Shown: positions 1 through 64,000 of the stretch, in pieces
Position numbering within the stretch: the first letter of the stretch is position 1
Layout of the letters: every line of letters begins with the position of its first letter
From: Massilia niastensis DSM 21313
GTDB lineage: Bacteria; Pseudomonadota; Gammaproteobacteria; Burkholderiales; Burkholderiaceae_D
Length of the DNA stretch: 64,000 bases
Assembly: GCF_000382345.1 (NCBI RefSeq)
Contig: NZ_KB908076.1
Coordinates: 62,001-126,000 of the forward strand
Direction of reading: 5' to 3'
Translations under genes and position numbers: made by a program
The notes under the pieces: generated by a model
Database searches by the model: none
Seen by the model: only the letters and a program-made list of their open reading frames with translations
Told to the model about the DNA's origin: nothing

Positions 1-168
1 GGCTGGTACCAGCATCCGCCCGGCACCGTGGCCTATGAGTGGACCGGCGAACTGGCCGAGCCGCAACGCAGCAGCAGCGCCGGCGGCAGGCTGATGCCGG
101 CGAAAAAGCAGGGCGCCGATGTGCACCTGAACGTACGCAAGCCCGCCGGGCATGCGGGACATGGATGA
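1..168 (+). CDS. C-terminal fragment of an unidentified protein
   Basis: The window opens inside a reading frame (frame 1) that stays open for 55 codons and ends at TGA 166-168. The visible tail contains GWYQHPPGTVAYEW and ends in a His/Gly-rich GHAGHG. It lies 21 bases upstream of the CusF-like gene and reads in the same direction, so it is probably the preceding member of the copper operon. I do not recognise the family from this tail alone. The terminal histidines would fit a metal-handling protein, but that is inference. Confidence 0.5.
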   Translation, partial: GWYQHPPGTVAYEWTGELAEPQRSSSAGGRLMPAKKQGADVHLNVRKPAGHAGHG

Positions 169-189
169 TCGACGACGAAAGGAAAGCCA

Positions 190-489
190 ATGAAAACCCT
201 ACGTACCCTCGCGCTGGCAGCCATGCTGGCCAGCTCCGCAAGCGTCCTGGCCACGGAAGCCGCGCTGTCCGAAGGCGAGATCAGGAAAGTGAACAAGGAC
301 GCCTCCACCCTGACCATCCGCCACGGCGAACTGAAGAACCTGGGCATGATGCCGATGACCATGGTGTTCAAGGTGAAGGACAAGGACATGCTGGAACGTG
401 CCGCCGTCGGCGACAAGGTGCGCTTCCTGGCCGAAAAGGTCGATGGCGCCCTGACCGTGACGGCGCTGGAAGCCGACAAGATTCAATAA
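190..489 (+). CDS. CusF-like periplasmic copper-binding protein
   Basis: A 99-residue protein with a signal peptide of about 21 residues (ending VLA) followed by a small beta-barrel domain. CusF proteins bind Cu(I)/Ag(I) in the periplasm and pass it to RND efflux pumps. The metal site is visible as H45 followed by MMPMTM at 53-58: M56 and M58 correspond to the two Met ligands of CusF, and M53 sits where Escherichia coli CusF has the Trp that caps the copper. Start ATG 190 follows a purine-rich GAAAGG. It is followed after 25 bases by copC, so the context is periplasmic copper tolerance. No CusABC pump is seen in the window. Confidence 0.85.
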   Translation: MKTLRTLALAAMLASSASVLATEAALSEGEIRKVNKDASTLTIRHGELKNLGMMPMTMVFKVKDKDMLERAAVGDKVRFLAEKVDGALTVTALEADKIQ

Positions 490-514
490 CCCTTCATCAC
501 CGAGGAGTCGACAC

Positions 515-871
515 ATGAAACCCCTGCATACCCTTGCCATGGCCTGCGCCACCGCCGGCGCCATCTTCGCCGCCCCTTATGCCGCCGCCCACGCCATGCT
601 GAAGGAATCCAGCCCCGCGGCCAACAGCAGCGTCAGCGCGCCGAAGGAAATCTCGCTCGTGTTCAACGAAAAGATCGAGCCGGCCTTCAGCTCGGTCAAG
701 GTCAGCGATGCCAGCGGCAAGGAGGTGGCTGCCGGCAAAGGGCAGGCCGATGGCGCCAACCTGAAACTCGAGATGCCCGAACTGGCGCCCGGCGCGTATG
801 CGGTGCAATGGACCGGGGTCGGCCCCGACGGCCATCGCCGCACCGGGCAGTTCCGCTTCACGGTGAAGTAG
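515..871 (+). CDS. copC: copper resistance protein CopC
   Basis: A 118-residue periplasmic CopC-domain protein, a small cupredoxin-like fold that carries copper between periplasm and the CopD membrane protein. The signal peptide ends at about residue 25 (AAA), leaving H26 at the mature N-terminus, which is the classic Cu(II) ligand. The C-terminal DGH (D105, H107) supplies the other conserved ligands. The Met-rich Cu(I) loop found in some longer CopC proteins is absent, so this looks like the Cu(II)-only type. Its TAG stop directly abuts the ATG of copD, indicating translational coupling. Confidence 0.9.
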   Translation: MKPLHTLAMACATAGAIFAAPYAAAHAMLKESSPAANSSVSAPKEISLVFNEKIEPAFSSVKVSDASGKEVAAGKGQADGANLKLEMPELAPGAYAVQWTGVGPDGHRRTGQFRFTVK

Positions 872-1774
872 ATGGACGGCGTCACGCTGTTCCAGGCCGG
901 GGCGAGCGTCCTTGCGAACCTCGGTTTCGCAGGCCTGCTCGGTGCGCTATGCACGCGCTTCCTGCTGCGCGACGCAGCGCCGGACCTGGAAGGGGTGGCG
1001 CTGTGCGGACTGGCCCGCATCGAACGCTGGGCCGCGGCTGTCGGCGTGCTCGGCAGCGCGACGGGACTGTGGGCCGCCGCCGCCGTCATGGGCGGGGTCG
1101 CCCTGCACCAGGCCGGGCCGATGCTGGCCCCGACCCTGGGCACCGCCTATGGCCGCGCCGGGCTGCTCGGCCTGGCGGCGCTGGCGGCGGCAGGGCTGGT
1201 CGTGCTGGGCGGCCGGCGCGGACGCGCCGGCGGCGCGCTGCTGGCCGCACTGCTGCTGGCGTTTTCGCTCGCGCGCGTGTCGGTCAGCCATGCCGCCGAA
1301 GATGGCTTGCTGAGTCTTGGCGCACTGGTCGAATGGCTGCACTTGGTATTGATCGCCCTCTGGCTCGGACTGGTGGCGATGACAGGCTGGCTGGTGCTGC
1401 CTCGCGCGAGGACAGGCTGGCCGGGAACCGGGCAACTGGCGACTTACCTGCGCCGCGTATCCGACTGGGCCACGGTGGCGCTGGTCGGGATCGGCGCCAC
1501 CGGCATCTACAATGCCTGGCATCGGCTTGGCGGGCTCGAACACCTGCTTGGCAACCTGTACGGCAACGCGCTGGTGTTCAAGGTGGCGCTGGTCGCGCTC
1601 GCGGTGGCGCTGGGCGGATACAACAAGCTGTTCGGCTTCCCGGCTGTGACAGCCTCGCTGCTCAGGCGGGCCCTGGTGGTGAAGGTGCTGCGGATCGAAC
1701 TGGTGATACTGCTGGGTGCGCTGGTCGCGGCAGCCGTCCTGACCTCGAACCAGCCGCCGGGAACCTGGTCTTGA
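872..1774 (+). CDS. copD: copper resistance protein CopD (inner membrane)
   Basis: A 300-residue polytopic membrane protein with about eight hydrophobic segments and the CopD domain in its C-terminal half (region with GIYNAWHRLGG and the following KVALVALAVALGGYNK helix). CopD proteins accept copper from CopC and move it across the inner membrane. The ATG follows the copC stop with no gap. The first strong hydrophobic stretch begins around residue 10, consistent with this start. This is the last gene of the copper block. The next gene is 168 bases away across an AT-richer gap containing TATAAT at 1917-1922. Confidence 0.9.
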   Translation: MDGVTLFQAGASVLANLGFAGLLGALCTRFLLRDAAPDLEGVALCGLARIERWAAAVGVLGSATGLWAAAAVMGGVALHQAGPMLAPTLGTAYGRAGLLGLAALAAAGLVVLGGRRGRAGGALLAALLLAFSLARVSVSHAAEDGLLSLGALVEWLHLVLIALWLGLVAMTGWLVLPRARTGWPGTGQLATYLRRVSDWATVALVGIGATGIYNAWHRLGGLEHLLGNLYGNALVFKVALVALAVALGGYNKLFGFPAVTASLLRRALVVKVLRIELVILLGALVAAAVLTSNQPPGTWS

Positions 1775-1942
1775 TCATTTTCTCGAGCACTGCATCCAGG
1801 CCGCCCGACGACCAGCGTGATTCCCATTGTCGTCAATACAAATCATTACACTATATGGACAATTCATCTGTTAATTTCATGGTTTAGGTCAAATGCTTCC
1901 TTGACTGTACATAACCTATAATTAATAACTAGTTGAGTCGAA

Positions 1943-2587
1943 ATGCGTACGGAAAATGCCTGTAGTCGACATGCTTCCATGGATGACCTTGCGGGCGCAT
2001 TCGCAGCCTGTCGGGACGCAGTCTTCGCGCATTGGAGGAAGCATGTCTCCGTTGAAGGGCCGACCTTCGACAAGCTTGGCAAGCCGAGGCTGATCGAGGC
2101 GCTCGAGACCCTGTACGAAGACATGACCAGGGCGCTTTCCTCTTGTGCGTCGGCTTCCGTCGCCACGTCCGGTACGGATGCAGGCAGCATTGTCGGTCCC
2201 GAAGATGTCATCATGAGCCAATATGGCGCGCATGATCTGGTCCATGAGATGCAGATTTTTCGCAAGGCGGTTTTCTCGGTGGCGGAGGCCAACGGCCTTG
2301 GACTGACCAGGTGCGGCGCCGAGCTCATCGGCCATTGCATCGAATCCGCCACGCGCGAGCTGATGATTGCCTATAGCGCGCTGAACAAGGAAGCCAGTGG
2401 CGCCTTCGTCAAGACCTTGTCCGACGACTTGCGCAATCCGCTTCATGTGGCGCATACATCCGCCCAGCTCCTCGAATTGAAATCATCCGACCCGCACGTC
2501 ATTCGCCTGGCGAAGCGCATCAGGGAAAAACTTTGCCAGGCCGATGCCATGATCCTGGCCGCCGAACGCAGTCTGGCCGAAGGTTGA
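1943..2587 (+). CDS. kinase-like protein with degenerate DHp (HisKA) domain and no ATPase domain
   Basis: A 214-residue soluble protein. Residues 1-150 are mostly helical with no family I recognise; residues 151-205 look like a histidine-kinase dimerisation domain. The motif SDDLRNPLHVA at 160-170 aligns with the usual S-H-D-L-R-N-P-L, but the phospho-acceptor His is replaced by D161, and the protein ends right after the second DHp helix without an HATPase domain. It therefore cannot autophosphorylate. It may serve as a dimerisation partner, phosphatase-like adaptor or response-regulator docking protein (inference). It stands alone, between copD and a convergent gene. Start ATG 1943 is the first Met; the ribosome site is weak. 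Confidence 0.6.
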   Translation: MRTENACSRHASMDDLAGAFAACRDAVFAHWRKHVSVEGPTFDKLGKPRLIEALETLYEDMTRALSSCASASVATSGTDAGSIVGPEDVIMSQYGAHDLVHEMQIFRKAVFSVAEANGLGLTRCGAELIGHCIESATRELMIAYSALNKEASGAFVKTLSDDLRNPLHVAHTSAQLLELKSSDPHVIRLAKRIREKLCQADAMILAAERSLAEG

Positions 2588-2637
2588 ATGAAGGTCGGGG
2601 GAGAGAGGCCCTGGCGGTGACCGCGCCGCAGTGAAGA

Positions 2638-2670
2638 ACGCCCCGGCGTGCCCGAGGCAGGCCGGGGCGT
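2638..2670. terminator. hairpin between convergent genes
   Basis: A perfect 10-bp inverted repeat (ACGCCCCGGC at 2638-2647 and GCCGGGGCGT at 2661-2670) with a 13-base loop lies between two convergent genes ending at 2587 and 2687. It has no long T-run on either side, so it is a likely but not canonical bidirectional terminator. Confidence 0.6.
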
Positions 2671-2686
2671 CGCGAACACGCCTGGA

Positions 2687-3055
2687 TTACTTCAGGGCGA
2701 AGGTCGTCGCGACCTTGGTCTTCTTGTCCGCCATGAGCAGCTTGGCCGTGACCCTGGCGCCGGCCGGCACCGCGCCCTTGGCCTCGAGCTTGTTGGCGCC
2801 GGCCGGGGCCAGGGTGAGTTCACCCGGTTTGCCGGCAACGCTCACGGTGCCCGACACGCCCGCGCTGGGCATCGGATCGCCGTCGTCCTCGAGATAGAGT
2901 TCGAGCTTGTCGCCCTTGACCACCAGCTCGAGCCAGGTTTCGCCGACGGCCTGCACCACGCCGCCATGGTTGGCGATCGGCGTGCCATGGCTGTGCGCAC
3001 TGCCCATCACCAGCGAGGCGCTGCACAGCAGCAGTGTTCCCAAGATGTACTTCAT
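2687..3055 (-). CDS. small periplasmic protein, possible metal-related function
   Basis: A 122-residue protein with a signal peptide of about 20 residues and a mature N-terminus starting near HSHGTPIANHGG, a His cluster reminiscent of the metal-binding leader seen in some heavy-metal RND adaptor proteins. The remainder is a beta-rich domain with repeated acidic and Ala/Gly patches (ELYLEDDGDPMP). I cannot assign a family. It lies 27 bases downstream of the DUF4198 gene on the same strand, so it is probably co-expressed with that gene and the TonB receptor. ATG at 3053-3055 is preceded by a good AGGAGA site. Confidence 0.6.
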   Translation of the reverse strand: MKYILGTLLLCSASLVMGSAHSHGTPIANHGGVVQAVGETWLELVVKGDKLELYLEDDGDPMPSAGVSGTVSVAGKPGELTLAPAGANKLEAKGAVPAGARVTAKLLMADKKTKVATTFALK

Positions 3056-3082
3056 GTGATTCTCCTGTAAGGTAACAGCGGT

Positions 3083-3826
3083 TTATTCGGGTGCGTGCGC
3101 CAGCACGAAGGACAGCGAGGCGAGGTGCTCGGTCTTGTTGTACTTGGCCGGCTCGTCCGGCGGAGCATCGAGGATCGCGGCGATCACGTTCAGGCCCTGG
3201 TTGCGCACCTTGATCGTGACCGTTCCGTCGGCCCCGCTCAGCACCGGTTTGCCGTCCGGATCGTTGATGAAGTCATGCAGGACGCGGGCGCCGGCCACCG
3301 GCTTGCCCTTGTAGAGCACCCGCAGCCTGATCGGATCGCCGATCATTGGCGGCAGCGCCGTCTCGACCGGCACCACCTGCAGGACGTGGCCCGGGATCGC
3401 GCCCAGCGGCGCGGTCAACGGGGCGCGCAGGTGGACCGCATACTTGTAGGTATGCTCGCTGACGACGGCGGTCGGGACTTCGTCCTTGCCTTTCTTGTGC
3501 CATTTCCCGTCGGGCGTCTTGCTCCAGGTGCCGTTGTCCATGATGGCCGCCACGACCGCCGGCTGGTTGCTGGTATCGACCAGCATCAGCCGGCCATCCG
3601 GCTGGACCGAGGTCTCGACCGGCTTGCCGGCGCCGTCGTAGGCGGTCATGCTGGTGACCTGGCTGGCGCGCTTGACGATGTCGAGGTCGTCGGCGCCGAC
3701 GCCGTACAGCAGCGCCAGCTGGGTGGCGCGCTGCGCGAACCAGATGCCGTGCGCCTGTGCGAGCGAGCCCGCGAACAGGCTGCCGGTGATTGCCGCGAGG
3801 GTGACGAGCTTGCCGATCTTCTTCAT
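3083..3826 (-). CDS. DUF4198 domain periplasmic protein
   Basis: A 247-residue exported protein (signal peptide cut after AQA, mature start HGIWFAQR) of the DUF4198 family, whose members commonly neighbour metal or siderophore uptake genes and have a two-domain, Ig-like beta architecture. The mature protein begins with a histidine and has a typical middle linker (PGHVLQVVPVE) and a C-terminal beta domain with ADGTVTIKVRNQG. It follows the TonB receptor by 36 bases and precedes the small periplasmic gene, so the three form a likely leftward operon. The transported or sensed metal cannot be read from the sequence. Confidence 0.75.
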   Translation of the reverse strand: MKKIGKLVTLAAITGSLFAGSLAQAHGIWFAQRATQLALLYGVGADDLDIVKRASQVTSMTAYDGAGKPVETSVQPDGRLMLVDTSNQPAVVAAIMDNGTWSKTPDGKWHKKGKDEVPTAVVSEHTYKYAVHLRAPLTAPLGAIPGHVLQVVPVETALPPMIGDPIRLRVLYKGKPVAGARVLHDFINDPDGKPVLSGADGTVTIKVRNQGLNVIAAILDAPPDEPAKYNKTEHLASLSFVLAHAPE

Positions 3827-3862
3827 GTTTGCCTCTTTCTCCGTTGGGTCATGGAACAGTAC

Positions 3863-6079
3863 TCAGAACTTGTACTGAGCGTTGAAAACGACGCTGCGGT
3901 CGGCGCCGGGCGCCACCCACACCTGGCTGTACGAGCTGGCGTAGTATTGCCTGTCGAGCAGGTTCTCGACGTTCAGCGAAAAACGCAGCTTCTTGCTCGG
4001 CGAGTAGGACGAAATCAGGCGCACCGTGGTGTACGAAGGCAGCCTGAAGTTGGTGGACGCGGCCACGTCGCCCATGCGCTCGCCGACGTAGATCACGGCG
4101 CCGCCCAGGCTGGCGGTGCCGCTGCCAAGCTTGAACATCGGGGTCAGCACCACGCTGGCGCTGTTCTTCGGCACGTTCGGGAATTGCGAGCCGGTCCGGA
4201 TGAGGTTATCGCCCTTGGTGACCTTGGCATCGGTGTAGGCATAGGCGATCGAGAAGCGCACGTTCTTCATGATCTCGCCGGCGATGTCGACTTCCACGCC
4301 CTTGCTGGCGACCTCGCCGGCCGACACATAGAAGTTGACGTCGATCGGGTTCGTGGCCAGGACGTTTTCCTTCTCGATCTTGTACACCGCCAGGGTGCCG
4401 GAGATCTTGCCGTCCGCCGTTTCGAGCTTGGCGCCGGCCTCGTACGAGCGGCTTTCCTCGGCCGGGAAGGCCTGGTTGTCGATGCTGATGCCGCTGTTCG
4501 GACGAAAGCCCTTGGCCGCCGTGGCGTACAGCGACCACTTGCTGTTCGGCTGGAACACCAGGCCGACGCGCGGGCTGGTGGCCGACAGGTCCTGGTCGTT
4601 CACCGCATTGATGAGACGGTTGGTGACGGTCTGGTCATACGTGTCGCGGCGTACTCCCAGCATCGCCTTCCACTTCTCGGTCAGGTCGATCTGGTCCTGG
4701 GCGTAGACGCCCTTGGCCTTCTGGTTCTCGAGCGTATTGATCGACGGGATCATCGGATCCGCGGTCTTGCCGTACACCGGGTTGAAGATATTGATGGTGT
4801 ACGGGTTGCCGGCGGTCGGCGTACGGCGGTGCTGGATCCGGGTGTCGTCGAACTTGTAGGCGTCGACCCCCACCAGGATATTGTGCTTGACCGGACCGGT
4901 ATCGAACTTGCCGAGGATTTCGATGCGGCCGGAGCGGTCGGTGGCGTCGAAGTCGCGATCGCGGCGCTGGCGGCGCAGGGTGGCGCCGTCGGCCAGCAGG
5001 TTGACCGCTTCGCTCGACGCGCCTTTCATCGAGCTCTCGCGGTAGGCGACGCCGGTCTGCAGCTTCCAGTTCTCGTTGAATTCGGTCTGCACGAACACCT
5101 GGTGGCCCAGCGTCTCCACCCTGGTCGGGCCGTCGCCCGGCTCGCCCAGGAAGCGCGAGTTCGGGATCAGCCCGAGCACGCCGTTGACGGCCACGACGCC
5201 ACGGTCGAACGGGGTGTCCTGGCGGCTCGCTTCGACCTCGTACGACACCGTGGTGGCTTCGCCGACCAGCCAGATGAAGGAAGGCGAGACGAAGGAGCGC
5301 TTGGTGTGCAGGGTGTCGCGGAAGCTGTCGGCCTTTTCATGGGCGGCGTTGAGCCGGTAGGCGAGGGTTTCGCTGATCGGGCCGGTCAGGTCGACGGCGG
5401 CGCGGCGCAGGTTGTGGCTGCCGACCGAGGCTTCGACCATGTATTCCGGCTTGAAGCGCGGCTTCTTGGTGGTGATGTTCACCGTGCCGCCGGGCTCGCC
5501 GCGGCCGTACAGGGCCGAGGCCGGACCCTTGAGCACTTCCACGCTGGCCGTGTTGGCGCCATCGCGCAGGCCGTTGTAGCCCCGGCTCGAGCTGAAGCCG
5601 TTGACCATGAAGTCGGAGCCGAAGTTCGGATCGCCGGTAAAGCCGCGCATCGAATAGCTGTCCCACAGGCCGCCCAGGTTGCTCTGGCGCGAAATGCCGC
5701 TGGTCAGGTCGAGCGCCCCGGCCAGGTCGGTCACGCCCACATCCTTCAGCAGGTCGCCGGTCAGCACGCGTACGCTCTGCGGCAGGTCCTTGATCGGGGT
5801 GTCGGTCTTGGTCGCGCCGGTGGCCGACAGGGCCCGGTAGTTCTGGCGCTGGCCGTTGACCCTGACCTTGCGCATCTCGCCGTCTCCCGCCGCTCCCGCT
5901 CCCGCTCCCAGGTCGGGGGCGGGGGCCGCGGCAGGGGCGCCCGCAGGCGCTTCGGGCGACGCCGCGGCAGCCGCCTCCGCCACGAGATCCTTGTCGGGGG
6001 TATCCGCTGCCGTGGCCGGGATCAGTGGATAGGTAGCCGCGAGAAACAGCGCCAGGGTGCAGTAACGTGATGGATACAT
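3863..6079 (-). CDS. TonB-dependent siderophore receptor
   Basis: A 738-residue outer-membrane receptor of the ferric-siderophore (FhuE/FpvA-like) type. A signal peptide ends near residue 24, followed by an unusually long Ala/Pro/Gly-rich linker (about residues 34-66). The plug domain follows with the typical TDTPIKDLPQSV, SYSMRGF and LKGPASALYGRGEPGG motifs, then a 22-strand barrel ending NAQYKF with the usual terminal Phe. It imports a chelated metal, probably iron, powered by TonB-ExbBD, which is not in this window. It heads a leftward operon with the DUF4198 protein. A perfect dyad lies just upstream of the start. Confidence 0.9.
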   Translation of the reverse strand: MYPSRYCTLALFLAATYPLIPATAADTPDKDLVAEAAAAASPEAPAGAPAAAPAPDLGAGAGAAGDGEMRKVRVNGQRQNYRALSATGATKTDTPIKDLPQSVRVLTGDLLKDVGVTDLAGALDLTSGISRQSNLGGLWDSYSMRGFTGDPNFGSDFMVNGFSSSRGYNGLRDGANTASVEVLKGPASALYGRGEPGGTVNITTKKPRFKPEYMVEASVGSHNLRRAAVDLTGPISETLAYRLNAAHEKADSFRDTLHTKRSFVSPSFIWLVGEATTVSYEVEASRQDTPFDRGVVAVNGVLGLIPNSRFLGEPGDGPTRVETLGHQVFVQTEFNENWKLQTGVAYRESSMKGASSEAVNLLADGATLRRQRRDRDFDATDRSGRIEILGKFDTGPVKHNILVGVDAYKFDDTRIQHRRTPTAGNPYTINIFNPVYGKTADPMIPSINTLENQKAKGVYAQDQIDLTEKWKAMLGVRRDTYDQTVTNRLINAVNDQDLSATSPRVGLVFQPNSKWSLYATAAKGFRPNSGISIDNQAFPAEESRSYEAGAKLETADGKISGTLAVYKIEKENVLATNPIDVNFYVSAGEVASKGVEVDIAGEIMKNVRFSIAYAYTDAKVTKGDNLIRTGSQFPNVPKNSASVVLTPMFKLGSGTASLGGAVIYVGERMGDVAASTNFRLPSYTTVRLISSYSPSKKLRFSLNVENLLDRQYYASSYSQVWVAPGADRSVVFNAQYKF

Positions 6080-6096
6080 GACAGGCTCCGGTTGGG

Positions 6097-6117
6097 TTCA
6101 TACGTTGTTTGTATGAA
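6097..6117. promoter_or_regulatory. perfect 7+7 bp dyad upstream of the siderophore receptor
   Basis: TTCATAC at 6097-6103 and its exact complement GTATGAA at 6111-6117 flank a 7-base spacer. The site ends 18 bases before the receptor start codon (6079, minus strand), where an operator or a 5'-leader hairpin would act. It does not resemble a Fur box. Operator function is inference. Confidence 0.5.
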
Positions 6118-6284
6118 TCGATTACAACATGTGCTCCTGCATTGCTTATCGCGTAATGCGCCGGTCATAAAACATAAATCGCGTTTCTTTATGCATGAAT
6201 CAGCACAGATTGCGGCGGCGGTCAGCACTGCACGCTGACCGTGCGGCATGGCGCCGCGTGCACCATGCCGCAGCATTTTTTCGC

Positions 6285-7760
6285 TTACTCCGCGAAGTCG
6301 ATCAGCACGCTCTTGAAGCGCAGGTTGGCCTCGTAGGCCTGGCGTCCCAGGTCCTTGCCCACGCCGGAACGCTTGAAGCCGCCGGTCGGGATCACGTAAT
6401 CCGCGCTGCGTCCGTAGCGGTTGACCCAGACCGTGCCGGCCTCCAGCTTGCGCACGAAGCGCAGGGCGCGGCCGATATCGGCGGTATGGACGCCGGCGGC
6501 CAGGCCATAGGCGGGATGGTCGGCCAGCGCCAGCGCTTCATCGTCGTCGTCGAATACCTGGAGCGTCAGCACGGGGCCGAAGATTTCGTCGCGCACCGCT
6601 TCCATGCCGGCGTGTACGTCGGCCAGGATGGTCGGCTGGTAGTAGCCGCCGGCGCCGGCGACCGCCAGCAGGCGCCCGCCGCAGAGCAGCGAGGCGCCGG
6701 CCGCCACGGTGCGCTGCACCACGCCGTCGATGCGCAGCGCGTCGGACGGACGGATGATCGGCGGCAGCGTGGTGTCGTCTTCCCAGGTGTGGCCGGCCTT
6801 GAGCGCCCCGAAGGCCGCCACGATGCCGCTCACCAGCCGGTCGGCGGCGGAGCGCTGCACGATCAGGCGCGAGCCGGCGACGCAGACCTGTCCGGCATTG
6901 CCGCTGATGGCGCCGGCGATCGTGCGCGCGGTCCGGTCCAGGTCGGGCGCGTCGGCGAACACGACCTGCGGGCTTTTTCCGCCCAGCTCCAGGGTGACCG
7001 GCTTGATGCCGGTCTGTGCGCAGGCCGCCATGATCGCGCTGCCGGTGCGGGTCGAGCCGGTGAAGGTCACCTTCGAGATCTTTGGATGGCGCACCAGGGC
7101 GTCGCCGGTGACGGCGCCGTCGCCCTGGATCACATTGAAGATCCCGGGCGGCATGCCGGCCTGCACCGCCAGTTCGGCCAGGCGCAGCGCCGAGAACGGG
7201 GTCAGCTCCGAGGGTTTGAGCACCACCGCGTTGCCGGCGGCGAGCGCCGGGGCGATCTTCCAGGAAGCCATCACCAGCGGGAAGTTCCACGGCGCGATCG
7301 CCCCGATGACCCCGTACGGCTCGGCGATGGTCATGCCCAGCGTGTCGCTGCGGGTGGCCGCCACGTCGCCGCCGTGCTTGTCGGCGAATTCGGCGAAGAA
7401 GCGGATGCCTTCCGCGGTGAACGGCACGTCCCAGCCCAGCGCGTCGCGGATAGGGCGGGTCGATCCCACCGTTTCCATCGGCGCCAGCACGGCCGCGTCA
7501 AGCTCGATCAGGTCGGCCCAGCGGCGCAGCACGCGCGCGCGCTCGCGCGGCGCGCGGCGCGCCCAGTCGCTGGTCCTGAAGGCGCTCCAGGCGTCCTGCA
7601 CGGCGCGGTCGACCATCTCCGGGCTGGCCACCGGCAGGCCGGCATAGGGTTTGCCGTCCGAGGGGCGGCGCACTTCCAGGGCCAGTTCGTCGTCGATATA
7701 GGCGCCACCAATATAGTGGGCGCTGCGCACGCTCACCGCGTCGGGATGAATCCGCTCCAT
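6285..7760 (-). CDS. NAD(P)-dependent aldehyde dehydrogenase (PuuC-like)
   Basis: A 491-residue aldehyde dehydrogenase that oxidises an aldehyde to its acid with NAD(P)+. The family motifs are all present: PWNF (N159), the FTGSTRTG coenzyme loop at 233-240, general base E258 in LELGGKSP, and nucleophile C293 in GQVCVAG. Length is normal. It is divergent from the dehalogenase-oxidoreductase-ABC operon, separated by 434 bases, so it probably oxidises the aldehyde formed when one of the neighbouring flavoproteins deaminates its amine substrate (inference). The substrate cannot be fixed; gamma-glutamyl-aminobutyraldehyde, succinate semialdehyde or a 2-oxo-aldehyde are all possible. Confidence 0.85.
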   Translation of the reverse strand: MERIHPDAVSVRSAHYIGGAYIDDELALEVRRPSDGKPYAGLPVASPEMVDRAVQDAWSAFRTSDWARRAPRERARVLRRWADLIELDAAVLAPMETVGSTRPIRDALGWDVPFTAEGIRFFAEFADKHGGDVAATRSDTLGMTIAEPYGVIGAIAPWNFPLVMASWKIAPALAAGNAVVLKPSELTPFSALRLAELAVQAGMPPGIFNVIQGDGAVTGDALVRHPKISKVTFTGSTRTGSAIMAACAQTGIKPVTLELGGKSPQVVFADAPDLDRTARTIAGAISGNAGQVCVAGSRLIVQRSAADRLVSGIVAAFGALKAGHTWEDDTTLPPIIRPSDALRIDGVVQRTVAAGASLLCGGRLLAVAGAGGYYQPTILADVHAGMEAVRDEIFGPVLTLQVFDDDDEALALADHPAYGLAAGVHTADIGRALRFVRKLEAGTVWVNRYGRSADYVIPTGGFKRSGVGKDLGRQAYEANLRFKSVLIDFAE

Positions 7761-8194
7761 TGCATCTTCCTTTGTCTGAGGGTCAGGGCCGCGGATGCGG
7801 CCGGGGTCGATGGTCGATCCTACGCCGAACCCGCAGCATTAAATGCGGTCGTCGCGGCGCCAGGTGGCGCAAGCTGGTGTTGTTGGGCCGGATCCGGCAC
7901 ATCCTGCTCTTTGCGCGCAGGCGCCGGGAAAAGCCGGTTTTCTCCTATGTAAACTGGTGCACGCGCGCGCCATTCCGGTGCGCCGCGAGGCCCTGGCCGG
8001 GACCCCCTGCAGCCCGCAGCAAGGTGTGCTGATTACGGCGCCCAAAACCGCGCATTCTGTCTCGACCGGACAGTAAAACGCGATATTGCACACGTGGGGG
8101 CATGGTGTAATGAATATCACGAAGCGGCTCTGCGACACCTGCCACGGCGCGGCGCGGAACCGGTCCGAATCACCCCGACCACCAGAGGAAAACA
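7761..8194. other. divergent intergenic region between aldehyde dehydrogenase and the oxidase operon
   Basis: These 434 bases hold no gene I can support. A possible sigma-70 promoter for the rightward operon is TTGCAC at 8086-8091, a 16-base spacer and TAATGA at 8108-8113, about 80 bases before the dehalogenase start. No obvious long dyad was seen. Confidence 0.4.
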
Positions 8195-8863
8195 ATGAGC
8201 ATCTTGCGGCCCAAATACATCACCTTCGACTGCTATGGCACCCTGACCCGCTTCCGCATGGCGGACATGGCGCGATCCATCTTCGCCGACCGCGTGCCGG
8301 CCGAGCGCATGGAAGAATTCATCTTGCACTTCGCATCCTACCGCCTGGACGAAGTGCTGGACGCCTGGAAGCCTTACCAGGACGTGGTCAAGAACGCGGT
8401 CGCGCGCACCTGCAAGAAGTGGGGCATCGACTACATCGACGCGGAAGCGCAGCAGTTCTACGACGCCGTGCCGACCTGGGGGCCGCATGCGGACGTCCCG
8501 GATGCGCTGGCCAAAGTGGCCAAGGAATTCCCGCTGGTGATCTACTCGAACGCGGCGAACGCCCAGATCATGCACAATGTCGAGATGCTGGGTGCGCCTT
8601 TCCACAAGGTCTTCACCGCCGAAACGGCCAAGGTCTACAAGCCGCGCCTGGCCGCCTTCGAGTACATGCTGGATAACCTGAACTGCAACCCGGAAGACGT
8701 CCTGCACGTGTCGTCCAGCCTGCGCTACGACCTGATGCCCGCGCACGACTGCAGCATCACCAACAAGGTGTTCGTCGCACGCGGCCACGAACCGTCGACG
8801 CCGCACTACGGCTACCACGAAATCAAGGACCTCTCGGGCCTGCCGGGCCTGCTGGGCCTCTGA
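8195..8863 (+). CDS. haloacid dehalogenase type II family hydrolase
   Basis: A 222-residue HAD-superfamily protein resembling L-2-haloacid dehalogenases. Motif I is FDCYGTL with nucleophile D12. Motif II is IYSNAANAQ. The conserved lysine lies in VYKPRLAAFEYML, and motif III is VSSSLRYDL. Type II dehalogenases form an ester at the first Asp and hydrolyse 2-haloacids, but many relatives in amino-acid catabolic operons have unknown substrates. It begins the rightward operon and precedes the flavoprotein by 26 bases. Start ATG 8195 follows AGAGGAAAAC. Use in opine or amine degradation rather than dehalogenation is plausible from context. Confidence 0.8.
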   Translation: MSILRPKYITFDCYGTLTRFRMADMARSIFADRVPAERMEEFILHFASYRLDEVLDAWKPYQDVVKNAVARTCKKWGIDYIDAEAQQFYDAVPTWGPHADVPDALAKVAKEFPLVIYSNAANAQIMHNVEMLGAPFHKVFTAETAKVYKPRLAAFEYMLDNLNCNPEDVLHVSSSLRYDLMPAHDCSITNKVFVARGHEPSTPHYGYHEIKDLSGLPGLLGL

Positions 8864-8889
8864 TCCACCCGCGACGGACAGGACACCTG

Positions 8890-10164
8890 ATGAAGCTCGA
8901 ATCCTACTGGCTCGATACCGCGCCCCCGTTCACCGAGGGCGCCGAGGGGAAGGTCCCGCCGCATGCCGATGTCGTGGTGGTGGGCGGCGGCTTCACCGGC
9001 CTGTCCGCCGCCCTGGCGCTGGCCAGGAGCGGAGCGTCGGTCGTGCTGCTGGAGGCCGGCCGGGTGGCCGGCGAGGCCTCCGGACGCAATGGCGGCCAAT
9101 GCAATACCGGCCTGGCGCACGACTACGCCGACCTGGCGGCGCGCCTGGGCGAACAGAATGCGCGCGCCTTCTACAAGGCCTACGACAGCGCCGTCGACAC
9201 CGTCGAACGACTGGTGCGGGACGAAGGAATCGACTGCGATTTCCGCCGCTGCGGCAAGCTGAAGGTCGCGGCCAAGCCGGAACATTACGCCAAGCTGCAG
9301 CGCATCCACGAGCAGCTGCGCACCAGCGTCGACCCAGGCGTGCAGTTGGTCGCCCCGGAGCGCCTGGGCGAAGAAATCGGCTCGCGCAGCTTCCATGGCG
9401 GGCTGCTGCAGAAGGATGGCGCCCAGATGCACATGGGGAAATTCGGCGTGGGCCTGGCCGCAGCGGCGGCGAGGGCCGGCGCCAGGGTCTATGAATCGGC
9501 GGCCGTCACCGCGATCGAGCGCCAGGCCGGCGGCTACCGCCTGAGCTGTGCACGCGGCACGGTCACGGCCGGCCAGGTCTTCCTGGCGACCGGGAACTCC
9601 AGCCTGGGGCCGTTCCGCCACTTCCGCCGGCGCCTGGTCTCGGTGGGCAGCTTCATCATCGCCACCGAACCGCTCGACAAGGCGACGCTCGACGAGATCG
9701 CACCGACAAGGCGCAACTATGTCACCACCAAGAACATCGGCAACTACTTCCGCATCACCCCGGACGACCGCCTGCTGTTCGGCGGCCGCGCGCGCTTTGC
9801 GCTGTCGAATCCGAAGTCGGACCAGAAGAGCGGGCGCATCCTGGCCGACACCATGACCGAATTCTTCCCGCAGCTGGAACAGACCCGGATCGATTACTGC
9901 TGGGGGGGCCTGGTGGACATGACCGCCGACCGCCTGCCGCGGGCGGGACGCCACGAAGGCATGTTCTATTCGCTCGGCTACAGCGGGCACGGGGTGCAGA
10001 TGTCGGTGCACATGGGCCAGCTGATGGCGGAGATCATGGCGGGCAGGACCGACCTGAATCCATGGCGCGACCTGGACTGGCCGTCGATCCCTGGCTACTT
10101 CGGCAAGGCATGGTTCTTGCCTCTTGTCGGGGCATATTACAAATTGCAGGACCGGCTGCACTGA
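8890..10164 (+). CDS. FAD-dependent amine/amino-acid oxidoreductase (PuuB/DAO family)
   Basis: A 424-residue flavoprotein with an N-terminal Rossmann motif VVVVGGGFTGLSAALALAR and the signature SGRNGGQCNTGL, typical of the gamma-glutamylputrescine oxidase (PuuB) branch of the D-amino-acid oxidase family. The C-terminal GYSGHGVQMSVHMGQ is the second FAD contact. Such enzymes oxidise a C-N bond, giving an aldehyde or oxo-acid plus ammonia, which suits the nearby aldehyde dehydrogenase. It is followed by the ABC permease after 15 bases. The physiological amine is not identifiable from sequence. Confidence 0.85.
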   Translation: MKLESYWLDTAPPFTEGAEGKVPPHADVVVVGGGFTGLSAALALARSGASVVLLEAGRVAGEASGRNGGQCNTGLAHDYADLAARLGEQNARAFYKAYDSAVDTVERLVRDEGIDCDFRRCGKLKVAAKPEHYAKLQRIHEQLRTSVDPGVQLVAPERLGEEIGSRSFHGGLLQKDGAQMHMGKFGVGLAAAAARAGARVYESAAVTAIERQAGGYRLSCARGTVTAGQVFLATGNSSLGPFRHFRRRLVSVGSFIIATEPLDKATLDEIAPTRRNYVTTKNIGNYFRITPDDRLLFGGRARFALSNPKSDQKSGRILADTMTEFFPQLEQTRIDYCWGGLVDMTADRLPRAGRHEGMFYSLGYSGHGVQMSVHMGQLMAEIMAGRTDLNPWRDLDWPSIPGYFGKAWFLPLVGAYYKLQDRLH

Positions 10165-10179
10165 AGCAGAGGAGAGCAC

Positions 10180-11136
10180 ATGAATGGAACCATAGGAAGA
10201 CTGCTGCTTCAGCGCCTGGGCCTCGGCATGCTGACCTTGCTGATCGTGTCGGTCGTGGTCTTCATGATCACCAACCTGCTGCCGGGCGACGCCGCCGAGG
10301 AATCGCTGGGGCAGGCGGCCACGCCCGAAGCCGTGGCCGCGCTGCGCGCGCAGTTCGGCCTCGACCAGCCGGCCCCGGTGCGCTACCTGCAATGGCTGGG
10401 GAACCTGGCCGGCGGCGACGCCGGCGCCTCGGTCGTGAACGGCATGCCGGTAGCGGAACTGATCGGCAAGCGCCTGCCCAGCTCCCTGGTGCTGGCGGCG
10501 GCCACGGCGGCGGTCTCGGTGCCGCTGGCGCTCACCCTCGGCATCCTGTCGGCGATGTACCGCGGTTCGCTGCTGGACCGCACGGTGAACCTGGCCGCGG
10601 TGTCGGTGGTGTCGGTGCCCGAATTCCTGATCGCCACCCTGGCGGTGCTGGTGTTCGCGGTCAAGCTGCGCTGGCTCTCGGCGCTGTCGCACACGGCCGA
10701 TATCGACTCGCTGGGCGCGTTCCTGCGCGCCTACGCCATGCCGGTGTTCACCCTGTGCTGCGTGATCGTGGCCCAGATGGCGCGCATGACCCGCGCGGCG
10801 GTGAGCGACCAGCTCGACTCGCCCTATGTCGAGATGGCGCGCCTGAAGGGGGCGGGGCCGGTGCGGATCGTGCTGCGCCATGCGCTGCCGAACGCCATCG
10901 GGCCGATCGCCAACGCCGTGGCCCTGAGCCTGTCCTACCTGCTGGGCGGCGTGCTGATCGTCGAGAGCATCTTCAACTATCCGGGCATCGCCAACCTGAT
11001 GATCGATGCGGTCACGACCCGCGACATTCCCCTGATCCAGGCCTGCGCGATGATCTTCTGCGGCGCCTACCTGCTGCTGGTCATGCTGGCCGATATCTGT
11101 GCAATCGTCTCCAACCCGCGCCTGAGGAATCAATGA
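10180..11136 (+). CDS. ABC transporter permease, DppB/GsiC type
   Basis: A 318-residue inner-membrane permease with six hydrophobic segments. The first (residues about 10-30) is followed by the extracytoplasmic FGLDQPAPVRYLQWL region typical of dipeptide/opine/nickel importers, and the EAA loop reads EMARLKGAGPVRIVLRHALPN. It forms the channel with the next gene, whose ATG overlaps its TGA. No substrate-binding protein gene accompanies the transporter in this window, which is unusual for this class. Confidence 0.9.
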   Translation: MNGTIGRLLLQRLGLGMLTLLIVSVVVFMITNLLPGDAAEESLGQAATPEAVAALRAQFGLDQPAPVRYLQWLGNLAGGDAGASVVNGMPVAELIGKRLPSSLVLAAATAAVSVPLALTLGILSAMYRGSLLDRTVNLAAVSVVSVPEFLIATLAVLVFAVKLRWLSALSHTADIDSLGAFLRAYAMPVFTLCCVIVAQMARMTRAAVSDQLDSPYVEMARLKGAGPVRIVLRHALPNAIGPIANAVALSLSYLLGGVLIVESIFNYPGIANLMIDAVTTRDIPLIQACAMIFCGAYLLLVMLADICAIVSNPRLRNQ

Positions 11137-12005
11137 AGACTCCGTCCACGACTGTGCCGGCCAGCGCCGGCGCGCCCGCAGAGCGGCGCCCGGCGCTGCT
11201 GGCGCCATCCCTGCTGGGCATGCTCGGCCTGGTGCTCACCGCCTTGTGCCTGCTGATGGCGCTGTTCGGGCCGTCCCTGGCGCCGTACGACCCCGCCGCC
11301 ATCGTCGACGAGGAGGTGTTCGGGGCGATCAGCAGCCAGTTCCTGCTGGGGACCGATTACCTGGGACGCGACATGCTCAGCCGGATCCTGGTCGGCGCCC
11401 GCTTCACGGTGGCGCTGGCGCTGGCGGCCACCCTGCTGGCGAGCCTGACCGGCACCACGCTCGGCCTGTTCGCGGCCACGGCGGGCGGCCTGGTCGACGC
11501 TACCCTGAGCCGCGCGCTCGACGCCCTGATCTCGATTCCCAGCAAGATGTTCGCACTGATGATGGTGGCGTCCTTCGGCTCCTCGGTGCCGCTGCTGATC
11601 CTGACGGCGGCGATCAGCTTCATGCCTGGCTCGTACCGGATCGCGCGCGCCCTGGCGGTGAACGTGCAGGCGATGGACTTCGTGCAGGCGGCGCGCTCGC
11701 GCGGCGAGGGCATGGCCTACATCATGCGCGTCGAAATCCTGCCCAACATGATCGGGCCGGTGCTGGCCGACTTCGGCCTGCGCTTCGTCTTCATCGTCCT
11801 GCTCCTGAGCGGCCTGTCCTTCCTCAGCCTGGGCGTGCAGCCGCCGGATGCGGACTGGGGCTCGCTGGTGCGCGAGAACATCGCCGGCCTCTCCGAAGGC
11901 GCTCCCGCCGTGCTGATGCCGGCGCTGGCGATCGCACTGCTGACCATCGGCGTGAACCTCTTGATCGACAACCTGCGCGGCGGCCGCGCCGGAAAGGAAG
12001 GCTGA
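11133..12005 (+). CDS. ABC transporter permease, DppC/GsiD type
   Basis: A 290-residue second permease of the same importer. The N-terminal helix and the FLLGTDYLGRDMLSRILVGAR motif are diagnostic of DppC proteins; the EAA loop is FVQAARSRGEGMAYIMRVEILPN-like, and six membrane segments can be counted. I chose ATG 11133, overlapping the upstream stop by four bases (ATGA), rather than the much longer in-frame opening, because the family N-terminus starts here. It ends one base before the ATPase gene, so all three components are tightly coupled. Confidence 0.9.
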   Translation: MKTPSTTVPASAGAPAERRPALLAPSLLGMLGLVLTALCLLMALFGPSLAPYDPAAIVDEEVFGAISSQFLLGTDYLGRDMLSRILVGARFTVALALAATLLASLTGTTLGLFAATAGGLVDATLSRALDALISIPSKMFALMMVASFGSSVPLLILTAAISFMPGSYRIARALAVNVQAMDFVQAARSRGEGMAYIMRVEILPNMIGPVLADFGLRFVFIVLLLSGLSFLSLGVQPPDADWGSLVRENIAGLSEGAPAVLMPALAIALLTIGVNLLIDNLRGGRAGKEG

Positions 12006-12006
12006 G

Positions 12007-13842
12007 ATGACTGACCTGGTCCAGGTAAAGAAACTGCGCGTGCTGGCGCGGCAAAGCGACGGCAGCGAAACGGCGATCGTCAAGGACATCGATTTTTCGA
12101 TTCCGAAGGGCGAGGTGCTGGCGCTGATCGGCGAATCGGGCTCGGGCAAGACCACCATCGCGCTGTCGCTGATGGGCTATGCGCGCGCCGGCTGCCGGAT
12201 CGCCGGCGGCAGCGTGCGCGTGGGGCAGCAGGAGCTGGTCGGCATGAGCGAAGCCCAGCTGGGCGCACTGCGCGGGCGCACCGTCGCCTACATCGCGCAA
12301 AGCGCGGCGTCGGCCTTCAATCCGTCCAGCACCCTGATGGCGCAGGTGATCGAGAGCGCCCTGATCCACGGCGTGCTGACCCGCGCCCAGGCCGAGGCCA
12401 AGGCGGTGGAGCTGTTCCGCGCGCTCGCCCTGCCGAATCCGGAAACGATCGGACAGCGCTATCCGCACCAGGTCTCGGGCGGCCAGCTGCAGCGGGTCAT
12501 GGCGGCCATGGCCTTCATCACCGATCCGGCCCTGGTGATCCTGGACGAGCCGACCACCGCGCTCGACGTCACCACCCAGATCGAGGTGCTGCGCGCCTTC
12601 CGCGACGTGGTGCGCCATTCCGGTGCGACGGCCGTGTATGTCTCGCACGACCTGGCGGTCGTGACCCAGATGGCGGACCGCATCGTCGTGCTGCGCGGCG
12701 GCGAGATCCAGGAAACGGCGCCGACCGGCCGCCTGTTGAACGATCCGCAGCATGGCTACACGCAAAGCCTGCTGGCGGCCGCCGAGCCGGCCGCGCGCAC
12801 CTTGCCGCCGGTAGCGGACAGTAGCGCCCGTCCGCTGCTCGAAGTGAGCTCGCTGGTGGCCGGCTACGGACCGACCGGCGCCGACGGACTGCCGGCCAAG
12901 CGCATCCTGAACGACATCCATTTGCGCATCGCGCGCGGCGCCACGGTCGGCATCATCGGCGAGTCCGGCTCGGGCAAGACCACCCTGGCGCGCGTGATCG
13001 CGGGCATGGTGCCGGCGGCGCGCGGCAAGGTCCTGCTGGACGGCGAGCCGCTCGGCATGCACGGACGGTCGCGCGAACAGTTCCGCCGGGTCCAGTTCGT
13101 GTTCCAGAATGCCGACACCGCGCTCAATCCGGCGCATACCGTCGAACGCATCCTGGCCCGCCCGCTGGCCTTCTACCATGGGCTGGATGCGGCGGCGCAG
13201 AAGAAGCGGGTGGCCGAGCTGCTCGACCTGGTGCGCCTGCCGCAAACGGTGGCCAGCCGCCGCCCCGGCGCGCTGTCGGGCGGGCAGAAGCAGCGCATCA
13301 ACCTGGCGCGCGCGCTGGCGGCCAAGCCCGACCTGGTGCTGTGCGACGAGATCACCTCGGCCCTCGACACGGTGGTGGCAAGCGCGATCCTCGACCTGAT
13401 GGCCGAACTGCGGCGCGAACTCAAGCTCTCCTACCTGTTCATCAGCCACGACATCGGCACGGTGCGCGCCATCTGCGACGAGATCGTGGTCCTGTACGCC
13501 GGCAACAAGGTGGAGGCGAGGCCGCGCGCGGCGCTGGCCGCGCCTCCCTACCATCCGTATTCGCATCTCCTGATTTCGTCGGTGCCGCGCCTGCGCCAGG
13601 GCTGGCTCGACGAAGTCGAGGGACGCAGCGCCGCGGTGCTGCCGGCGCTGGCGCCGGGCGCCGCCGTACCGGGGCTGTGCTCCTTCCGCGACCGCTGCAG
13701 CGCCCGCGTCGATGGCCTGTGCAATACCAGCCCGCCGCCGCGCCAGCGCCTCGACAACGGCAGCGAGATCCTGTGCCACCATTCCAACGCCGCGCTTGCG
13801 CAGATGCAGGCGTCCTTCGACCGTTTTGAGGAAGTCGCATGA
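12007..13842 (+). CDS. fused dual ATPase of a peptide/opine-type ABC importer (DppD-DppF fusion)
   Basis: A 611-residue protein carrying two complete nucleotide-binding domains. Domain 1 has Walker A GESGSGKTT near residue 44, signature VSGGQLQRV and Walker B VILDEPTTALD. Domain 2 has GESGSGKTT again near residue 318, signature LSGGQKQRI, and LVLCDEITSALD. A C-terminal oligopeptide-transporter extension contains the Cys-rich CSFRDRCSARVDGLC that in this family can bind an Fe-S cluster. It energises the two permeases upstream. Its stop overlaps the ATG of the 2Fe-2S subunit, directly linking import to oxidation. Confidence 0.9.
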   Translation: MTDLVQVKKLRVLARQSDGSETAIVKDIDFSIPKGEVLALIGESGSGKTTIALSLMGYARAGCRIAGGSVRVGQQELVGMSEAQLGALRGRTVAYIAQSAASAFNPSSTLMAQVIESALIHGVLTRAQAEAKAVELFRALALPNPETIGQRYPHQVSGGQLQRVMAAMAFITDPALVILDEPTTALDVTTQIEVLRAFRDVVRHSGATAVYVSHDLAVVTQMADRIVVLRGGEIQETAPTGRLLNDPQHGYTQSLLAAAEPAARTLPPVADSSARPLLEVSSLVAGYGPTGADGLPAKRILNDIHLRIARGATVGIIGESGSGKTTLARVIAGMVPAARGKVLLDGEPLGMHGRSREQFRRVQFVFQNADTALNPAHTVERILARPLAFYHGLDAAAQKKRVAELLDLVRLPQTVASRRPGALSGGQKQRINLARALAAKPDLVLCDEITSALDTVVASAILDLMAELRRELKLSYLFISHDIGTVRAICDEIVVLYAGNKVEARPRAALAAPPYHPYSHLLISSVPRLRQGWLDEVEGRSAAVLPALAPGAAVPGLCSFRDRCSARVDGLCNTSPPPRQRLDNGSEILCHHSNAALAQMQASFDRFEEVA

Positions 13843-14150
13843 CAGGCCGATTCATCCGGCTGGCCGAAACCGGCCGCCCCACGATCAATTTCACGATAGA
13901 CGGCCGTCCCGCCCAGGCGCTGGCCGGCGATACGCTGCTGGTGGCCGTGCTCGGCGCGGCGCGCAGCGTGCGCAGCTCGGAGTTCGGCGACGGCAAGCGC
14001 GCCGGCTTCTGCCTGATGGGCGCCTGCCAGGACTGCTGGGTCTGGACCGCCGAGGGCCAGCGCCTGCGCGCCTGTTCGACGCCGGTCGAAGAGGGCATGC
14101 GCATCGTGACCGAAGACACGGAGGCCGCATGGTTCAGCCTCGCGTCGTAG
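13839..14150 (+). CDS. (2Fe-2S) small subunit of an HcnABC/opine-oxidase-type dehydrogenase
   Basis: A 103-residue ferredoxin-like protein with a plant-type cluster signature C58-x4-C63-x2-C66 and a distant C79, in GFCLMGACQDCWVW and LRACSTPV. In size and motif it matches HcnA of hydrogen cyanide synthase and the small subunits of opine and D-hydroxyproline dehydrogenases. It would carry electrons between the two flavoprotein subunits encoded next. Its start overlaps the ATPase stop, and the next gene starts 22 bases inside it. Confidence 0.85.
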   Translation: MTGRFIRLAETGRPTINFTIDGRPAQALAGDTLLVAVLGAARSVRSSEFGDGKRAGFCLMGACQDCWVWTAEGQRLRACSTPVEEGMRIVTEDTEAAWFSLAS

Positions 14151-15505
14151 TGGTGGGAGCCGGCCCTGCCGGCGTGCGCTGCGCCGAGCAGCTGGTGGCG
14201 GCCGGCCTGCGCCCGGTCGTGATCGACGAAGGACGGCGCGACGGCGGCCAGATCTACCGGCGCCAGCCCGAAGGCTTCACCCGCAGCTATGCCACCCTGT
14301 ACGGTTCCGAGGCCGAACGCGCGGCGGCGCTGCACCGCGGCTTCGACGCCATCCGCGACCGGATCGATTACCGCAGCGAGACGCTGGCCTGGAACATCAC
14401 CGCCGGAGAACTGCATGTCGTGCGTGACGGGATCGCGTCGCGCATCGGCTTCGATGCGCTGGTCATCTGCTCGGGTGCGACCGACCGCCTGATGCCGGTC
14501 AAGGGCTGGCAGCTGGCCGGCACCTACAGCCTGGGCGCCGCCCAGATCGCGCTCAAGTCGCAGGCCTGCTCGATCGGACGCGAAGTCGTGTTCATGGGCA
14601 CCGGCCCGCTGCTGTACCTGGTGGCGATGCAGTACCTGAAGGCGGGAGCCAAGGTGGCGGGCGTGCTCGACACCTCGCGCCTGCGCGACCAGCTCAAGGC
14701 GCTGCCGCAGCTGCTCGCACGGCCACGGCTGCTGCGCAACGGCCTGTCCTTCATTTCCAGCCTGCGCGCGGCCGGCGTGCCGGTGTTGTCCGGCATCGAG
14801 CCGCTCGAGATCAAGGGGCTGCCCGAGGACGGCGTGCGCTCCCTGGTGTTCCGCGACAAGGGCGGCGCCACGCGCGAGATCGCCTGCGATGCGATCGCGA
14901 TGGGCTACCACCTGCGCCCCGAGACCCAGCTGGCCGACCTGGCGCGCTGCGCCTTCCGCTTCGATGCCGAGACGCGCCAGTGGTTTCCCGAAGTGAGCCT
15001 GGAAGGCCGCAGCTCGGTGGCCGGTGTCTACCTGGCGGGGGACGGCGCCCGCATCCTCGGCGCCGACGGCGCCGAGAACGCCGGGCGGCTGGCCGCCCTG
15101 TCGGCCCTGTCCGACCTGGGCATCCCGGTGCGGCGCGCCCAGGTCGACGAATTGATCGCCCGGCAGCAGAAGATGGACCGCTTCCGGCGCGGGCTGGTGC
15201 AGGGCTTCCCCTGGCCGGTGCGGCAGGCCGCGCAACTGCCGGACGATGCCATCGTCTGCCGCTGCGAGAGCATCACTGCCGGAGAGCTGCGCCACGTGGC
15301 GCGCGAGATGGGCGCCTGCGAGGCGAATCGCGCCAAGGCCTTCAGCCGGGTCGGCATGGGGCGCTGCCAGGGCCGCTACTGCGGCCAGGCCGGCGCCGAG
15401 ATCATCGCCCACGCCACCGGCGTGCCGGTCGAGCTGGTGGGCCGCCTGCGCGGCCAGGCTCCCGTCAAGCCGCTGGCCATCGTCACCCACGAGGAGCAGG
15501 AATGA
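14129..15505 (+). CDS. FAD/NAD(P) oxidoreductase alpha subunit with C-terminal BFD-like Fe-S domain (HcnB/OoxA type)
   Basis: A 458-residue flavoprotein. It starts with the dinucleotide motif VVVVGAGPAGVRCAEQL, has a second Rossmann segment VVFMGTGPLLYLVAMQYL, the GVYLAGDGARILGADGAENAG FAD contact, and a C-terminal BFD-like domain with CRCESI and GMGRCQGRYCG cysteines. The same layout is found in HcnB, octopine/nopaline oxidase A subunits and the D-hydroxyproline dehydrogenase alpha subunit. ATG 14129 overlaps the preceding 2Fe-2S gene by 22 bases. The substrate class (glycine, opine, D-imino acid) cannot be decided from sequence. Confidence 0.85.
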   Translation: MVQPRVVVVGAGPAGVRCAEQLVAAGLRPVVIDEGRRDGGQIYRRQPEGFTRSYATLYGSEAERAAALHRGFDAIRDRIDYRSETLAWNITAGELHVVRDGIASRIGFDALVICSGATDRLMPVKGWQLAGTYSLGAAQIALKSQACSIGREVVFMGTGPLLYLVAMQYLKAGAKVAGVLDTSRLRDQLKALPQLLARPRLLRNGLSFISSLRAAGVPVLSGIEPLEIKGLPEDGVRSLVFRDKGGATREIACDAIAMGYHLRPETQLADLARCAFRFDAETRQWFPEVSLEGRSSVAGVYLAGDGARILGADGAENAGRLAALSALSDLGIPVRRAQVDELIARQQKMDRFRRGLVQGFPWPVRQAAQLPDDAIVCRCESITAGELRHVAREMGACEANRAKAFSRVGMGRCQGRYCGQAGAEIIAHATGVPVELVGRLRGQAPVKPLAIVTHEEQE

Positions 15506-16656
15506 ACACCCGGTCCGCCGACGTCTTGATCATCGGAGGAGGGCTGATGGGCTCCTCCGCCGCCTATTTCCTGCGCCGCCGCGGCGTCTCGGCCATCGTG
15601 CTCGAGCGCGGCCTGGTCGGACAGCAGGCCAGCGGGACCAATTTCGGCAATGTGCGCCGCCAGGCCCGCTACCTGCCGCAGCTGCCGCTGGCCAACCGTT
15701 CCTTCGAGATCTGGAAGAAGCTGCCGGAACTGATCGACGACGATATCGAGTTCCTGCAGTCGGGGCATATCCGGGTGGCGTACACCGAAGAACAGGTGGG
15801 GGTGCTGGAAAAATATGCGCGCGATGCGCGCGAGTACGGCCTGCACCTGCAGATGGTGTATGGCGAAGAGATGCGGGCGCGCTGGCCTTTCCTGGGCAGG
15901 GAAGTCAGGGCCGCCTCGCTGTCCGCGGACGACGGGCATGCGAACCCGCGCCTGGCCGCGCCGGCCTTTGCCCGCGCCGCGCGCCGGCTCGGCGCCCAGA
16001 TCTTCGAGAACACGGAGGTGCTCGAGGTGGCCAAGGAGGGCGGCGAGTTCCGCGCCACCTGCGCCGATGGCCGCGTATTCCGCGCCCCCAGCATGATGGT
16101 GGCCAGCGGCGCCTGGGGCGATGCGATGAGCGCGCAGTTCGGCGAAGCGGTGCCGCTGGCGGCGCGCGGACCCCAGCTCGGCGTCACCGAACCGATGCCG
16201 TACCGGATCCTGCCGGCGGTCGGCGTGGCCACGCCCTTGCTGGAAGAGACGCTGTACTTCCGCCAGATCAAGCGCGGCAACATCATCTTCGGCGGCTGCG
16301 GACGGGGACCGGCCCATACCGACACCCGGCGCGCCTATGTGCTGCCGGAACACATCCTGACCCAGTTCCAGCAGCTGGCGCGGCTGGCGCCGCCGGTGGG
16401 GCGCCTGAACATCATCCGTACCTGGAGCGGGATCGAAGGCTATATGCCGGACAACCTGCCGGTGATGGGGCCGAGCGCGAAGGTCAGCGGGCTGTATTAC
16501 GCCTTCGGGTTCAGCGGCCACGGCTTCCAGATCGGGCCCGGGGTGGGGGATGTCATGGCCGAGCTGATCGCCACCGGCAGCACCAGCACGCCGCTGGAGC
16601 CCTTCCTGATCAAGCGCTTCAGCCAGGCGCCGGCGGCGCAGGCGGTGGCGGTGTGA
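15502..16656 (+). CDS. FAD-dependent dehydrogenase beta subunit (HcnC/OoxB type)
   Basis: A 384-residue flavoprotein of the glycine-oxidase/sarcosine-oxidase fold. The N-terminal motif is VLIIGGGLMGSSAAYFL, followed by SGTNFGNVRRQARYLPQLPLA, the substrate-side loop typical of opine oxidase B and HcnC subunits; the C-terminus has YYAFGFSGHGFQIGPGVGDV. It carries the substrate-oxidising FAD of the three-subunit complex. ATG 15502 overlaps the upstream TGA (ATGA). It ends the operon. With an importer and aldehyde dehydrogenase alongside, catabolic use looks more likely than cyanogenesis. Confidence 0.85.
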   Translation: MNTRSADVLIIGGGLMGSSAAYFLRRRGVSAIVLERGLVGQQASGTNFGNVRRQARYLPQLPLANRSFEIWKKLPELIDDDIEFLQSGHIRVAYTEEQVGVLEKYARDAREYGLHLQMVYGEEMRARWPFLGREVRAASLSADDGHANPRLAAPAFARAARRLGAQIFENTEVLEVAKEGGEFRATCADGRVFRAPSMMVASGAWGDAMSAQFGEAVPLAARGPQLGVTEPMPYRILPAVGVATPLLEETLYFRQIKRGNIIFGGCGRGPAHTDTRRAYVLPEHILTQFQQLARLAPPVGRLNIIRTWSGIEGYMPDNLPVMGPSAKVSGLYYAFGFSGHGFQIGPGVGDVMAELIATGSTSTPLEPFLIKRFSQAPAAQAVAV

Positions 16657-16688
16657 GGATGGACATCGCCTGACTGTCGAGGAAAACC

Positions 16689-17069
16689 ATGGATCGACAC
16701 TGCACCTGCCAGCGCCTGATCGCCGCCATCCTGGTGGTGTTCGTGCTCGGCCTGCAGTGCATGAGTGTGCTGTCCACCTCGCATACCCGGATGGCGCACC
16801 GCCATGCCGATCACAGCCAATCCGTCGGCACAGCGCAGGCGGACCATGGACATCACCAGCTCGCCACGAAGGCAAAAGAGGCCCGCGCCCACGTCCATTC
16901 GCACCAGCACGACCCCAGCGACCACACCCATGACTTTCCCTTGCGCCTGGTCCTGGCGGTCGTACAATTTTCCTTCCTCCCGATCTGGCACACCGAGGCG
17001 GCGCTTCCGTTCCGCTCGGTCGTGGTCCATCCGCTCGAGCGTCCTCCGAAGCCGGCTGTCCTTGCGTGA
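16689..17069 (+). CDS. His-rich membrane/periplasmic protein, CzcI-like layout
   Basis: A 126-residue protein with one N-terminal membrane segment (about residues 9-29), a very His-rich central stretch (some 14 His between residues 32 and 81, including AHVHSHQHDPSDHTHD), a second hydrophobic segment and a C-terminus ERPPKPA. The layout, a hydrophobic leader, His-rich core and ERPxxP tail, recalls the small CzcI/DUF2946-like proteins beside metal efflux genes, but I cannot claim homology. It lies 60 bases upstream of the HupE/UreJ permease, so metal (Ni, Co, Zn or Cu) binding is likely. ATG follows GAGGAAAACC. Confidence 0.6.
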   Translation: MDRHCTCQRLIAAILVVFVLGLQCMSVLSTSHTRMAHRHADHSQSVGTAQADHGHHQLATKAKEARAHVHSHQHDPSDHTHDFPLRLVLAVVQFSFLPIWHTEAALPFRSVVVHPLERPPKPAVLA

Positions 17070-17129
17070 TTCGCCCGGGCCGCGGCCGCCGGCTGCGCTC
17101 ATTTACCGCAATACATTTCGGAGAAATTC

Positions 17130-17870
17130 ATGTTTCCACTCCCTTTCACCGGGGGCGGCCGGCGACCTGCGCGCGCAGGATCGCACCGCCTCCTGCTGTC
17201 CATCGCCGGCATTCTGATGCTGACCCTGCTGGCGATCTCCACTGCCCAGGCGCACGGCATCGCCGAGGGCGACAAAGGCTATATCCAGGAGATCAGCGGT
17301 GTCCATTTCCTGGCCTTCATGTACCTGGGCGCCAAGCACATGTTCACAGGCTATGACCACATCCTGTTCCTGTTCGGGGTGATCTTCTTCCTGTACAAGC
17401 TCAAGGACATCGGCCTGTACGTCAGCCTGTTCGCGATCGGCCATTCGACCACCATGATGGCGGGCGTCTACTTCGGCACCACCATCAACGGTTACCTGAT
17501 CGACGCGATCATCGGCCTGTCGGTGGTCTACAAGGCCCTCGACAATGTCGGCGCCTTCCAGCGCTGGTTCGGCGTCCAGCCGAACACCAGGGTCGCGACG
17601 CTGGTCTTCGGCCTGTTCCACGGCTTCGGCCTGGCGACCAAGGTGCAGGACTACGAGATATCGCCCGATGGCCTGGTGACCAACATGATCGCCTTCAATA
17701 TCGGGGTCGAGGTGGGGCAGTTGCTGGCGCTCGGGACCATCCTGATCGCCATGGGCTTCTGGCGCCGCTCCGACAGCTTCCTGCGCCACGCCTATACCGC
17801 CAACGTCGCCATGATGACCTGCGGCTTCATGCTGATCGGCTACCAGCTGGCCGGCTACTTCACTCTTTGA
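17130..17870 (+). CDS. HupE/UreJ family metal permease
   Basis: A 246-residue membrane protein with a cleavable N-terminal segment (ending AQAHG) and about six membrane helices. Conserved family motifs are TGYDHILFLFG, AIGHSTTMM and LVFGLFHGFGLATK, whose His and Asp residues line the metal path in HupE/UreJ nickel (or cobalt) permeases. No hydrogenase or urease genes are visible, so the role is probably general Ni/Co uptake or another divalent metal. It sits between the His-rich protein and the anchor protein and is probably co-transcribed with both. Confidence 0.8.
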   Translation: MFPLPFTGGGRRPARAGSHRLLLSIAGILMLTLLAISTAQAHGIAEGDKGYIQEISGVHFLAFMYLGAKHMFTGYDHILFLFGVIFFLYKLKDIGLYVSLFAIGHSTTMMAGVYFGTTINGYLIDAIIGLSVVYKALDNVGAFQRWFGVQPNTRVATLVFGLFHGFGLATKVQDYEISPDGLVTNMIAFNIGVEVGQLLALGTILIAMGFWRRSDSFLRHAYTANVAMMTCGFMLIGYQLAGYFTL

Positions 17871-17882
17871 TTGGACACGCAC

Positions 17883-18518
17883 ATGTACAACACCGATATG
17901 CCGCGCCGCGCAGAGCTTCCCAGCCACGCCCAGCTCCTGCGCTCCACCGCCATCGCCCTCGTCACGGCCGGCGTCCTCCTGGCCACCGTCGTGCTGCCCT
18001 CCGAATACGGCATCGATCCGACCGGCATCGGCAATGTCCTCCAGCTGACCGAGATGGGCAAGATCAAGGCCGCGCTGGCGGCGGAAGCGCTCGCCGACGA
18101 GGCTGCCGCTGAGCGCAAGCCGCAAGGGGGCGCCGCCGCGGCGGTCGCCTTCACGGCGCCGCCCGCCACGCCGGCGCCTGCGGCGGGGACCGTACGCAAG
18201 GACGAAATGCAGGTGACGCTCCAGCCCGGCGAGGGCACCGAAGTGAAAATGGCGATGCTGAAGGGCGCGACCGTGCACTACGAGTGGAAGACCGACGGCG
18301 GCCCGGTCAATCACGATACCCACGGCGATCCGGCCAACGGTCCGGCCAACACCTTCCACAGCTACAAGAAGGAGAAGCAGGTCACCGGCAGCAGCGGCGA
18401 GTTCGCGGCGGTCTTCGATGGCAATCATGGCTGGTTCTGGCGTAACCGTGGCGACAAGCCGGTCACGATCACGCTCAAGACCAGCGGCGCTTATGCGAGC
18501 ATCAAGAAGATGATGTAA
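17883..18518 (+). CDS. transmembrane anchor protein of the HupE-linked module
   Basis: A 211-residue protein with one membrane helix (roughly residues 20-39), an Ala/Pro-rich linker and a C-terminal periplasmic beta domain (VTLQPGEGTEVKMAMLKG, VHYEWKTDGGPVNHDTHGDP, KTSGAYASIKKMM). Proteins of this type are annotated as transmembrane anchor proteins and regularly follow HupE/UreJ genes; their biochemical role is not established. I prefer ATG 17883; a TTG at 17871, directly after the upstream stop, is an in-frame alternative. The C-terminal codons and the following hairpin recur inverted near 20.2 kb. Confidence 0.65.
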   Translation: MYNTDMPRRAELPSHAQLLRSTAIALVTAGVLLATVVLPSEYGIDPTGIGNVLQLTEMGKIKAALAAEALADEAAAERKPQGGAAAAVAFTAPPATPAPAAGTVRKDEMQVTLQPGEGTEVKMAMLKGATVHYEWKTDGGPVNHDTHGDPANGPANTFHSYKKEKQVTGSSGEFAAVFDGNHGWFWRNRGDKPVTITLKTSGAYASIKKMM

Positions 18519-18523
18519 GACCG

Positions 18524-18552
18524 GCGGCGTTCCGTCCTGGCCGGAACGCCGC
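18524..18552 (+). terminator. strong hairpin after the anchor gene
   Basis: A perfect 11-bp inverted repeat (GCGGCGTTCCG at 18524-18534, CGGAACGCCGC at 18542-18552) with a 7-base loop begins six bases after the anchor-gene stop. The following tract is only modestly T-rich (acttccctt). It may attenuate rather than stop transcription into the small lipoprotein gene. Confidence 0.7.
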
Positions 18553-18582
18553 ACTTCCCTTGCTTACCCATAGAGGACTTCC

Positions 18583-18702
18583 ATGAAGCGCTTTTCCGCA
18601 TTACTCAGTCTTTGCCTGCTGATCTTCAGCGCGGCCGTCACCGGGTGCGACCGCCACGAACACGGCGAGGGCGAGCAGGAGCACGGACACAAGCACGAAT
18701 AG
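18583..18702 (+). CDS. 39-residue His-rich mini-lipoprotein
   Basis: A short reading frame, easily missed: ATG 18583, preceded by GAGGACTTCC, to TAG 18702. The product has a lysine/arginine start (MKRFS), a hydrophobic core and a lipobox VTGC with the lipidated Cys at residue 23. The mature peptide of only 17 residues is almost entirely His, Glu, Asp, Gly and Lys (CDRHEHGEGEQEHGHKHE). A lipid-anchored peptide of this composition next to a HupE permease and a His-rich protein is a plausible metal-capture peptide. I know no named family for it. Confidence 0.6.
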   Translation: MKRFSALLSLCLLIFSAAVTGCDRHEHGEGEQEHGHKHE

Positions 18703-18725
18703 TCGGGCGACGCGTTCTGTCGCAC

Positions 18726-18751
18726 AGGCGGCGCCATCCTGTGCGCCGCCT
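18726..18751 (+). terminator. hairpin after the mini-lipoprotein
   Basis: A perfect 9-bp inverted repeat (AGGCGGCGC at 18726-18734, GCGCCGCCT at 18743-18751) with an 8-base loop followed by cttcat. It lies 24 bases after the lipoprotein stop and probably ends the metal operon. Confidence 0.65.
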
Positions 18752-18848
18752 CTTCATGCCGGTAGCTGAATCCATTCCAGGTTTTTCAACACTGCCGAGC
18801 GCCCGTGCCGGCGTTGCGGACGTCCCCCGAAATACGTGTGCGAGACAC

Positions 18849-18877
18849 TTGACTTCCATATGCCTCTACCCCAGAAT
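18849..18877 (+). promoter_or_regulatory. predicted sigma-70 promoter
   Basis: TTGACT at 18849-18854 and CAGAAT at 18872-18877 are separated by exactly 17 bases in an AT-rich stretch. Transcription would start near 18884, just before the palindrome at 18885. It could drive the short RNA candidate and/or the tautomerase gene. Confidence 0.5.
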
Positions 18878-18883
18878 ATATTT

Positions 18884-19010
18884 AATCGGTACCGATGTAA
18901 TCGGTTCCGTTTTAGCGCTCGACTTCGACCACATCGAGTCTTCATGAGCAAAATTACAAAATTGCTCGCAACCAGAAAAACCCGCGCCGAAGTATCCGGC
19001 GCCCGTTTTT
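18884..19010 (+). ncRNA. candidate small RNA or leader with intrinsic terminator
   Basis: The predicted promoter at 18849-18877 would start an RNA near 18884. A hairpin GCGCCG (18984-18989) / CGGCGC (18997-19002) followed by CCGTTTTT ends at 19010, and another stem GAGCAA/TTGCTC lies near 18946-18967. This gives a self-contained transcript of about 125 bases upstream of the tautomerase gene, either an independent small RNA or an attenuated leader. It is a prediction from motifs only. Confidence 0.3.
18885..18896. promoter_or_regulatory. 12-bp perfect palindrome at a predicted transcription start
   Basis: ATCGGTACCGAT is self-complementary and falls immediately downstream of the predicted -10 element, the classic place for a repressor operator. 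Part of it is repeated at 18899 (TAATCGGTTCCG). Operator role is inference. Confidence 0.4.
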
Positions 19011-19070
19011 CAAACATGAATCACCTCGTCACCAGACCAGTGTGACGAAGCTTCGACAAGGAGTCTTACC

Positions 19071-19292
19071 ATGCCACTCGTTCAAATTTCCATTCCTGCC
19101 GGTTCGCTCGACGATGCGAAGAAGGCCGACATGATCAAAAGGGTCACCGACGCTGTCGTCGAAGCCGAGGGTTTCCCGGCCGTTCGCGCCTTCACCTGGG
19201 TTCATATCAACGAGGTGCCGGACGGCGGGTGGGGAATGGGAGGCCAGGTGGTCACCCTCGACGACGTGGCCGCTGTGCTGAAAGGCAGTTAA
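19071..19292 (+). CDS. 4-oxalocrotonate tautomerase family protein
   Basis: A 73-residue tautomerase-superfamily protein. Pro-2 directly follows the initiator Met and becomes the catalytic N-terminal proline after Met removal, as in 4-oxalocrotonate tautomerase. The family pattern PLVQISIPAGSLDDAKKADM and the later TWVHINEVPDGGWGMGG fit. Length is at the upper end of the 4-OT subfamily (about 60-75 residues). Start ATG is preceded by CAAGGAGTC. No aromatic-ring catabolic genes are adjacent, so the enol substrate is unknown. Confidence 0.85.
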   Translation: MPLVQISIPAGSLDDAKKADMIKRVTDAVVEAEGFPAVRAFTWVHINEVPDGGWGMGGQVVTLDDVAAVLKGS

Positions 19293-19698
19293 TCGGGGCG
19301 GACATTCACCGGTTTTGCGACAGGGGCCGATGACGCGTTGCGCACCTGCCTCCTGCCGCCGCACCGCTTGTCGTGCCCGAGGGATGGCATTCAGGGTCAG
19401 GTCTGTCATTCGGACATGGACGCACAACCCTTGCGAAATCTCAGAACGGTTTTAAGTATGCTGAGACTTTTCCCTCTTTCCGACATGGTCCGTGATGCGC
19501 GGTTAAAGTGGACCCATCAGTCGAGACACTTTGCCGTTTAATTTAAGCCGTGTCCGTTCTGCTTCCGCAGCTGTTCGGCGCTGCCCCGCACTGCTTTCCT
19601 GTGGCCGCTGGAGGGCACATTCTTCGTGCAGATTCCCGGAACAGCTTATGGCATCATGTGTCGTAACGCCGAATCGAGACTTCTGCAGGAGACATGCC
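19293..19698. other. intergenic region with a possible IS end remnant
   Basis: These 406 bases show no supported gene. At 19507-19541 the pattern AGTGGACCC-N7-GAGAC, followed by TTTAA, matches the start of the IS3-like remnant at 22937 with identical spacing between the first two blocks. The strand reading away from it has no intact transposase. Confidence 0.4.
19507..19541. mobile_element. possible IS3-family terminal remnant
   Basis: AGTGGACCC (19507-19515) and GAGAC (19523-19527), then TTTAA (19537-19541), mirror the end at 22937-22967 (AGTGGACCC, GAGAC at the same 16-base offset, TTTAA). Only the end-like sequence is recognisable; no transposase frame accompanies it. Confidence 0.35.
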
Positions 19699-19941
19699 AT
19701 GACTGTCGATACCAGGAAAATTGATGAAGTGGTGCTGGCGCTTTTCCAGCTAACCCTGCATGACCGCTACCGGGCCTGGAAAAGCTTCGACTGGGATGTC
19801 CTGAACCGGCTGTATGAACAGGGCCTGATCTGTGACCCCGTCAACAAAACGATGTCCGTCGTCCTCACCGACGAGGGCATGGAGAAATCAGCGCGACTCT
19901 TCAACGAATACTTCACGGTGTCCAGCGAAGCGCAGAAGTAA
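19699..19941 (+). CDS. DUF6429 family protein
   Basis: An 80-residue protein beginning MTVDTRKIDEVVLALFQLTL and containing RAWKSFDWDVLNRLYEQGLI, DPVNKTMSVVLTDEGMEKS. This is the pattern of the DUF6429 family, small proteins of unknown function often found beside mobile or transposon-related DNA. I chose ATG 19699, preceded by GCAGGAGACATGCC, instead of the longer upstream opening. It has lower GC than its surroundings and lies between two IS-like ends, which suggests acquisition by transfer. Confidence 0.75.
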   Translation: MTVDTRKIDEVVLALFQLTLHDRYRAWKSFDWDVLNRLYEQGLICDPVNKTMSVVLTDEGMEKSARLFNEYFTVSSEAQK

Positions 19942-20106
19942 GTCCTCGTGCAGCGTCAGCTGCAGGCTGCGCGCCGCCGTCGGACAGCGGCGCGAGTTGC
20001 ATCAGCCAGCTGCCAAGGACTTGTACTGGTGTCGGAAACCACGAAGCGCGGTGACCGCTTTGGCGGCTTCATCGCCACGCTGCCGATGATCACCTTGCTT
20101 GCCTGA
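19942..20106 (+). pseudogene. remnant of a DUF3147-like membrane protein gene
   Basis: Directly after the DUF6429 stop, frame 1 stays open to TGA 20104-20106. Its last part reads VSETTKRGDRFGGFIATLP followed by MITLLA, closely resembling the N-terminal part of DUF3147 membrane proteins (VSEVAKRSPGFGALVASLP-type). Upstream residues are Arg-rich and non-hydrophobic, the expected Met is missing, and the stop interrupts the first conserved helix, so it looks like a truncated gene. Assignment rests on this short match only. Confidence 0.4.
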
Positions 20107-20145
20107 TCGGGCCCCTCCATCGCCGGGAAATCCTCCTTGCGTGAG

Positions 20146-20220
20146 CGATGGAAGAACGACGTTCCGGCCGGAACGGAACGCCGCCGGTCTTATCATCTTC
20201 TTGATGCGCGAATAAGCACG
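20146..20220 (-). pseudogene. inverted, decayed copy of the anchor-protein 3' end and its hairpin
   Basis: Read on the minus strand, about 75 bases match the end of the anchor gene at 18487-18556: the codons around CATCAAGAAGATGAT, the spacer AAGACCGGCGGCGTTCCG and the GGCCGGAACG hairpin arm. There are several substitutions, a two-base deletion at the stop codon, and a shifted frame. The match stops near 20220. It is therefore a degenerate inverted repeat of a gene end, placed between the DUF3147 remnant and the CarH-like gene. Confidence 0.6.
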
Positions 20221-20247
20221 CCATTCGGGTCAGGTCCTGCCCCTTCC

Positions 20248-21192
20248 TCACCTATGAGGCGGCGCTGGCGCACTGGATGCATCGCTGGCAGGACAGCCCG
20301 GCGCGAAGGCATGACGCTGTCGCCCTTCCTGCATCGCGTTAGAGGCTTCCTCCAGAGTGCTGAAAATGCGTACCCCTCTTGGCACCTTATCAAGCCCGAC
20401 TACGCCGGCTCCGCCCACCCATAATTGAATCCCGTGTTCCAGTTGCAGCCTTAGCTGCCTGAGCATCGGACTGATGTTCTTCTTCGGGAAAGAGGCGCTG
20501 AACGAAAGTCCAACGATGTGCGTGCCGTAGGCTTTGGCTGCGGATGCGATCTCCGGGAGAGGGGACTGCGCACCAAGGGAAATGCAGCGTGCCCCGCTCA
20601 CGGTAAGCGCAGCCTCTACCATCAGCGTGCCAAGCGTGTGCAATTCGCCAGGAACCGTTGTGAGAAGTATACGAGGCCAGCCAAGCGGGTTCAATGCATG
20701 AGGAAGCGCTTCCCTGATCAAGGCTTGCACTGTCTCCGTGTACAAGTGCTCGTCGTGTATCTCGATCGTACCGGCGGCCCAGGCATTGCCGACTTCATTG
20801 TTTAGACGGGGCAAGAGGTTCAGGACAAAGCCTTCCAGTCCAAGGCGAGTTAGCGCGCTCCGTAGATTCTCACGCAACTGGTTCGGGTCTCTCTTCAGCA
20901 GCAGATCGATCAACTGCCGGCCTTCTTCTCCCGCACCGGTGACGACAGGTGTCCGTTTCTTTTTGATCAGTTCATGGAGCTGCGCCTCGTCAAGCGGCAC
21001 CACCATGCCAGGTCGCAAGCCCGCATCCAATAGCAGCTTGATGAGCTTGATCCTGCTCACCTGCTCTACGGAATACATGCGATTTCCTGCGTCATCGCGG
21101 TCCGGCATGGGAAAGCCGTAACGGTCTTCCCATTTTCTTAATACTTCCTTTGCAATCCCTGTTTCACCGGATACCACTGATATTGATACCAT
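20248..21192 (-). CDS. MerR-family regulator with B12-binding light-sensor domain (CarH/LitR type)
   Basis: A 314-residue regulator. Residues 1-70 form a MerR helix-turn-helix (LRKWEDRYGFP, AGNRMYSVEQV). Residues about 90-165 are the helical cap with the photoreceptor motif W-x9-E-H (W138, E148, H149), and residues 175-290 are a Rossmann B12 fold with E183-x-H185, the lower cobalt-ligand position. These match Thermus CarH W131, E141, H142 and H177 almost residue for residue. CarH binds DNA as a tetramer with adenosylcobalamin in the dark and releases it in light. It is divergent from a chemoreceptor gene, with two dyads between them. The C-terminal 25 residues are a low-complexity tail. Confidence 0.85.
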   Translation of the reverse strand: MVSISVVSGETGIAKEVLRKWEDRYGFPMPDRDDAGNRMYSVEQVSRIKLIKLLLDAGLRPGMVVPLDEAQLHELIKKKRTPVVTGAGEEGRQLIDLLLKRDPNQLRENLRSALTRLGLEGFVLNLLPRLNNEVGNAWAAGTIEIHDEHLYTETVQALIREALPHALNPLGWPRILLTTVPGELHTLGTLMVEAALTVSGARCISLGAQSPLPEIASAAKAYGTHIVGLSFSASFPKKNISPMLRQLRLQLEHGIQLWVGGAGVVGLDKVPRGVRIFSTLEEASNAMQEGRQRHAFAPGCPASDASSAPAPPHR

Positions 21193-21210
21193 TTTTGCCT
21201 CAAAATTCTA

Positions 21211-21225
21211 TTTGTCTAAGACAAA
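21211..21225. promoter_or_regulatory. operator-like dyad 1 in the CarH/chemoreceptor intergenic region
   Basis: TTTGTCT (21211-21217) and AGACAAA (21219-21225) are perfect 7-bp arms around one base. On the minus strand it abuts a -10-like TAGAAT (complement of 21205-21210) of the regulator gene, and on the plus strand it covers the -35 region before TATATT (21234-21239). Binding here could control both divergent genes. Confidence 0.55.
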
Positions 21226-21254
21226 ACCTATGTTATATTAATTTCTCTTCAGAA

Positions 21255-21269
21255 ACAAAACTGTTTTGT
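21255..21269. promoter_or_regulatory. operator-like dyad 2 in the CarH/chemoreceptor intergenic region
   Basis: ACAAAAC (21255-21261) and GTTTTGT (21263-21269) are perfect 7-bp arms around one base, 37 bases downstream of dyad 1. Both dyads contain GACAAAAC or its complement GTTTTGTC (21220-21227, 21263-21270), suggesting one protein binds both. It lies in the chemoreceptor leader, 30 bases before the ATG. Confidence 0.5.
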
Positions 21270-21298
21270 CAGCCTTGGCGTCACTTTCAGGATCTACT

Positions 21299-22954
21299 AT
21301 GCTCAGCACAGGATTATCGGGTCTTACCATCAGGGCCCGGGTATGTATCGGATTCGCAGTAATACTCTTCTTGATGATTGTTCTTACAGGAATTGGTGTC
21401 AGTCGCGTCAACACGGTTTCCGCGGGCTTGAGTACCATCGGGGACGTCAATAGTGTAAAGCAACGCTATGCGATCAACTTCCGCGGCAGCGTACATGACC
21501 GCGCGATAAGCCTGCGTGACCTGACGCTTGTCGAGAGTGACGACGAGATCAAGAAAGTCCTGTCCGACATCGCGCGCCTGACGTCCGACTATCAAAAGTC
21601 AGCGGTGCTGCTTGACGGGATGTTCGGCGAGCGCACTGACACGCGTCCTGACGAGCGGCAAATCCTGGCCAGTATCAAGGAGATCGAGGCTCGCACGCTA
21701 CCGATGATTGCAAAAGTAATCGCGCTGCGCCAAGCGGGCGAGCCTGATCGGGCAAAGGAGCTGATGCTCACGGAAGCCCGCCCCGCATTCGTGGAATGGC
21801 TGGCCCGCATCAACAAATTCATCGATCTGCAGGAAGAGATGAACCAGTCCGAGTCCGCGCACGCCAGGGAAGTGGCAAGCGGGTTTCAGGAGCTGATGTT
21901 GATTATGTGCGCTGCGGCAGTGGCCACGGGGACCCTCGTCGCAGCCGTGATTGTCAGGGCAATATTGCGAGCATTGGGCGGCGAGCCGGCACAGGCAAGC
22001 GCGATTGCGAACCGCATTGCCACAGGCGATCTTGCTGTCGTGATCGATACCGACGAGAGCAACCGTTCCAGCGTACTGTTTGCAATGAAGGACATGCGGG
22101 ACAGTCTGCTGAAGATCGTTGCGGAGGTTCGCAGCAGCACACACGCCATTTCAGCCGCAACCCATGAGATTGCCTCTGGTAATCTCAATCTATCGTCCCG
22201 TACCGAGCTGCAGGCGTCTTCGCTTCAAGAAACCGCTTCCGCAATGGAGCAGCTGACGTCGACGGTGAAACAGAATGCAGATAACGCGCTCCAGGCCAAT
22301 CGCCTTGCGGTATCAGCCGCAGCTGTGGCGCTCAAGGGTGGCGAAGTCGTTTCTCAGGTGGTGAAGACGATGGAGTCGATCAATACCTCGTCCAAGAAAA
22401 TCGTCGACATCATTAGCGTGATCGACGGGATCGCCTTCCAGACCAATATCCTCGCTCTCAATGCCGCAGTGGAAGCTGCGCGCGCAGGCGAGCAAGGGCG
22501 CGGCTTCGCGGTAGTGGCGACCGAAGTACGCAACCTGGCGCAGCGCTCCGCAGCGGCTGCGAAAGAGATCAAGATATTGATCGGAGATTCGGTCGACAAG
22601 GTTGATGCAGGAAGCCAGCTCGTCGCCGAAGCGGGCTCGACGATGGATGAGATTGTCGGGAGTGTGAATCGGGTGACCGACATCATGGCCGACATCACGG
22701 CGGCAAGCCAGGAACAGAGCGTTGGTATCGAGCAGGTCAACCGCGCCATTGGCCAGATGGATCAGGTGACCCAGCAGAACGCGGCACTCGTCGACGAGGC
22801 GGCTGCCGGAGCCAGTTCGCTGCAAGAGCAGGCGAAAAATCTTGGCAACGTCGTCGCCATTTTCAAACTGGCCGGCAGGCATGCAAACCCTCAAGGCCGG
22901 GACCGTGTCGTTCCGGCGCTCGCAGGCACGCTCTATAGTGGACCCCGAAGTTGA
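21299..22954 (+). CDS. methyl-accepting chemotaxis protein, 3' end altered by an IS remnant
   Basis: A 551-residue chemoreceptor. An N-terminal membrane helix (about 15-35) is followed by a four-helix-bundle sensor domain, a second membrane helix (about 195-215), a HAMP domain, and a long signalling coiled coil with the conserved hairpin [20 protein letters not shown] and [19 protein letters not shown]. It controls the CheA-CheW array. ATG 21299, behind AGGA, is preferred to an upstream TTG (21266). The last residues ([11 protein letters not shown]) are encoded by the IS3-like end at 22937, so the native C-terminus, including any adaptation-enzyme tether, is lost. Confidence 0.85.
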
Positions 22955-23106
22955 GACGGTAGTTTAAGCTGTCGTCCTTGAAGGGATGGTAGCGAATGAG
23001 TGAAGGTAAACAACGCAGGGTGCACACACCGGAGTTCAAGGCTAAAGTTCCGTCGTTGGCCGGGCAAGGAAGGTTTGTGAAGGCGCCCGGCAGCGAGTTC
23101 GTCTGA
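22937..23106 (+). mobile_element. IS3-family remnant (left end and orfA start)
   Basis: The segment opens with AGTGGACCCC, an IS3-like terminal motif, followed after about 60 bases by ATG 22996 of a transposase orfA start (MSEGKQRRVHTPEFKAKV). The frame then diverges from the family and stops at 23106 after 36 codons. There is no orfB. It sits between the chemoreceptor tail and the convergent pilC gene and marks a rearrangement point. Confidence 0.7.
22996..23106 (+). pseudogene. truncated IS3-type transposase OrfA
   Basis: The 36-codon frame starts with MSEGKQRRVHTPEFKAKV, the typical helix-turn-helix start of IS3-family OrfA, then shifts into unrelated residues (PSLAGQGRFVKAPG) and ends at TGA. 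Normal OrfA is about 90-100 residues. It is not expected to be functional. Confidence 0.7.
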
Positions 23107-23178
23107 GAACACGGCGAAGTCACTGCCCAATATTCTGGGAGACTGCGAACGATTCTGTGAACCCACAAGAGCCCTCGC

Positions 23179-24414
23179 TCAGACCACCGAACCCAGCTTG
23201 AAGATCGGCAGGTACATCGCCACCACCAGCCCGCCGATCAGCACCCCGAGGATCACCATGATCAGGGGTTCCATCAGCGACGACAGCGCGGCCACCGCCT
23301 CATCCACTTCCTCCTCGAAGAAGTCCGCCACCTTGCCCAGCATGGCGTCGAGCGAACCCGATTCCTCGCCGATCTGCACCATCTGGATCACGAGATTCGG
23401 GAACACGGTGGTGTTCTGCATGGCCGCCGTCAGGCTCACGCCGGTGCTCACCTCGCCCTGGATCTTGCGGGTGGCGTCCAGGTAGACGGCATTGCCGGAG
23501 GCGCCGCCGACCGAATCGAGCGCCTCGACCAGGGGCACGCCGGCCGCGAACATGGTCGCCAGGGTGCGGGTCCAGCGCGCGATCGTCGCCTTGCGGATCA
23601 CCTCGCCGAAGATCGGCAGGCGCAGCAGGATGCGGTCCATGGCCTGCTGCATCTTCAGCGAGCGCTTCCAGGCCTGGAGGAAGAAGTAGATGCTGCCGAT
23701 GATCGAACCGAAGATCAGGTACCACCAGGTGACGAAGAATTCCGAGATCGCCATCACCACCAGGGTCGGGGTCGGCAGGTCGGCGCCGAAGCTCTCGAAC
23801 ACCTGCTTGAAGGCCGGCACCACCCAGATCATGATGACGGCGGTGACGATGAAGGCGATCGCCAGGATCGCGATCGGGTAGGTCAGGGCCGACTTGATCT
23901 TGCTCTTGAGCGCCAGCGTCTTTTCCTTGTAGATCGCCAGGCGGGTGAGCAGGTCTTCCAGGATGCCGGCCTGTTCGCCCGCGCCCACCAGGTTGCAGAA
24001 CAGCGGGTCGAAGTAGAGCGGGAACTTGCGGAATGCGCGGTTCAGGCTGGTGCCGGTCTCGACATCGTTGCGCAGGTCGTTGATCAGCTTGGCCATCGAC
24101 GGGTTCGCATGGCCCTTGCCGACGATGTCGAAGGATTGCAGCAGCGGCACGCCGGCCTTCATCATCGTCGCCAGCTGGCGCGTGAACATGGTCAGGTCCT
24201 TGTCGGTGATCTTCCTGCCGCTGCGGTAGACCTTCTTCTTGACCTTGGTGACCAGGATGCCCTGGCGGCGCAGGGTCACGTTGACGATCGCCTCGCCCCC
24301 GGCGCGCAGCTCGCCGCGCACGATGCGGCCCGCCTTGTCCTTGCCTTCCCAGGCATAGACGGCTTCCTTGACCTGGGCGCCGCCGCGGCTCTTGGTGGGG
24401 AGGGAAGTTGCCAT
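23179..24414 (-). CDS. pilC: type IV pilus inner-membrane platform protein PilC
   Basis: A 411-residue GspF/PilC-family protein with two repeated cytoplasmic T2SF domains (about 75-200 and 280-400) and three membrane helices (near 180-205, 225-250 and 380-405). Motifs FTRQLATMMKAGVPLLQSFD and WTRTLATMFAAGVPLVEALD mark the two copies. PilC couples the PilB motor to pilin assembly. It lies seven bases downstream of pilB. Normally pilD follows; here an IS remnant and a chemoreceptor lie in that place, and pilD is not seen in the window. Confidence 0.92.
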   Translation of the reverse strand: MATSLPTKSRGGAQVKEAVYAWEGKDKAGRIVRGELRAGGEAIVNVTLRRQGILVTKVKKKVYRSGRKITDKDLTMFTRQLATMMKAGVPLLQSFDIVGKGHANPSMAKLINDLRNDVETGTSLNRAFRKFPLYFDPLFCNLVGAGEQAGILEDLLTRLAIYKEKTLALKSKIKSALTYPIAILAIAFIVTAVIMIWVVPAFKQVFESFGADLPTPTLVVMAISEFFVTWWYLIFGSIIGSIYFFLQAWKRSLKMQQAMDRILLRLPIFGEVIRKATIARWTRTLATMFAAGVPLVEALDSVGGASGNAVYLDATRKIQGEVSTGVSLTAAMQNTTVFPNLVIQMVQIGEESGSLDAMLGKVADFFEEEVDEAVAALSSLMEPLIMVILGVLIGGLVVAMYLPIFKLGSVV

Positions 24415-24421
24415 ATCGTTC

Positions 24422-26149
24422 CTATTCGTTGGTGCAGCCGAGCACTTCTTCGAGGCTGGTCAAACCTTGTTTCACTTTCATCAGGCCGGAGCGGCGCAGC
24501 GAGTTCACGCCTTCCTTCTCGGCCTGGGCGGCGATCTGCATCGAATTGCCGTTTGCCAGGATCAATGCCTCGATCGCGGGCGTGATCGGCATGATCTGGT
24601 AGAGGCCGACCCGGCCCTTGTAGCCGGAGCCGAGGCAGCGGTCGCAGCCCACCGGGCCGTAGGGTTTCCAGCTGCCGTCGATGTCGGTCTCGCGGAAGCC
24701 GGCTCCCAGCATCGCCTCGTGGCTGATCTCGAGCGGCTGCTTGCAGGTGCACAGGCGGCGCGCCAGGCGCTGGGCCGTGATCAGGATCACCGAGGAGGCG
24801 ATGTTGAACGGCGCCACGCCCATGTTCATCAGGCGCGTCAGGGTCGAGGGCGCATCGTTGGTGTGCAGGGTGGAGAACACCATGTGGCCGGTCTGGGCGG
24901 CCTTGATCGCGATGTCGGCGGTCTCCAGGTCGCGGATCTCGCCGACCATGATGATGTCCGGATCCTGGCGCAGGAAGGACTTCAGCGCCACCGGGAAGGT
25001 CAGGCCGGCCTTGTCGTTGACGTTGACCTGGTTCACGCCGGGCAGGTTGATCTCGGCCGGGTCTTCCGCGGTCGAGATGTTGATGCCCGGCTTGTTCAGC
25101 AGGTTCAGGCAGCTGTACAGCGACACCGTCTTGCCGGAACCGGTCGGACCGGTCACCAGCACCATGCCGTAGGGACGGGTGATGGCGTCCAGCAGCAGGG
25201 CCTTCTGGTCGGGATCGTAGCCGAGCGCGTCGATGCCCATCTGCGCCTGGGTCGCATCCAGGATACGCATCACGGTCTTTTCGCCGAACAGGGTGGGCAG
25301 GGTGCTGACCCGGAAGTCGATGGTGCGGGTGGCCGACAGGATCAGGCGCATGCGGCCGTCCTGCGGCACGCGCTTTTCCGCGATGTCGAGGCGCGCCAGC
25401 ACCTTGATGCGCGAGACCAGCTTCTCGCGGATCGACAGCGGCGGCGAGGCGTGGTCGCGCAGCACGCCGTCCACGCGCAGGCGGATCCGGTAGTACTTTT
25501 CGTAGGGCTCGAAGTGGATGTCCGAGGCGCCCAGCTGCACCGCATCCATCAGGATCTTGTTCAGGAAGCGCACGATCGGCGCATCCTCGACCTCGTTGGC
25601 GGTGTCGACCGCCGCGAGCGGCTGCGCATCCTCCTCGGCGAACTCGATCTCGGTATCGTCGCCGGCCAGGTCGCTCAGGCTGTCGCCGGCGCTCTTGGCC
25701 ATGCCCGCCAGCAGCGCCAGCAGGGTGTCGTGCGGCACGATCACCGGTTCGACCGAGGCTTCGCTCTGGAACTTGATCTGGTCCAGGGCCTGGCTGTTGG
25801 TCGGGTCGGACAGGGCGACCGACAGCTTGTTGCCGCGCTTGGCCAGCGCGATCACGCGCTGGCCCTGCATCAGCTTGGCGTCGATGGCGGCCGCCGGCAG
25901 GGCCTCGACCGAGAAGGCCGACAGGTCGAGCAGCGGGTAGCCGAAGGTCTCGGCGCAGAACACGGCCAGCGCGGATGCGTCGATCGCGCCGCTGGCCAGC
26001 AGGACGTCGATGAAGGGCGTCTTGTCGGTGCTTGCCTTGCGTTGCAGCGCATCCGCCTGCACGGCGCTCAGGCGGCTGGCCTGGACCAGCGCGCGCGCCA
26101 GTCCCGACAGCGGGGTGCCTGTGGTCGTGTTAGGGAGGACTGCTGCCAT
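24422..26149 (-). CDS. pilB: type IV pilus assembly ATPase PilB
   Basis: A 575-residue extension ATPase. The N-terminal MshEN-like domain (about 20-150) is followed by a RecA-type core with Walker A GPTGSGKT, Asp box and Walker B IIMVGEIRDLETADIA. A zinc-binding tetracysteine set is present (CTCKQP and GCDRCLGSGYKGR). It hydrolyses ATP to power pilus extension at the inner membrane. It precedes pilC in one operon; the CNNM transporter gene upstream is on the same strand, 157 bases away. Start ATG 26149 has no strong ribosome site. Confidence 0.93.
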   Translation of the reverse strand: MAAVLPNTTTGTPLSGLARALVQASRLSAVQADALQRKASTDKTPFIDVLLASGAIDASALAVFCAETFGYPLLDLSAFSVEALPAAAIDAKLMQGQRVIALAKRGNKLSVALSDPTNSQALDQIKFQSEASVEPVIVPHDTLLALLAGMAKSAGDSLSDLAGDDTEIEFAEEDAQPLAAVDTANEVEDAPIVRFLNKILMDAVQLGASDIHFEPYEKYYRIRLRVDGVLRDHASPPLSIREKLVSRIKVLARLDIAEKRVPQDGRMRLILSATRTIDFRVSTLPTLFGEKTVMRILDATQAQMGIDALGYDPDQKALLLDAITRPYGMVLVTGPTGSGKTVSLYSCLNLLNKPGINISTAEDPAEINLPGVNQVNVNDKAGLTFPVALKSFLRQDPDIIMVGEIRDLETADIAIKAAQTGHMVFSTLHTNDAPSTLTRLMNMGVAPFNIASSVILITAQRLARRLCTCKQPLEISHEAMLGAGFRETDIDGSWKPYGPVGCDRCLGSGYKGRVGLYQIMPITPAIEALILANGNSMQIAAQAEKEGVNSLRRSGLMKVKQGLTSLEEVLGCTNE

Positions 26150-26306
26150 AAACGCTGTGTTGTGAGGAGAAGCGACGTGGGCGCCGGGCCTGGGCGGCAG
26201 ACTGGCGGACTCTACGGATGATGCCTATAGGCATCAAATTTGTAAAGTATTTGCTGTCCGGGAAGATGCGTGCGCACCACGTAGACGAAAAGGCATGCAG
26301 GATCGC

Positions 26307-27605
26307 CTAGAAAGATAGTAAGCGTCTTGATGCAACCGGGCGTAACAGCTTGACGATCCGGATGGCCTGGTTCTGGACCTGGACCACTTCGATCACGCAA
26401 TTGCCGATCCTGAGCGCGATCGGGGCCTCGGGAATTTCCTGCAGGTGTTCCAGCAGCAGGCCGTTGACGGTCCTGGGGCCGTCCAGGGGCAGGTCGAGGC
26501 CGAGCTTCTTGTTGATGTCGCGCAAGGGAGTACTGCCTTCGAGCAGGCATTCGCCCTTGGCGTTCCAGCCCACCGAATCGCCGCGCGCGGTGCCGGGCAC
26601 CGAGGTGGTGAAGTTGCCGATCATTTCCTCGATGATATCGTCGAGGGTGACCAGGCCCTGCACCTCGCCGTATTCGTCGACGATGATGCCGAGGCGTTCG
26701 CGCTGTTCCTGGAATTGCTGCAGCTGGTCGAGGGCCCCGGTGTCCTGGGGGATGAAGTAGGGCGCGACCAGCAGTTCGCGCAGGTGGTCCTTGGTCAGGT
26801 CCTCGGCCTCGCGCAGCAGGCCGACCGCCTTGCGCACGTGCAGGATGCCGACGATGCGGTTGATCTCGCCTTCGCAGACGGGCAGCTTGTTGTGGTAGCA
26901 GGTGGTCAGTTCCTCGAGGATGGTCTCGAGCGGATCGGACAGGTCGAGCGCCTCGATCTGGGTGCGCGGGATCATGATGTCGTCGACCGTGACGGTGTCC
27001 AGGTCGAACAGGTTGAGCAGGATGCTGCGGTGCTTCTGCGGGATGAAATTGCCGCCTTCGAGCACGATCGAGCGCAGTTCCTCGGGCGACAGGCGGGTCT
27101 GGCGGGCGTCGGCGCCGGTGCGGATGCGGAACAGGCGCAGCAGGCCGAACACGAACAGGTTCACGAACCAGATCAGGGGCCGCGCCATGCGCATCAGGGT
27201 CTGGAGCGGCAGGCTGGTGGCGATCGAGATCGGTTCCGGGTAGGTGGCGCCGATGACCTTGGGCGCGACTTCGGCGAACACGATCAGCAGGAAGGCGACG
27301 ATGGCGGCGGCGGCCGTGATCACGCCCTCCTCGTTGCCGAACAGTTCGATGGCGACCACGGTGACCAGGGCGGCGGCCATGGCGTTGAGCAGGATGTTGG
27401 CGATCAGGACCAGGGACAGGAAGCGGTCGGTGCGTTCCAGCAGTTTCAGTGTCGTGATCGCGCCGCGGTTGCCGCGCTCGGCCAGGTGGCGCAGGCGGTA
27501 CTTGTTCGAGGCCATCAGGGCGGTTTCCGCCATGGCGAAGAATGCGGACAGGAGAATCAGGAGGACCAGTGCGAGGACGGGCACCCACAGCGGGACGGAA
27601 TCCAA
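26307..27605 (-). CDS. HlyC/CorC (CNNM) family transporter with CBS pair
   Basis: A 432-residue protein: a DUF21/CNNM transmembrane domain with about four helices (residues 5-175), a CBS-pair domain (about 205-325, motif VDDIMIPRTQIEALD and IVDEYGEVQGLVTLDD) and a CorC_HlyC C-terminal domain (about 345-425). Members handle Mg/Co efflux or cation homeostasis. The first codon is TTG (27603-27605), because the predicted first membrane helix begins immediately and no ATG lies close upstream; GGTGAG lies before it. It neighbours pilB, as in related genomes where this gene is often next to the pil cluster. Confidence 0.85.
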   Translation of the reverse strand: MDSVPLWVPVLALVLLILLSAFFAMAETALMASNKYRLRHLAERGNRGAITTLKLLERTDRFLSLVLIANILLNAMAAALVTVVAIELFGNEEGVITAAAAIVAFLLIVFAEVAPKVIGATYPEPISIATSLPLQTLMRMARPLIWFVNLFVFGLLRLFRIRTGADARQTRLSPEELRSIVLEGGNFIPQKHRSILLNLFDLDTVTVDDIMIPRTQIEALDLSDPLETILEELTTCYHNKLPVCEGEINRIVGILHVRKAVGLLREAEDLTKDHLRELLVAPYFIPQDTGALDQLQQFQEQRERLGIIVDEYGEVQGLVTLDDIIEEMIGNFTTSVPGTARGDSVGWNAKGECLLEGSTPLRDINKKLGLDLPLDGPRTVNGLLLEHLQEIPEAPIALRIGNCVIEVVQVQNQAIRIVKLLRPVASRRLLSF

Positions 27606-27724
27606 GGCTCACCGTGAAGAAGCTTGCTGGGAACTGGGCAACGGGGGCGCCAGCGCGGTGCGGCTTGTGGGCCGCGTAGTTGATTCTAAGTTAACTGTTT
27701 AGGTGGTGCAAGCGGACGTCTTGA

Positions 27725-28282
27725 TTAATTCCACCAGTGGCAGGTGGAGCCGACGGACGGCAGGCGGGCCTGGATGGCTTCGTGGATGATGCCCGCCTCC
27801 AAGGCTTCCTCGGCGGTGAAGATGCGGGCATTGCCGGTCAGGTTGCAGCGGATGTCGGTCTCGCGGCCCGCCTCGCGCGTGGCTTCGACGAAGACGGTGG
27901 CGTAGCGTTCGGCATCGAAGTCGAGGCAGTCGCGCCATTCCGACACGCGCGCGTGGTCGGCCGCCACCAGGTTGCCGAAGCCCCAGTGCAGCGGGTGGAT
28001 GAGGAAGCGGGTGCCGGGGCAGGCGTAGCGTTTCTGCCCGGCCAGGAAGATCACCACGCCGACCGATTCGACGCTGCCGATGTTGTGGGTGATGAGGGGC
28101 AGCGGCAACGATTTCAGGAAGAAATACAGCGCGAAGCCGGCCGTCATGTTGCCGCCCTCGGTCGACATGTGCAGTTCGAGTTCGGTGGCGCCGTTCTGCA
28201 GGGCCTGCAGGCAGCAGTTACGGATCGTGCACGCGGAATTGTGGTTGATCGGCCCGATGAAGTGAACGATGTGCAATGACAT
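27725..28282 (-). CDS. orphan ClpP-like serine peptidase with changed catalytic Asp
   Basis: A 185-residue protein with the ClpP/crotonase-type peptidase fold. MSTEGGNMTAG matches the ClpP substrate strand, IGSVESVGVVIFLAG carries the nucleophile S73 (ClpP GQAASMGA-type site), and FLIHPLHWG carries H96. The usual catalytic Asp before the TAEEALEAG helix is replaced (A152 at the aligned place), so the triad looks incomplete. No ClpX, ClpA or Lon-like ATPase is nearby. It may be a specialised or inactive ClpP paralogue. ATG 28282 is followed at once by the first beta strand (LHIVHFIGPI). Confidence 0.75.
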   Translation of the reverse strand: MSLHIVHFIGPINHNSACTIRNCCLQALQNGATELELHMSTEGGNMTAGFALYFFLKSLPLPLITHNIGSVESVGVVIFLAGQKRYACPGTRFLIHPLHWGFGNLVAADHARVSEWRDCLDFDAERYATVFVEATREAGRETDIRCNLTGNARIFTAEEALEAGIIHEAIQARLPSVGSTCHWWN

Positions 28283-28319
28283 AGGTGCTCCCGATGCGGT
28301 GCACCCAGCATAGCAAAAT

Positions 28320-30140
28320 TCACTGCCGGGCAGCGCCTCCCTCGACCGCCGGGGGCGCCGGCCGGCAGGCCAGGTCGGGCAACTCCTGCACCGGCACCCG
28401 CTGGCCGGCGATCTCGAGGTCGCCCATGGCGGGCGGGACGACCCGGACCTTGCCGTCACGCAGGGCCTGGCGCAAGGCGGGGCAGGTGACCAGCTGCGGC
28501 GGAAGGCTTCCCACCGCTTGCCACCGGTCCGGCCCGGCTTCACGGAATACGGCCGTCTCGAACGGCTCGGCGCCGACCAGGATGACTTCCGGCCTGGCAT
28601 CGCCGCCGAGGTCGAGCACGAAGGCGTCGCAGGCGATGCCCGGCTGGCGCAGGCAGGCCGGCCGTTCCTGCGGCGCCGGGGCCCGGGTCCAGTCCGACGC
28701 CAGGAAACTGTCGGGCAGGCGCGCACCCTGGGGGTAGACGCGCAGGTTGTCGGCAAGGTCGAGGGGACGCTGCGGCGGCCGGGGCGACTCGGACTGCTGC
28801 AGCTGCGCAAGGCGGGCGCGCACCAGGGCCTGGTCCGGCCCGGTCGCATTCGCTTCCAGGCGGGCCAGCGCCTCGCGCCCGAAGCGCCCGCCGTGCTGGT
28901 GCAGGTAGGCGAAGTCGAATTTCTCCAGGGGCAGCCTGCCGGCCTCGAGCCGGGCCAGCTGGTCCTTGACCGACAGGCGGGCCGGATCGGCCACCGGCGA
29001 GAACAGCGCCAGGAGGACGCCCAGCACCACGAAGGCGGTGGCGATGTTGACGCCCGCGATGCCGCGCAGCCCGCCCTTGCGCAGGGCCGCCGCCGCATAG
29101 CCGCCCGCATAGCAGCTGGCCACCAGCAGGCAGGCCGTGGCGATGATGCGGTCGTTCGTCCAGCCATGCTCGTGCACGCGCAGCGCCAGCGCGTAGATGG
29201 CCAGCGCGGCCAGCGGCGCCAGCAGGATGCTGGCGACCCGCGCCGACAGCGCGACCACGCGCGCCGCCGGCGTCGCGCCGTCCTGCCAGGCCGCATTGAT
29301 CAGGATGACGAAGGCGGCCATGGCGCCCAGCAGCACGGCGGCGGCGCTGCGCGTCGCCCACAGCGGTTCCAGCCCGGTGAACGGCAGGATGCCGATGAAG
29401 CCGGCGACCAGCAGGGCCAGCACCGGCAGGATCCAGGCCAGCAGGACGTGCGCGAGGTTGCGGATTCCGCGCACGATGCCCGGCTTGACGTCGGTCAGGT
29501 GCATGGCGCACGCGAAGGCGAAGGCGGTGACGGGAATCGCGAACCAGGCATGCCCGGCCAGCCTTTGCATGAAGTCGAGCCGGACCAGCTGGAACAGCGC
29601 GGCGCCGAGCTGCAGCGCCACCCAGGCCGCGCCCACGAACAGGGTGCTGAACGCGAGCTGCACGCCGAGTTTCCAGGCCAGTTCGAAATACGTGGCGTAT
29701 GACGCGATGCGGCGCCGGTCGTGGCTTCCGGACAGCACCAGCGCATGGGCGATGAACAGGCCGGCCGCCAGGAAGACGGACAGTTCCATCGATGGCGTCA
29801 CGGGCCGCCACGGCTGCGGGTCGGGCATGCCGGCGGCGCGCCAGACATCGTAGACGCCGAACGCGGCCGTCACCGCCGCCGCGATGCCGGCCCAGGGCAG
29901 GAGCCGGCGCCGCGGCATATGGCCCAGGCCGCTGATCAGGAGCACCGGCGCCAGCAGCGCGGCCAGCACCAGCGGCGCGAACAGGAGCGGCTCGGTCGCC
30001 GGCCAGGCGGCGTTTTTCGCCGCCCGGTACAGCAGGTACAGCACCAGCCCCTGGCCCAGGCCGATCCCGATCCGCGTGGCGCCGAGCCAGGCTGGGTGGT
30101 CATGGTCGTCGGGAGCGGCAGGTGGCGAGGGGGAATGCAT
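28320..30140 (-). CDS. DUF4153 polytopic membrane protein
   Basis: A 606-residue protein with about eleven hydrophobic segments in its first 400 residues and a large soluble C-terminus of about 200 residues, which includes an ARPEVILVGAEPFETAVF FG-GAP-like beta segment. The DUF4153 signature DVKPGIVRGIRNLAHVLLAW is present. Function of the family is unknown; it is a candidate envelope or signalling membrane protein. It is 37 bases upstream of the ClpP-like gene, on the same strand, so the two may be co-transcribed. Confidence 0.75.
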   Translation of the reverse strand: MHSPSPPAAPDDHDHPAWLGATRIGIGLGQGLVLYLLYRAAKNAAWPATEPLLFAPLVLAALLAPVLLISGLGHMPRRRLLPWAGIAAAVTAAFGVYDVWRAAGMPDPQPWRPVTPSMELSVFLAAGLFIAHALVLSGSHDRRRIASYATYFELAWKLGVQLAFSTLFVGAAWVALQLGAALFQLVRLDFMQRLAGHAWFAIPVTAFAFACAMHLTDVKPGIVRGIRNLAHVLLAWILPVLALLVAGFIGILPFTGLEPLWATRSAAAVLLGAMAAFVILINAAWQDGATPAARVVALSARVASILLAPLAALAIYALALRVHEHGWTNDRIIATACLLVASCYAGGYAAAALRKGGLRGIAGVNIATAFVVLGVLLALFSPVADPARLSVKDQLARLEAGRLPLEKFDFAYLHQHGGRFGREALARLEANATGPDQALVRARLAQLQQSESPRPPQRPLDLADNLRVYPQGARLPDSFLASDWTRAPAPQERPACLRQPGIACDAFVLDLGGDARPEVILVGAEPFETAVFREAGPDRWQAVGSLPPQLVTCPALRQALRDGKVRVVPPAMGDLEIAGQRVPVQELPDLACRPAPPAVEGGAARQ

Positions 30141-30202
30141 GGGCGGTGATCCAGTTGTGAATCGGAAATCTTACTGCAAACTGGAAAAACACCGCAGGAC
30201 CG

Positions 30203-30559
30203 CTAGCTCCCGCGATAGGTCGAGTACGACCAGGGCGTCATCACCAGCGGCACGTGGTAGTTCTGGCCGGGGTCGGCGATCCCGAAGGCGATCGTGATGC
30301 GGTCGAGAAATCGCGGTTCCGGCAATTCCACGCCCAGGGCGGCAAAATAGTCGCCGGCCCCGAAGACCAGTTCATAGCGTCCCGGTTGCAGCATGGCGCC
30401 TTCCAGCAAGGGCTTGTCGCAGCGTCCGTCGCTGTTGGTGACCGCGCTGCGCAACAGGGTGGGGCCGCTGTCGTCGTAGACCGCGTACAGTTCCACCTTG
30501 ACGCCCGCGCCGGGGCGGCCGTGCGCGGTGTCGAGCACGTGGGTGCTGAGTTTGCCCAT
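30203..30559 (-). CDS. uraH: 5-hydroxyisourate hydrolase (transthyretin-like)
   Basis: A 118-residue HIUase that opens 5-hydroxyisourate to OHCU in urate catabolism. The N-terminus LSTHVLDTAHGRPG contains the first catalytic His, RYELVFGAGDYF supplies the Arg, and the C-terminus ends with the diagnostic YRGS tetrapeptide. ATG 30557-30559 is preceded by AGGAGACAGG; an upstream in-frame Met would add an unlikely tail. It is divergent from puuE, 106 bases away, with a dyad region in between. Confidence 0.95.
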   Translation of the reverse strand: MGKLSTHVLDTAHGRPGAGVKVELYAVYDDSGPTLLRSAVTNSDGRCDKPLLEGAMLQPGRYELVFGAGDYFAALGVELPEPRFLDRITIAFGIADPGQNYHVPLVMTPWSYSTYRGS

Positions 30560-30601
30560 CCTGTCTCCTATATGTGAACGCTGAACTGGCGTATGCGAGT
30601 A

Positions 30602-30645
30602 ATCATATACCGTTGTGCTTCCTGCAATATATGATCGTTCATATA
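30602..30645. promoter_or_regulatory. dyad cluster between uraH and puuE
   Basis: ATCATATA (30602-30609) is the exact complement of TATATGAT (30628-30635), and TATATGA (30628-30634) pairs with TCATATA (30639-30645) around TCGT. A third half-site, TATATG, lies at 30569-30574. The shared arms suggest one regulator controls both divergent genes. Regulator identity (GntR-, TetR- or MarR-type) is not decided. Confidence 0.5.
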
Positions 30646-30665
30646 CCTCACCACCCTTCGTTCCC

Positions 30666-31619
30666 ATGGACACTTACGCCAATTACCCGCGCGACCTGGT
30701 CGGCTACGGCCGTACGCCTCCCCATCCGCAGTGGCCGGGCGAAGCCCGGATGGCGCTGCAGTTCGTGCTGAACTACGAGGAAGGGGGCGAGAACAGCGTG
30801 CTGCACGGCGACCCGGCCTCGGAAACCTTCCTGTCCGAGATGATCGGCGCCAGCGCCTTCCCGATGCGCCACATGAGCATGGAGTCGCTCTACGAGTATG
30901 GTTCGCGCGCCGGCCTGTGGCGGGTGCTGCGCCTGTTCGAGGAGCGCGGCCTGCCGCTGACCGTGTTCGGGGTGGCGATGGCGCTCAAGCGCCATCCGGA
31001 GGCGGTGGCGGCCTTCCGCGAGCTCGGGCACGAGATCGCCTGCCACGGCCTGCGCTGGATCTCCTACCAGAACGTGGACGAGGCCACCGAGCGGGCCCAC
31101 ATGAAGGAGGCGGTCGAGATCATCCGCGACCTGACCGGCGCCGCGCCGCTGGGCTGGTACACCGGGCGCGACTCGCCGAACACCCGGCGCCTGGTGGTCG
31201 AGCACGGCGGCTTCGCCTACGACGCCGACCACTATGGCGACGACTTGCCGTTCTGGCAGCAGGTCGAGACCCAGAACGACCGCGGCGAGGCGTTCAGCGT
31301 GCCGCACCTGGTGGTGCCGTACACGCTCGACACCAACGACATGCGCTTCGCCGCCATGCAGGGCTTTAATTCCGGCACCCAGTTCTTCGACTACCTGAAG
31401 GATGCCTTCGACGTGCTGTACGCCGAGGGCGACCCGAACGGCCTGAACCAGCCGAAGATGCTGTCGATCGGCCTGCATTGCCGGCTGATCGGGCGGCCGG
31501 CGCGGGCGGCGGCGCTGGCGCGCTTCCTCGATTACGTGTTGCGGCACAACCATGTCTGGATCGCGCGCCGCATCGATATCGCCAATCACTGGAAAACGGT
31601 GCACCCTTATCTAGAATGA
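30666..31619 (+). CDS. puuE: PuuE-type allantoinase (polysaccharide-deacetylase fold)
   Basis: A 317-residue metal-independent-type allantoinase that opens allantoin to allantoate. It has the N-terminus YPRDLVGYGRTPPHPQWPG, and the motifs LNYEEGGENSVLHGD and WYTGRDSPNTRRLVVEHGGF that define PuuE. Length is normal (about 310). Start ATG 30666. It precedes xdhABC by 116 bases and is divergent from uraH, so it fits ureide production. No allantoate amidohydrolase is in the window. Confidence 0.93.
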   Translation: MDTYANYPRDLVGYGRTPPHPQWPGEARMALQFVLNYEEGGENSVLHGDPASETFLSEMIGASAFPMRHMSMESLYEYGSRAGLWRVLRLFEERGLPLTVFGVAMALKRHPEAVAAFRELGHEIACHGLRWISYQNVDEATERAHMKEAVEIIRDLTGAAPLGWYTGRDSPNTRRLVVEHGGFAYDADHYGDDLPFWQQVETQNDRGEAFSVPHLVVPYTLDTNDMRFAAMQGFNSGTQFFDYLKDAFDVLYAEGDPNGLNQPKMLSIGLHCRLIGRPARAAALARFLDYVLRHNHVWIARRIDIANHWKTVHPYLE

Positions 31620-31647
31620 AAGGAAAGGGATTGCCCGTAGTTATGCG

Positions 31648-31675
31648 AATTCTCTGATAATCAATATCAGGAATT
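31648..31675. promoter_or_regulatory. dyad upstream of xdhABC
   Basis: CTGATA (31654-31659) and TATCAG (31665-31670) flank five bases; AATTC (31648-31652) and GAATT (31671-31675) extend the pairing with one extra base. It lies 60 bases before the xdhA start and may be an operator for a purine-responsive repressor. Confidence 0.5.
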
Positions 31676-31735
31676 GAGTATATGAGGAAAGGCCGTCAAT
31701 GGTAGCCTTCCGCCCCTGGTAACAGCGAGACAAGC

Positions 31736-33196
31736 ATGTCAGAACCGATCCGATTCTTTTACCGCGGCGCCGTCCATGAAGTGCGCGACGCGGCCCCGAC
31801 GCAGACCATCCTGCAGCACCTGCGGGAGGACCTGCATTGCACGGGCACCAAGGAAGGCTGCGCCGAAGGCGACTGCGGCGCCTGCACCGTGGTGATCGGT
31901 TCGCTGGAAGAGGGCGAACTCAGGCTGCAGGCCGTGAATTCCTGCATCCAGTTCACCCCCACGCTGGACGGCAAGGCGCTGTTCTCGGTCGAGGACCTGC
32001 AGCAGCCGGACGGCAGCCTGCACCCGGTGCAGCAGGCGCTGGTCGAGTGCCATGGTTCGCAATGCGGCTTCTGCACCCCGGGTTTCGCCATGTCGCTGTG
32101 GGGCATGTACCTGAAGCAGGAGGGACGCCCGCCCTCGCGCTGCGAGATCAACGACGCGCTCTCGGGCAACCTGTGCCGCTGCACCGGCTACCGGCCGATC
32201 ATCGACGCCGCGCGCCGCATGGTCGAGCTGCCGCCGGTGGGCTTCGACCGCGCCGCGCTGGCCGGGCGCCTGCGCGCCCTGCAGCGCAGCCATGGCTTCA
32301 GCTATGCGGCGCAGGGGCAGCGCTTCCACGCGCCGCGCACCCTGGACGAGCTGGCGCGGCTGCGCGCGGAATACCCGACGGCCGTGCTGCTGGCCGGGTC
32401 GACCGACGTCGGCCTGTGGGTCACCAAGCAGATGCGCGTCCTGGAGGACATCATCTACCTCGGCCAGGTCGAGGCGCTCAAGACCGTCCATGAGGCGGAC
32501 GGCATGCTGGAGATCGGCGCCGGCGCCAGCCTGGAAGACGCCTACGCGGCGGTGTGCCGCCATTACCCGGACGAGTTGTCCGAACTGTGGCAGCGCTTCG
32601 CCTCGCTGCCGATCCGCCATGCGGGTACCTTGGGCGGCAATGTCGCCAACGGCTCGCCGATCGGCGATTCCATGCCCTGGCTGATCGCCCTCGGCGCCCA
32701 GTTGGTGCTGGGCGGCGCGGACGGCGAGCGCGTGCTGGCGCTCGAGGAGTTCTATCTCGGCTACCAGCGGAAGGACCTGCGCCCGGGCGAATTCGTGCGC
32801 GCATTGCGGGTGCCGCTGCCGCGCGCCGGACTGCGTTTTCGCACCTATAAGCTGGCCAAGCGCTTCGACCAGGACATCTCCGCGGTGTGCGCCGCCTTCG
32901 CCATCACCCTCGACGGCGATGTCATTGCCAGTGCGCGCATCGCCTTCGGCGGCATGGCGGAGACGCCGAAGCGCGCCGCCGGCGCCGAAAGCCAGCTCGC
33001 AGGCCAGCCCTGGAACGAGGACACGCTGCGCGCGGCGATGGCCGCGCTGGCGCAGGATTACACGCCCCTGAGCGACATGCGCGCCTCCAGCACGTATCGT
33101 ATGCAGGCGGCCCGGAACCTGCTGCGCCGCTTCTGGTTCGAGACGCGCACGGCCGATCCGCTGCCGGCCGGCGCCGTCAATGCCTTCGCGGCCTGA
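31736..33196 (+). CDS. xdhA: xanthine dehydrogenase small subunit (2Fe-2S and FAD)
   Basis: A 486-residue subunit. Residues 1-170 carry two 2Fe-2S clusters: first [16 protein letters not shown], second CGFCTPG and CRCTGY. Residues about 190-480 form the FAD domain with [13 protein letters not shown] and [17 protein letters not shown]. It passes electrons from the Mo centre of XdhB to NAD+. ATG 31736 follows ACAAGC weakly. xdhB starts 10 bases after its stop; a GAGGAG lies before that start. Confidence 0.95.
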
Positions 33197-33206
33197 GGAG
33201 AACACC

Positions 33207-35546
33207 ATGAACGACGCAGGCGCCCCGATCCTGACGAACTCGGCCTGGACCGAAGTCGGCCGCGCGCGGCCGCACGAATCGGCCGAGCTGCACGTGCTCG
33301 GCCAGGCCACCTATACCGACGACATCGCCGAGCTGGCGGGCACCCTGCACGCGGCGCTCGGCCTGTCGGCGCGCCCGCATGCGCGCATCGCGGCGATCGA
33401 CCTCGAACCGGTACGCGCCAGCCGCGGCGTGGTCGCGGTGCTGGGCGCCGCCGACATCCCCGGCACCAACGATTGCGGCCCGATCATCCACGACGATCCG
33501 ATCCTGGCCGACGGCCTGGTGCAGTACGTGGGCCAGCCGATCTTCATCGTGGTCGCCGACAGCCATGACAATGCGCGCCGCGCGGCGCGCCTGGCCAGGG
33601 TCGACTACGAAGACCTGCCGGCCATCCTCACGCCCCAGGAAGCGCGCGCCGCCGCATCGTATGTGCTGCCGCCGATGCGCCTGGCGCGCGGCGACGCGCT
33701 TCAAGCCTTCGCCGGCGCACCCCGCACCGTGAAGGGCGAGCTGCATGTGGGCGGGCAGGAACAGTTCTACCTCGAGGGCCAGGTCGCCTACGCCATTCCC
33801 GGCGAGGACCGCGGCATGCACGTGTACTGCTCGACCCAGCACCCGAGCGAGATGCAGCACGTGGTCGCGCATGCGCTCGGCCTGCACTCGCACCACGTGG
33901 TGGTCGAGTGCCGCCGCATGGGCGGCGGCTTCGGCGGCAAGGAGTCGCAGTCGGCCCTGTGGGCGGCGAGCGCCGCGATCGCGGCCGCGCGCCTGCGCCG
34001 CCCGGTCAAGCTGCGCGCCGACCGCGACGACGACATGCTCGTCACCGGCAAGCGCCACTGCTTCCACTACCTGTACGAAGTCGGCTACGACGATGCGGGC
34101 CGCATCCTGGCGGCGAAAGTCGACATGGTCACGCGCGCCGGCTTCTCGGCCGATTTGTCGGGCCCGGTCGCCACCCGCGCGGTCTGCCACTTCGACAATA
34201 CCTACTACCTGTCCGACGTCGAGATCCGCGCCGCCTGCGGCAAGACCAACACCCAGTCGAACACCGCCTTCCGCGGCTTCGGCGGGCCGCAGGGCGCGAT
34301 CGCGATCGAGTACGTGATCGACGAGATCGCGCGCGACCTGGGACGCGACCCGCTCGACATCCGGCGCCTGAACTTCTACGGCCGCCTTGATCGCAATGTC
34401 ACGCCCTACGGCCAGGAGGTCACCGACAACGTGATCCACGAGCTGGTCGCTGAGCTGGAGCAGAGCAGCGACTACCGCGCGCGGCGCGCCGCCATCGCCG
34501 ACTACAACCGCGCCAGCCCGGTGCTCAAGAAGGGCCTGGCGCTCACGCCGGTCAAGTTCGGCATCGCCTTCAACGTCACCCACCTGAACCAGGCGGGCGC
34601 GCTGGTGCACGTCTACGTGGACGGCTCGATCCTGGTCAACCATGGCGGCACCGAGATGGGGCAGGGCATCAACACCAAGGTGATGCAGGTGGTCGCGCAC
34701 GAACTGGGCGTGGACCTGGCGCGCGTGCGCGCCACCGCCACCAATACCAGCAAGGTCGCCAACACCTCGGCCACCGCCGCCTCCACCGGCGCCGACCTGA
34801 ACGGCAAGGCCGCGCAGGACGCGGCGCGCAGGATCCGCGAGCGCCTGGCCGCCTTCGCCGCGCAGCAGTACGGCGGCGCGGCCAGCGAAGTGCGCTTCGC
34901 GGCCGATACCGTGTTCGTGGGCGAGCTGGCGCTGCCGTTCGCGGAACTGGTGGCCAAGGCCTACCTGGCGCGGGTCCAGCTGTGGTCCGACGGCTTCTAC
35001 GCCACTCCCGGCCTGCACTGGGATCCGAAGACCATGAGCGGGCATCCGTTTTCCTACTACGCCTATGGCGCGGCGGTCTCGGAAGTGGTGGTCGACACCC
35101 TCACCGGCGAGTGGAGGCTGCTGCGCGCGGATGCGCTGTACGACGCCGGCCGCTCGCTCAACCCGGCGATCGACATCGGCCAGGTCGAAGGCGCCTTCAT
35201 CCAGGGCATGGGCTGGCTCACCACCGAGGAACTGTGGTGGAACCCGGCCGGCAAGCTGATGACGCATGCGCCGTCCACCTACAAGATCCCGGCCGTGTCG
35301 GACTGCCCGGAAGACTTCCGCGTGCGCCTGTTCGACAACGCCAACGCGACCGACAGCATCCACCGCTCGAAGGCGGTCGGCGAACCGCCGCTGCTGCTGC
35401 CGTTCTCGGTCTTCTTCGCGATCCGCGACGCCATCTCGGCGGTCGGCGGCCACCGGTTCAACCCGCCCTTGAACGCGCCGGCGACCAGCGAGGAAATCCT
35501 GAATGCCGTCGCCGCCGTCGAAGCGGCCAGCCTGCGGAGCGCCTGA
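33207..35546 (+). CDS. xdhB: xanthine dehydrogenase molybdenum subunit
   Basis: A 779-residue molybdopterin-binding subunit that hydroxylates hypoxanthine and xanthine to urate. Motifs MGGGFGGKESQ, the substrate arginine in NTAFRGFGGPQ, and the base glutamate in GEPPLLLPFSVFFAIRDAI are all visible. I chose ATG 33207 (after GAGGAGAACACC) over an earlier in-frame codon that would overlap xdhA. Its stop overlaps the start of xdhC (TGATG). Confidence 0.95.
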   Translation: MNDAGAPILTNSAWTEVGRARPHESAELHVLGQATYTDDIAELAGTLHAALGLSARPHARIAAIDLEPVRASRGVVAVLGAADIPGTNDCGPIIHDDPILADGLVQYVGQPIFIVVADSHDNARRAARLARVDYEDLPAILTPQEARAAASYVLPPMRLARGDALQAFAGAPRTVKGELHVGGQEQFYLEGQVAYAIPGEDRGMHVYCSTQHPSEMQHVVAHALGLHSHHVVVECRRMGGGFGGKESQSALWAASAAIAAARLRRPVKLRADRDDDMLVTGKRHCFHYLYEVGYDDAGRILAAKVDMVTRAGFSADLSGPVATRAVCHFDNTYYLSDVEIRAACGKTNTQSNTAFRGFGGPQGAIAIEYVIDEIARDLGRDPLDIRRLNFYGRLDRNVTPYGQEVTDNVIHELVAELEQSSDYRARRAAIADYNRASPVLKKGLALTPVKFGIAFNVTHLNQAGALVHVYVDGSILVNHGGTEMGQGINTKVMQVVAHELGVDLARVRATATNTSKVANTSATAASTGADLNGKAAQDAARRIRERLAAFAAQQYGGAASEVRFAADTVFVGELALPFAELVAKAYLARVQLWSDGFYATPGLHWDPKTMSGHPFSYYAYGAAVSEVVVDTLTGEWRLLRADALYDAGRSLNPAIDIGQVEGAFIQGMGWLTTEELWWNPAGKLMTHAPSTYKIPAVSDCPEDFRVRLFDNANATDSIHRSKAVGEPPLLLPFSVFFAIRDAISAVGGHRFNPPLNAPATSEEILNAVAAVEAASLRSA

Positions 35547-36538
35547 TGGACGACTGGCTGACAGCCGGACGCGCCGCGCCGGCGGTGCTGGTGACGGTCG
35601 CCGCGACCGAAGGCTCGGTGCCGCGCGAACCCGGCGCGAAGATGCTGGTGGCACGCGACGTCTTCCACGGCACCATCGGCGGCGGCCACCTCGAGCACCG
35701 CGCGCTGGAGATCGCGCGCGCCATGCTGGAGGAGGGCGGGAAGGGCGGCATGCGCCGGCTGGAACGCTTCGCGCTCGGTCCCAGCCTGGGCCAGTGCTGC
35801 GGCGGCATCGCCCATCTGGCCTTCGAAGCTGTCGACGCCGACCAGATGGCGCTGCTGGCGCAGCGCCGCAACGAGGATACCTGGCGCCTGGCGGCGCTCG
35901 ACGGCGAGCCCGACTGGGCGCTGTGCGACGGCGCCGGGCGCCGCTTCGCCGGAACCGCGGCGTTGTCGTTCGCCCGCGACAGCGGCACCCATGTGCTGAA
36001 GCAGGAGGGCGGACGCCGCTGGCTGGTCGACGCCGTGCTGGCGCCGCGCGCCCACCTGATGCTGTTCGGCGCCGGCCATGTCGGCGCCGCCATCGTGCGC
36101 GCCCTCGGCGAGCTGCCGTGCCGCGTGACCTGGGTCGACGAACGCGACGACCTGTTCCCGGCCGCGCTGCCGGGCAATGTGACGGTCGAGGCCACCGATA
36201 CCCCCGAGGCGCTGGTGGAAAGCGCCGCGCCCGGCACCAGTTTCCTGGTCATGACCCATAGCCATGCACTTGACCTGCGCCTGTGCCACGCGATACTGTC
36301 GCGTCCTGGCGCCGATTGGTTCGGCCTGATCGGCTCCGATACCAAGCGCCGCCAGTTCGAGCACCGCCTGCGCGAACGCGGCGTCGACGCCGCCCGCCTC
36401 GAGGCGATGGTCTGCCCCGTCGGGCTGCCCGGCATCGCGGGCAAGGCGCCCGCCGTGATCGCCGCGTCGGTCGCGGCCCAGCTCCTGGGCGTCTGGGAAG
36501 CCGCCGACCACCCTGTAGCCTCTTCGGAATCCAACTGA
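35546..36538 (+). CDS. xdhC: xanthine dehydrogenase accessory protein XdhC
   Basis: A 330-residue chaperone that sulfurates and inserts the molybdenum cofactor into XdhB. The N-terminal XdhC/CoxI domain has TEGSVPREPGAKML and GTIGGGHLE, with a CCGG cysteine pair at the turn (LGQCCGGIAHL). The C-terminal Rossmann domain has FGAGHVGAAIVRAL. ATG 35546 overlaps the xdhB stop. Its own stop overlaps guaD (TGATG), so the four genes are translationally coupled. Confidence 0.93.
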   Translation: MDDWLTAGRAAPAVLVTVAATEGSVPREPGAKMLVARDVFHGTIGGGHLEHRALEIARAMLEEGGKGGMRRLERFALGPSLGQCCGGIAHLAFEAVDADQMALLAQRRNEDTWRLAALDGEPDWALCDGAGRRFAGTAALSFARDSGTHVLKQEGGRRWLVDAVLAPRAHLMLFGAGHVGAAIVRALGELPCRVTWVDERDDLFPAALPGNVTVEATDTPEALVESAAPGTSFLVMTHSHALDLRLCHAILSRPGADWFGLIGSDTKRRQFEHRLRERGVDAARLEAMVCPVGLPGIAGKAPAVIAASVAAQLLGVWEAADHPVASSESN

Positions 36539-37848
36539 TGTCCACCGTACCAAACAACGTGCAGGCTTACCGAGCAAGCCTGCTCTACTTCCGCGCCGAT
36601 CCGGCGTTCGACGACCGGGCCGCCGTCTGGCATGAAGACGGCCTGCTGGTCGTCGAGGATGGCCGGGTCAAGGCCGCCGGCGACCATGCCAGCCTGCTCG
36701 GCAGCCTGCCGCCCGGCGTCGTCGCGCACGACTACCGCGGCAAGCTCATTTCGCCCGGCTTCATCGACACCCACCTGCATTACCCGCAGACCGACATGAT
36801 CGCCTCGCCGGCGCCGGGCCTGCTGCCGTGGCTCGACACCTATACCTTCCCGACCGAGCGCCGCTTCGCGGACCCGGCGCATGCGCGTTCGGTGGCCGAA
36901 TTCTTCCTCGACGAGCTGCTGCGCTGCGGCACCACGACCGCGGTGGTGTACTGCACCGTGCATCCGGGTTCCGTGGACGCCTTCTTCGAGGCCAGCGAAG
37001 CGCGCAGCTTGCGCATGGTGGCCGGCAAGGTGCTGATGGACCGCCACTGCCCCGACTTCCTGCGCGACCTCGAAGGCGACCTGGGCGAGACCGAAGCCCT
37101 GATCAACAAGTGGCACAAGCGCGGCCGCTCGCTGTACGCGATCACCCCGCGCTTCGCGCCCACCTCGACCGACACCCAGCTGCGCCTGACCGGCGAGCTG
37201 GCGGCCGCCTATCCCGACACCTTCATCCAGACCCACGTGTCCGAGAACAAGGACGAATGCCGCTGGGTCGGCGAACTGTTCCCGCAGGCGCGCAGCTACC
37301 TGGACGTCTACGAACGGGTCGGCCTGATGCGCCCGCGCGCGCTGTTCGGCCATTGCATCTGGCTCGACGACGAGGACTTCGCGCGGATGGCGGCCACCGG
37401 TTCGGCGGCGGCGGTGTGCCCGACCTCGAACCTGTTCCTGGGCAGCGGCCTGTTCGACTTCGAGCGCGCCGACGGCGCCCGCGCGCTGCTCTCGCTCGGC
37501 ACCGACGTCGGCGCCGGCACCTCGTTCTCGATGCTGCAGACCATGAACGAAGCCTACAAGGTGGCGCGCCTGAAGGGCAGCTACCTGCCGGCGCTGCGCA
37601 TGTTCTACCTCGCCACCCTGGGCGCGGCGCGCAGCATGGGCCTGGAGGGCACGATCGGCAGCTTCGCGCCGGGCGCGGAGGCCGACTTCGTGGTGCTCGA
37701 TCCGAAGGCGACCCCGCTGCTGGCGCGCCGCACCGGGCATTGCAACTCGCTGGAGGAACTGCTGTTCGCGCTGGCGCTGCTGGGCGACGACCGCACGATC
37801 GCCGCGACCTATTCGGCCGGGCGCCAGGTGCATACACGCGACGCCTGA
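36538..37848 (+). CDS. guaD: guanine deaminase
   Basis: A 436-residue amidohydrolase converting guanine to xanthine, the substrate of the adjacent XdhAB. Metal and substrate motifs are FIDTHLHYPQTDM, TFIQTHVSENKDE, FGHCIWLDDED and GTDVGAGTSFSML. Length is typical for bacterial GuaD. ATG 36538 overlaps the xdhC stop. It ends the xdh operon; a long inverted repeat follows 13 bases later. Confidence 0.95.
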   Translation: MSTVPNNVQAYRASLLYFRADPAFDDRAAVWHEDGLLVVEDGRVKAAGDHASLLGSLPPGVVAHDYRGKLISPGFIDTHLHYPQTDMIASPAPGLLPWLDTYTFPTERRFADPAHARSVAEFFLDELLRCGTTTAVVYCTVHPGSVDAFFEASEARSLRMVAGKVLMDRHCPDFLRDLEGDLGETEALINKWHKRGRSLYAITPRFAPTSTDTQLRLTGELAAAYPDTFIQTHVSENKDECRWVGELFPQARSYLDVYERVGLMRPRALFGHCIWLDDEDFARMAATGSAAAVCPTSNLFLGSGLFDFERADGARALLSLGTDVGAGTSFSMLQTMNEAYKVARLKGSYLPALRMFYLATLGAARSMGLEGTIGSFAPGAEADFVVLDPKATPLLARRTGHCNSLEELLFALALLGDDRTIAATYSAGRQVHTRDA

Positions 37849-37860
37849 GGGAGCTTTGCA

Positions 37861-37963
37861 GGGTGGGCGGATTCCCGCCCACGCGTCGACTGGTATCGGT
37901 TCCGGTATCGCGCTCGAAGATCTGGCCGCTAACTATCTACGCGTGGGCGGAATCCGCCCACCC
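37861..37963. repeat. long imperfect inverted repeat after guaD
   Basis: The left arm (37861-37886), with core GTGGGCGGATTCCCGCCCAC, and the right arm (37939-37963) are complementary over about 25 bases except one extra C. Each arm is itself a small hairpin. They are separated by 52 bases with no gene. Such dyad pairs downstream of genes are common dispersed repeats in Massilia-like genomes (recalled, not searched) and may act as a terminator. Confidence 0.65.
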
Positions 37964-38054
37964 TACAATATTGCAAACGGTTAATGAAGCAGTTAGAGTT
38001 GCGCGAGCCATCCGGCGGCCCCTGCGCCGCCGCCAACCCATCCTGAGAGTATTT

Positions 38055-39554
38055 ATGCACAAGACATTGACCGGCAGCGTCATGTTGGCGCTGGCCATCG
38101 CCGGCGCCTGCCAGCCGGCCTGGGCCAGAAGCCCGGCCGCCAGCGCCAATGAAGCCGCCACCGCGCGCCACTACGCATCCCTGATCGCCGGCGAGCAGCC
38201 GAAGGTGGCCGAGCTGACCCTGTTCTTCACCCAGATGCCGAAGGGCGGCGACCTGCACCACCATTACTCGGGTTCGGTCTACGCCGAACAGTACGTGGAC
38301 TTCCTCGACAAGCAGGGCCTGTGCGTGAACAAGCAGACCTACCGCATCGAGACCGACAAGGCGGTGATCGCCGCCGAGCGGGCCAAGCCGGCCGCCGAGC
38401 GCAACTGCCTGTCGAGCGCCGAAGTCTATGCCGACGACCATACTTTCCGCGAGCTGCTGCAGCGCTGGTCGAACAAGGACTTCGCCAACCATGGCGCGCT
38501 CCAGCCGCCGCCCGACCGCCTGTTCTTCCAGACCTTCGGCTTCTTCGGCCCGGTCTCGAACGCCAACTTCCGCGAAGGCCTGCAGGAACTGAAAAAGCGC
38601 GCGATCGCCGAGAACGTCGGCTACATCGAGACCATGTTCAAGCTCTCGCCCTTCGTCGCCAATGCCGACTTCGACCAGAAGGCCTGGCTGAACGTCGACA
38701 ACAACGCCGCCCTCGAGGCCGAGCTGCGCGCCGCGCTCGGCGCCCTGGAGCAGGACCCGGCCTTCGCCAGGTCCACCAGCGACTTCGTGGCCAGGATCCA
38801 GGAAGCGGCCGAAGGCATCGACGACGAGCGCTTCACCATGCGCTACCAGACCTATGTGCTGCGCCTGCTGAACCCGTCGCAGGTGTTCTCGTCGATGGTG
38901 TCGGGCTTCAAGGCCGCCACCATGAACGACAAGATCGTGGGCGTCAACATCGTCGGCCAGGAAAGCGCCAATGTCTCGATGCGCGACTACACCCTGCACA
39001 TGAAGATGTTCCGCTTCCTGAAGTCGGTCTATCCGAAGGTGAAGGTGGCGATGCATGCGGGCGAGCTGGCCATGGGCGACGTGCCGCCGGAAGGCCTGAA
39101 GTTCCACATCGACCAGGCCCTGGTGGTGGCGGGCGCCCACCGCATCGGCCATGGCCTCGACCTGGTGCATGAGAGCAATGCACCCGAGATCATGAAGAAG
39201 ATGCGCGAGGACGATATTCCGGTCGAGATCAACCTGACCTCGAATGCCTTCATCAATGGTGTCGAGGGCGCGAACCACCCGATCAACCTGTACCGTAAAT
39301 ACGGCGTGCCCTATGTGATCTCGACCGACGACGCCGGCGTGACCCGCCACACGCTGTCGAACGAGTACGTGCTGTTCGCCAGCCGCTACAAGCCGGCCTA
39401 TGCGGAAATGAAGCGGACGTCGTACAACAGCATCCGCTATGCCTTCCTCTCCGTGGCAGAAAAGCAACGCTTGACCCGCCAGCTCGACCAGCGTTTTGCA
39501 GCCTTCGAAGCCAGGGTCGCGGCCCTGGCGAAGACCGCCAAGCCCTCGAAGTAA
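38055..39554 (+). CDS. secreted adenosine deaminase, ADGF type
   Basis: A 499-residue exported enzyme: signal peptide ends AWA (about residue 24), then a long N-terminal extension and the amidohydrolase barrel. Zinc motif H68-x-H70 lies in MPKGGDLHHHYSGS; HAGE, GHGLDLVH and STDDAGVTRH supply the other catalytic residues. Cytosolic adenosine deaminases are about 340 residues; the extra N-terminus and signal match the ADGF/ADA2 class. It would turn external adenosine or deoxyadenosine into inosine. Start ATG 38055; upstream frame is out of family. Confidence 0.9.
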   Translation: MHKTLTGSVMLALAIAGACQPAWARSPAASANEAATARHYASLIAGEQPKVAELTLFFTQMPKGGDLHHHYSGSVYAEQYVDFLDKQGLCVNKQTYRIETDKAVIAAERAKPAAERNCLSSAEVYADDHTFRELLQRWSNKDFANHGALQPPPDRLFFQTFGFFGPVSNANFREGLQELKKRAIAENVGYIETMFKLSPFVANADFDQKAWLNVDNNAALEAELRAALGALEQDPAFARSTSDFVARIQEAAEGIDDERFTMRYQTYVLRLLNPSQVFSSMVSGFKAATMNDKIVGVNIVGQESANVSMRDYTLHMKMFRFLKSVYPKVKVAMHAGELAMGDVPPEGLKFHIDQALVVAGAHRIGHGLDLVHESNAPEIMKKMREDDIPVEINLTSNAFINGVEGANHPINLYRKYGVPYVISTDDAGVTRHTLSNEYVLFASRYKPAYAEMKRTSYNSIRYAFLSVAEKQRLTRQLDQRFAAFEARVAALAKTAKPSK

Positions 39555-39566
39555 TTCCTGCCTCCC

Positions 39567-39589
39567 GGTCCGGACGCCCCGTCCGGACC
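39567..39589 (+). terminator. hairpin after the adenosine deaminase gene
   Basis: GGTCCGGAC (39567-39575) and GTCCGGACC (39581-39589) are perfect 9-bp arms around GCCCC, 12 bases after the stop. No T-run follows. Confidence 0.6.
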
Positions 39590-39644
39590 ACCTCCCGGTT
39601 ACGCCAGCCCTGTGACTTTTTGACCATAGATTGTCACGGAACAA

Positions 39645-39673
39645 ACATTTGTCGTCTTCATGCGACAAAATGT
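39645..39673. promoter_or_regulatory. extended dyad upstream of the Oar-like receptor
   Basis: ACATTTGTCG (39645-39654) and CGACAAAATGT (39663-39673) pair over ten bases with one bulged A, around an 8-base spacer. It lies about 70 bases upstream of TATAAT (39737). An operator role is plausible but unproven. Confidence 0.45.
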
Positions 39674-40070
39674 CTTGTCACATCACGGCTTTGCTGAATT
39701 TTTAAGCAAAAAAATTTCGCTTGAGAACGCCGCCCGTATAATCCCGCCTGTGAATTTTCTTGGGGAAACTCTTGAATCCGTGACGTAACAATGGCGCCTT
39801 TGATGTATTTATTTGCGGAAGCTATAAATAATTAAAGGAAAACGAATTTGCCGCGTTGTTAACACTCATGCATATTGGCCACGATGTCCGAGGCTTGATG
39901 TTGTCACTCCGCCATGTAACTTCGTTGACATATGGGAACGTTACAATCGCCGCCGTCTGCTTGGCTGGCCCGCCGGCGCACCAATGCCGCACCACTAGAT
40001 TGCAGTACTGTAAAGAGGGATGCCCATAGGGTATCCATAAATAACTATTAAGTTCTTTTTGGGGTAATCA

Positions 40071-43000
40071 ATGATCACTCAACAACAGATCCGGCTTACA
40101 AAGTTGGCGCTGGCTTTGTCGGTTGCACTGGCGGCATCACCGTCGTTCGCACAGAACACCACCTCCGCCATCGGCGGCCGCATCGCCAGCGCAGACGGCA
40201 AGCCGGCTGCCGGCGCCCAGGTGCAGATCGTTCACGCCGAGTCGGGTTCTGTCAGCAATGTCACCACGGACACTGAAGGCCGTTACGTCGCACGCGGCCT
40301 GCGCGTCGGCGGTCCCTACACGATCATTATCACCAAGGACGGTGTCACGGAACGTCGCGAAAACGTGTACGTCGAGCTGGCCCAGACCGCGGCGGTCGAC
40401 GCCACCCTGGGTTCGTCGATGCAGACCGTGACCGTGACCGGCGCCGCCGTCCGCTCGGAACTGTTCACCCGTAACAACATGGGCGCGGGCACCGCGATCA
40501 GCAACACCGAACTGCAGACCCAGGCATCGATCAACCGCAACCTGCAGGACTACGCCCGTGCCGACCCGCGCGTGTCGCAGACCGACAAGGAACGCGGCGA
40601 ACTGTCCGTGGCCGGCCAGAACTCGCGCTACAACTCGCTGACCATCGACGGCGTCGCGATCAACGACACCTTCGGCCTGGAAGCCAACGGCAGCCCGACC
40701 GCGCGCCAGCCGATCTCGATCGAAGCGATCCAGTCGGTGCAGGTCAACGTCGCCAACTACGACGTGACCCAGAAAGGCTACACCGGCGGCAACATCAACG
40801 CCGTGACCAAGTCGGGCACCAACAGCTACAAGGGTGGCGCCTACTACGTGTTCCGCAACGACACCATGTCGGGCGACCGTTACAACCCGACCAACGACAC
40901 CTACAGCGAACCGCCGAAGTCGAAGGAAACCACCAAGGGCCTGTGGGCCAGCGGCCCGCTGGTCAAGGACAAGCTGTTCATCTTCGCCCTGGCGGAGAAC
41001 TTCGAAAGCTCGCGCTCGCGTCCGGCCTTCGGCCCGATCGGCAGCGATGCCGGCACCACCGTCGGCATCACCCAGTCGTCGATCGCCGCTGCGCAGAACA
41101 TCGCCCAGAGCGTCTACGGCGCCGACATCGGCGGCCCGACCGTGGCGGACGGCTCGTCCATGACCTCGAAAGAGCGCATGGTCAAGTTCGACTGGAACAT
41201 CAACGACGACCACCGCGCCAACCTGCGCTACGCCAAGACCGACCAGAGCGAGCCGTTCTTCCCGAGCTTCTCGGCGACCGGCATCGGCTTCTCGTCGAGC
41301 TTCTACCGCCAGGAAAAATCGATCGAGACCGTGGTCGCCCAGCTGTTCTCGGACTGGACCCCGACCTTCTCGACCGAGCTGAAGTTCTCGACCCGCTCCT
41401 ACGATTCGGTCCCGCAGAACGCGACCGCCATGCCGGCCGTCTCGCTGCAGTTCTCGGGCCCGCTGCCTGCCGGTGCACCGGCTGGCACGCCGACCGGTAA
41501 CCGTTTCATCAACTTCGGTACCGAGTACAGCCGTCACAACAACGTGCTGGGCACCGATACCAAGGACATCTACGCGGGCGCCAACTGGATCGTCGGCGAC
41601 CACGAGATCAAGTTCGGTACCGACCACACGAAGAACAAGGTCTACAACGCCTTCCTGCAGGGCGTGTACGGCCAGTACACCTTCGGCTGCATCGCCTCGA
41701 CCGATGCAAATTTCTACAGCTTCGGCGCCCTGGCCGACTGCGGCCGCGCAAGCACTGCCCAGATCGAGGCTTCCGTGCTGGAGAACTTCCGCCGTGGCCG
41801 TCCGACCTTCTACAACGTGCAAGTCCCGGCAGCCGGTACCTCGCTGTCCCAGGCAGCCGCCCAGTTCGAAGTCAAGAACACCGGCCTGTTCCTCCAGGAT
41901 ACCTGGACCGTCAACGACCAGCTGACCCTGACCTACGGCGTTCGCTATGACCGCAACGACGTCGGCGGCCGTCCGCTGGCCAACGCCGCCGTGGCCCAGC
42001 CTGTGGTGGCCGGCAACCCGGCAACCGGCGCGCGCCAGACCGGCGGCTTCGGCTTCGACAACACCCGCACCATCGACGGCCAGGACCTGGTCCAGCCGCG
42101 CTTCGGCTTCAACTACCGCTTCGACAAGCAGCCGCGTCCGACCCAGCTGCGTGGCGGCGTCGGCCTGTTCCAGGGTGCGGCGGCGACCGTGTGGATGTCG
42201 AACCCGTTCTCGAACCCGGGCGTCGCAACCCGCTTCGTGAGCTGCTCGACCACCGGCGCGGTGAAGTGCCCGACCGGTGACGGCCTGTTCAGCATCAACC
42301 CGGCCACCCAGCCGAACGTGCCTGGCGTGACCCCGGCGGCCAACGTCGACATCCTGGATCCGAGCTTCAAGCAGCCGTCGATCTGGAAGGCCAACCTGGC
42401 ATTCGAAACCGAACTGCCGTGGTACGGCATCGTGTTCGGCGCCGAGTACCTGTACACCAAGAACAAGGACAGCATCTACTACGAAAACCTGAACCTGGGC
42501 GCAGCGACCGCGACCGGCTCGGATGGCCGTCAGCTGTTCTGGAACGCCGGTGGCCGCGACGCCTCCTGCTTCTCGGTGGCCAACGGTACCGTCAACCTGC
42601 GTTCGGGCTGCGTGACCTCGAAGGCGCTGAGCAACCTGAGCTACGGTAACGTGCTGCTGGCCAAGGGCACCGACGAGGGACGCGCCAAGATCACCACCGT
42701 GTCGCTGTCGCGTCCGCTGACCAAGGGCTTCGGCTGGTCGCTGGCCTTCAGCCACACCGATGCGACCGAAGTCTCGCCGCTGACCTCGTCGACCTCGAAC
42801 TCGAACTTCACCGGCCGCTCCGTATTCAACCCGAACGAAGAAGTCGCCGCGACCTCGAGCTATGTCGTGAAGAACCGCGTGAACGCGCTGCTGAACTTCC
42901 AGCAGAAGTTCTTCGGCAGCTACAACACCCGCCTCGGCATCTTCTATGAAGGCCGTTCGGGCAAGCCGTTCAGCTGGACCTTCAACAACGACATGAACGG

Positions 43001-43493
43001 CGACAGCCTGGCCGGCAACGACCTGATGTACATCCCGAGCGCCTTCGGTTCCGGCGAAGTCGTGTTCTACGGCGACACCGCGACCAGCAAGGTGAACGAA
43101 CAGAAGTTCTGGGATATCGTCAATGCCGACGAGCAGCTGAAGGGCGCCGCCGGCGGCGTCGTGAAGCGTAACGGCAGCTTTGCCAAGTGGACCAACAGCT
43201 TCGACCTGCGTATCAGCCAGGAAATCCCGGGCTTCTTCGTCCGCAACAAGGCTGTGTTCTCGCTGGACATCCTGAACTTCGGCAACCTGCTGAACAAGAA
43301 GTGGGGCCGGATCTACGAAGTGCCGTTCCAGTCGGCCGGTGGCCAGGCGCGCAGCTTCGTGGACTACGCCGGCATGGATGCCCAGGGCCGCTATGTGTAC
43401 GCAGTGCGTCCGCAAGTGGAGAGCCTGGACGTCCGCCAGGCCAAGGGCGAGTCGCAGTGGGCAATCCAGGCAACCGTCAAGTACGAGTTCTGA
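40071..43493 (+). CDS. Oar-like TonB-dependent receptor with carboxypeptidase-regulatory-like domain
   Basis: A 1140-residue outer-membrane protein: signal peptide to about residue 27 (SFA), a carboxypeptidase-regulatory-like beta sandwich (about 30-115, GGRIASADGKPAAGAQV), a plug domain (about 120-260) with YNSLTIDGVAINDTF and GGNINAVTKSG, and a large barrel ending in TVKYEF. Oar-type receptors import bulky substrates (peptides, oligosaccharides or unknown) and are typical of complex-polymer degraders. Codon use is strongly biased toward optimal codons and the gene has a strong terminator, so it is probably highly expressed. Neighbouring nucleases make oligonucleotides or their products a testable substrate. 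Confidence 0.9.
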   Translation: MITQQQIRLTKLALALSVALAASPSFAQNTTSAIGGRIASADGKPAAGAQVQIVHAESGSVSNVTTDTEGRYVARGLRVGGPYTIIITKDGVTERRENVYVELAQTAAVDATLGSSMQTVTVTGAAVRSELFTRNNMGAGTAISNTELQTQASINRNLQDYARADPRVSQTDKERGELSVAGQNSRYNSLTIDGVAINDTFGLEANGSPTARQPISIEAIQSVQVNVANYDVTQKGYTGGNINAVTKSGTNSYKGGAYYVFRNDTMSGDRYNPTNDTYSEPPKSKETTKGLWASGPLVKDKLFIFALAENFESSRSRPAFGPIGSDAGTTVGITQSSIAAAQNIAQSVYGADIGGPTVADGSSMTSKERMVKFDWNINDDHRANLRYAKTDQSEPFFPSFSATGIGFSSSFYRQEKSIETVVAQLFSDWTPTFSTELKFSTRSYDSVPQNATAMPAVSLQFSGPLPAGAPAGTPTGNRFINFGTEYSRHNNVLGTDTKDIYAGANWIVGDHEIKFGTDHTKNKVYNAFLQGVYGQYTFGCIASTDANFYSFGALADCGRASTAQIEASVLENFRRGRPTFYNVQVPAAGTSLSQAAAQFEVKNTGLFLQDTWTVNDQLTLTYGVRYDRNDVGGRPLANAAVAQPVVAGNPATGARQTGGFGFDNTRTIDGQDLVQPRFGFNYRFDKQPRPTQLRGGVGLFQGAAATVWMSNPFSNPGVATRFVSCSTTGAVKCPTGDGLFSINPATQPNVPGVTPAANVDILDPSFKQPSIWKANLAFETELPWYGIVFGAEYLYTKNKDSIYYENLNLGAATATGSDGRQLFWNAGGRDASCFSVANGTVNLRSGCVTSKALSNLSYGNVLLAKGTDEGRAKITTVSLSRPLTKGFGWSLAFSHTDATEVSPLTSSTSNSNFTGRSVFNPNEEVAATSSYVVKNRVNALLNFQQKFFGSYNTRLGIFYEGRSGKPFSWTFNNDMNGDSLAGNDLMYIPSAFGSGEVVFYGDTATSKVNEQKFWDIVNADEQLKGAAGGVVKRNGSFAKWTNSFDLRISQEIPGFFVRNKAVFSLDILNFGNLLNKKWGRIYEVPFQSAGGQARSFVDYAGMDAQGRYVYAVRPQVESLDVRQAKGESQWAIQATVKYEF

Positions 43494-43524
43494 TCGTCTG
43501 ATCCCGTCATGACGCAAGCCAGAG

Positions 43525-43552
43525 CGGCCGGTGGAAACACCGGCCGTTTTTT
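43525..43552 (+). terminator. strong intrinsic terminator after the Oar-like receptor
   Basis: CGGCCGGTG (43525-43533), loop GAAA, CACCGGCCG (43538-43546) and TTTTTT (43547-43552) form a textbook rho-independent terminator. Confidence 0.92.
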
Positions 43553-43695
43553 CTTCTAAGGGTGAGGGGGCATGCGGCGCCAGGCCAGCCATGGTCAGGA
43601 TGTGCGCGACAAAAACCGCGTGCAATAATGCGCGTCGCTCCGGGACTATCCCTCCCGGCAGGCCCCCTCCCGGTATGCACTCACAAAGGACCATC

Positions 43696-45387
43696 ATGAC
43701 CGACCCGCGCCGCGTCCGCGCAAGCCTTTCGACCCTCACGCTGGCGCTGCTGCTGGCCGGCTGCGCCACCACCGCCAGCCGCGAACCGGTGACCATCAAC
43801 CTGGTCGCCATGAACGATTTCCACGGCAACCTCGAGCCGAGCCGCTACACGCTGCAGGGCAAGGACGGCGCCGCGCCCCAGTCCATCCGCGCCGGCGGCG
43901 CCGAAGCCGTGGCGGCTGCGCTGCAGGCCTGGCGCAAGGAAGACAAGGACCTGCTGTTCGTCTCGGCCGGCGACCTGGTGGGCGCCAGCCCGGCCATGTC
44001 ATCGCTGTGGGCGGACGAGCCGACCATCGAGGCGATGAACCTGCTGGACCTGCGCGCGAGCGCGGTCGGCAACCATGAATTCGACGCCGGCCGCAAGGAA
44101 CTGCTGCGCCAGCAGCACGGCGGCTGCGATTCGCCGCGTCCGGCCAAGGCTTGCCAGATGGGGCCGAGCTTCGGCGGCGCCAGATTCACCTACCTGGCCG
44201 CCAACGTGGTCGACAGCGCCACCGGCCAGCCCTTCATCCCGGGCTTCAGGATCGAGACGGTGAAGGGGATCAAGGTCGGCCTGGTCGGCGTCGTGCTGCA
44301 GGCGACGGACACGGTGGTGATGGCCTCCGGCATCGCCGGCCTGGCGTTCGGCGACGAGGCCGAAGCGATCAACCGCGCGATTCCCGCCATGCGCGCGCAA
44401 GGCGCCGACGTCATCGTCGCTCTGGTGCACGAAGGCGGCACCACCAGGGACAATCCGATGCAAGCCGGCTGCGCCAACCTGCAGGGACCGGTGGTCGGCA
44501 TCGTGAAGAAGCTCGACCCGGCGATCAGGCTGGTGATCTCGGGCCACTCGCACCAGAGCTACCTGTGCAATGTGGAGGGCCGCATCGTGACCCAGGCGGC
44601 CTCGTACGGGCACCTGCTGACGCGCATCGCCATGAAGGTGGAGAAGGGCGCCGGCGTGCCCAGCGACATCCAGGTCGCCAACGTCGTGATGAAGCCGGGC
44701 GATTATCCGGCCGATCCGACGATGAGCGCCTTCATCGCCTCGGTCAAGGAACGCAGCCGCGCCGCGCTGAGCCGCCCGGTGGCGCGCCTGGCGCAGGCGC
44801 CGGTGCTGCGCAAGCAGAACGCGGCGGGCGAATCGGTGCTGGGCGGCCTGATCGCCGACGCGGTCCTGGACGCCACGCGCAATGTCGGCGCCCGGATCGG
44901 CTTCATGAACGAAGGCGGCATCCGCAAGGACCTGGAAGCGGGCGAGGACAAGGTCGCCGCCTTCGGCCAGACCCAGGCCGTGCTCCCCTTCGGCAATACC
45001 CTGGTCGTGATGGACCTGACCGGCGCCCAGATCCGCACCCTGCTCGAGCAGCAATGGGCGCGTCCGGCGGCGGCCCCCGTCTCGATGCTGCAGGTGTCGC
45101 GGGGCTTCAGCTACCAGTGGGACGAGAAGCGTCCGGTCGGCCAGCGCGTGGTGCCGGGCAGCGTGAAGCTGGACGGCGCGCCGCTCCAGGATGGCGCCAC
45201 CTACCGCGTGGTCGCGAATAACTTCCTCGCCGAAGGCGGCGACCTGTTCCCCGAATTCGCCAAGGGCACGCAGCGCCTCGAAACCGGCCTGCTCGACCTC
45301 GACGCCTTCACCGACTACCTGAAGAAGAACGAAGGGCAGGGCGTCGCGCAGGCGGCAGCGGCCCCGCGCATCCTCAAGGCCCAATGA
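43696..45387 (+). CDS. lipoprotein 5'-nucleotidase / metallophosphatase
   Basis: A 563-residue UshA-like enzyme anchored by a lipobox (LLLAGC, Cys about residue 24). The N-terminal metallophosphatase has MNDFHGNLEP, SAGDLVGASP, VGNHEFDAG and ISGHSHQSY; the C-terminal 5_nucleotid_C domain has MNEGGIRKDL, LPFGNTLVVMDL and NNFLAEGGDLF. It would remove phosphate from nucleotides outside the cytoplasm to give nucleosides. I use ATG 43696 after AAAGGACCATC; an in-frame ATG at 43675 is also possible. It precedes the nuclease gene by 32 bases. Confidence 0.9.
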   Translation: MTDPRRVRASLSTLTLALLLAGCATTASREPVTINLVAMNDFHGNLEPSRYTLQGKDGAAPQSIRAGGAEAVAAALQAWRKEDKDLLFVSAGDLVGASPAMSSLWADEPTIEAMNLLDLRASAVGNHEFDAGRKELLRQQHGGCDSPRPAKACQMGPSFGGARFTYLAANVVDSATGQPFIPGFRIETVKGIKVGLVGVVLQATDTVVMASGIAGLAFGDEAEAINRAIPAMRAQGADVIVALVHEGGTTRDNPMQAGCANLQGPVVGIVKKLDPAIRLVISGHSHQSYLCNVEGRIVTQAASYGHLLTRIAMKVEKGAGVPSDIQVANVVMKPGDYPADPTMSAFIASVKERSRAALSRPVARLAQAPVLRKQNAAGESVLGGLIADAVLDATRNVGARIGFMNEGGIRKDLEAGEDKVAAFGQTQAVLPFGNTLVVMDLTGAQIRTLLEQQWARPAAAPVSMLQVSRGFSYQWDEKRPVGQRVVPGSVKLDGAPLQDGATYRVVANNFLAEGGDLFPEFAKGTQRLETGLLDLDAFTDYLKKNEGQGVAQAAAAPRILKAQ

Positions 45388-45419
45388 CAATCGCAGCACC
45401 GACCCATCAAGGAAGATTC

Positions 45420-46472
45420 ATGAAAAAACTAGCCTGTGTACTCGCGCTGGCGGGCGCGTTCGCCTCCTTCGACGCGATGGCCTGGGGCCGCGACGGCCAC
45501 CGCGCCGTGGGCGCGATCGCCGACAAGCTGCTCAAGGGCAGCAACGCGCAGAAGCAGATCGCGGCCTTGCTGCAGCCGGGCGAAACGCTGGCGTCGATCG
45601 CCAACTGGGCCGACTGCGTGAAGGGCACCTATTGCGGCCCGCAGACCCAGGAAATGATCGACTACGTGGCCGGCAATCCGCGCCACGGCGAGTACCACTA
45701 CACCGACGTGCCGTTCCAGCTCGACCGCTACCACGACCACGGCGTGGGTACGTTTGATGTCGACATCGTGCAGACCCTGAAGCAGTGCATCGCCGTCCTG
45801 CAGGGCAAGACCGATCCGGCGCTGAACCCGCACAAGTTCACCAAGCGCCAGGCGCTGATCCTGCTGACCCACTTCGCCGGCGACATCCACCAGCCGCTGC
45901 ACGTGGGCGCGGCCTTCGTGAGCAAGGACGGCAAGTTCGTGGTGCCGAAGACGCATGCGGAAGTCGACGAGGCCACCATCTTCGATTCGCGCGGCGGCAA
46001 CAACCTGCTGCTGGACGACCAGAAGCTCCTCGAGCTGGCGGCCGGCCTGATCCCGCCGGGCGATCCGGTACCGGTGAAGGAAGGCGTGCCGAAGTCGCTG
46101 ACCAAGCCCTTCCACTCGTACTGGGACAGCACCACGGTCGACTACGCGTTCCGCCGCATCCAGGCCAGGACCCCGGAACAGTTCGCGCAGGCCGCGCTCG
46201 ACAGCAAGCCGCACGTGGCAAGGGCCCAGGGCGACGTGATGACCTGGCCCTACCAGTGGGCGGATGACGCGCTGGTGGTGTCCAAGCTGGCGTATGCCGA
46301 CGTGGTGCCGGGCAAGCTGACGCCGCAGGTGAGCAAGAAGGGCGAGACCTATTACACCTTCGCGCTGGAAGTGCCGGCCAATTATCCGGTGCCGAGCTCG
46401 GCAATTGCGAAGACGCAGCTGATCAAGGGCGGGTATAACCTGGCGGCGATGCTGGCGGCGATCTGGCCGTAA
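45420..46472 (+). CDS. secreted S1/P1 nuclease
   Basis: A 350-residue exported zinc nuclease. The signal peptide ends AMA, leaving an N-terminal tryptophan (WGRDGHRAVG), the essential first zinc ligand of S1/P1 enzymes. Further ligands lie in IANWADC, HYTDVPF, HFAGDIHQPLHVG and GGNN. It degrades single-stranded DNA and RNA and 3'-phosphorylated ends to 5'-nucleotides, the substrate of the upstream 5'-nucleotidase. I use ATG 45420, preceded by AAGGAAGATTC. The two genes form a nuclease-nucleotidase pair. Confidence 0.92.
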   Translation: MKKLACVLALAGAFASFDAMAWGRDGHRAVGAIADKLLKGSNAQKQIAALLQPGETLASIANWADCVKGTYCGPQTQEMIDYVAGNPRHGEYHYTDVPFQLDRYHDHGVGTFDVDIVQTLKQCIAVLQGKTDPALNPHKFTKRQALILLTHFAGDIHQPLHVGAAFVSKDGKFVVPKTHAEVDEATIFDSRGGNNLLLDDQKLLELAAGLIPPGDPVPVKEGVPKSLTKPFHSYWDSTTVDYAFRRIQARTPEQFAQAALDSKPHVARAQGDVMTWPYQWADDALVVSKLAYADVVPGKLTPQVSKKGETYYTFALEVPANYPVPSSAIAKTQLIKGGYNLAAMLAAIWP

Positions 46473-46483
46473 TGAAAGAAAAC

Positions 46484-46508
46484 AGGTGGGCGGCTTCGCC
46501 GTCCGCCT
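46484..46508 (+). terminator. GC-rich hairpin after the nuclease gene
   Basis: AGGTGGGCGGC (46484-46494) and GCCGTCCGCCT (46498-46508) pair across a three-base loop, with two G-T-type mismatches. A T-run is absent. Confidence 0.5.
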
Positions 46509-46576
46509 GCCCGGCGCTCCCGCCACACCGTCTTGGATAGAATCCGGTTCATTCCCATGAACCAGTCCGAGGCACC

Positions 46577-47437
46577 ATGAACACCTTGCTCAAGGCCACC
46601 CTGGCCGCCTCCCTGAGCCTGCCCCTGGTCGCCGGCGCCCAATCCGGCGACGAACGCAGTCTTCCCCTGTGGGAAATCGGCATCGGCGCCGCGGGCATTT
46701 CCACCCCTGCCTACCCCGGCGCCGACGACCATTCCTCGCGCGGCCTGGTCCTGCCGTTCATTCTCTACCGCGGTGAAATCCTGCGTGCCGACCAGGGCGG
46801 CATCGGCGCGCGCCTGTTGCGCACCGAACGGGTCGAATTCGACGTCGGCCTGGCCGGTTCGCTGCCTTCCGACTCGGACGACGTCGATGCCCGCGCCGGC
46901 ATGCCCGATCTCGGCACCCTGTTCGAATTCGGCCCACGCCTGAAGGTCAAGCTCGCCGACCTCGACCGCAGCAGCCGCCTGCGCGCGGAATTGCCGCTGC
47001 GCGCGGTGATCGAGGCCCGGGGAGGGCTGCGGCGCCAGGGTTGGACCTTCGAGCCGCGCCTGGTCTACGAACGCGCGGGCGAGGGCGGCGCCTGGACCTT
47101 CCAGGGCCAGCTCAGCGCGGTGGTGGGGGACCGGAAGATCCACCGCTATTTCTATGACGTGGCGCCGCAGTTCGCGACCGCCGCGCGGCCGGCCTTCAGT
47201 GCGGATTCGGGGCTGATGCTGGTGCGGCTCGGGGTGTTCGGGACGCGCAGGATCAACCCGGATTTGCGGGTGTTCGGGTTCCTGCGCTTCGAGAGCTACA
47301 AGGGCGCGGCGAACCGGGATAGTCCGCTGCACTTGAAGGACACGGGCGTGTCGGGAGGAGTCGGGCTGGCGTGGACCTGGAAGCGCTCGAGCCGCAGGGC
47401 CGCCGGCGGGGAAACGGTCGATCCGACTACCTTCTGA
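46577..47437 (+). CDS. MipA/OmpV family outer-membrane protein
   Basis: A 286-residue beta-barrel protein with a 21-residue signal peptide (ending AGA) and the family opening WEIGIGAAGISTPAYPGADD, GLVLPFILYRGE. MipA/OmpV proteins are outer-membrane scaffold or porin-like barrels. The C-terminus lacks a terminal aromatic (ends VDPTTF, so Phe is in fact last). Placed after the nuclease and before the nucleoside transporter, it might serve as a passage for nucleosides, but this is only positional inference. Confidence 0.8.
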   Translation: MNTLLKATLAASLSLPLVAGAQSGDERSLPLWEIGIGAAGISTPAYPGADDHSSRGLVLPFILYRGEILRADQGGIGARLLRTERVEFDVGLAGSLPSDSDDVDARAGMPDLGTLFEFGPRLKVKLADLDRSSRLRAELPLRAVIEARGGLRRQGWTFEPRLVYERAGEGGAWTFQGQLSAVVGDRKIHRYFYDVAPQFATAARPAFSADSGLMLVRLGVFGTRRINPDLRVFGFLRFESYKGAANRDSPLHLKDTGVSGGVGLAWTWKRSSRRAAGGETVDPTTF

Positions 47438-47447
47438 GGACGGAGGA

Positions 47448-47485
47448 AAAAAAACCGGGTCCCGCCGTGGCGAGAACCCGGGTTT
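47448..47485. terminator. bidirectional terminator between mipA-like and nucleoside permease genes
   Basis: AAAACCGGGT (47451-47460) pairs with AACCCGGGTTT (47475-47485) with one bulged base, flanked by an A-run on the left and TTT on the right. It separates convergent genes ending at 47437 and 47498. Confidence 0.7.
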
Positions 47486-47497
47486 GCACGGCCGGTA

Positions 47498-48463
47498 TCA
47501 GCGCGACTTGACGAACGGCCGTCCCAGCGCCTTCGGCGCCACCGACTTGGCCATCAGGCCCGCCAGCACGATCACGGTCACGACATACGGGATCATCTGG
47601 ATCAGCGAGCCCGGAATCCGTCCCACCACCGGCAGGTCGACGCCTTCGATCTGGATCTGCAGCGCACCGAAGAAGCCGAACATCAGGCAGCCGAGCACCG
47701 TGTGCAGCGGACGCCAGTTACCGAACACCAGCGCCGTCAGCGCCAGGTAGCCGGCGCCGGCAGACATGTCGCGCAGGAAGAAGCCGCTCTGGACGATCGC
47801 CAGGTAGGCCCCCGAGAACGAGCACAGCACGCCGGCGATCAGCATCGCGGTGTAGCGGGTGCGTTCCACCGACACGCCGGCCGCATCGGCCGCGTGCGGG
47901 TTTTCCCCGCAGGCGCGCAGGCGCAGGCCGAAGCGGCTGTGGTAGAGCACCCAGTGCACCACCGGCAGCAGCAGGAAGGCGAGGTAGACCAGCACCGAAT
48001 GGCCGCCGATCACGTGGCCATACAGCCAGCCGAGCACCGGAATGTCGGCCAGCGCGGCAGTCCCCGGCAGCACGATGTCGGTCAGGCGCGCTTCGCCCAG
48101 GTCCGGCGTGCGGCCGCCCTGCTGGAAGAAGTACTGGGCCACCACGAAGGTCAGGCCGCTCATCGCGATGTTGATCGCGATGCCCGCCACCAGCTGGTTG
48201 CCCTTCTGGGTGATCGAGACGACGGCCTGCACCATCGCGAGCGCGACCGAGGCGAGGATGCCGGCGCCCACGCCCAGCCACGGGTCCTGGTAGGCGTAGG
48301 CGACGGCGGCCGAGACGAAGGCCGAGGCCAGGATCTTGCCCTCGAGGCCGAGGTCGACCACGCCGCTGCGTTCGGCGAACAGGCCGGCCAGCGCCGCGAA
48401 AATCAGGACTGGCGCATTGCGGATCGTCGAGACGACGATACTGGCGAACTGGAAGTCTTCCAT
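47498..48463 (-). CDS. BMP-type nucleoside ABC transporter permease (second)
   Basis: A 321-residue permease of the branched-chain/simple-sugar superfamily (BPD_transp_2), resembling NupQ of nucleoside importers. It has some nine hydrophobic segments and the N-terminal FAALAGLFAERSGVVDLGLEGK, a signature of BMP-family permeases. It is the last gene of the leftward transporter operon (binding protein, ATPase, two permeases), three bases after the preceding permease. Confidence 0.88.
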   Translation of the reverse strand: MEDFQFASIVVSTIRNAPVLIFAALAGLFAERSGVVDLGLEGKILASAFVSAAVAYAYQDPWLGVGAGILASVALAMVQAVVSITQKGNQLVAGIAINIAMSGLTFVVAQYFFQQGGRTPDLGEARLTDIVLPGTAALADIPVLGWLYGHVIGGHSVLVYLAFLLLPVVHWVLYHSRFGLRLRACGENPHAADAAGVSVERTRYTAMLIAGVLCSFSGAYLAIVQSGFFLRDMSAGAGYLALTALVFGNWRPLHTVLGCLMFGFFGALQIQIEGVDLPVVGRIPGSLIQMIPYVVTVIVLAGLMAKSVAPKALGRPFVKSR

Positions 48464-48466
48464 GGC

Positions 48467-49549
48467 TTATCCCTTGCGTGCGTTGATCAGTTTCAGGACC
48501 GCCGGCGCGTACAGGTGCTCCATCGCGCCGCAGAACAGGATGATCAGACCCTGGATGAAAATGAAGGTTTCTTGCGGAATGTTCGGCTTTTCCAGCGACA
48601 GGTCGAAGCCGCCCTGGATCAGCGCGCCGAACAGCACCGCCGACAGGAAGATCCCGACCGGATGCTGGCGGCCCATCAGCGCGATCGCGATGCCGATGAA
48701 GCCGGCGCCGGCCGGGAAGTTCAGGCTCAGGTAATGGGTCGAGCCCATGATCGAGTTGACCGCGGCCAGGCCGGCCAGGGCGCCCGAGATCAGCATCGTG
48801 ACGATGATGGTGCGGCTGATGCGCACGCCGGCATAGTGGGCCGCGTGCGCGTTCAGGCCGGTCGCCTGCAGCTGGTAGCCCCACGACGAGCGCGAGATCA
48901 TCACGCCGTAGATCGCCAGCGCCACGATCGCCAGCAGGAAGGAGATGTTCAGCGGGGTGTCGCCCAGGGCCGGCAGCCATTCGGCCAGGCGCGGCATCTC
49001 GGCCGCGGACGAGAACACGCGGCTGGCCGGGTTCTGGTCGCCTTCCGGGATCATGTAGCGCACGATGATGAAGTTCATCAGGTTGGCGGCGATGAAGTTG
49101 AACATGATGGTCGTGACCACCACGTGGCTGCCGCGCTTGGCCTGCAGGAAGCCGGGCAGGAAGGCCCAGCCGGCGCCGAACAGCGCGCTGAAGATCATGC
49201 CGAGCGGGATCAGCAGCCAGGGCGACAGGGTGGCGTCGCACGCCAGCATGGCCAGGGTCAGGCCCAGGCCGCCCAGGTACATCTGGCCTTCGGCGCCGAT
49301 GTTGAACAGGCCGGCCTTCATCGCCACCGAGACCGCCAGGCCGGTGAACACGAAGGTGGAGGCGTAGAACAGGGTGTAGCTCAGGCCTTCCGGATTGATG
49401 ACGGCGCTGTTGACCAGGATCTGCAGCGACTCGACCGGGCTCTCGCCCAGCAGGTGGATCACCAGTGCCGCCACCAGCAGGGCGGACACGAGGTTCAGGA
49501 CCGGCAGGACGAAGCCCGAGGCCCAGCGTGGGAGTTCAGTGGTTTTCAT
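48467..49549 (-). CDS. BMP-type nucleoside ABC transporter permease (first)
   Basis: A 360-residue permease resembling NupP. Family motifs include FVFTGLAVSVAMKAGLFNIG (48th percentile region of the protein) and NAHAAHYAGVRISRTI in the cytoplasmic loop. It pairs with the downstream permease to form the channel. The gene starts four bases after the ATPase stop. Confidence 0.88.
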   Translation of the reverse strand: MKTTELPRWASGFVLPVLNLVSALLVAALVIHLLGESPVESLQILVNSAVINPEGLSYTLFYASTFVFTGLAVSVAMKAGLFNIGAEGQMYLGGLGLTLAMLACDATLSPWLLIPLGMIFSALFGAGWAFLPGFLQAKRGSHVVVTTIMFNFIAANLMNFIIVRYMIPEGDQNPASRVFSSAAEMPRLAEWLPALGDTPLNISFLLAIVALAIYGVMISRSSWGYQLQATGLNAHAAHYAGVRISRTIIVTMLISGALAGLAAVNSIMGSTHYLSLNFPAGAGFIGIAIALMGRQHPVGIFLSAVLFGALIQGGFDLSLEKPNIPQETFIFIQGLIILFCGAMEHLYAPAVLKLINARKG

Positions 49550-49553
49550 GTCT

Positions 49554-51083
49554 TCACGACCTATGCATCCCGCCCATCAGGAGGCCGATGCGGGTGGTAT
49601 CGAATTCGTCAATCTTCAGTTCGCCCGTGACGCGGCCGCCGGACATCACCACGATGCGGTCGGCCAGCGCGCGCACTTCCTCGAGTTCCACCGACACCAG
49701 CAGGATCGCCACGCCTTCGTCGCGCAGGCGCAGCAGCTGGGTGTGGATGCTCTCGATGGTGCCGATGTCGACGCCGCGGGTCGGCTGGCCGACCAGCAGC
49801 AGCTTGGGGCTGGCCGACACTTCGCGCGCGATCACGACCTTCTGCTGGTTGCCGCCGGAAAGCAGGCCGATACGCACGTTCGGGTCCTTCGGGCGCACGT
49901 CGAAGGCTTCCAGCAGGTGGGCGCAGCGCTTGGCGATGGCGTCGAAGTCGAACAGGCCCCAGCGGTTCCTGACGCGGTTCTGGTAGCCGAACACGGTGTT
50001 CTGCATGACCGAGAAATCCTTGATCACGCCGTCGCGCAGGCGGTCTTCCGGCACGTGGCCGATGCCGAGGTCGCGGAAGGCGGCCGGCAGGCCGTCGGCG
50101 TTGGCGCGGCGTCCGAAGGGCAGCTCCCTGCCTTCGAGTTCCACCTTGCCGGAAGTCGGCAGGCGCATGCCCGACAGGATTTCCATCAGTTCGCTCTGGC
50201 CGTTGCCCGACACGCCCGCGATGGCGACGATTTCGCCGGCGCGCACGGTGAGGTCGATGTCGGCCAGCAGCTTGACCTTGTTCGCGTCTTCCAGTTGCAG
50301 GTTCGAGACCTGCAGCACCGGCTGGCCCGGGTTGTAGGGCGCGCGCGGCAGGTTGCCCTCGATCGGGCGGCCGACCATCATGTTGGCCAGCTGTTCCTTC
50401 GAGGTCTGCAAGGTGGTCACGGCGCCCGCCACGCGGCCGGCGCGCATCACCGTCACCTGGTCGGTAATGTCCATGATCTCCTGCAGCTTGTGGGTGATCA
50501 GGATGATGGTCTTGCCCTGTTCCTTGAACAGCCGCAGGATCTCGAACAGCGACGCGGTTTCCTGGGCGGTCAGGACGGCGGTCGGCTCGTCCAGGATCAG
50601 GATGTTGGCGCTGCGGTAGATCTGCTTGAGGATCTCGACGCGCTGCTGCGCGCCCACCGACAGGTCGTGGATGGTGGCCAGCGGATCGACGTCGAGGCGG
50701 TACCTGGCGCAGATCTCGCGCAGTGCGGCCTCGGTCTCGGCGCGCCTGGCCGCCAGCTTGAATCCGCCTTCGGCGCCGAGCATGACATTGTCCAGCACCG
50801 TCATGTTCTCGACCAGCATGAAGTGCTGGTGCACCATGCCGATGCCGAGCGCGATCGCTTCGTGGCTGGTGCGGATGTTCTGCTCCACGCCATCGATCAG
50901 GAGCTGGCCGCTGTCGGCATTGTAGTAGCCGTACAGGATGCTCATCAGGGTGGACTTGCCCGCGCCATTCTCGCCGATCACGCCGTGGATCGAGCCCTTG
51001 GCGATCGAGAAGCTGACGTCAGCGTTCGCCTGCACCGGCCCGAAGACCTTGCTTATGTTGCGAAATTCTACGGCTGGCTGCAT
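49554..51083 (-). CDS. BMP-type nucleoside ABC transporter ATPase
   Basis: A 509-residue double ATPase of the RbsA/NupO type. The first domain has Walker A GENGAGKST and signature LSVGAQQRVEI. The second has the usual degenerate Walker A (GVSGNGQSEL), signature LSGGNQQKV and QPTRGVD. It powers purine nucleoside uptake. The start (51083) lies 90 bases downstream of the binding-protein gene, with a transcription-attenuating hairpin in between. Confidence 0.9.
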   Translation of the reverse strand: MQPAVEFRNISKVFGPVQANADVSFSIAKGSIHGVIGENGAGKSTLMSILYGYYNADSGQLLIDGVEQNIRTSHEAIALGIGMVHQHFMLVENMTVLDNVMLGAEGGFKLAARRAETEAALREICARYRLDVDPLATIHDLSVGAQQRVEILKQIYRSANILILDEPTAVLTAQETASLFEILRLFKEQGKTIILITHKLQEIMDITDQVTVMRAGRVAGAVTTLQTSKEQLANMMVGRPIEGNLPRAPYNPGQPVLQVSNLQLEDANKVKLLADIDLTVRAGEIVAIAGVSGNGQSELMEILSGMRLPTSGKVELEGRELPFGRRANADGLPAAFRDLGIGHVPEDRLRDGVIKDFSVMQNTVFGYQNRVRNRWGLFDFDAIAKRCAHLLEAFDVRPKDPNVRIGLLSGGNQQKVVIAREVSASPKLLLVGQPTRGVDIGTIESIHTQLLRLRDEGVAILLVSVELEEVRALADRIVVMSGGRVTGELKIDEFDTTRIGLLMGGMHRS

Positions 51084-51115
51084 TGCGATCAGTTTTAAGT
51101 AGTGTGCATTTATTT

Positions 51116-51152
51116 AAAAACGCGCCGGGCCGGGAGCTCCGGCGCGGCGCGC
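51116..51152 (-). terminator. attenuating terminator between binding protein and ATPase
   Basis: On the minus strand a strong GC-rich hairpin (51121-51152, core CCGGGAGCTCCGG) is followed by a T-run (complement of AAAAA 51116-51120). It sits inside the transporter operon, so it should let the binding protein be made in excess over the membrane parts. Confidence 0.75.
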
Positions 51153-51173
51153 TTTTGAATGGGGAATGGAAAA

Positions 51174-52184
51174 TCAGACCGGGCAGCTGCTGCCGGCGCG
51201 GTAGTCGATGACCTTGATCTTGCCGTTGATGATGTCGGTGCGGACAGCGTTGACGCGCTTTTCCATCTCGGGCGAGACGAGCTTGCGGTTGTCCTTGTCC
51301 AGGACCCAGTCCACGCCGCCTTCCTTCAGGCCCTTGTAGGTGACGCCGGCCTTCCAGGTGCCGTTCTTCTGCGCCATGAACGAGTCGTACACGGCCACGT
51401 CCACGCGCTTGACCATCGAGGTCAGCATCGTGCCCGGGTGCAGGTAGTTCTGGTTCGAGTCGACGCCGATCGCCAGCTTGCCTTTTTCCTTGGCCATCTG
51501 CAGCGAACCCATGCCGCTGCCGCCGGCCACCGCGAACACCACGTCGGCGCCGCGGTCGAACTGGGCGCGCGCCAGCTCGCCGCCCTTGGCCGGGTCGTTC
51601 CAGGCGGCGGCGGTGGTGCCGACCATGTTCTGGACGATCTCGATCTTCGGATACTGGGCCTTGGCGCCCTGCGCGTAGCCGCAGGCGAACGCGCGGATCA
51701 GGGGGATGTCCATGCCGCCGACGAAGCCCAGCTTCTTCGACTTCGATGCCATGGCGGCGGCGACGCCGACCAGGTAGGAGCCTTCCTGCTCCTTGAACAT
51801 CACCGAGTTGATGTTGTTACCCGGCGCGATGCTGTCGATCAGCACGAAGCGCACGTTCGGGAATTCCTTCGCAACCTTCTGGACCGCCTGGGTCTGCGAG
51901 AAGCCGATGGCGGCGATCAGGTCGAGCTTCTTGCGCGCGAGGCCGCGCATCACCTGCTCGGCCTGGGTATCGCTGCTGGCCTGGGCTTCGAAGACCTTGA
52001 TGCCGGTTTCTTTCGAGAAGCGCTGCAGGCCTTCGAATGCCGACTGGTTGAACGATTTGTCGAACTTGCCGCCGGCGTCGTAGACCATGCCGAGCTTGGG
52101 TGCGCCCGGCGTAGGGGCGGCTGCCATGGCGGTTCCGGCGACGGATAGTGCCGCAATCGTCATGCTGAGTTGCTTGAATTTCAT
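51174..52184 (-). CDS. BMP-family nucleoside-binding lipoprotein/periplasmic protein
   Basis: A 336-residue BMP/PnrA-like substrate-binding protein. A signal peptide ends about residue 22 (AMA), and no lipobox Cys is present, so it is soluble. Family motifs are GMVYDAGGKFDKSFNQSAFEG, DIPLIRAFACGY and AFNQ-type PGTMLTSMVKRVD. BMP proteins bind purine nucleosides such as inosine, guanosine and adenosine. It heads the operon; its ATG at 52182-52184 follows AGGAGCTAATTC. The C-terminus ends with a Cys pair-like SSCPV. Confidence 0.9.
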   Translation of the reverse strand: MKFKQLSMTIAALSVAGTAMAAAPTPGAPKLGMVYDAGGKFDKSFNQSAFEGLQRFSKETGIKVFEAQASSDTQAEQVMRGLARKKLDLIAAIGFSQTQAVQKVAKEFPNVRFVLIDSIAPGNNINSVMFKEQEGSYLVGVAAAMASKSKKLGFVGGMDIPLIRAFACGYAQGAKAQYPKIEIVQNMVGTTAAAWNDPAKGGELARAQFDRGADVVFAVAGGSGMGSLQMAKEKGKLAIGVDSNQNYLHPGTMLTSMVKRVDVAVYDSFMAQKNGTWKAGVTYKGLKEGGVDWVLDKDNRKLVSPEMEKRVNAVRTDIINGKIKVIDYRAGSSCPV

Positions 52185-52548
52185 GAATTAGCTCCTGGAA
52201 TAGCGATATTGTACCCGGCGCAACCTTACCGCTGGACGGGCAGCGCAAGCTGCAATCATCCACGGGTGCATGCGGACCGGACATCGCGCTGCGCGATTGT
52301 GTCAGTCCAAGGGCACTCGTGGGGTTTCAATTTGTATCGGGGCCATGATTTTTCCCGCTAGAAGCCTTGCCTTGTAGCATGCCCACAACAGGCGGTTCTT
52401 CGGGTGGATCGGCCGCGATGCCGCGCGTGATTCGCCATACCTGGACCTACGCAGCTTAGCCTATCAAATATGCATCAATCGACATATTGATGACAAATAC
52501 GATTTTACTTGCCAATTTATTCGGAAGAAATATAACTGCCGACAACAT
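52185..52548. other. promoter region of the nucleoside transporter operon
   Basis: This 364-base gap upstream of the binding-protein gene and downstream of the convergent-facing hydrolase end contains one clear dyad: CATCAAT (52473-52479) and ATTGATG (52486-52492) around CGACAT, in a very AT-rich stretch. No purine riboswitch fold was recognisable by eye. No gene is supported. Confidence 0.45.
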
Positions 52549-53433
52549 TCAACAATTATTTTCTTCGACCTGGACCGGCGGCAAGGCCGCGGGCGTGATC
52601 GGCTGGCTGAACTGGCGGGTGAGGAAACTCGCGATCAGCGCCTGGGTCGCTTCCAGGTAAGGGATGTTCATGTGGTCGGAACCGGGGACGACCTCGTCCG
52701 CCACGAGGTTGGCCAGCTTTGCCACGAGCTGGTCGGTGTGGGAGTGGGGCACCACGTCGTCCTGGGCGGCGCGCAGCACGTAGGTGGGCGCCTTGAGCGA
52801 CGGGGCATACTTGATCGACTCGAAACGGTGGCGCAGCAGGTATTCGATCGGCATCGCGCGGAACTTGCGCTTGGCGATGGCCAGGATCGAATCGTAGGGC
52901 GTGATCAGGGCCACGGAATGGACCGGCCGTTCCTTCGCGATCTGCACCGCGACGCCCGAACCCAGGCTGCGGCCGACCACGGCGATGCGCCGGGCGTCGA
53001 CCTGGCCGCGCTTGGACAGCCAGTCGAACAGGGCGCAGCCATCTTCGATCATGTGGATCTCGGCCGGATCGCCGTGCGAGTCGCCATAGCCGCGGTAATT
53101 CATGGCCAGCACGGTCATGTTGGGGAACAGCTTGCCGGCGTCGCGCACGACCCAGGACACTTCCTCGGAACGGCCGCCGAAGTACAGCACCGCCGGATGC
53201 GGCCCCTGTGTCTGCGGCGTCATCAGCCAGCCGCACAGGCGGGTGCCGTCCCTGGAGCGCAGCACCACCTGGCGGGTGCGGTGGCCGCTGCTGCGCGGAC
53301 TCTGGACTTCACGCTCGATGGTCGGATTGAACACCAGGCGGCGCTGGCTGGCCGCCACGGCAGCAGTCAAGCCCAGCCAGAGCACGCTGGCGACACCTGT
53401 TATTCCCGCAGCCATTTTCTTTGGTGTGTACAT
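52549..53433 (-). CDS. membrane-anchored alpha/beta hydrolase
   Basis: A 294-residue hydrolase with an N-terminal hydrophobic signal-anchor (about residues 10-28) and the alpha/beta fold. The nucleophile is in VVGRSLGSGVA, with Asp and His in RAAQDDVVPHSH and GSDHMNIPY. The oxyanion region YFGGRSEEVSWV and the MNYRGYGDSHG turn match the BEM46/ABHD13-like family. The substrate is unknown. It stands alone between the transporter promoter and the DUF2231 gene. Confidence 0.82.
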   Translation of the reverse strand: MYTPKKMAAGITGVASVLWLGLTAAVAASQRRLVFNPTIEREVQSPRSSGHRTRQVVLRSRDGTRLCGWLMTPQTQGPHPAVLYFGGRSEEVSWVVRDAGKLFPNMTVLAMNYRGYGDSHGDPAEIHMIEDGCALFDWLSKRGQVDARRIAVVGRSLGSGVAVQIAKERPVHSVALITPYDSILAIAKRKFRAMPIEYLLRHRFESIKYAPSLKAPTYVLRAAQDDVVPHSHTDQLVAKLANLVADEVVPGSDHMNIPYLEATQALIASFLTRQFSQPITPAALPPVQVEENNC

Positions 53434-53578
53434 GGCACCAGTCTACGCCCGCCGCCGAGCCTTGTTCTGTGCGCCAGACCGCACTGTGCCATGCACATTC
53501 CAGGAGCAAGGAAATGGTTGCGTTAATACTACAAAAGCTGGCGCGACGGAAACCCGCTTCCATCGCGCAGGGGACAGG

Positions 53579-54118
53579 TCAGTGGGGTGCGGGATTCGCG
53601 GCGGCGGCGTATTTTTCGACGTCCATGAAGCTGTGGTCGATGCGCTCGTCGCCCGGCGCGCCCAGCGCGGGTTTGCCGGCGGTGGGGTCGACGCCTTCGA
53701 CGCGCATGCCCAGTTCGTAGACCATGCGTCCGCCGAACCAGCCGGACACGATCACGCCGGCCGCGGCGAGGGCCGACAGCGCGAACGAGCCGCCGGTGTG
53801 GCGGCGATTATCCTTGCGCATCAGGACATTGGCGGCGGTGGCCGCCAGCGCCGCGCCATTCAGGATCGCGTGCACGTTGGCGGTGCGCTTGACCTCGGTG
53901 TCCTGGTCGATGGTGAGGTAATCCATCGCGCCCGCGACCCCGGCCGCGATGCCGCCCACCAGGCCGCCGGTCAGGCTGTAGTAGGCGGCGTTGGCGTAGT
54001 CGTCGTTGTCGGTGGAGCGGTGCAGGGCGTCGAGGATGAAGGCGAACGGAATCAGCGCGGCGGGCGCGACGACCAGCATCGGGTGCAGGGGATGGCCTGC
54101 GAGGCTTGACTTGGGCAT
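53579..54118 (-). CDS. DUF2231 domain membrane protein
   Basis: A 179-residue inner-membrane protein with about four hydrophobic segments and the N-terminal AGHPLHPMLVVAPAALIPFAF motif that defines DUF2231. The last 35 residues are a soluble tail (DPTAGKPALGAPGDERID). ATG 54118 is chosen because AGGAGAACCCC precedes it and the family N-terminus starts here. Function is unknown; relatives sit near cytochrome and Rieske genes. Confidence 0.8.
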   Translation of the reverse strand: MPKSSLAGHPLHPMLVVAPAALIPFAFILDALHRSTDNDDYANAAYYSLTGGLVGGIAAGVAGAMDYLTIDQDTEVKRTANVHAILNGAALAATAANVLMRKDNRRHTGGSFALSALAAAGVIVSGWFGGRMVYELGMRVEGVDPTAGKPALGAPGDERIDHSFMDVEKYAAAANPAPH

Positions 54119-54250
54119 GGGGTTCTCCTGGGCTCGTGTGGAGTCCAGTGTGGCATAGGAGGGGAGAGGGGATCGCACGCTTGGGTATGGGGATGCCGCG
54201 TATTCCGGTACCATTTCTGTTTTCTGACCGACAACCACTGGAGTCCCCAC

Positions 54251-54553
54251 GTGCACTACGTCCTGACGTACGACCTCGCCCCCGACTACCTCGAACGCCG
54301 CGGCGAATTCCGCGACGCCCACCTGAAGCTGGCCTGGGAAGCCCATGAACGCGGCGAGCTGCTGCTGGCCGGCGCCCTGGCCGAACCGGTCGACCAGGCC
54401 GTCCTGATCTTCCAGTGCGACACCCCCGAACCGGTCCAGCTGTTCGCCGCCAGGGATCCCTACGTGACCCACGGCCTGGTGCGCGCCTTCCACGTGCGCC
54501 AATGGAACACCGTGGTCGGCGAGCAGGCCGCCACCCCGGTCCGCCCCGCCTGA
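54251..54553 (+). CDS. YciI family protein
   Basis: A 100-residue dimeric alpha-beta barrel protein of the YciI family. Motifs RGEFRDAHLKLAWEAHERGELLLAGAL and DPYVTHGLVRAFHVRQWN are typical. The start is GTG at 54251, preceded by GGAGTCCCC. YciI proteins are putative small-molecule enzymes without a firm reaction. It is read in the same direction as the DUF969 gene, 73 bases upstream. Confidence 0.88.
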   Translation: MHYVLTYDLAPDYLERRGEFRDAHLKLAWEAHERGELLLAGALAEPVDQAVLIFQCDTPEPVQLFAARDPYVTHGLVRAFHVRQWNTVVGEQAATPVRPA

Positions 54554-54626
54554 TTCTCTGCAGGAAGGGCCCTGGACATCAGGTAATATTGCCCGGCTTT
54601 CAAAACAATAAATAGCCGGAGAGTTC

Positions 54627-55319
54627 ATGCAATCTGCCGTCAACCTGTGGCCGCTGCTCGGCGTAGCGGTCATCATCGCGGGCTTCCTGCTGCGCGCCAA
54701 CCCGGTGCTGGTGGTCGTCGCGGCCTGCGGCGTCACCGGCGCCGCCGCCGCCATGCCGGTCATGGCCATCCTCGAGTCGCTCGGCAATGCCTTCGTCAAG
54801 ACCCGCAACCTGCCGCTGATCCTGCTGCTGCCCCTGGCCGCCATCGGCCTGCTCGAACGCCATGGCCTGCGCGAGCGCGCCCAGGCCGCGATCGCCAGGG
54901 TGCATTCGGCCACCGCCGGCCGCCTCCTGATCGTCTACCTGTTCGCGCGCGAAACCTCGGCCGCCGCCGGCCTGACGAGTTTGGGCGGCCAGGCCTCGAT
55001 GGTGCGCCCGCTGGTGGCGCCGATGGCCGAAGCGGCCGCCGAAGCGAAGTTCGGACCGCTGCCCGAAGCCCTGCGCCACCGCATCCGCGCGATGGCCGCC
55101 GCCACCGACAACGTCGGCCTGTTCTTCGGCGAGGACATCTTCGTCGCCTTCGGCGCCATCGTGCTGATGCAGACCATCCTGCAGGCCGAGGGCATCGCCG
55201 TCGATCCGCTGCACATGGCGCTGTGGGGCATCCCGACCGCGATCACGGCCTTCATCATCCATGCCTGGAACCTGCGCCGCCTGGACGCCCACATCGTTCG
55301 TGAAATGGGCAAGGCATGA
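54627..55319 (+). CDS. DUF969 inner-membrane transporter subunit
   Basis: A 230-residue membrane protein with about six hydrophobic segments and the conserved [20 protein letters not shown] region that defines DUF969. It nearly always occurs with DUF979 and a pyroglutamyl peptidase, and the pair is thought to transport 5-oxoproline or a related acid. The start codon of the DUF979 gene overlaps its stop (ATGA). Confidence 0.8.
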
Positions 55320-56272
55320 CCATCGCGCTCGAACATTTCTACGTGCTGGTCGGCCTGCTGCTGGGCGCGGTGGCCGTGATGAACCTGCTGGACCGCAGCA
55401 ACCCGCGCCGCTTCAGCACGGCGCTGTTCTGGGGACTGTATGCGCTGCTGTACCTGGCTGGCGAACGCATGCCGGCGGCGGCGGTCGGCGCCCTGATGAT
55501 CCTGATGGCCCTGGTCGCGGGCTTCGGCGGCGCCCATGGCGGCAAGCCGTCCACGCTGCCCGAGGAAGCGCGCCGCGCCAGCGCCGCGCGCCTCGGCAAC
55601 CGCCTGTTCCTGCCCGCGCTGCTGCTGCCCATCGTGACCGTGATCGGCGCGACCCTGCTGAAGGACGTGCAGGTGGGCGGCCTGCCGCTGCTCGATCCGA
55701 AGCACCTGACCCTGGTGAGCCTGGGCTGCGCCGCCGTCATCGCCCTGGGCGCGGCCTGCTGGCTGACGCGCGCCACGCCGCTGCAGGGCGTGCGCGAGGC
55801 GCGCCGCCTGATCGATGCGATCAGCTGGGCCGTGGTGCTGCCGCACATGCTGGCCGTGCTGGGACTGCTGTTCACCGAGGCCGGCGTGGGCAAGGCGGTG
55901 GCCCACGTCACCACCTCCTATATCGGCATGGATTCGCGCTTCATCGCGGTGGCGGTGTTCTGCCTCGGCATGGCGCTGTTCACCATCGTGATGGGCAACG
56001 GCTTCGCGGCGTTTCCCGTGATGGCGGGCGGCGTCGGCATTCCGGTGCTGGTCGGCGTGTACGGCGCCAATCCGGCCGTGATGGCGGCGATCGGCATGTT
56101 CAGCGCGTATTGCGGTACATTGATGACGCCGATGGCGGCCAACTTCAACATCGTGCCGGCGGCGCTGCTCGACCTGCCCGACAAGAACGCCGTGATCCGC
56201 GCCCAGGTGCCGACCGCGCTGCCGCTGCTGGTCGCGAACATCTTCCTGCTCTACTTCCTGATGAACCAATGA
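55316..56272 (+). CDS. DUF979 inner-membrane transporter subunit
   Basis: A 318-residue polytopic protein with about nine hydrophobic segments and the family sequence [19 protein letters not shown], followed by [22 protein letters not shown] 55316 overlaps the DUF969 stop and its own TGA overlaps the pcp start, so all three proteins are probably made in equal amounts. Function of the pair is inferred from context, not established. Confidence 0.8.
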
Positions 56273-56916
56273 TCAAGACTGTGCTGCTCACCGGCTTCGA
56301 GCCGTTCAACAAGGCGACCGTCAACCCGGCCTGGGAGGCCGTGCGCGCGCTCGACGGCTGGCAAGGTGCGAATTTCCGGGTGGAGGTGCGCCAGCTGCCG
56401 TGCGTATTCGGGCAGGCCATCGACGCCATCGCGCGCGCAGTGGACGAGCTATACCCCGACCTGGTGATCGCGGTGGGGCAGGCGGGCGGGCGCCCCGACA
56501 TCTCGGTGGAGCGGATCGCGATCAATGTCGACGATGCGTCCATCCTCGACAACGGCGGCCTGCAGCCGGTCGACCAGCCCATCGTGGCCGGCGGACCGGC
56601 GGCCTATTTCTCGACCCTGCCGATCAAGGCCATCGTGCATGCGCTGCGCGAACGGGGGCTGGTGGCGGGCGTGTCGCAGACGGCCGGCACCTTCGTCTGC
56701 AACCACGTGTTCTATGGCCTGATGCACCACGTGGCGGGACGGGAGCTGAAGGCCGGCTTCATCCACGTTCCCTTCCTGCCGGAGCAGGCCGAGGGGCGTC
56801 CCGAGAATCCGCCGTCGATGGCGCTGGACGACATCGTTGCGGGCATCAGGACGGCGGTGGAGGTGTCGCTGGCGGTCGAGCGTGACATTGCCGAAACGGG
56901 CGGGGCGACGCACTGA
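56269..56916 (+). CDS. pcp: pyroglutamyl-peptidase I
   Basis: A 215-residue cysteine peptidase removing N-terminal pyroglutamate from peptides. The catalytic Glu is in [16 protein letters not shown], the Cys in [15 protein letters not shown] and the His in [10 protein letters not shown]. Length is normal. ATG 56269 overlaps the DUF979 stop. The product 5-oxoproline would be the substrate for a transporter or oxoprolinase, the former perhaps being DUF969/979. Confidence 0.95.
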
Positions 56917-57101
56917 TACGCATGCTCGCCGGCAGAAGCGAGGTGTTATCGTCGATCGATGTCACTGTGAACAAAGCTCCGCAAGCGGCCAGGAGCATCC
57001 GTTCAGGGGCAATCCTCAGGCAGGCCTCATGGGATTGCCGAACTTCTGGTTGGAGCGACAGGCCCCTGTCGGTTCGGTCGCCGCTCCGGTATCATTCTGG
57101 G

Positions 57102-57743
57102 ATGAATGAGATTTCTTTCCTTCCATTTGTCATTGGTGTCGCGGGCGGAAGCGGCAGTGGCAAGTCAACGGTGTCCCAGCAAGTGCGAGCGTCGTTTGGC
57201 GCTGATATGGTCTCGGTCGTGATGCAGGACGATTACTACTGCGACCAGTCCGATCTCCCGCCTGAAGTCCGCCGCAAGCAGAACTACGACCATCCGCAGG
57301 CCTTCGACTGGCCACTGCTGGTACGGCACGTCCAGACCTTGCGCAATGGCGAAGCGATCGAGATGCCGGAGTACGATTTCACGATCGACAACCGCTCCAA
57401 CAAGACCATTCCAGTCAAACCGGCCCCGGTCATCGTGATCGAAGGCCTGTTTGCCTTGTATGACGCGGACTTGCGCAACATGATGTCGCTGAAGATCTTT
57501 GTCGACACCGCCCCCGACGTCCGCTTCATCCGCCGCATGCAAAGGGATATTACCGAACGCGGCCGCTCGCTGGAGAGCATCGTCGACCAGTACCTGGAAA
57601 CGGTACGGCCGATGCACAAGCAATTCATCGAGCCAAGCAAGCGCCACGCCGATGTCATTTTGCCTCACGGCGCGAATGGCCCGGCAGTCGATGTCATTAC
57701 CACCAAGGTAGCGAGCGTCATCGGCCAGTTGAAGCGGCCCTGA
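57102..57743 (+). CDS. udk: uridine kinase
   Basis: A 213-residue P-loop kinase phosphorylating uridine or cytidine to the monophosphate. Walker A is GVAGGSGSGKST, followed by the family MQDDYYCDQSDLP region, ENYDHP-type QNYDHPQAFDW, and IVIEGLFALYD. I choose ATG 57102 rather than the longer upstream frame. The ribosome site is weak. It could salvage nucleosides imported by the BMP transporter, but the distance and separate transcription make this loose. Confidence 0.88.
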   Translation: MNEISFLPFVIGVAGGSGSGKSTVSQQVRASFGADMVSVVMQDDYYCDQSDLPPEVRRKQNYDHPQAFDWPLLVRHVQTLRNGEAIEMPEYDFTIDNRSNKTIPVKPAPVIVIEGLFALYDADLRNMMSLKIFVDTAPDVRFIRRMQRDITERGRSLESIVDQYLETVRPMHKQFIEPSKRHADVILPHGANGPAVDVITTKVASVIGQLKRP

Positions 57744-57783
57744 TCTTAGCGCCTGAAATTCTCGCGAATGTCTGGGCGAGTAC

Positions 57784-59316
57784 TCAGGCCTGGCCGACGA
57801 TAGTGATGTTCGCGTCCGTGCCGTCCGTGTAGATCCCCATGAGGGTGCTTCCCGAGAAGGTGTTGTTGGAAATAATGGTGGGACTGCCGTAAACGTAAGT
57901 CAGCGAGATATGCGCCTGGAATGGGCTGGGTGTTTTCCCTCCGCTGCGCCGGTTCAGGACGGAAAAGGTGCAGTTTGAATCCATTTTGTTGGAATCGATC
58001 TTGTGGCCGCCTGTGTCGGGCCACGTGGCGGGGACGCCGCCGCCATACACCTGGATACCGCTCCCTTCATTGTTCGAGATAACGTTGCCGTAGACCGAGC
58101 ACTTGCTGGTCCCATCGTCCACACCGATGCCGACGCCTTCCGAACCGTTGTCCCGCGGACCGCCGTAGTTATAGTTGAACCTGCAGGTATTGTAGCGGAT
58201 CGTATGTCCGGCTACGGCGCCCTGTCCGGCCGCCGACGATAGCTCGATACCCCGGCCGTAATAGGTGCTGGCCAATGTCCCGCCATTGGAATTGCAGACG
58301 TTGCGCTCAATGATGTAAGACCTGGCAACGCCAGTGATATGAATTCCGAAATTCATATTCTTGCTGCAGTTATTGTTGCCCACGTAGCTGCGATCTCCAC
58401 TGTTGATGAAGATGCCGGTCAGCATACCGGTCACGGTATTCTTGTCCAGCGTGGCAGCGTCCCCCCGGACAAGGTAGATGCCGATCGCTCTGCGGTTCGG
58501 GTTGTAATCGACACCGGGTGGCGGAGAAACGCGGTTCCCGCGAATCACAAGACGCTTGAGGAAGGCGGCGCTGTCGTACGTTTCACAGCGGATGCCATGC
58601 GATGCCACCGTGCCGCCGCCGCGGTGGCGGACAGTATTGGTGAGCAGGCGGATGTCGTCGATACTGGCGTTCGCTGCCACCAGGATCCCCTGGTTGCCAT
58701 GCGTGGGGCCGTTGCTGATGACGTCGAGCACACAGCCGGAGACGGTCACGTGGTTTTTTTCGAAGATATACACGCCGGCACAATTCGACGTCACGTTGTT
58801 ATTTTCGAAAACGCAGTTATTGCCCAGCCAAATGATCGCCACGTCGCTGTCTTCCGGCAAGGCGCTATTCCGGATGTCCAGGTTGCGGTAGGTGACGAAA
58901 TCGCGCTCCTGTTTATACGCCGCGATCGAGGCGCCGTCGGCCGGCGTGGTGGGCGCCCCCGGCAGGATGATGACCGGTTTGGGCCGTGAAGCATCGTCGC
59001 TGCCGTTGGATCGATAATAAGCGCCAATCGTGATGCGCTGGGACGCAGTGCCGCTTGCCGACACCTGGAAGACACCCGAATACGTCGTGCCTCGTTTCTG
59101 CAGGTAGGTATGGCCAGGCGCCCAGGAAACGCTGGCCCATGAGCGGAAAGGGCTGGCAAGCGTTCCGTTACCCGGACCGGTGACAGTTGGATCGATGTAA
59201 TGCACATTCGCGTTGCGTCCGGTTTGGGCCATTGCGAACCTGGGAAGCACTGTCCCCGCGCACGCGGAGACGCCCACGCTGGAGGCAATCCGAAGGAAGT
59301 CTCTTCTCTTGGTCAT
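57784..59316 (-). CDS. Tat-exported right-handed beta-helix protein
   Basis: A 510-residue protein starting with a twin-arginine signal (TKRRDFLRIASS) cut near residue 30 (AMA). The rest consists of about twelve NosD/pectate-lyase-like coils rich in N-x-x-S/T-G and repeated NNTV-type turns (VFENNNVTSN, NTVRHRGG, NTVTGM, NNCSKN). No polysaccharide-lyase catalytic set is recognisable. It may bind or cleave a surface glycan. ATG 59316 is preferred to a TTG five codons upstream because the Tat motif begins here. Confidence 0.75.
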   Translation of the reverse strand: MTKRRDFLRIASSVGVSACAGTVLPRFAMAQTGRNANVHYIDPTVTGPGNGTLASPFRSWASVSWAPGHTYLQKRGTTYSGVFQVSASGTASQRITIGAYYRSNGSDDASRPKPVIILPGAPTTPADGASIAAYKQERDFVTYRNLDIRNSALPEDSDVAIIWLGNNCVFENNNVTSNCAGVYIFEKNHVTVSGCVLDVISNGPTHGNQGILVAANASIDDIRLLTNTVRHRGGGTVASHGIRCETYDSAAFLKRLVIRGNRVSPPPGVDYNPNRRAIGIYLVRGDAATLDKNTVTGMLTGIFINSGDRSYVGNNNCSKNMNFGIHITGVARSYIIERNVCNSNGGTLASTYYGRGIELSSAAGQGAVAGHTIRYNTCRFNYNYGGPRDNGSEGVGIGVDDGTSKCSVYGNVISNNEGSGIQVYGGGVPATWPDTGGHKIDSNKMDSNCTFSVLNRRSGGKTPSPFQAHISLTYVYGSPTIISNNTFSGSTLMGIYTDGTDANITIVGQA

Positions 59317-59769
59317 GACTGTTCCAATCAAGATCTGACAAACATGGCGCCAGTCCCTTCAGCCGGTTGCCGGCCGTTCTGCGCTCGACCGTACTGGCTA
59401 CAGTGTTCTGTACGCCTGGACATGCTAAGCTTTGTGCTCGCGATGCGGCAACGACTCTTTGTCAAAACAAGAGAACTGCCGCCAGGCTGAGTTGTGGCAA
59501 TGCCAATTCCCACCATCAAGTAGGTCGACATGATGTGCCGCGCTGGTCGACAGGAAGACTCAGCCGCTACACGGCGCAGGCGCACCAGACATGTTCCTTG
59601 TGACCCGTGACCGCAACAGCTTCGAGCGATTGAAAGAGTTGAACGTACTGCCGTAGTCAGGCTACGTAGCGCGGCCAAGCCAAGTTGGCGGGCTCAATTG
59701 AGAGGTATGATCGTTCCATCGCCCTCGAGCTTGAATTGAGTTCGATCTTTTGGTTAAAGGAGAACCGCC
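59317..59769. other. intergenic region without a supported gene
   Basis: These 453 bases are of lower GC than the surroundings. Short frames exist (for example one ending in FERLKELNVLP at TAG 59655), but none has a start, a ribosome site and a recognisable family. I see no repeats or hairpins of note here. Confidence 0.45.
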
Positions 59770-60069
59770 ATGCGCGCTTTGATTTTGTCGGCAGCGAGCG
59801 TATTTTGCTTGCTCGGGTGTACGACTCCTCAAGAACAAGCACTAAAGCAACAAGCTGAGATGAATCGCATGATGGCCGAATTCGGGCCAGCCTGCGTTCA
59901 GCTGGGCTATCCGGCGAATTCAGACCCTTGGCGGAACTGTGTTGTTCAGTTAGCCGCGAAGAACGACAGCAAGCGCAGTGGCGTATCGACGTCCATTTTT
60001 GGCAGCTGGGGAAGGAGCGGCTGGGGCAGCGGTTCCGGCGTGGGCATTGGCATCGGGGTGGGACGCTAG
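59770..60069 (+). CDS. small lipoprotein with Gly/Ser-rich tail
   Basis: A 99-residue lipoprotein: lipobox CLLGC (Cys about residue 17), a helical middle (PQEQALKQQAEMNRMMAEFG) and a C-terminus of GSWGRSGWGSGSGVGIGIGVG. Conserved cysteines pair with DPWRNCVVQL. ATG follows AAGGAGAACCGCC. No function is known; it resembles YMGG-like/ PGRS-tailed lipoproteins of unknown role. Confidence 0.7.
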   Translation: MRALILSAASVFCLLGCTTPQEQALKQQAEMNRMMAEFGPACVQLGYPANSDPWRNCVVQLAAKNDSKRSGVSTSIFGSWGRSGWGSGSGVGIGIGVGR

Positions 60070-60139
60070 GCATGTTTGAAGCACGGCCAGGTGCTGCTAC
60101 ACTCGCGTGCTTCACACGGCAAACATCCTTGAACAAGAC

Positions 60140-60496
60140 ATGAAGAGTAGTTCGAACAGCGGCCTGGTCTATTCCACCGATGGCGGGCGCATGTGCCCGG
60201 AATGCCGGCGGCCCCTCCCGGAATGCATGTGCAAGGCCAAGGCCCTCGCTACGGGCGATGGTGTGGTGCGCGTGTCGCGCCAGACGAAGGGCCGGGGCGG
60301 CAAGAGTGTGACGCTCATCAAGGGGCTCGCGCTCGATGCCACCGCACTGGCGCTACTGGGCAAGCAGTTGCGGACGGCATGCGGCTCGGGCGGAACCGTG
60401 AAGGATGGCGTGATCGAAGTGCAGGGCGACCACTGCGAGCTGGTCATGGACACCCTCAGAAAGCATGGCCACCATCCGAAGCGTGCTGGTGGCTGA
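60140..60496 (+). CDS. YciH/SUI1-type translation factor
   Basis: A 118-residue eIF1-like protein. An N-terminal zinc-knuckle-like CPECRRPLPECMC precedes the SUI1 domain (GRGGKSVTLIKGLALD, LGKQLRTACGSGGTVKDGVIEVQGDH). YciH proteins bind the 30S subunit and influence start-codon choice. ATG 60140 is used; an upstream in-frame start would add eleven unrelated residues. It is 70 bases from the lipoprotein gene. Confidence 0.9.
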   Translation: MKSSSNSGLVYSTDGGRMCPECRRPLPECMCKAKALATGDGVVRVSRQTKGRGGKSVTLIKGLALDATALALLGKQLRTACGSGGTVKDGVIEVQGDHCELVMDTLRKHGHHPKRAGG

Positions 60497-60778
60497 AGCG
60501 TTGAAACGCCGAATGCCTGCATACGGCCAGAAGCAGTCCAGTGCAGGCCTGGGTGTCGGGTTCGAAGGCGCTCTTTTTGTCGGGCGCAACCCTGGCGTTG
60601 TCCCTCGATGAAGGCCTCATCGTTGCGGTGAAGCCCCGCCGCGGCATGGATCACCCTTGCCCCTCATTCATGGCTGAGCAGTACATCTTGCTTAACTCCA
60701 AGCTCATACGATATTGTCTCGCGTAAATACAGTGCGGCCAATGCTGAGCGCCGCGCTGCCAGCCAAGGAGAAGTAGAA

Positions 60779-61642
60779 GTGCTGTTCACGTTCGGGCTGC
60801 TGTTCGCAGCCATTGCCGTCGCATGGCTGCCGCCATTGCGCGTCGGCGCCACATTTTCATTTGCTGCATGGCAGGCGCTGCTCGGCGCCGCGGTCGTGGC
60901 GGGTCTGGTCCAGGGCTTCCTGAGTGCGCCGGCGCTGGTGGCGCTGGCGCTGCTGGCGGCGCTTGCCGTCGGCGCCGAGCGCGCCGCGGGCAAGGTGCCG
61001 CGCGTGCTGCTGCTGGCGGCCGCCATGCTGGTGATACTGGCCCTCGCCCTGCATGCGGTGCCGGGCTTTCATAATCCCAAGCTGTTCGATCAGCTGGTCG
61101 TGAGCACGAACGCGCCGCCGTTCACCATGTACCTGAACTTCGACAAGGCGGCGGCGGGGCTCGTCCTGCTTGGCCTGCTGTGCACGCGCGTCGTCGATGG
61201 CGACGGCTGGCGCCGGGCGCTGGGCGCGGGCCTGGCCGGCGGTCTGCTGACGGCGGCCGCGGTGCTGGGCATCGGCCTGGCGCTCGGCTATATCGCCTTC
61301 GATCCGAACGACTGGCAGCTGGTCCTGCAGTTCGGACTGGTCAACCTGCTGTTCGTCTGTGTCGCCGAAGAGGTGTTCTTCCGTGGCGTGCTGCAGGAGC
61401 GCCTGCAGCGTGCCTGGGCGGGCCACAAGGCCGGCGCCGCGTGCGCGGTCGCGCTCAGCAGCCTGCTGTTCGGCCTCGCCCACCTGGGCGGCGGCGTCAC
61501 GCTGTTCCTGCTGGCGACGCTGGCCGGGGCAGGGTATGGCGTCGTCTATGCGCGCACCCGCTCGATCGAGGCGGCGATCCTGGCCCACGTGCTGCTGAAC
61601 GTCATTCACTTCGCCTGGTTCACCTATCCACGCGCCTTGTGA
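60779..61642 (+). CDS. CPBP-family intramembrane metalloprotease
   Basis: A 287-residue polytopic membrane protein. The C-terminal Rce1-like domain shows the conserved EEVFFRGVLQERL, FGLAHLGGGV and HVLLNVIHF motifs that supply the catalytic Glu and His residues. The start is GTG 60779, preceded by AAGGAGAAGTAGAA. Seven or eight membrane helices are apparent. Role unknown; relatives process prenylated or bacteriocin-type precursors. No precursor gene is recognisable nearby. Confidence 0.85.
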   Translation: MLFTFGLLFAAIAVAWLPPLRVGATFSFAAWQALLGAAVVAGLVQGFLSAPALVALALLAALAVGAERAAGKVPRVLLLAAAMLVILALALHAVPGFHNPKLFDQLVVSTNAPPFTMYLNFDKAAAGLVLLGLLCTRVVDGDGWRRALGAGLAGGLLTAAAVLGIGLALGYIAFDPNDWQLVLQFGLVNLLFVCVAEEVFFRGVLQERLQRAWAGHKAGAACAVALSSLLFGLAHLGGGVTLFLLATLAGAGYGVVYARTRSIEAAILAHVLLNVIHFAWFTYPRAL

Positions 61643-61652
61643 CGTGACGATG

Positions 61653-61672
61653 CCCGCGCGCTAGCGTGCGGG
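61653..61672 (+). terminator. hairpin after the CPBP gene
   Basis: CCCGCGCG (61653-61660) and CGTGCGGG (61665-61672) pair around CTAG with one mismatch, ten bases after the stop. Confidence 0.5.
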
Positions 61673-61839
61673 CGGCAGGGAAGTCGTAGCGCATGGGCGT
61701 TCTCTCCCTGGGGGCTTCTTCATATCTGCTGCGCCATGCGAGTGTGGCAAACGCTCGTGTCGCCCCCGCGGGAACGGCGCGAGCGCGCGCCGCATCTAAT
61801 GTCGCACATGCAGTTGCAGACGCCGCCCAGGAGACCACC

Positions 61840-63060
61840 ATGCTGATACGACATTTTTGCAAGCCGGCAGTCCTCGTTTCCCTTGCGCTGCTGGCCGCCT
61901 GCGGCGGCGACGACGATGACGACGACCGGCCGCGAGCGGATGCCGATGCGAAGCTCGTCGCCCAGGGCAAGCAGGTGTTCCGCTTCGAAACCTTTGGCGA
62001 CGAGGTCAAATGGACCGACACCTTGCGCCTGCATGAAACGATCGCGTCAGCGGTCGACCCGACCACCGCGCTTGCCGTCGGCCTGAAGGTCGACGTCGAC
62101 GCGTTGCCGCCGGCCGTCCAGCAGGGCATCAAGGACGGCAGCGTCGACCTGAAAAATCCGCAGACGACCGTCACCCTGCTCAAGCTCAATGCCGTGGTCG
62201 GCCTGGCCGGGCAGGTGGAAACGGTGGCCGGCAGGGATGTGCTCAGGCGCGTCGGCACCACCTGCGCGCTGTGCCATTCGACCGTCGACGATTCGTTCGC
62301 CAAGGGCATCGGCAAGCGCCTGGACGGCTGGCCGAACCGCGACCTGAACCCGGGTGCGATCATCGCGCTCTCGCCCGCGCTGAGCGCCGCGCAGAAGGCC
62401 GTCTACAACTCCTGGGGACCGGGCAAGTACGACCCGCGCTTCAGCATCGACGGAAAGAATGGCCCGGTGACGATCCCGCCGGCCTACGGCCTGAAGGACT
62501 TGCGCAGCATTACCTTCACCGGCGACGGCGACGATGTCAGTTACTGGAACCGCTACGTCGCCGTGACCCAGATGGGTGGGCTCGGGCACTTCGCCGACCC
62601 GCGTATCGGCGTGGACATCACCAATGGCGCGGTCAACCGGGTGGAACCGCTGCTGCCGGCGCTGCGCGCCTACCAGCTCTCGCTCGACGCCCCGCCGCCG
62701 CCGGCGGGCAGCTTCGATGCGGTGGCCGCCGCGCGCGGCCGCCTGCTGTTCAACGGCAAGGGCACCTGCCTGAGCTGCCACAGCGGACCGAAGTTCACCG
62801 ACGCCAACGAGCGCCTGCACGAGGTGTCGGAAGTGGTGAGCGAACCGGAACCGGGCGGCGCGCCCAGCTATGCGTCGCGCAGCGCGACCAAAAAATACCG
62901 CACGGCGCCGCTGCGCGGGCTGTGGCAGCACCCGCCGTACTTCCACAACGGGACGGCGGCGACGCCGGAGGATGTGGTGAAGACCTATAACGAGCGCAAG
63001 GCCCTGGGCCTGAGCCCGCAGGAGGTCGCGGACCTGGCGCAGTACCTCAAATCGCTGTAG
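61840..63060 (+). CDS. di-heme cytochrome c lipoprotein (CCP/MauG-like)
   Basis: A 406-residue exported protein. The lipobox LLAAC (Cys 22) is followed by GG and six Asp. Two haem sites are CALCH (142-146) and CLSCH (310-314). The C-terminal PLRGLWQHPPYFHNGTAATPEDVV matches di-heme cytochrome c peroxidase/MauG relatives. It may be a peroxidase or an oxidase of a periplasmic protein; its partner is unknown. ATG 61840 follows CAGGAGACCACC; an in-frame upstream start lacks a signal peptide. Confidence 0.85.
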   Translation: MLIRHFCKPAVLVSLALLAACGGDDDDDDRPRADADAKLVAQGKQVFRFETFGDEVKWTDTLRLHETIASAVDPTTALAVGLKVDVDALPPAVQQGIKDGSVDLKNPQTTVTLLKLNAVVGLAGQVETVAGRDVLRRVGTTCALCHSTVDDSFAKGIGKRLDGWPNRDLNPGAIIALSPALSAAQKAVYNSWGPGKYDPRFSIDGKNGPVTIPPAYGLKDLRSITFTGDGDDVSYWNRYVAVTQMGGLGHFADPRIGVDITNGAVNRVEPLLPALRAYQLSLDAPPPPAGSFDAVAAARGRLLFNGKGTCLSCHSGPKFTDANERLHEVSEVVSEPEPGGAPSYASRSATKKYRTAPLRGLWQHPPYFHNGTAATPEDVVKTYNERKALGLSPQEVADLAQYLKSL

Positions 63061-63195
63061 CGCACACCAGGCCGGGCCTGCCACCCCAGGCGGACCCGTG
63101 CGCTGTTACTTGTATTTTTGTTATAGAGTCGTCTCGACTGTCCTTGCCCATTAGATGTCCACGGCCACAATCCTGCATGGCGGAGGGAACGAGGG

Positions 63196-64000
63196 ATGAC
63201 GTCGCAACTGACGAACGAATTGCGGTTTGCTACCCGTGCGCTGCTTCGCGACAACTGGTTATGCCAGTCCTCCTTGCGTAAGCTGCGGCGCAACGAACAA
63301 CTCGACAGCGAACAGCTGGACCGCATGCAGGCGCGCTACCTGCATAAAACCCTGCAAACCGCGATCGCGCGTTTGCCGTTCTATTCCCACATCTCGCCGG
63401 CGTTCTCCGTGGACGAAGCGCGGGACGTGCTGCACACCTTGTTTCCCATCATTACCAAGGAAACGCTGCTGGCCAATCCCGCCACCCTGTACCCGCACGG
63501 AGGCGCCCGGCGGCCCTGGGAAGCCGCCGGCAAGACCAGCGGCACGACGGGAACGCCGCTCGTCATCTATCGCAGTATCGAATCGCTGCTGCTCGAGAAC
63601 GCGTTCGTGAAGCGCCACTGGACCTGGGCGGGCTACGAGGATGGCATGCCACGGGCGACGCTCAGGGGCGACATGGTCGTCGGCCTGGAGCGCAAGGAAC
63701 CGCCATTCTGGTTCTGGAACCGGTATAACCAGCAATTGCTGCTGTCCTCGCGTCATCTGACCAGCGCCCACGTCGGCGCCATCATCGACCGCCTGGAATC
63801 GCTGTCGCCGCCGATCATGCAGGCTTATCCGTCGACGGCGTTTACGCTGGCCACCTATCTTGCGCGCAGCAAGCGGCAACTGCGCATTCCCCATGTCTTC
63901 ACCGCTTCCGAGCCGCTGTATCCCCACCAGCGCGAGCTGATCCTGGAGCGCCTGGGTCTCAGGATCATGGACATGTACGGCATGGCCGAACGGGTTGCGT
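63196..64000 (+). CDS. CapK/PaaK-like adenylating enzyme, 5' part
   Basis: An open frame from ATG 63196 to the window edge (268 codons read, no stop). The AMP-binding motif TSGTTGTPLVI and MDMYGMAERVA, the latter an A5-type motif, are visible. The N-terminal part is rich in charged helices. The family includes phenylacetate-CoA ligase and CapK-like proteins of capsule clusters, which lack a known reaction. GAGGGATG gives a weak ribosome site. It probably opens a surface-polysaccharide locus to the right. Confidence 0.75.
   Translation, partial: MTSQLTNELRFATRALLRDNWLCQSSLRKLRRNEQLDSEQLDRMQARYLHKTLQTAIARLPFYSHISPAFSVDEARDVLHTLFPIITKETLLANPATLYPHGGARRPWEAAGKTSGTTGTPLVIYRSIESLLLENAFVKRHWTWAGYEDGMPRATLRGDMVVGLERKEPPFWFWNRYNQQLLLSSRHLTSAHVGAIIDRLESLSPPIMQAYPSTAFTLATYLARSKRQLRIPHVFTASEPLYPHQRELILERLGLRIMDMYGMAERVA

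Follow-up and report, generated by a model that had tools for sequence, protein, structure and literature searches.

B12 photoreceptors have been described as switches of carotenoid and light-repair functions. The closest described relatives of the system presented here are the CarH proteins of Thermus thermophilus and Myxococcus xanthus, class I members of the LitR/CarH regulators, with which our regulator has in common the MerR HTH, the four-helix and Rossmann B12-binding domains, the sensor residues W, E, H and H, and the fold (predicted here). As described in the available parts of the corresponding reports, AdoCbl-bound CarH represses in the dark and lets go in the light, which provides the model for the mechanism proposed below (PMC9304148, PMC9614035, PMC10442372); its operators are 11-bp direct repeats of the form nnnnTnnACAn and lie over the -35 element (PMC9304148, in the same parts). 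Carotenoid genes adjoin CarH, whereas the regulator described below adjoins a chemoreceptor.

Class II LitR proteins, such as PplR of Pseudomonas putida and PmlR2 of P. mendocina, are likewise MerR light-response regulators. According to the sections of PMC9758184 available, PmlR2 represses from a site that covers the -35, and the targets of the class include photolyase, fatty-acid, and folate genes; unlike the regulator of this work, class II proteins retain one B12 domain instead of two and recognize TGTACA-N12-TGTACA. The canonical B12-MerR regulators of the Burkholderiales, judged by eye to lie beside amine-oxidase, CFA-type, and photolyase-type genes, are nearer: they have the operator TTTGTCNNNGACAAA and the domain plan in common with our regulator, but they occupy a separate branch of the tree and differ in the operator centre, which is TAA/TTA in the clade of the latter.

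The notion that light affects chemoreceptor expression has a precedent. In P. syringae DC3000, LOV and the phytochrome BphP1 make the expression of methyl-accepting chemotaxis proteins (MCPs) light-dependent (PMC8508746), but this involves other photoreceptors and, in the part of that review available, no B12 repressor divergent from a receptor gene. The chemotaxis pathway of V. cholerae is down-regulated under blue light, an effect that the accessible text of PMC5241685 does not tie to a B12 regulator. The words cobalamin, CarH, and B12 are absent from a review of light-controlled motility (PMC5812497), and no description of a CarH/LitR protein controlling a chemoreceptor was found in the literature searched, part of which consisted of partial texts. 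The first-pass annotation of this DNA had suggested that light-tuned control of a chemoreceptor was undescribed; this holds, within the same literature, for a B12-based case, but not in general. Since light-dependent MCP expression has already been reported in P. syringae, what is new here lies in the B12 photoreceptor and its dedicated divergent module; the parts are known, and the wiring was not found in the literature searched.

The regulator and its divergent chemoreceptor

The locus lies within the window, the whole stretch of 64,000 nucleotides of Massilia niastensis DSM 21313 that was analysed, and comprises the following features (window coordinates unless residues are given; promoters are predictions):

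20248..21192 (-): CarH/LitR-type regulator gene, 314 aa (Pfam, residue alignment, predicted fold)
Residues 3-61 of the regulator: MerR HTH (Pfam MerR_1, above cut-off)
Residues 92-160 of the regulator: four-helix B12-binding_2 domain (Pfam, above cut-off)
Residues 174-264 of the regulator: Rossmann B12-binding domain (Pfam, above cut-off)
21193..21298 (no strand): divergent intergenic region, 106 bp, 33% GC vs 66% GC for the window
21211..21225 (no strand): dyad 1, TTTGTCTAAGACAAA, perfect 7+7, conserved family operator (predicted)
21212..21239 (+): predicted MCP promoter TTGTCT-16-TATATT with extended -10 TG (consensus scan), -35 inside dyad 1
21232..21259 (-): candidate regulator promoter TTTGTT-16-TATAAC, kept in all three genomes (own, G034, G020)
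21255..21269 (no strand): dyad 2, ACAAAACTGTTTTGT, perfect 7+7, not conserved, left arm overlapping a conserved AACAAA (candidate regulator -35)
21299..22954 (+): MCP gene, 551 aa, 4HB_MCP_1 and MCPsignal (Pfam)
22931..23049 (no strand): debris of the IS3 family (ISPpu29-like), reaching into the stop region at the 3' end of the MCP gene

Pfam and the predicted fold give the regulator the class I plan, with an N-terminal MerR HTH and both B12-binding domains. Residues W138, E148, H149, and H185 align with W131, E141, H142, and H177 of T. thermophilus CarH, which makes the photosensor set complete, and E183 and G188 likewise align. The proposal of a CarH-type light-sensor protein with all sensor residues is thus borne out by domains and alignment alike. 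Against the NCBIfam CarH equivalog NF052513 the regulator scores 125.9 bits (E 1.8e-36), below the curated cut-off of 400 bits, and for this reason we name it CarH/LitR-type rather than CarH proper; because six relatives score equally low (114-139 bits, all below the cut-off), the threshold leaves out the group. The genome also encodes an adenosyltransferase able to make AdoCbl. The carotenoid or photo-repair setting of CarH is not found at the locus, where the neighbours are the MCP gene and pilB/pilC-type genes; a photolyase gene gives one match, on another contig, with no second exact operator in the genome. A MerR match on C20 (L002) was considered as a paralogue and rejected: the match, at E up to 1e-3, is confined to the N-terminal part (residues 11-77), and by this search the protein is no B12 paralogue. 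A search for related loci in the genome contigs yielded three loci only.

The chemoreceptor follows the 4HB-type plan, in which a four-helix sensor module is joined to a signalling domain, with HAMP not reported by Pfam. Its start is taken as ATG 21299, which is matched by the start codon in relatives and therefore sets the gap at 21193-21298 (106 bp); the TTG at 21266 of the ORF list falls inside the gap. The signalling domain is complete (347-502, numbering from TTG 21266), and the C-terminal tail, which is variable among relatives as well, ends here in IS3-family debris. That debris reaches into the MCP 3' end (22931-23049), while a DUF6429 gene lies on the other side of the pair (window 19531-19941), and given these flanks the two genes may have moved as a unit; the left flank (19900-20330) had no match in the plasmid collection. 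Elsewhere, the genome holds chemotaxis machinery, with 10 CheW-domain matches and 34 first-look candidates for the MCP query.

A putative family operator on a predicted promoter

Two perfect 7+7 dyads with a common sequence had been pointed out in the 106-base gap, and both are present, with the GACAAAAC/GTTTTGTC pair at 21220-21227/21263-21270. Such a pair is unlikely by chance: among 5000 dinucleotide shuffles of the 106-bp gap, at least two perfect 7+7 dyads arise in 0.08% with a spacer of at most 1, in 0.56% with at most 3, and in 2.2% with at most 9. As matched operators, however, the two dyads part company. Dyad 1 is present letter for letter in the two closest relatives (G034 and G020), and the same 15 bases occur in G124 and, on the other strand, in G223. 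Dyad 2 is conserved in neither G034 nor G020, and its left arm coincides with the conserved AACAAA that fits a regulator -35; it was rejected as a second operator.

Upstream of the regulators (within 450 bp), TTTGTCNNNGACAAA is found exactly at 35 of 96 loci, at 59 of 96 with at most one mismatch, and at 74 of 96 with at most two, while the reversed-motif control gives 0, 0, and 0 of 96 at the same levels. Dyad 1 is, by this sequence evidence, the predicted operator of a wider regulator family. A more specific core, TGTCTWAGACA, is present at all nine loci of the window clade (defined below) vs 1 of 87 others, and both this core and exact TTTGTCNNNGACAAA occur once each in the 6.59 Mb of genome sequence covered, at dyad 1. 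A wider regulon is not evident in that genome, since motif counts do not exceed those of reversed controls (five sites vs seven for TTGTCNNNGACAA; five vs five for TTTGTCNNNGACAAA with at most one mismatch). The tandem 11-bp direct-repeat operator of CarH is replaced here by a single 15-bp inverted repeat, whose half-site TNGACA, on one strand only, fits by eye the TnnACA core of the CarH repeats. With one inverted repeat instead of direct repeats, the oligomer and the binding mode may differ from those of CarH.

The suggestion that a dyad covers the chemoreceptor -35 is supported by the predicted MCP promoter, which scores 9/12 and whose -35 lies within dyad 1; two promoter-like sites were found in the 301 bases scanned, vs a shuffle mean of 0.6. 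This promoter is kept in G034 and also in G020, where a single -10 base is different. The locus has the operator-over-promoter layout of class I LitR/CarH, dyad 1 covering the -35 that is predicted for the MCP gene.

The regulator side had been read differently in the first-pass annotation, where a dyad abutted a regulator -10. Alignment of the three gaps shows no conservation of that -10, which by our reading would start transcription within the ribosome-binding site. TTTGTT-16-TATAAC is a better candidate; it has a weak -35 and a score under the threshold of the consensus scan, whose list does not contain it. Its -10 overlaps that of the MCP and its -35 overlaps dyad 2. If both predicted promoters are right, they overlap back to back, and a protein bound to dyad 1 would obstruct the -35 of the MCP gene as well as the initial bases transcribed for the regulator. 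The more distantly related pairs of G223 and G124 show neither promoter spacing.

Recurrence of the regulator-chemoreceptor link

A regulator match (E up to 1e-20) is present in 18 of the 62 genomes of the genus, own included. The first search for relatives gave 40 places, one of which was the window and six of which, short or weak, were left out; from a second search 40 further places were sampled, of which 20 ranked best and another 20 were hand-picked for spread; those not sampled are largely of genera g46 and g80. Counts over 96 loci leave out L033, which is the same contig as L037 (equal length and identity), while the 78-row table of sensor residues still includes it. Neighbouring ORFs were called with a purpose-built GC3 filter, and neighbour names lacking Pfam support were assigned by eye; the negative gap of the L036 MCP arises because the ORF caller chose too early a start.

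The two closest relatives, G034 (70%) and G020 (64%), have the same divergent pair, with MCPs 80.6 and 79.5% identical, and of the 62 genomes these two and the own genome alone give MCP N-terminal matches exceeding 52%. The surroundings of the pair differ, being rpoA/rplQ and dsbD-like genes (by eye) in G034 and G020, and pilC/pilB-type genes with IS3 debris here, and the pair stays together in all three despite this. In a tree of 77 regulators the window protein falls in a supported group of nine (97/95), which is kept with support 0.98 in a quick FastTree of all 96. An MCP gene adjoins the regulator in eight of these nine loci: divergently in the window, G034, G020, G223, G124 (at a contig edge), and G426, and in tandem in G025 (PAS-HAMP-MCP) and G238 (BLUF, then MCP). 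The ninth member, G146 (L087), has the operator, and an MCP was not found within the 12.5 kb examined. Residues W, E, H, and H, as well as E183 and G188, align in all nine. A look at neighbouring genomes had been proposed for the divergent pair, and five of them (G034, G020, G223, G124, G426) have it, each with the core TGTCTWAGACA.

Elsewhere, an MCP is linked to the regulator at 5 of 81 loci (L034, L112, L131, L135, L136) vs about 0.8 expected, a comparison in which the background of 0.0098 per locus is based on only four distant matches and the counts are non-independent owing to shared ancestry. The loci are not alike in gene order (divergent or tandem), in receptor type (4HB or PAS), or in their flanking genes, so that several independent regulator-MCP linkages are likely. 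With a profile built from the nine regulators, matches at E up to 1e-70 were obtained in 121 of 399 genomes of the order; 20 places were sampled from these (the 16 best new ones and four from further down, which are not in the 77-regulator tree), most of which are of the canonical kind by eye, and none joins the group in FastTree. With this coverage, all members seen of the group of nine come from the same family as the window.

Six other regulators, those of L113, L114, and four pilT-pilU-linked loci, form a separate group of their own (100/99 in the tree of 77), and in all six an MCP lies within 1 kb of the regulator. In the four linked loci (L045, L051, L052, L053) the B12-MerR gene lies between pilT-pilU-type genes and an MCP gene, and a CheW gene is found between regulator and MCP in L051 and, by eye, in L052. 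The sensor residues are kept in L051, E is lost in L045, and most of the set is lost in L052 and L053; the operator was not found within 450 bp upstream in any of the four. These loci resemble a series of decaying photoreceptors, and the ability to sense light has probably been lost in some of the chemotaxis-linked members. As three of the four regulators have lost sensor residues and have no operator within 450 bp, light sensing is not needed for the MCP link.

Proposed mechanism and alternatives

The idea, put forward in the first annotation, that the regulator would control the chemoreceptor is supported by relatives, in which the pair recurs together with the operator and the position of the latter on the predicted MCP promoter. 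The protein is probably an AdoCbl-dependent dark repressor of the CarH/LitR type, dedicated to its own gene and to the divergent chemoreceptor gene and derepressed by light. In the dark, the AdoCbl-bound regulator would occupy dyad 1 (21211-21225), where it would cover the -35 of the MCP promoter together with the region in which its own transcript begins, and would keep both divergent promoters shut. Green, blue, or UV light would break the Co-C bond and the regulator would leave the operator; the MCP and more regulator would then be made, adding one receptor type to the chemosensory array, and the raised regulator level would close the loop once darkness returns. A response that works through gene expression would take minutes to hours and would set sensitivity without direct steering. 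We infer AdoCbl binding, dark repression, light release, sensing by the MCP, and the effect on taxis, while the domains, predicted fold, sensor residues, operator conservation and place on the predicted promoter, single genome copy, and recurrence of the MCP link are read from sequence.

The operator could instead be bound without AdoCbl, or the protein could read B12 supply or redox rather than light. CarA in Myxococcus works without B12, and three of four pilT-pilU-linked relatives keep the MCP neighbour without the full sensor set, so that the MCP link can outlive the photosensor; in addition, Cystobacter CarH, in the part of PMC9304148 available, joins AdoCbl use to CarA-like DNA binding. 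The conservation of all six residues (W, E, H, H, E183, G188) in nine of nine members of the window clade nevertheless makes B12- or light-independent control an unlikely explanation. It has also to be considered that the regulator might activate the MCP gene by MerR-style promoter twisting, switched on by light or B12, as its DNA-binding domain is of the MerR type and the predicted promoter is imperfect (9/12). MerR activators, however, work on spacers of 19-20 bp from a site between the hexamers, whereas a spacer of 16, an extended -10, and a dyad over the -35 correspond to a repressor layout, and activation appears distinctly improbable.

That the operator precedes most family members whatever their neighbours might indicate that dyad 1 serves autoregulation only, the MCP being a bystander in a common gap; but MCPs are enriched beside these regulators in two clades, in divergent as well as tandem order, and the spacing from operator to -10 on the MCP side is conserved in three genomes (own, G034, G020), which leaves this account very little room. 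Least credible is a decaying relic, in which IS insertion at the MCP 3' end inactivated the module in the own genome: the IS3 debris does reach the MCP stop and the tail differs, but the signalling domain is complete, both reading frames are open, and the tail varies in relatives too.

A conserved connection between such a photoreceptor and a chemoreceptor, dedicated to this pair, would provide a transcriptional route from green/blue light to movement in non-phototrophic bacteria, with a cofactor sensor that is neither opsin, flavin, nor bilin. That the pairing recurs in relatives suggests that the choice of cues these bacteria follow is set by light. The predicted operator is compact (15 bp, one exact copy in the own genome), and the family-wide motif allows regulons to be read in more than 200 genomes with such regulators. 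In a broader view, for which we see an even chance, a branch of B12 photoreceptor regulators is specialized for behaviour over photoprotection, acting in the Burkholderiales on chemoreceptors, with EAL and BLUF genes of the stand-alone type beside some of these regulators, and in another lineage on pilT-pilU-linked MCP clusters; light would set the receptor make-up, and thereby the direction and mode of movement, through one operator and one target in the case described here.

Observations at other loci

Thirty-three loci have at least two operators (at most two mismatches, within 450 bp), and 19 of the 33 show a start-to-start spacing of 62-63 bp (for example L083-L086, L089, L092, L100, L117), which, being about six helical turns, suggests cooperative binding or a loop. 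In L112 the regulator has two perfect operators 45 bp apart and is divergent from a stand-alone EAL gene that is followed by MCP sequence; light control of c-di-GMP is possible there. BLUF-domain genes lie directly downstream of the B12 regulator in L081, L082, and L104 (Pfam), followed in L104 by a PAS-GGDEF gene, an arrangement that would bring two photoreceptor types into one cluster. In L135 and L136, from another genus, a regulator in canonical context is followed at 148 bp, on the same strand, by a PAS-MCP, an MCP linkage that is apparently separate from the others.

Eight B12-MerR regulators from Massilia relatives (L039-L044, L046, L047) form a clade (100/100 in the tree of 77) and have a type of neighbourhood in common. 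The regulator is preceded in L039 by a small PAS protein, PYP-like by eye, and an AMP-ligase (Pfam), and in L043 by an aromatic amino-acid lyase (Pfam); the other members were judged by eye, and not all are complete. The arrangement looks like a photoactive-yellow-protein cluster with the B12 regulator as its last gene, and no paper on photoactive yellow protein in Massilia was found in the literature searched. Beyond the cluster lies a PilT-like ATPase in L046, or a PAS-GGDEF-EAL protein in L039.
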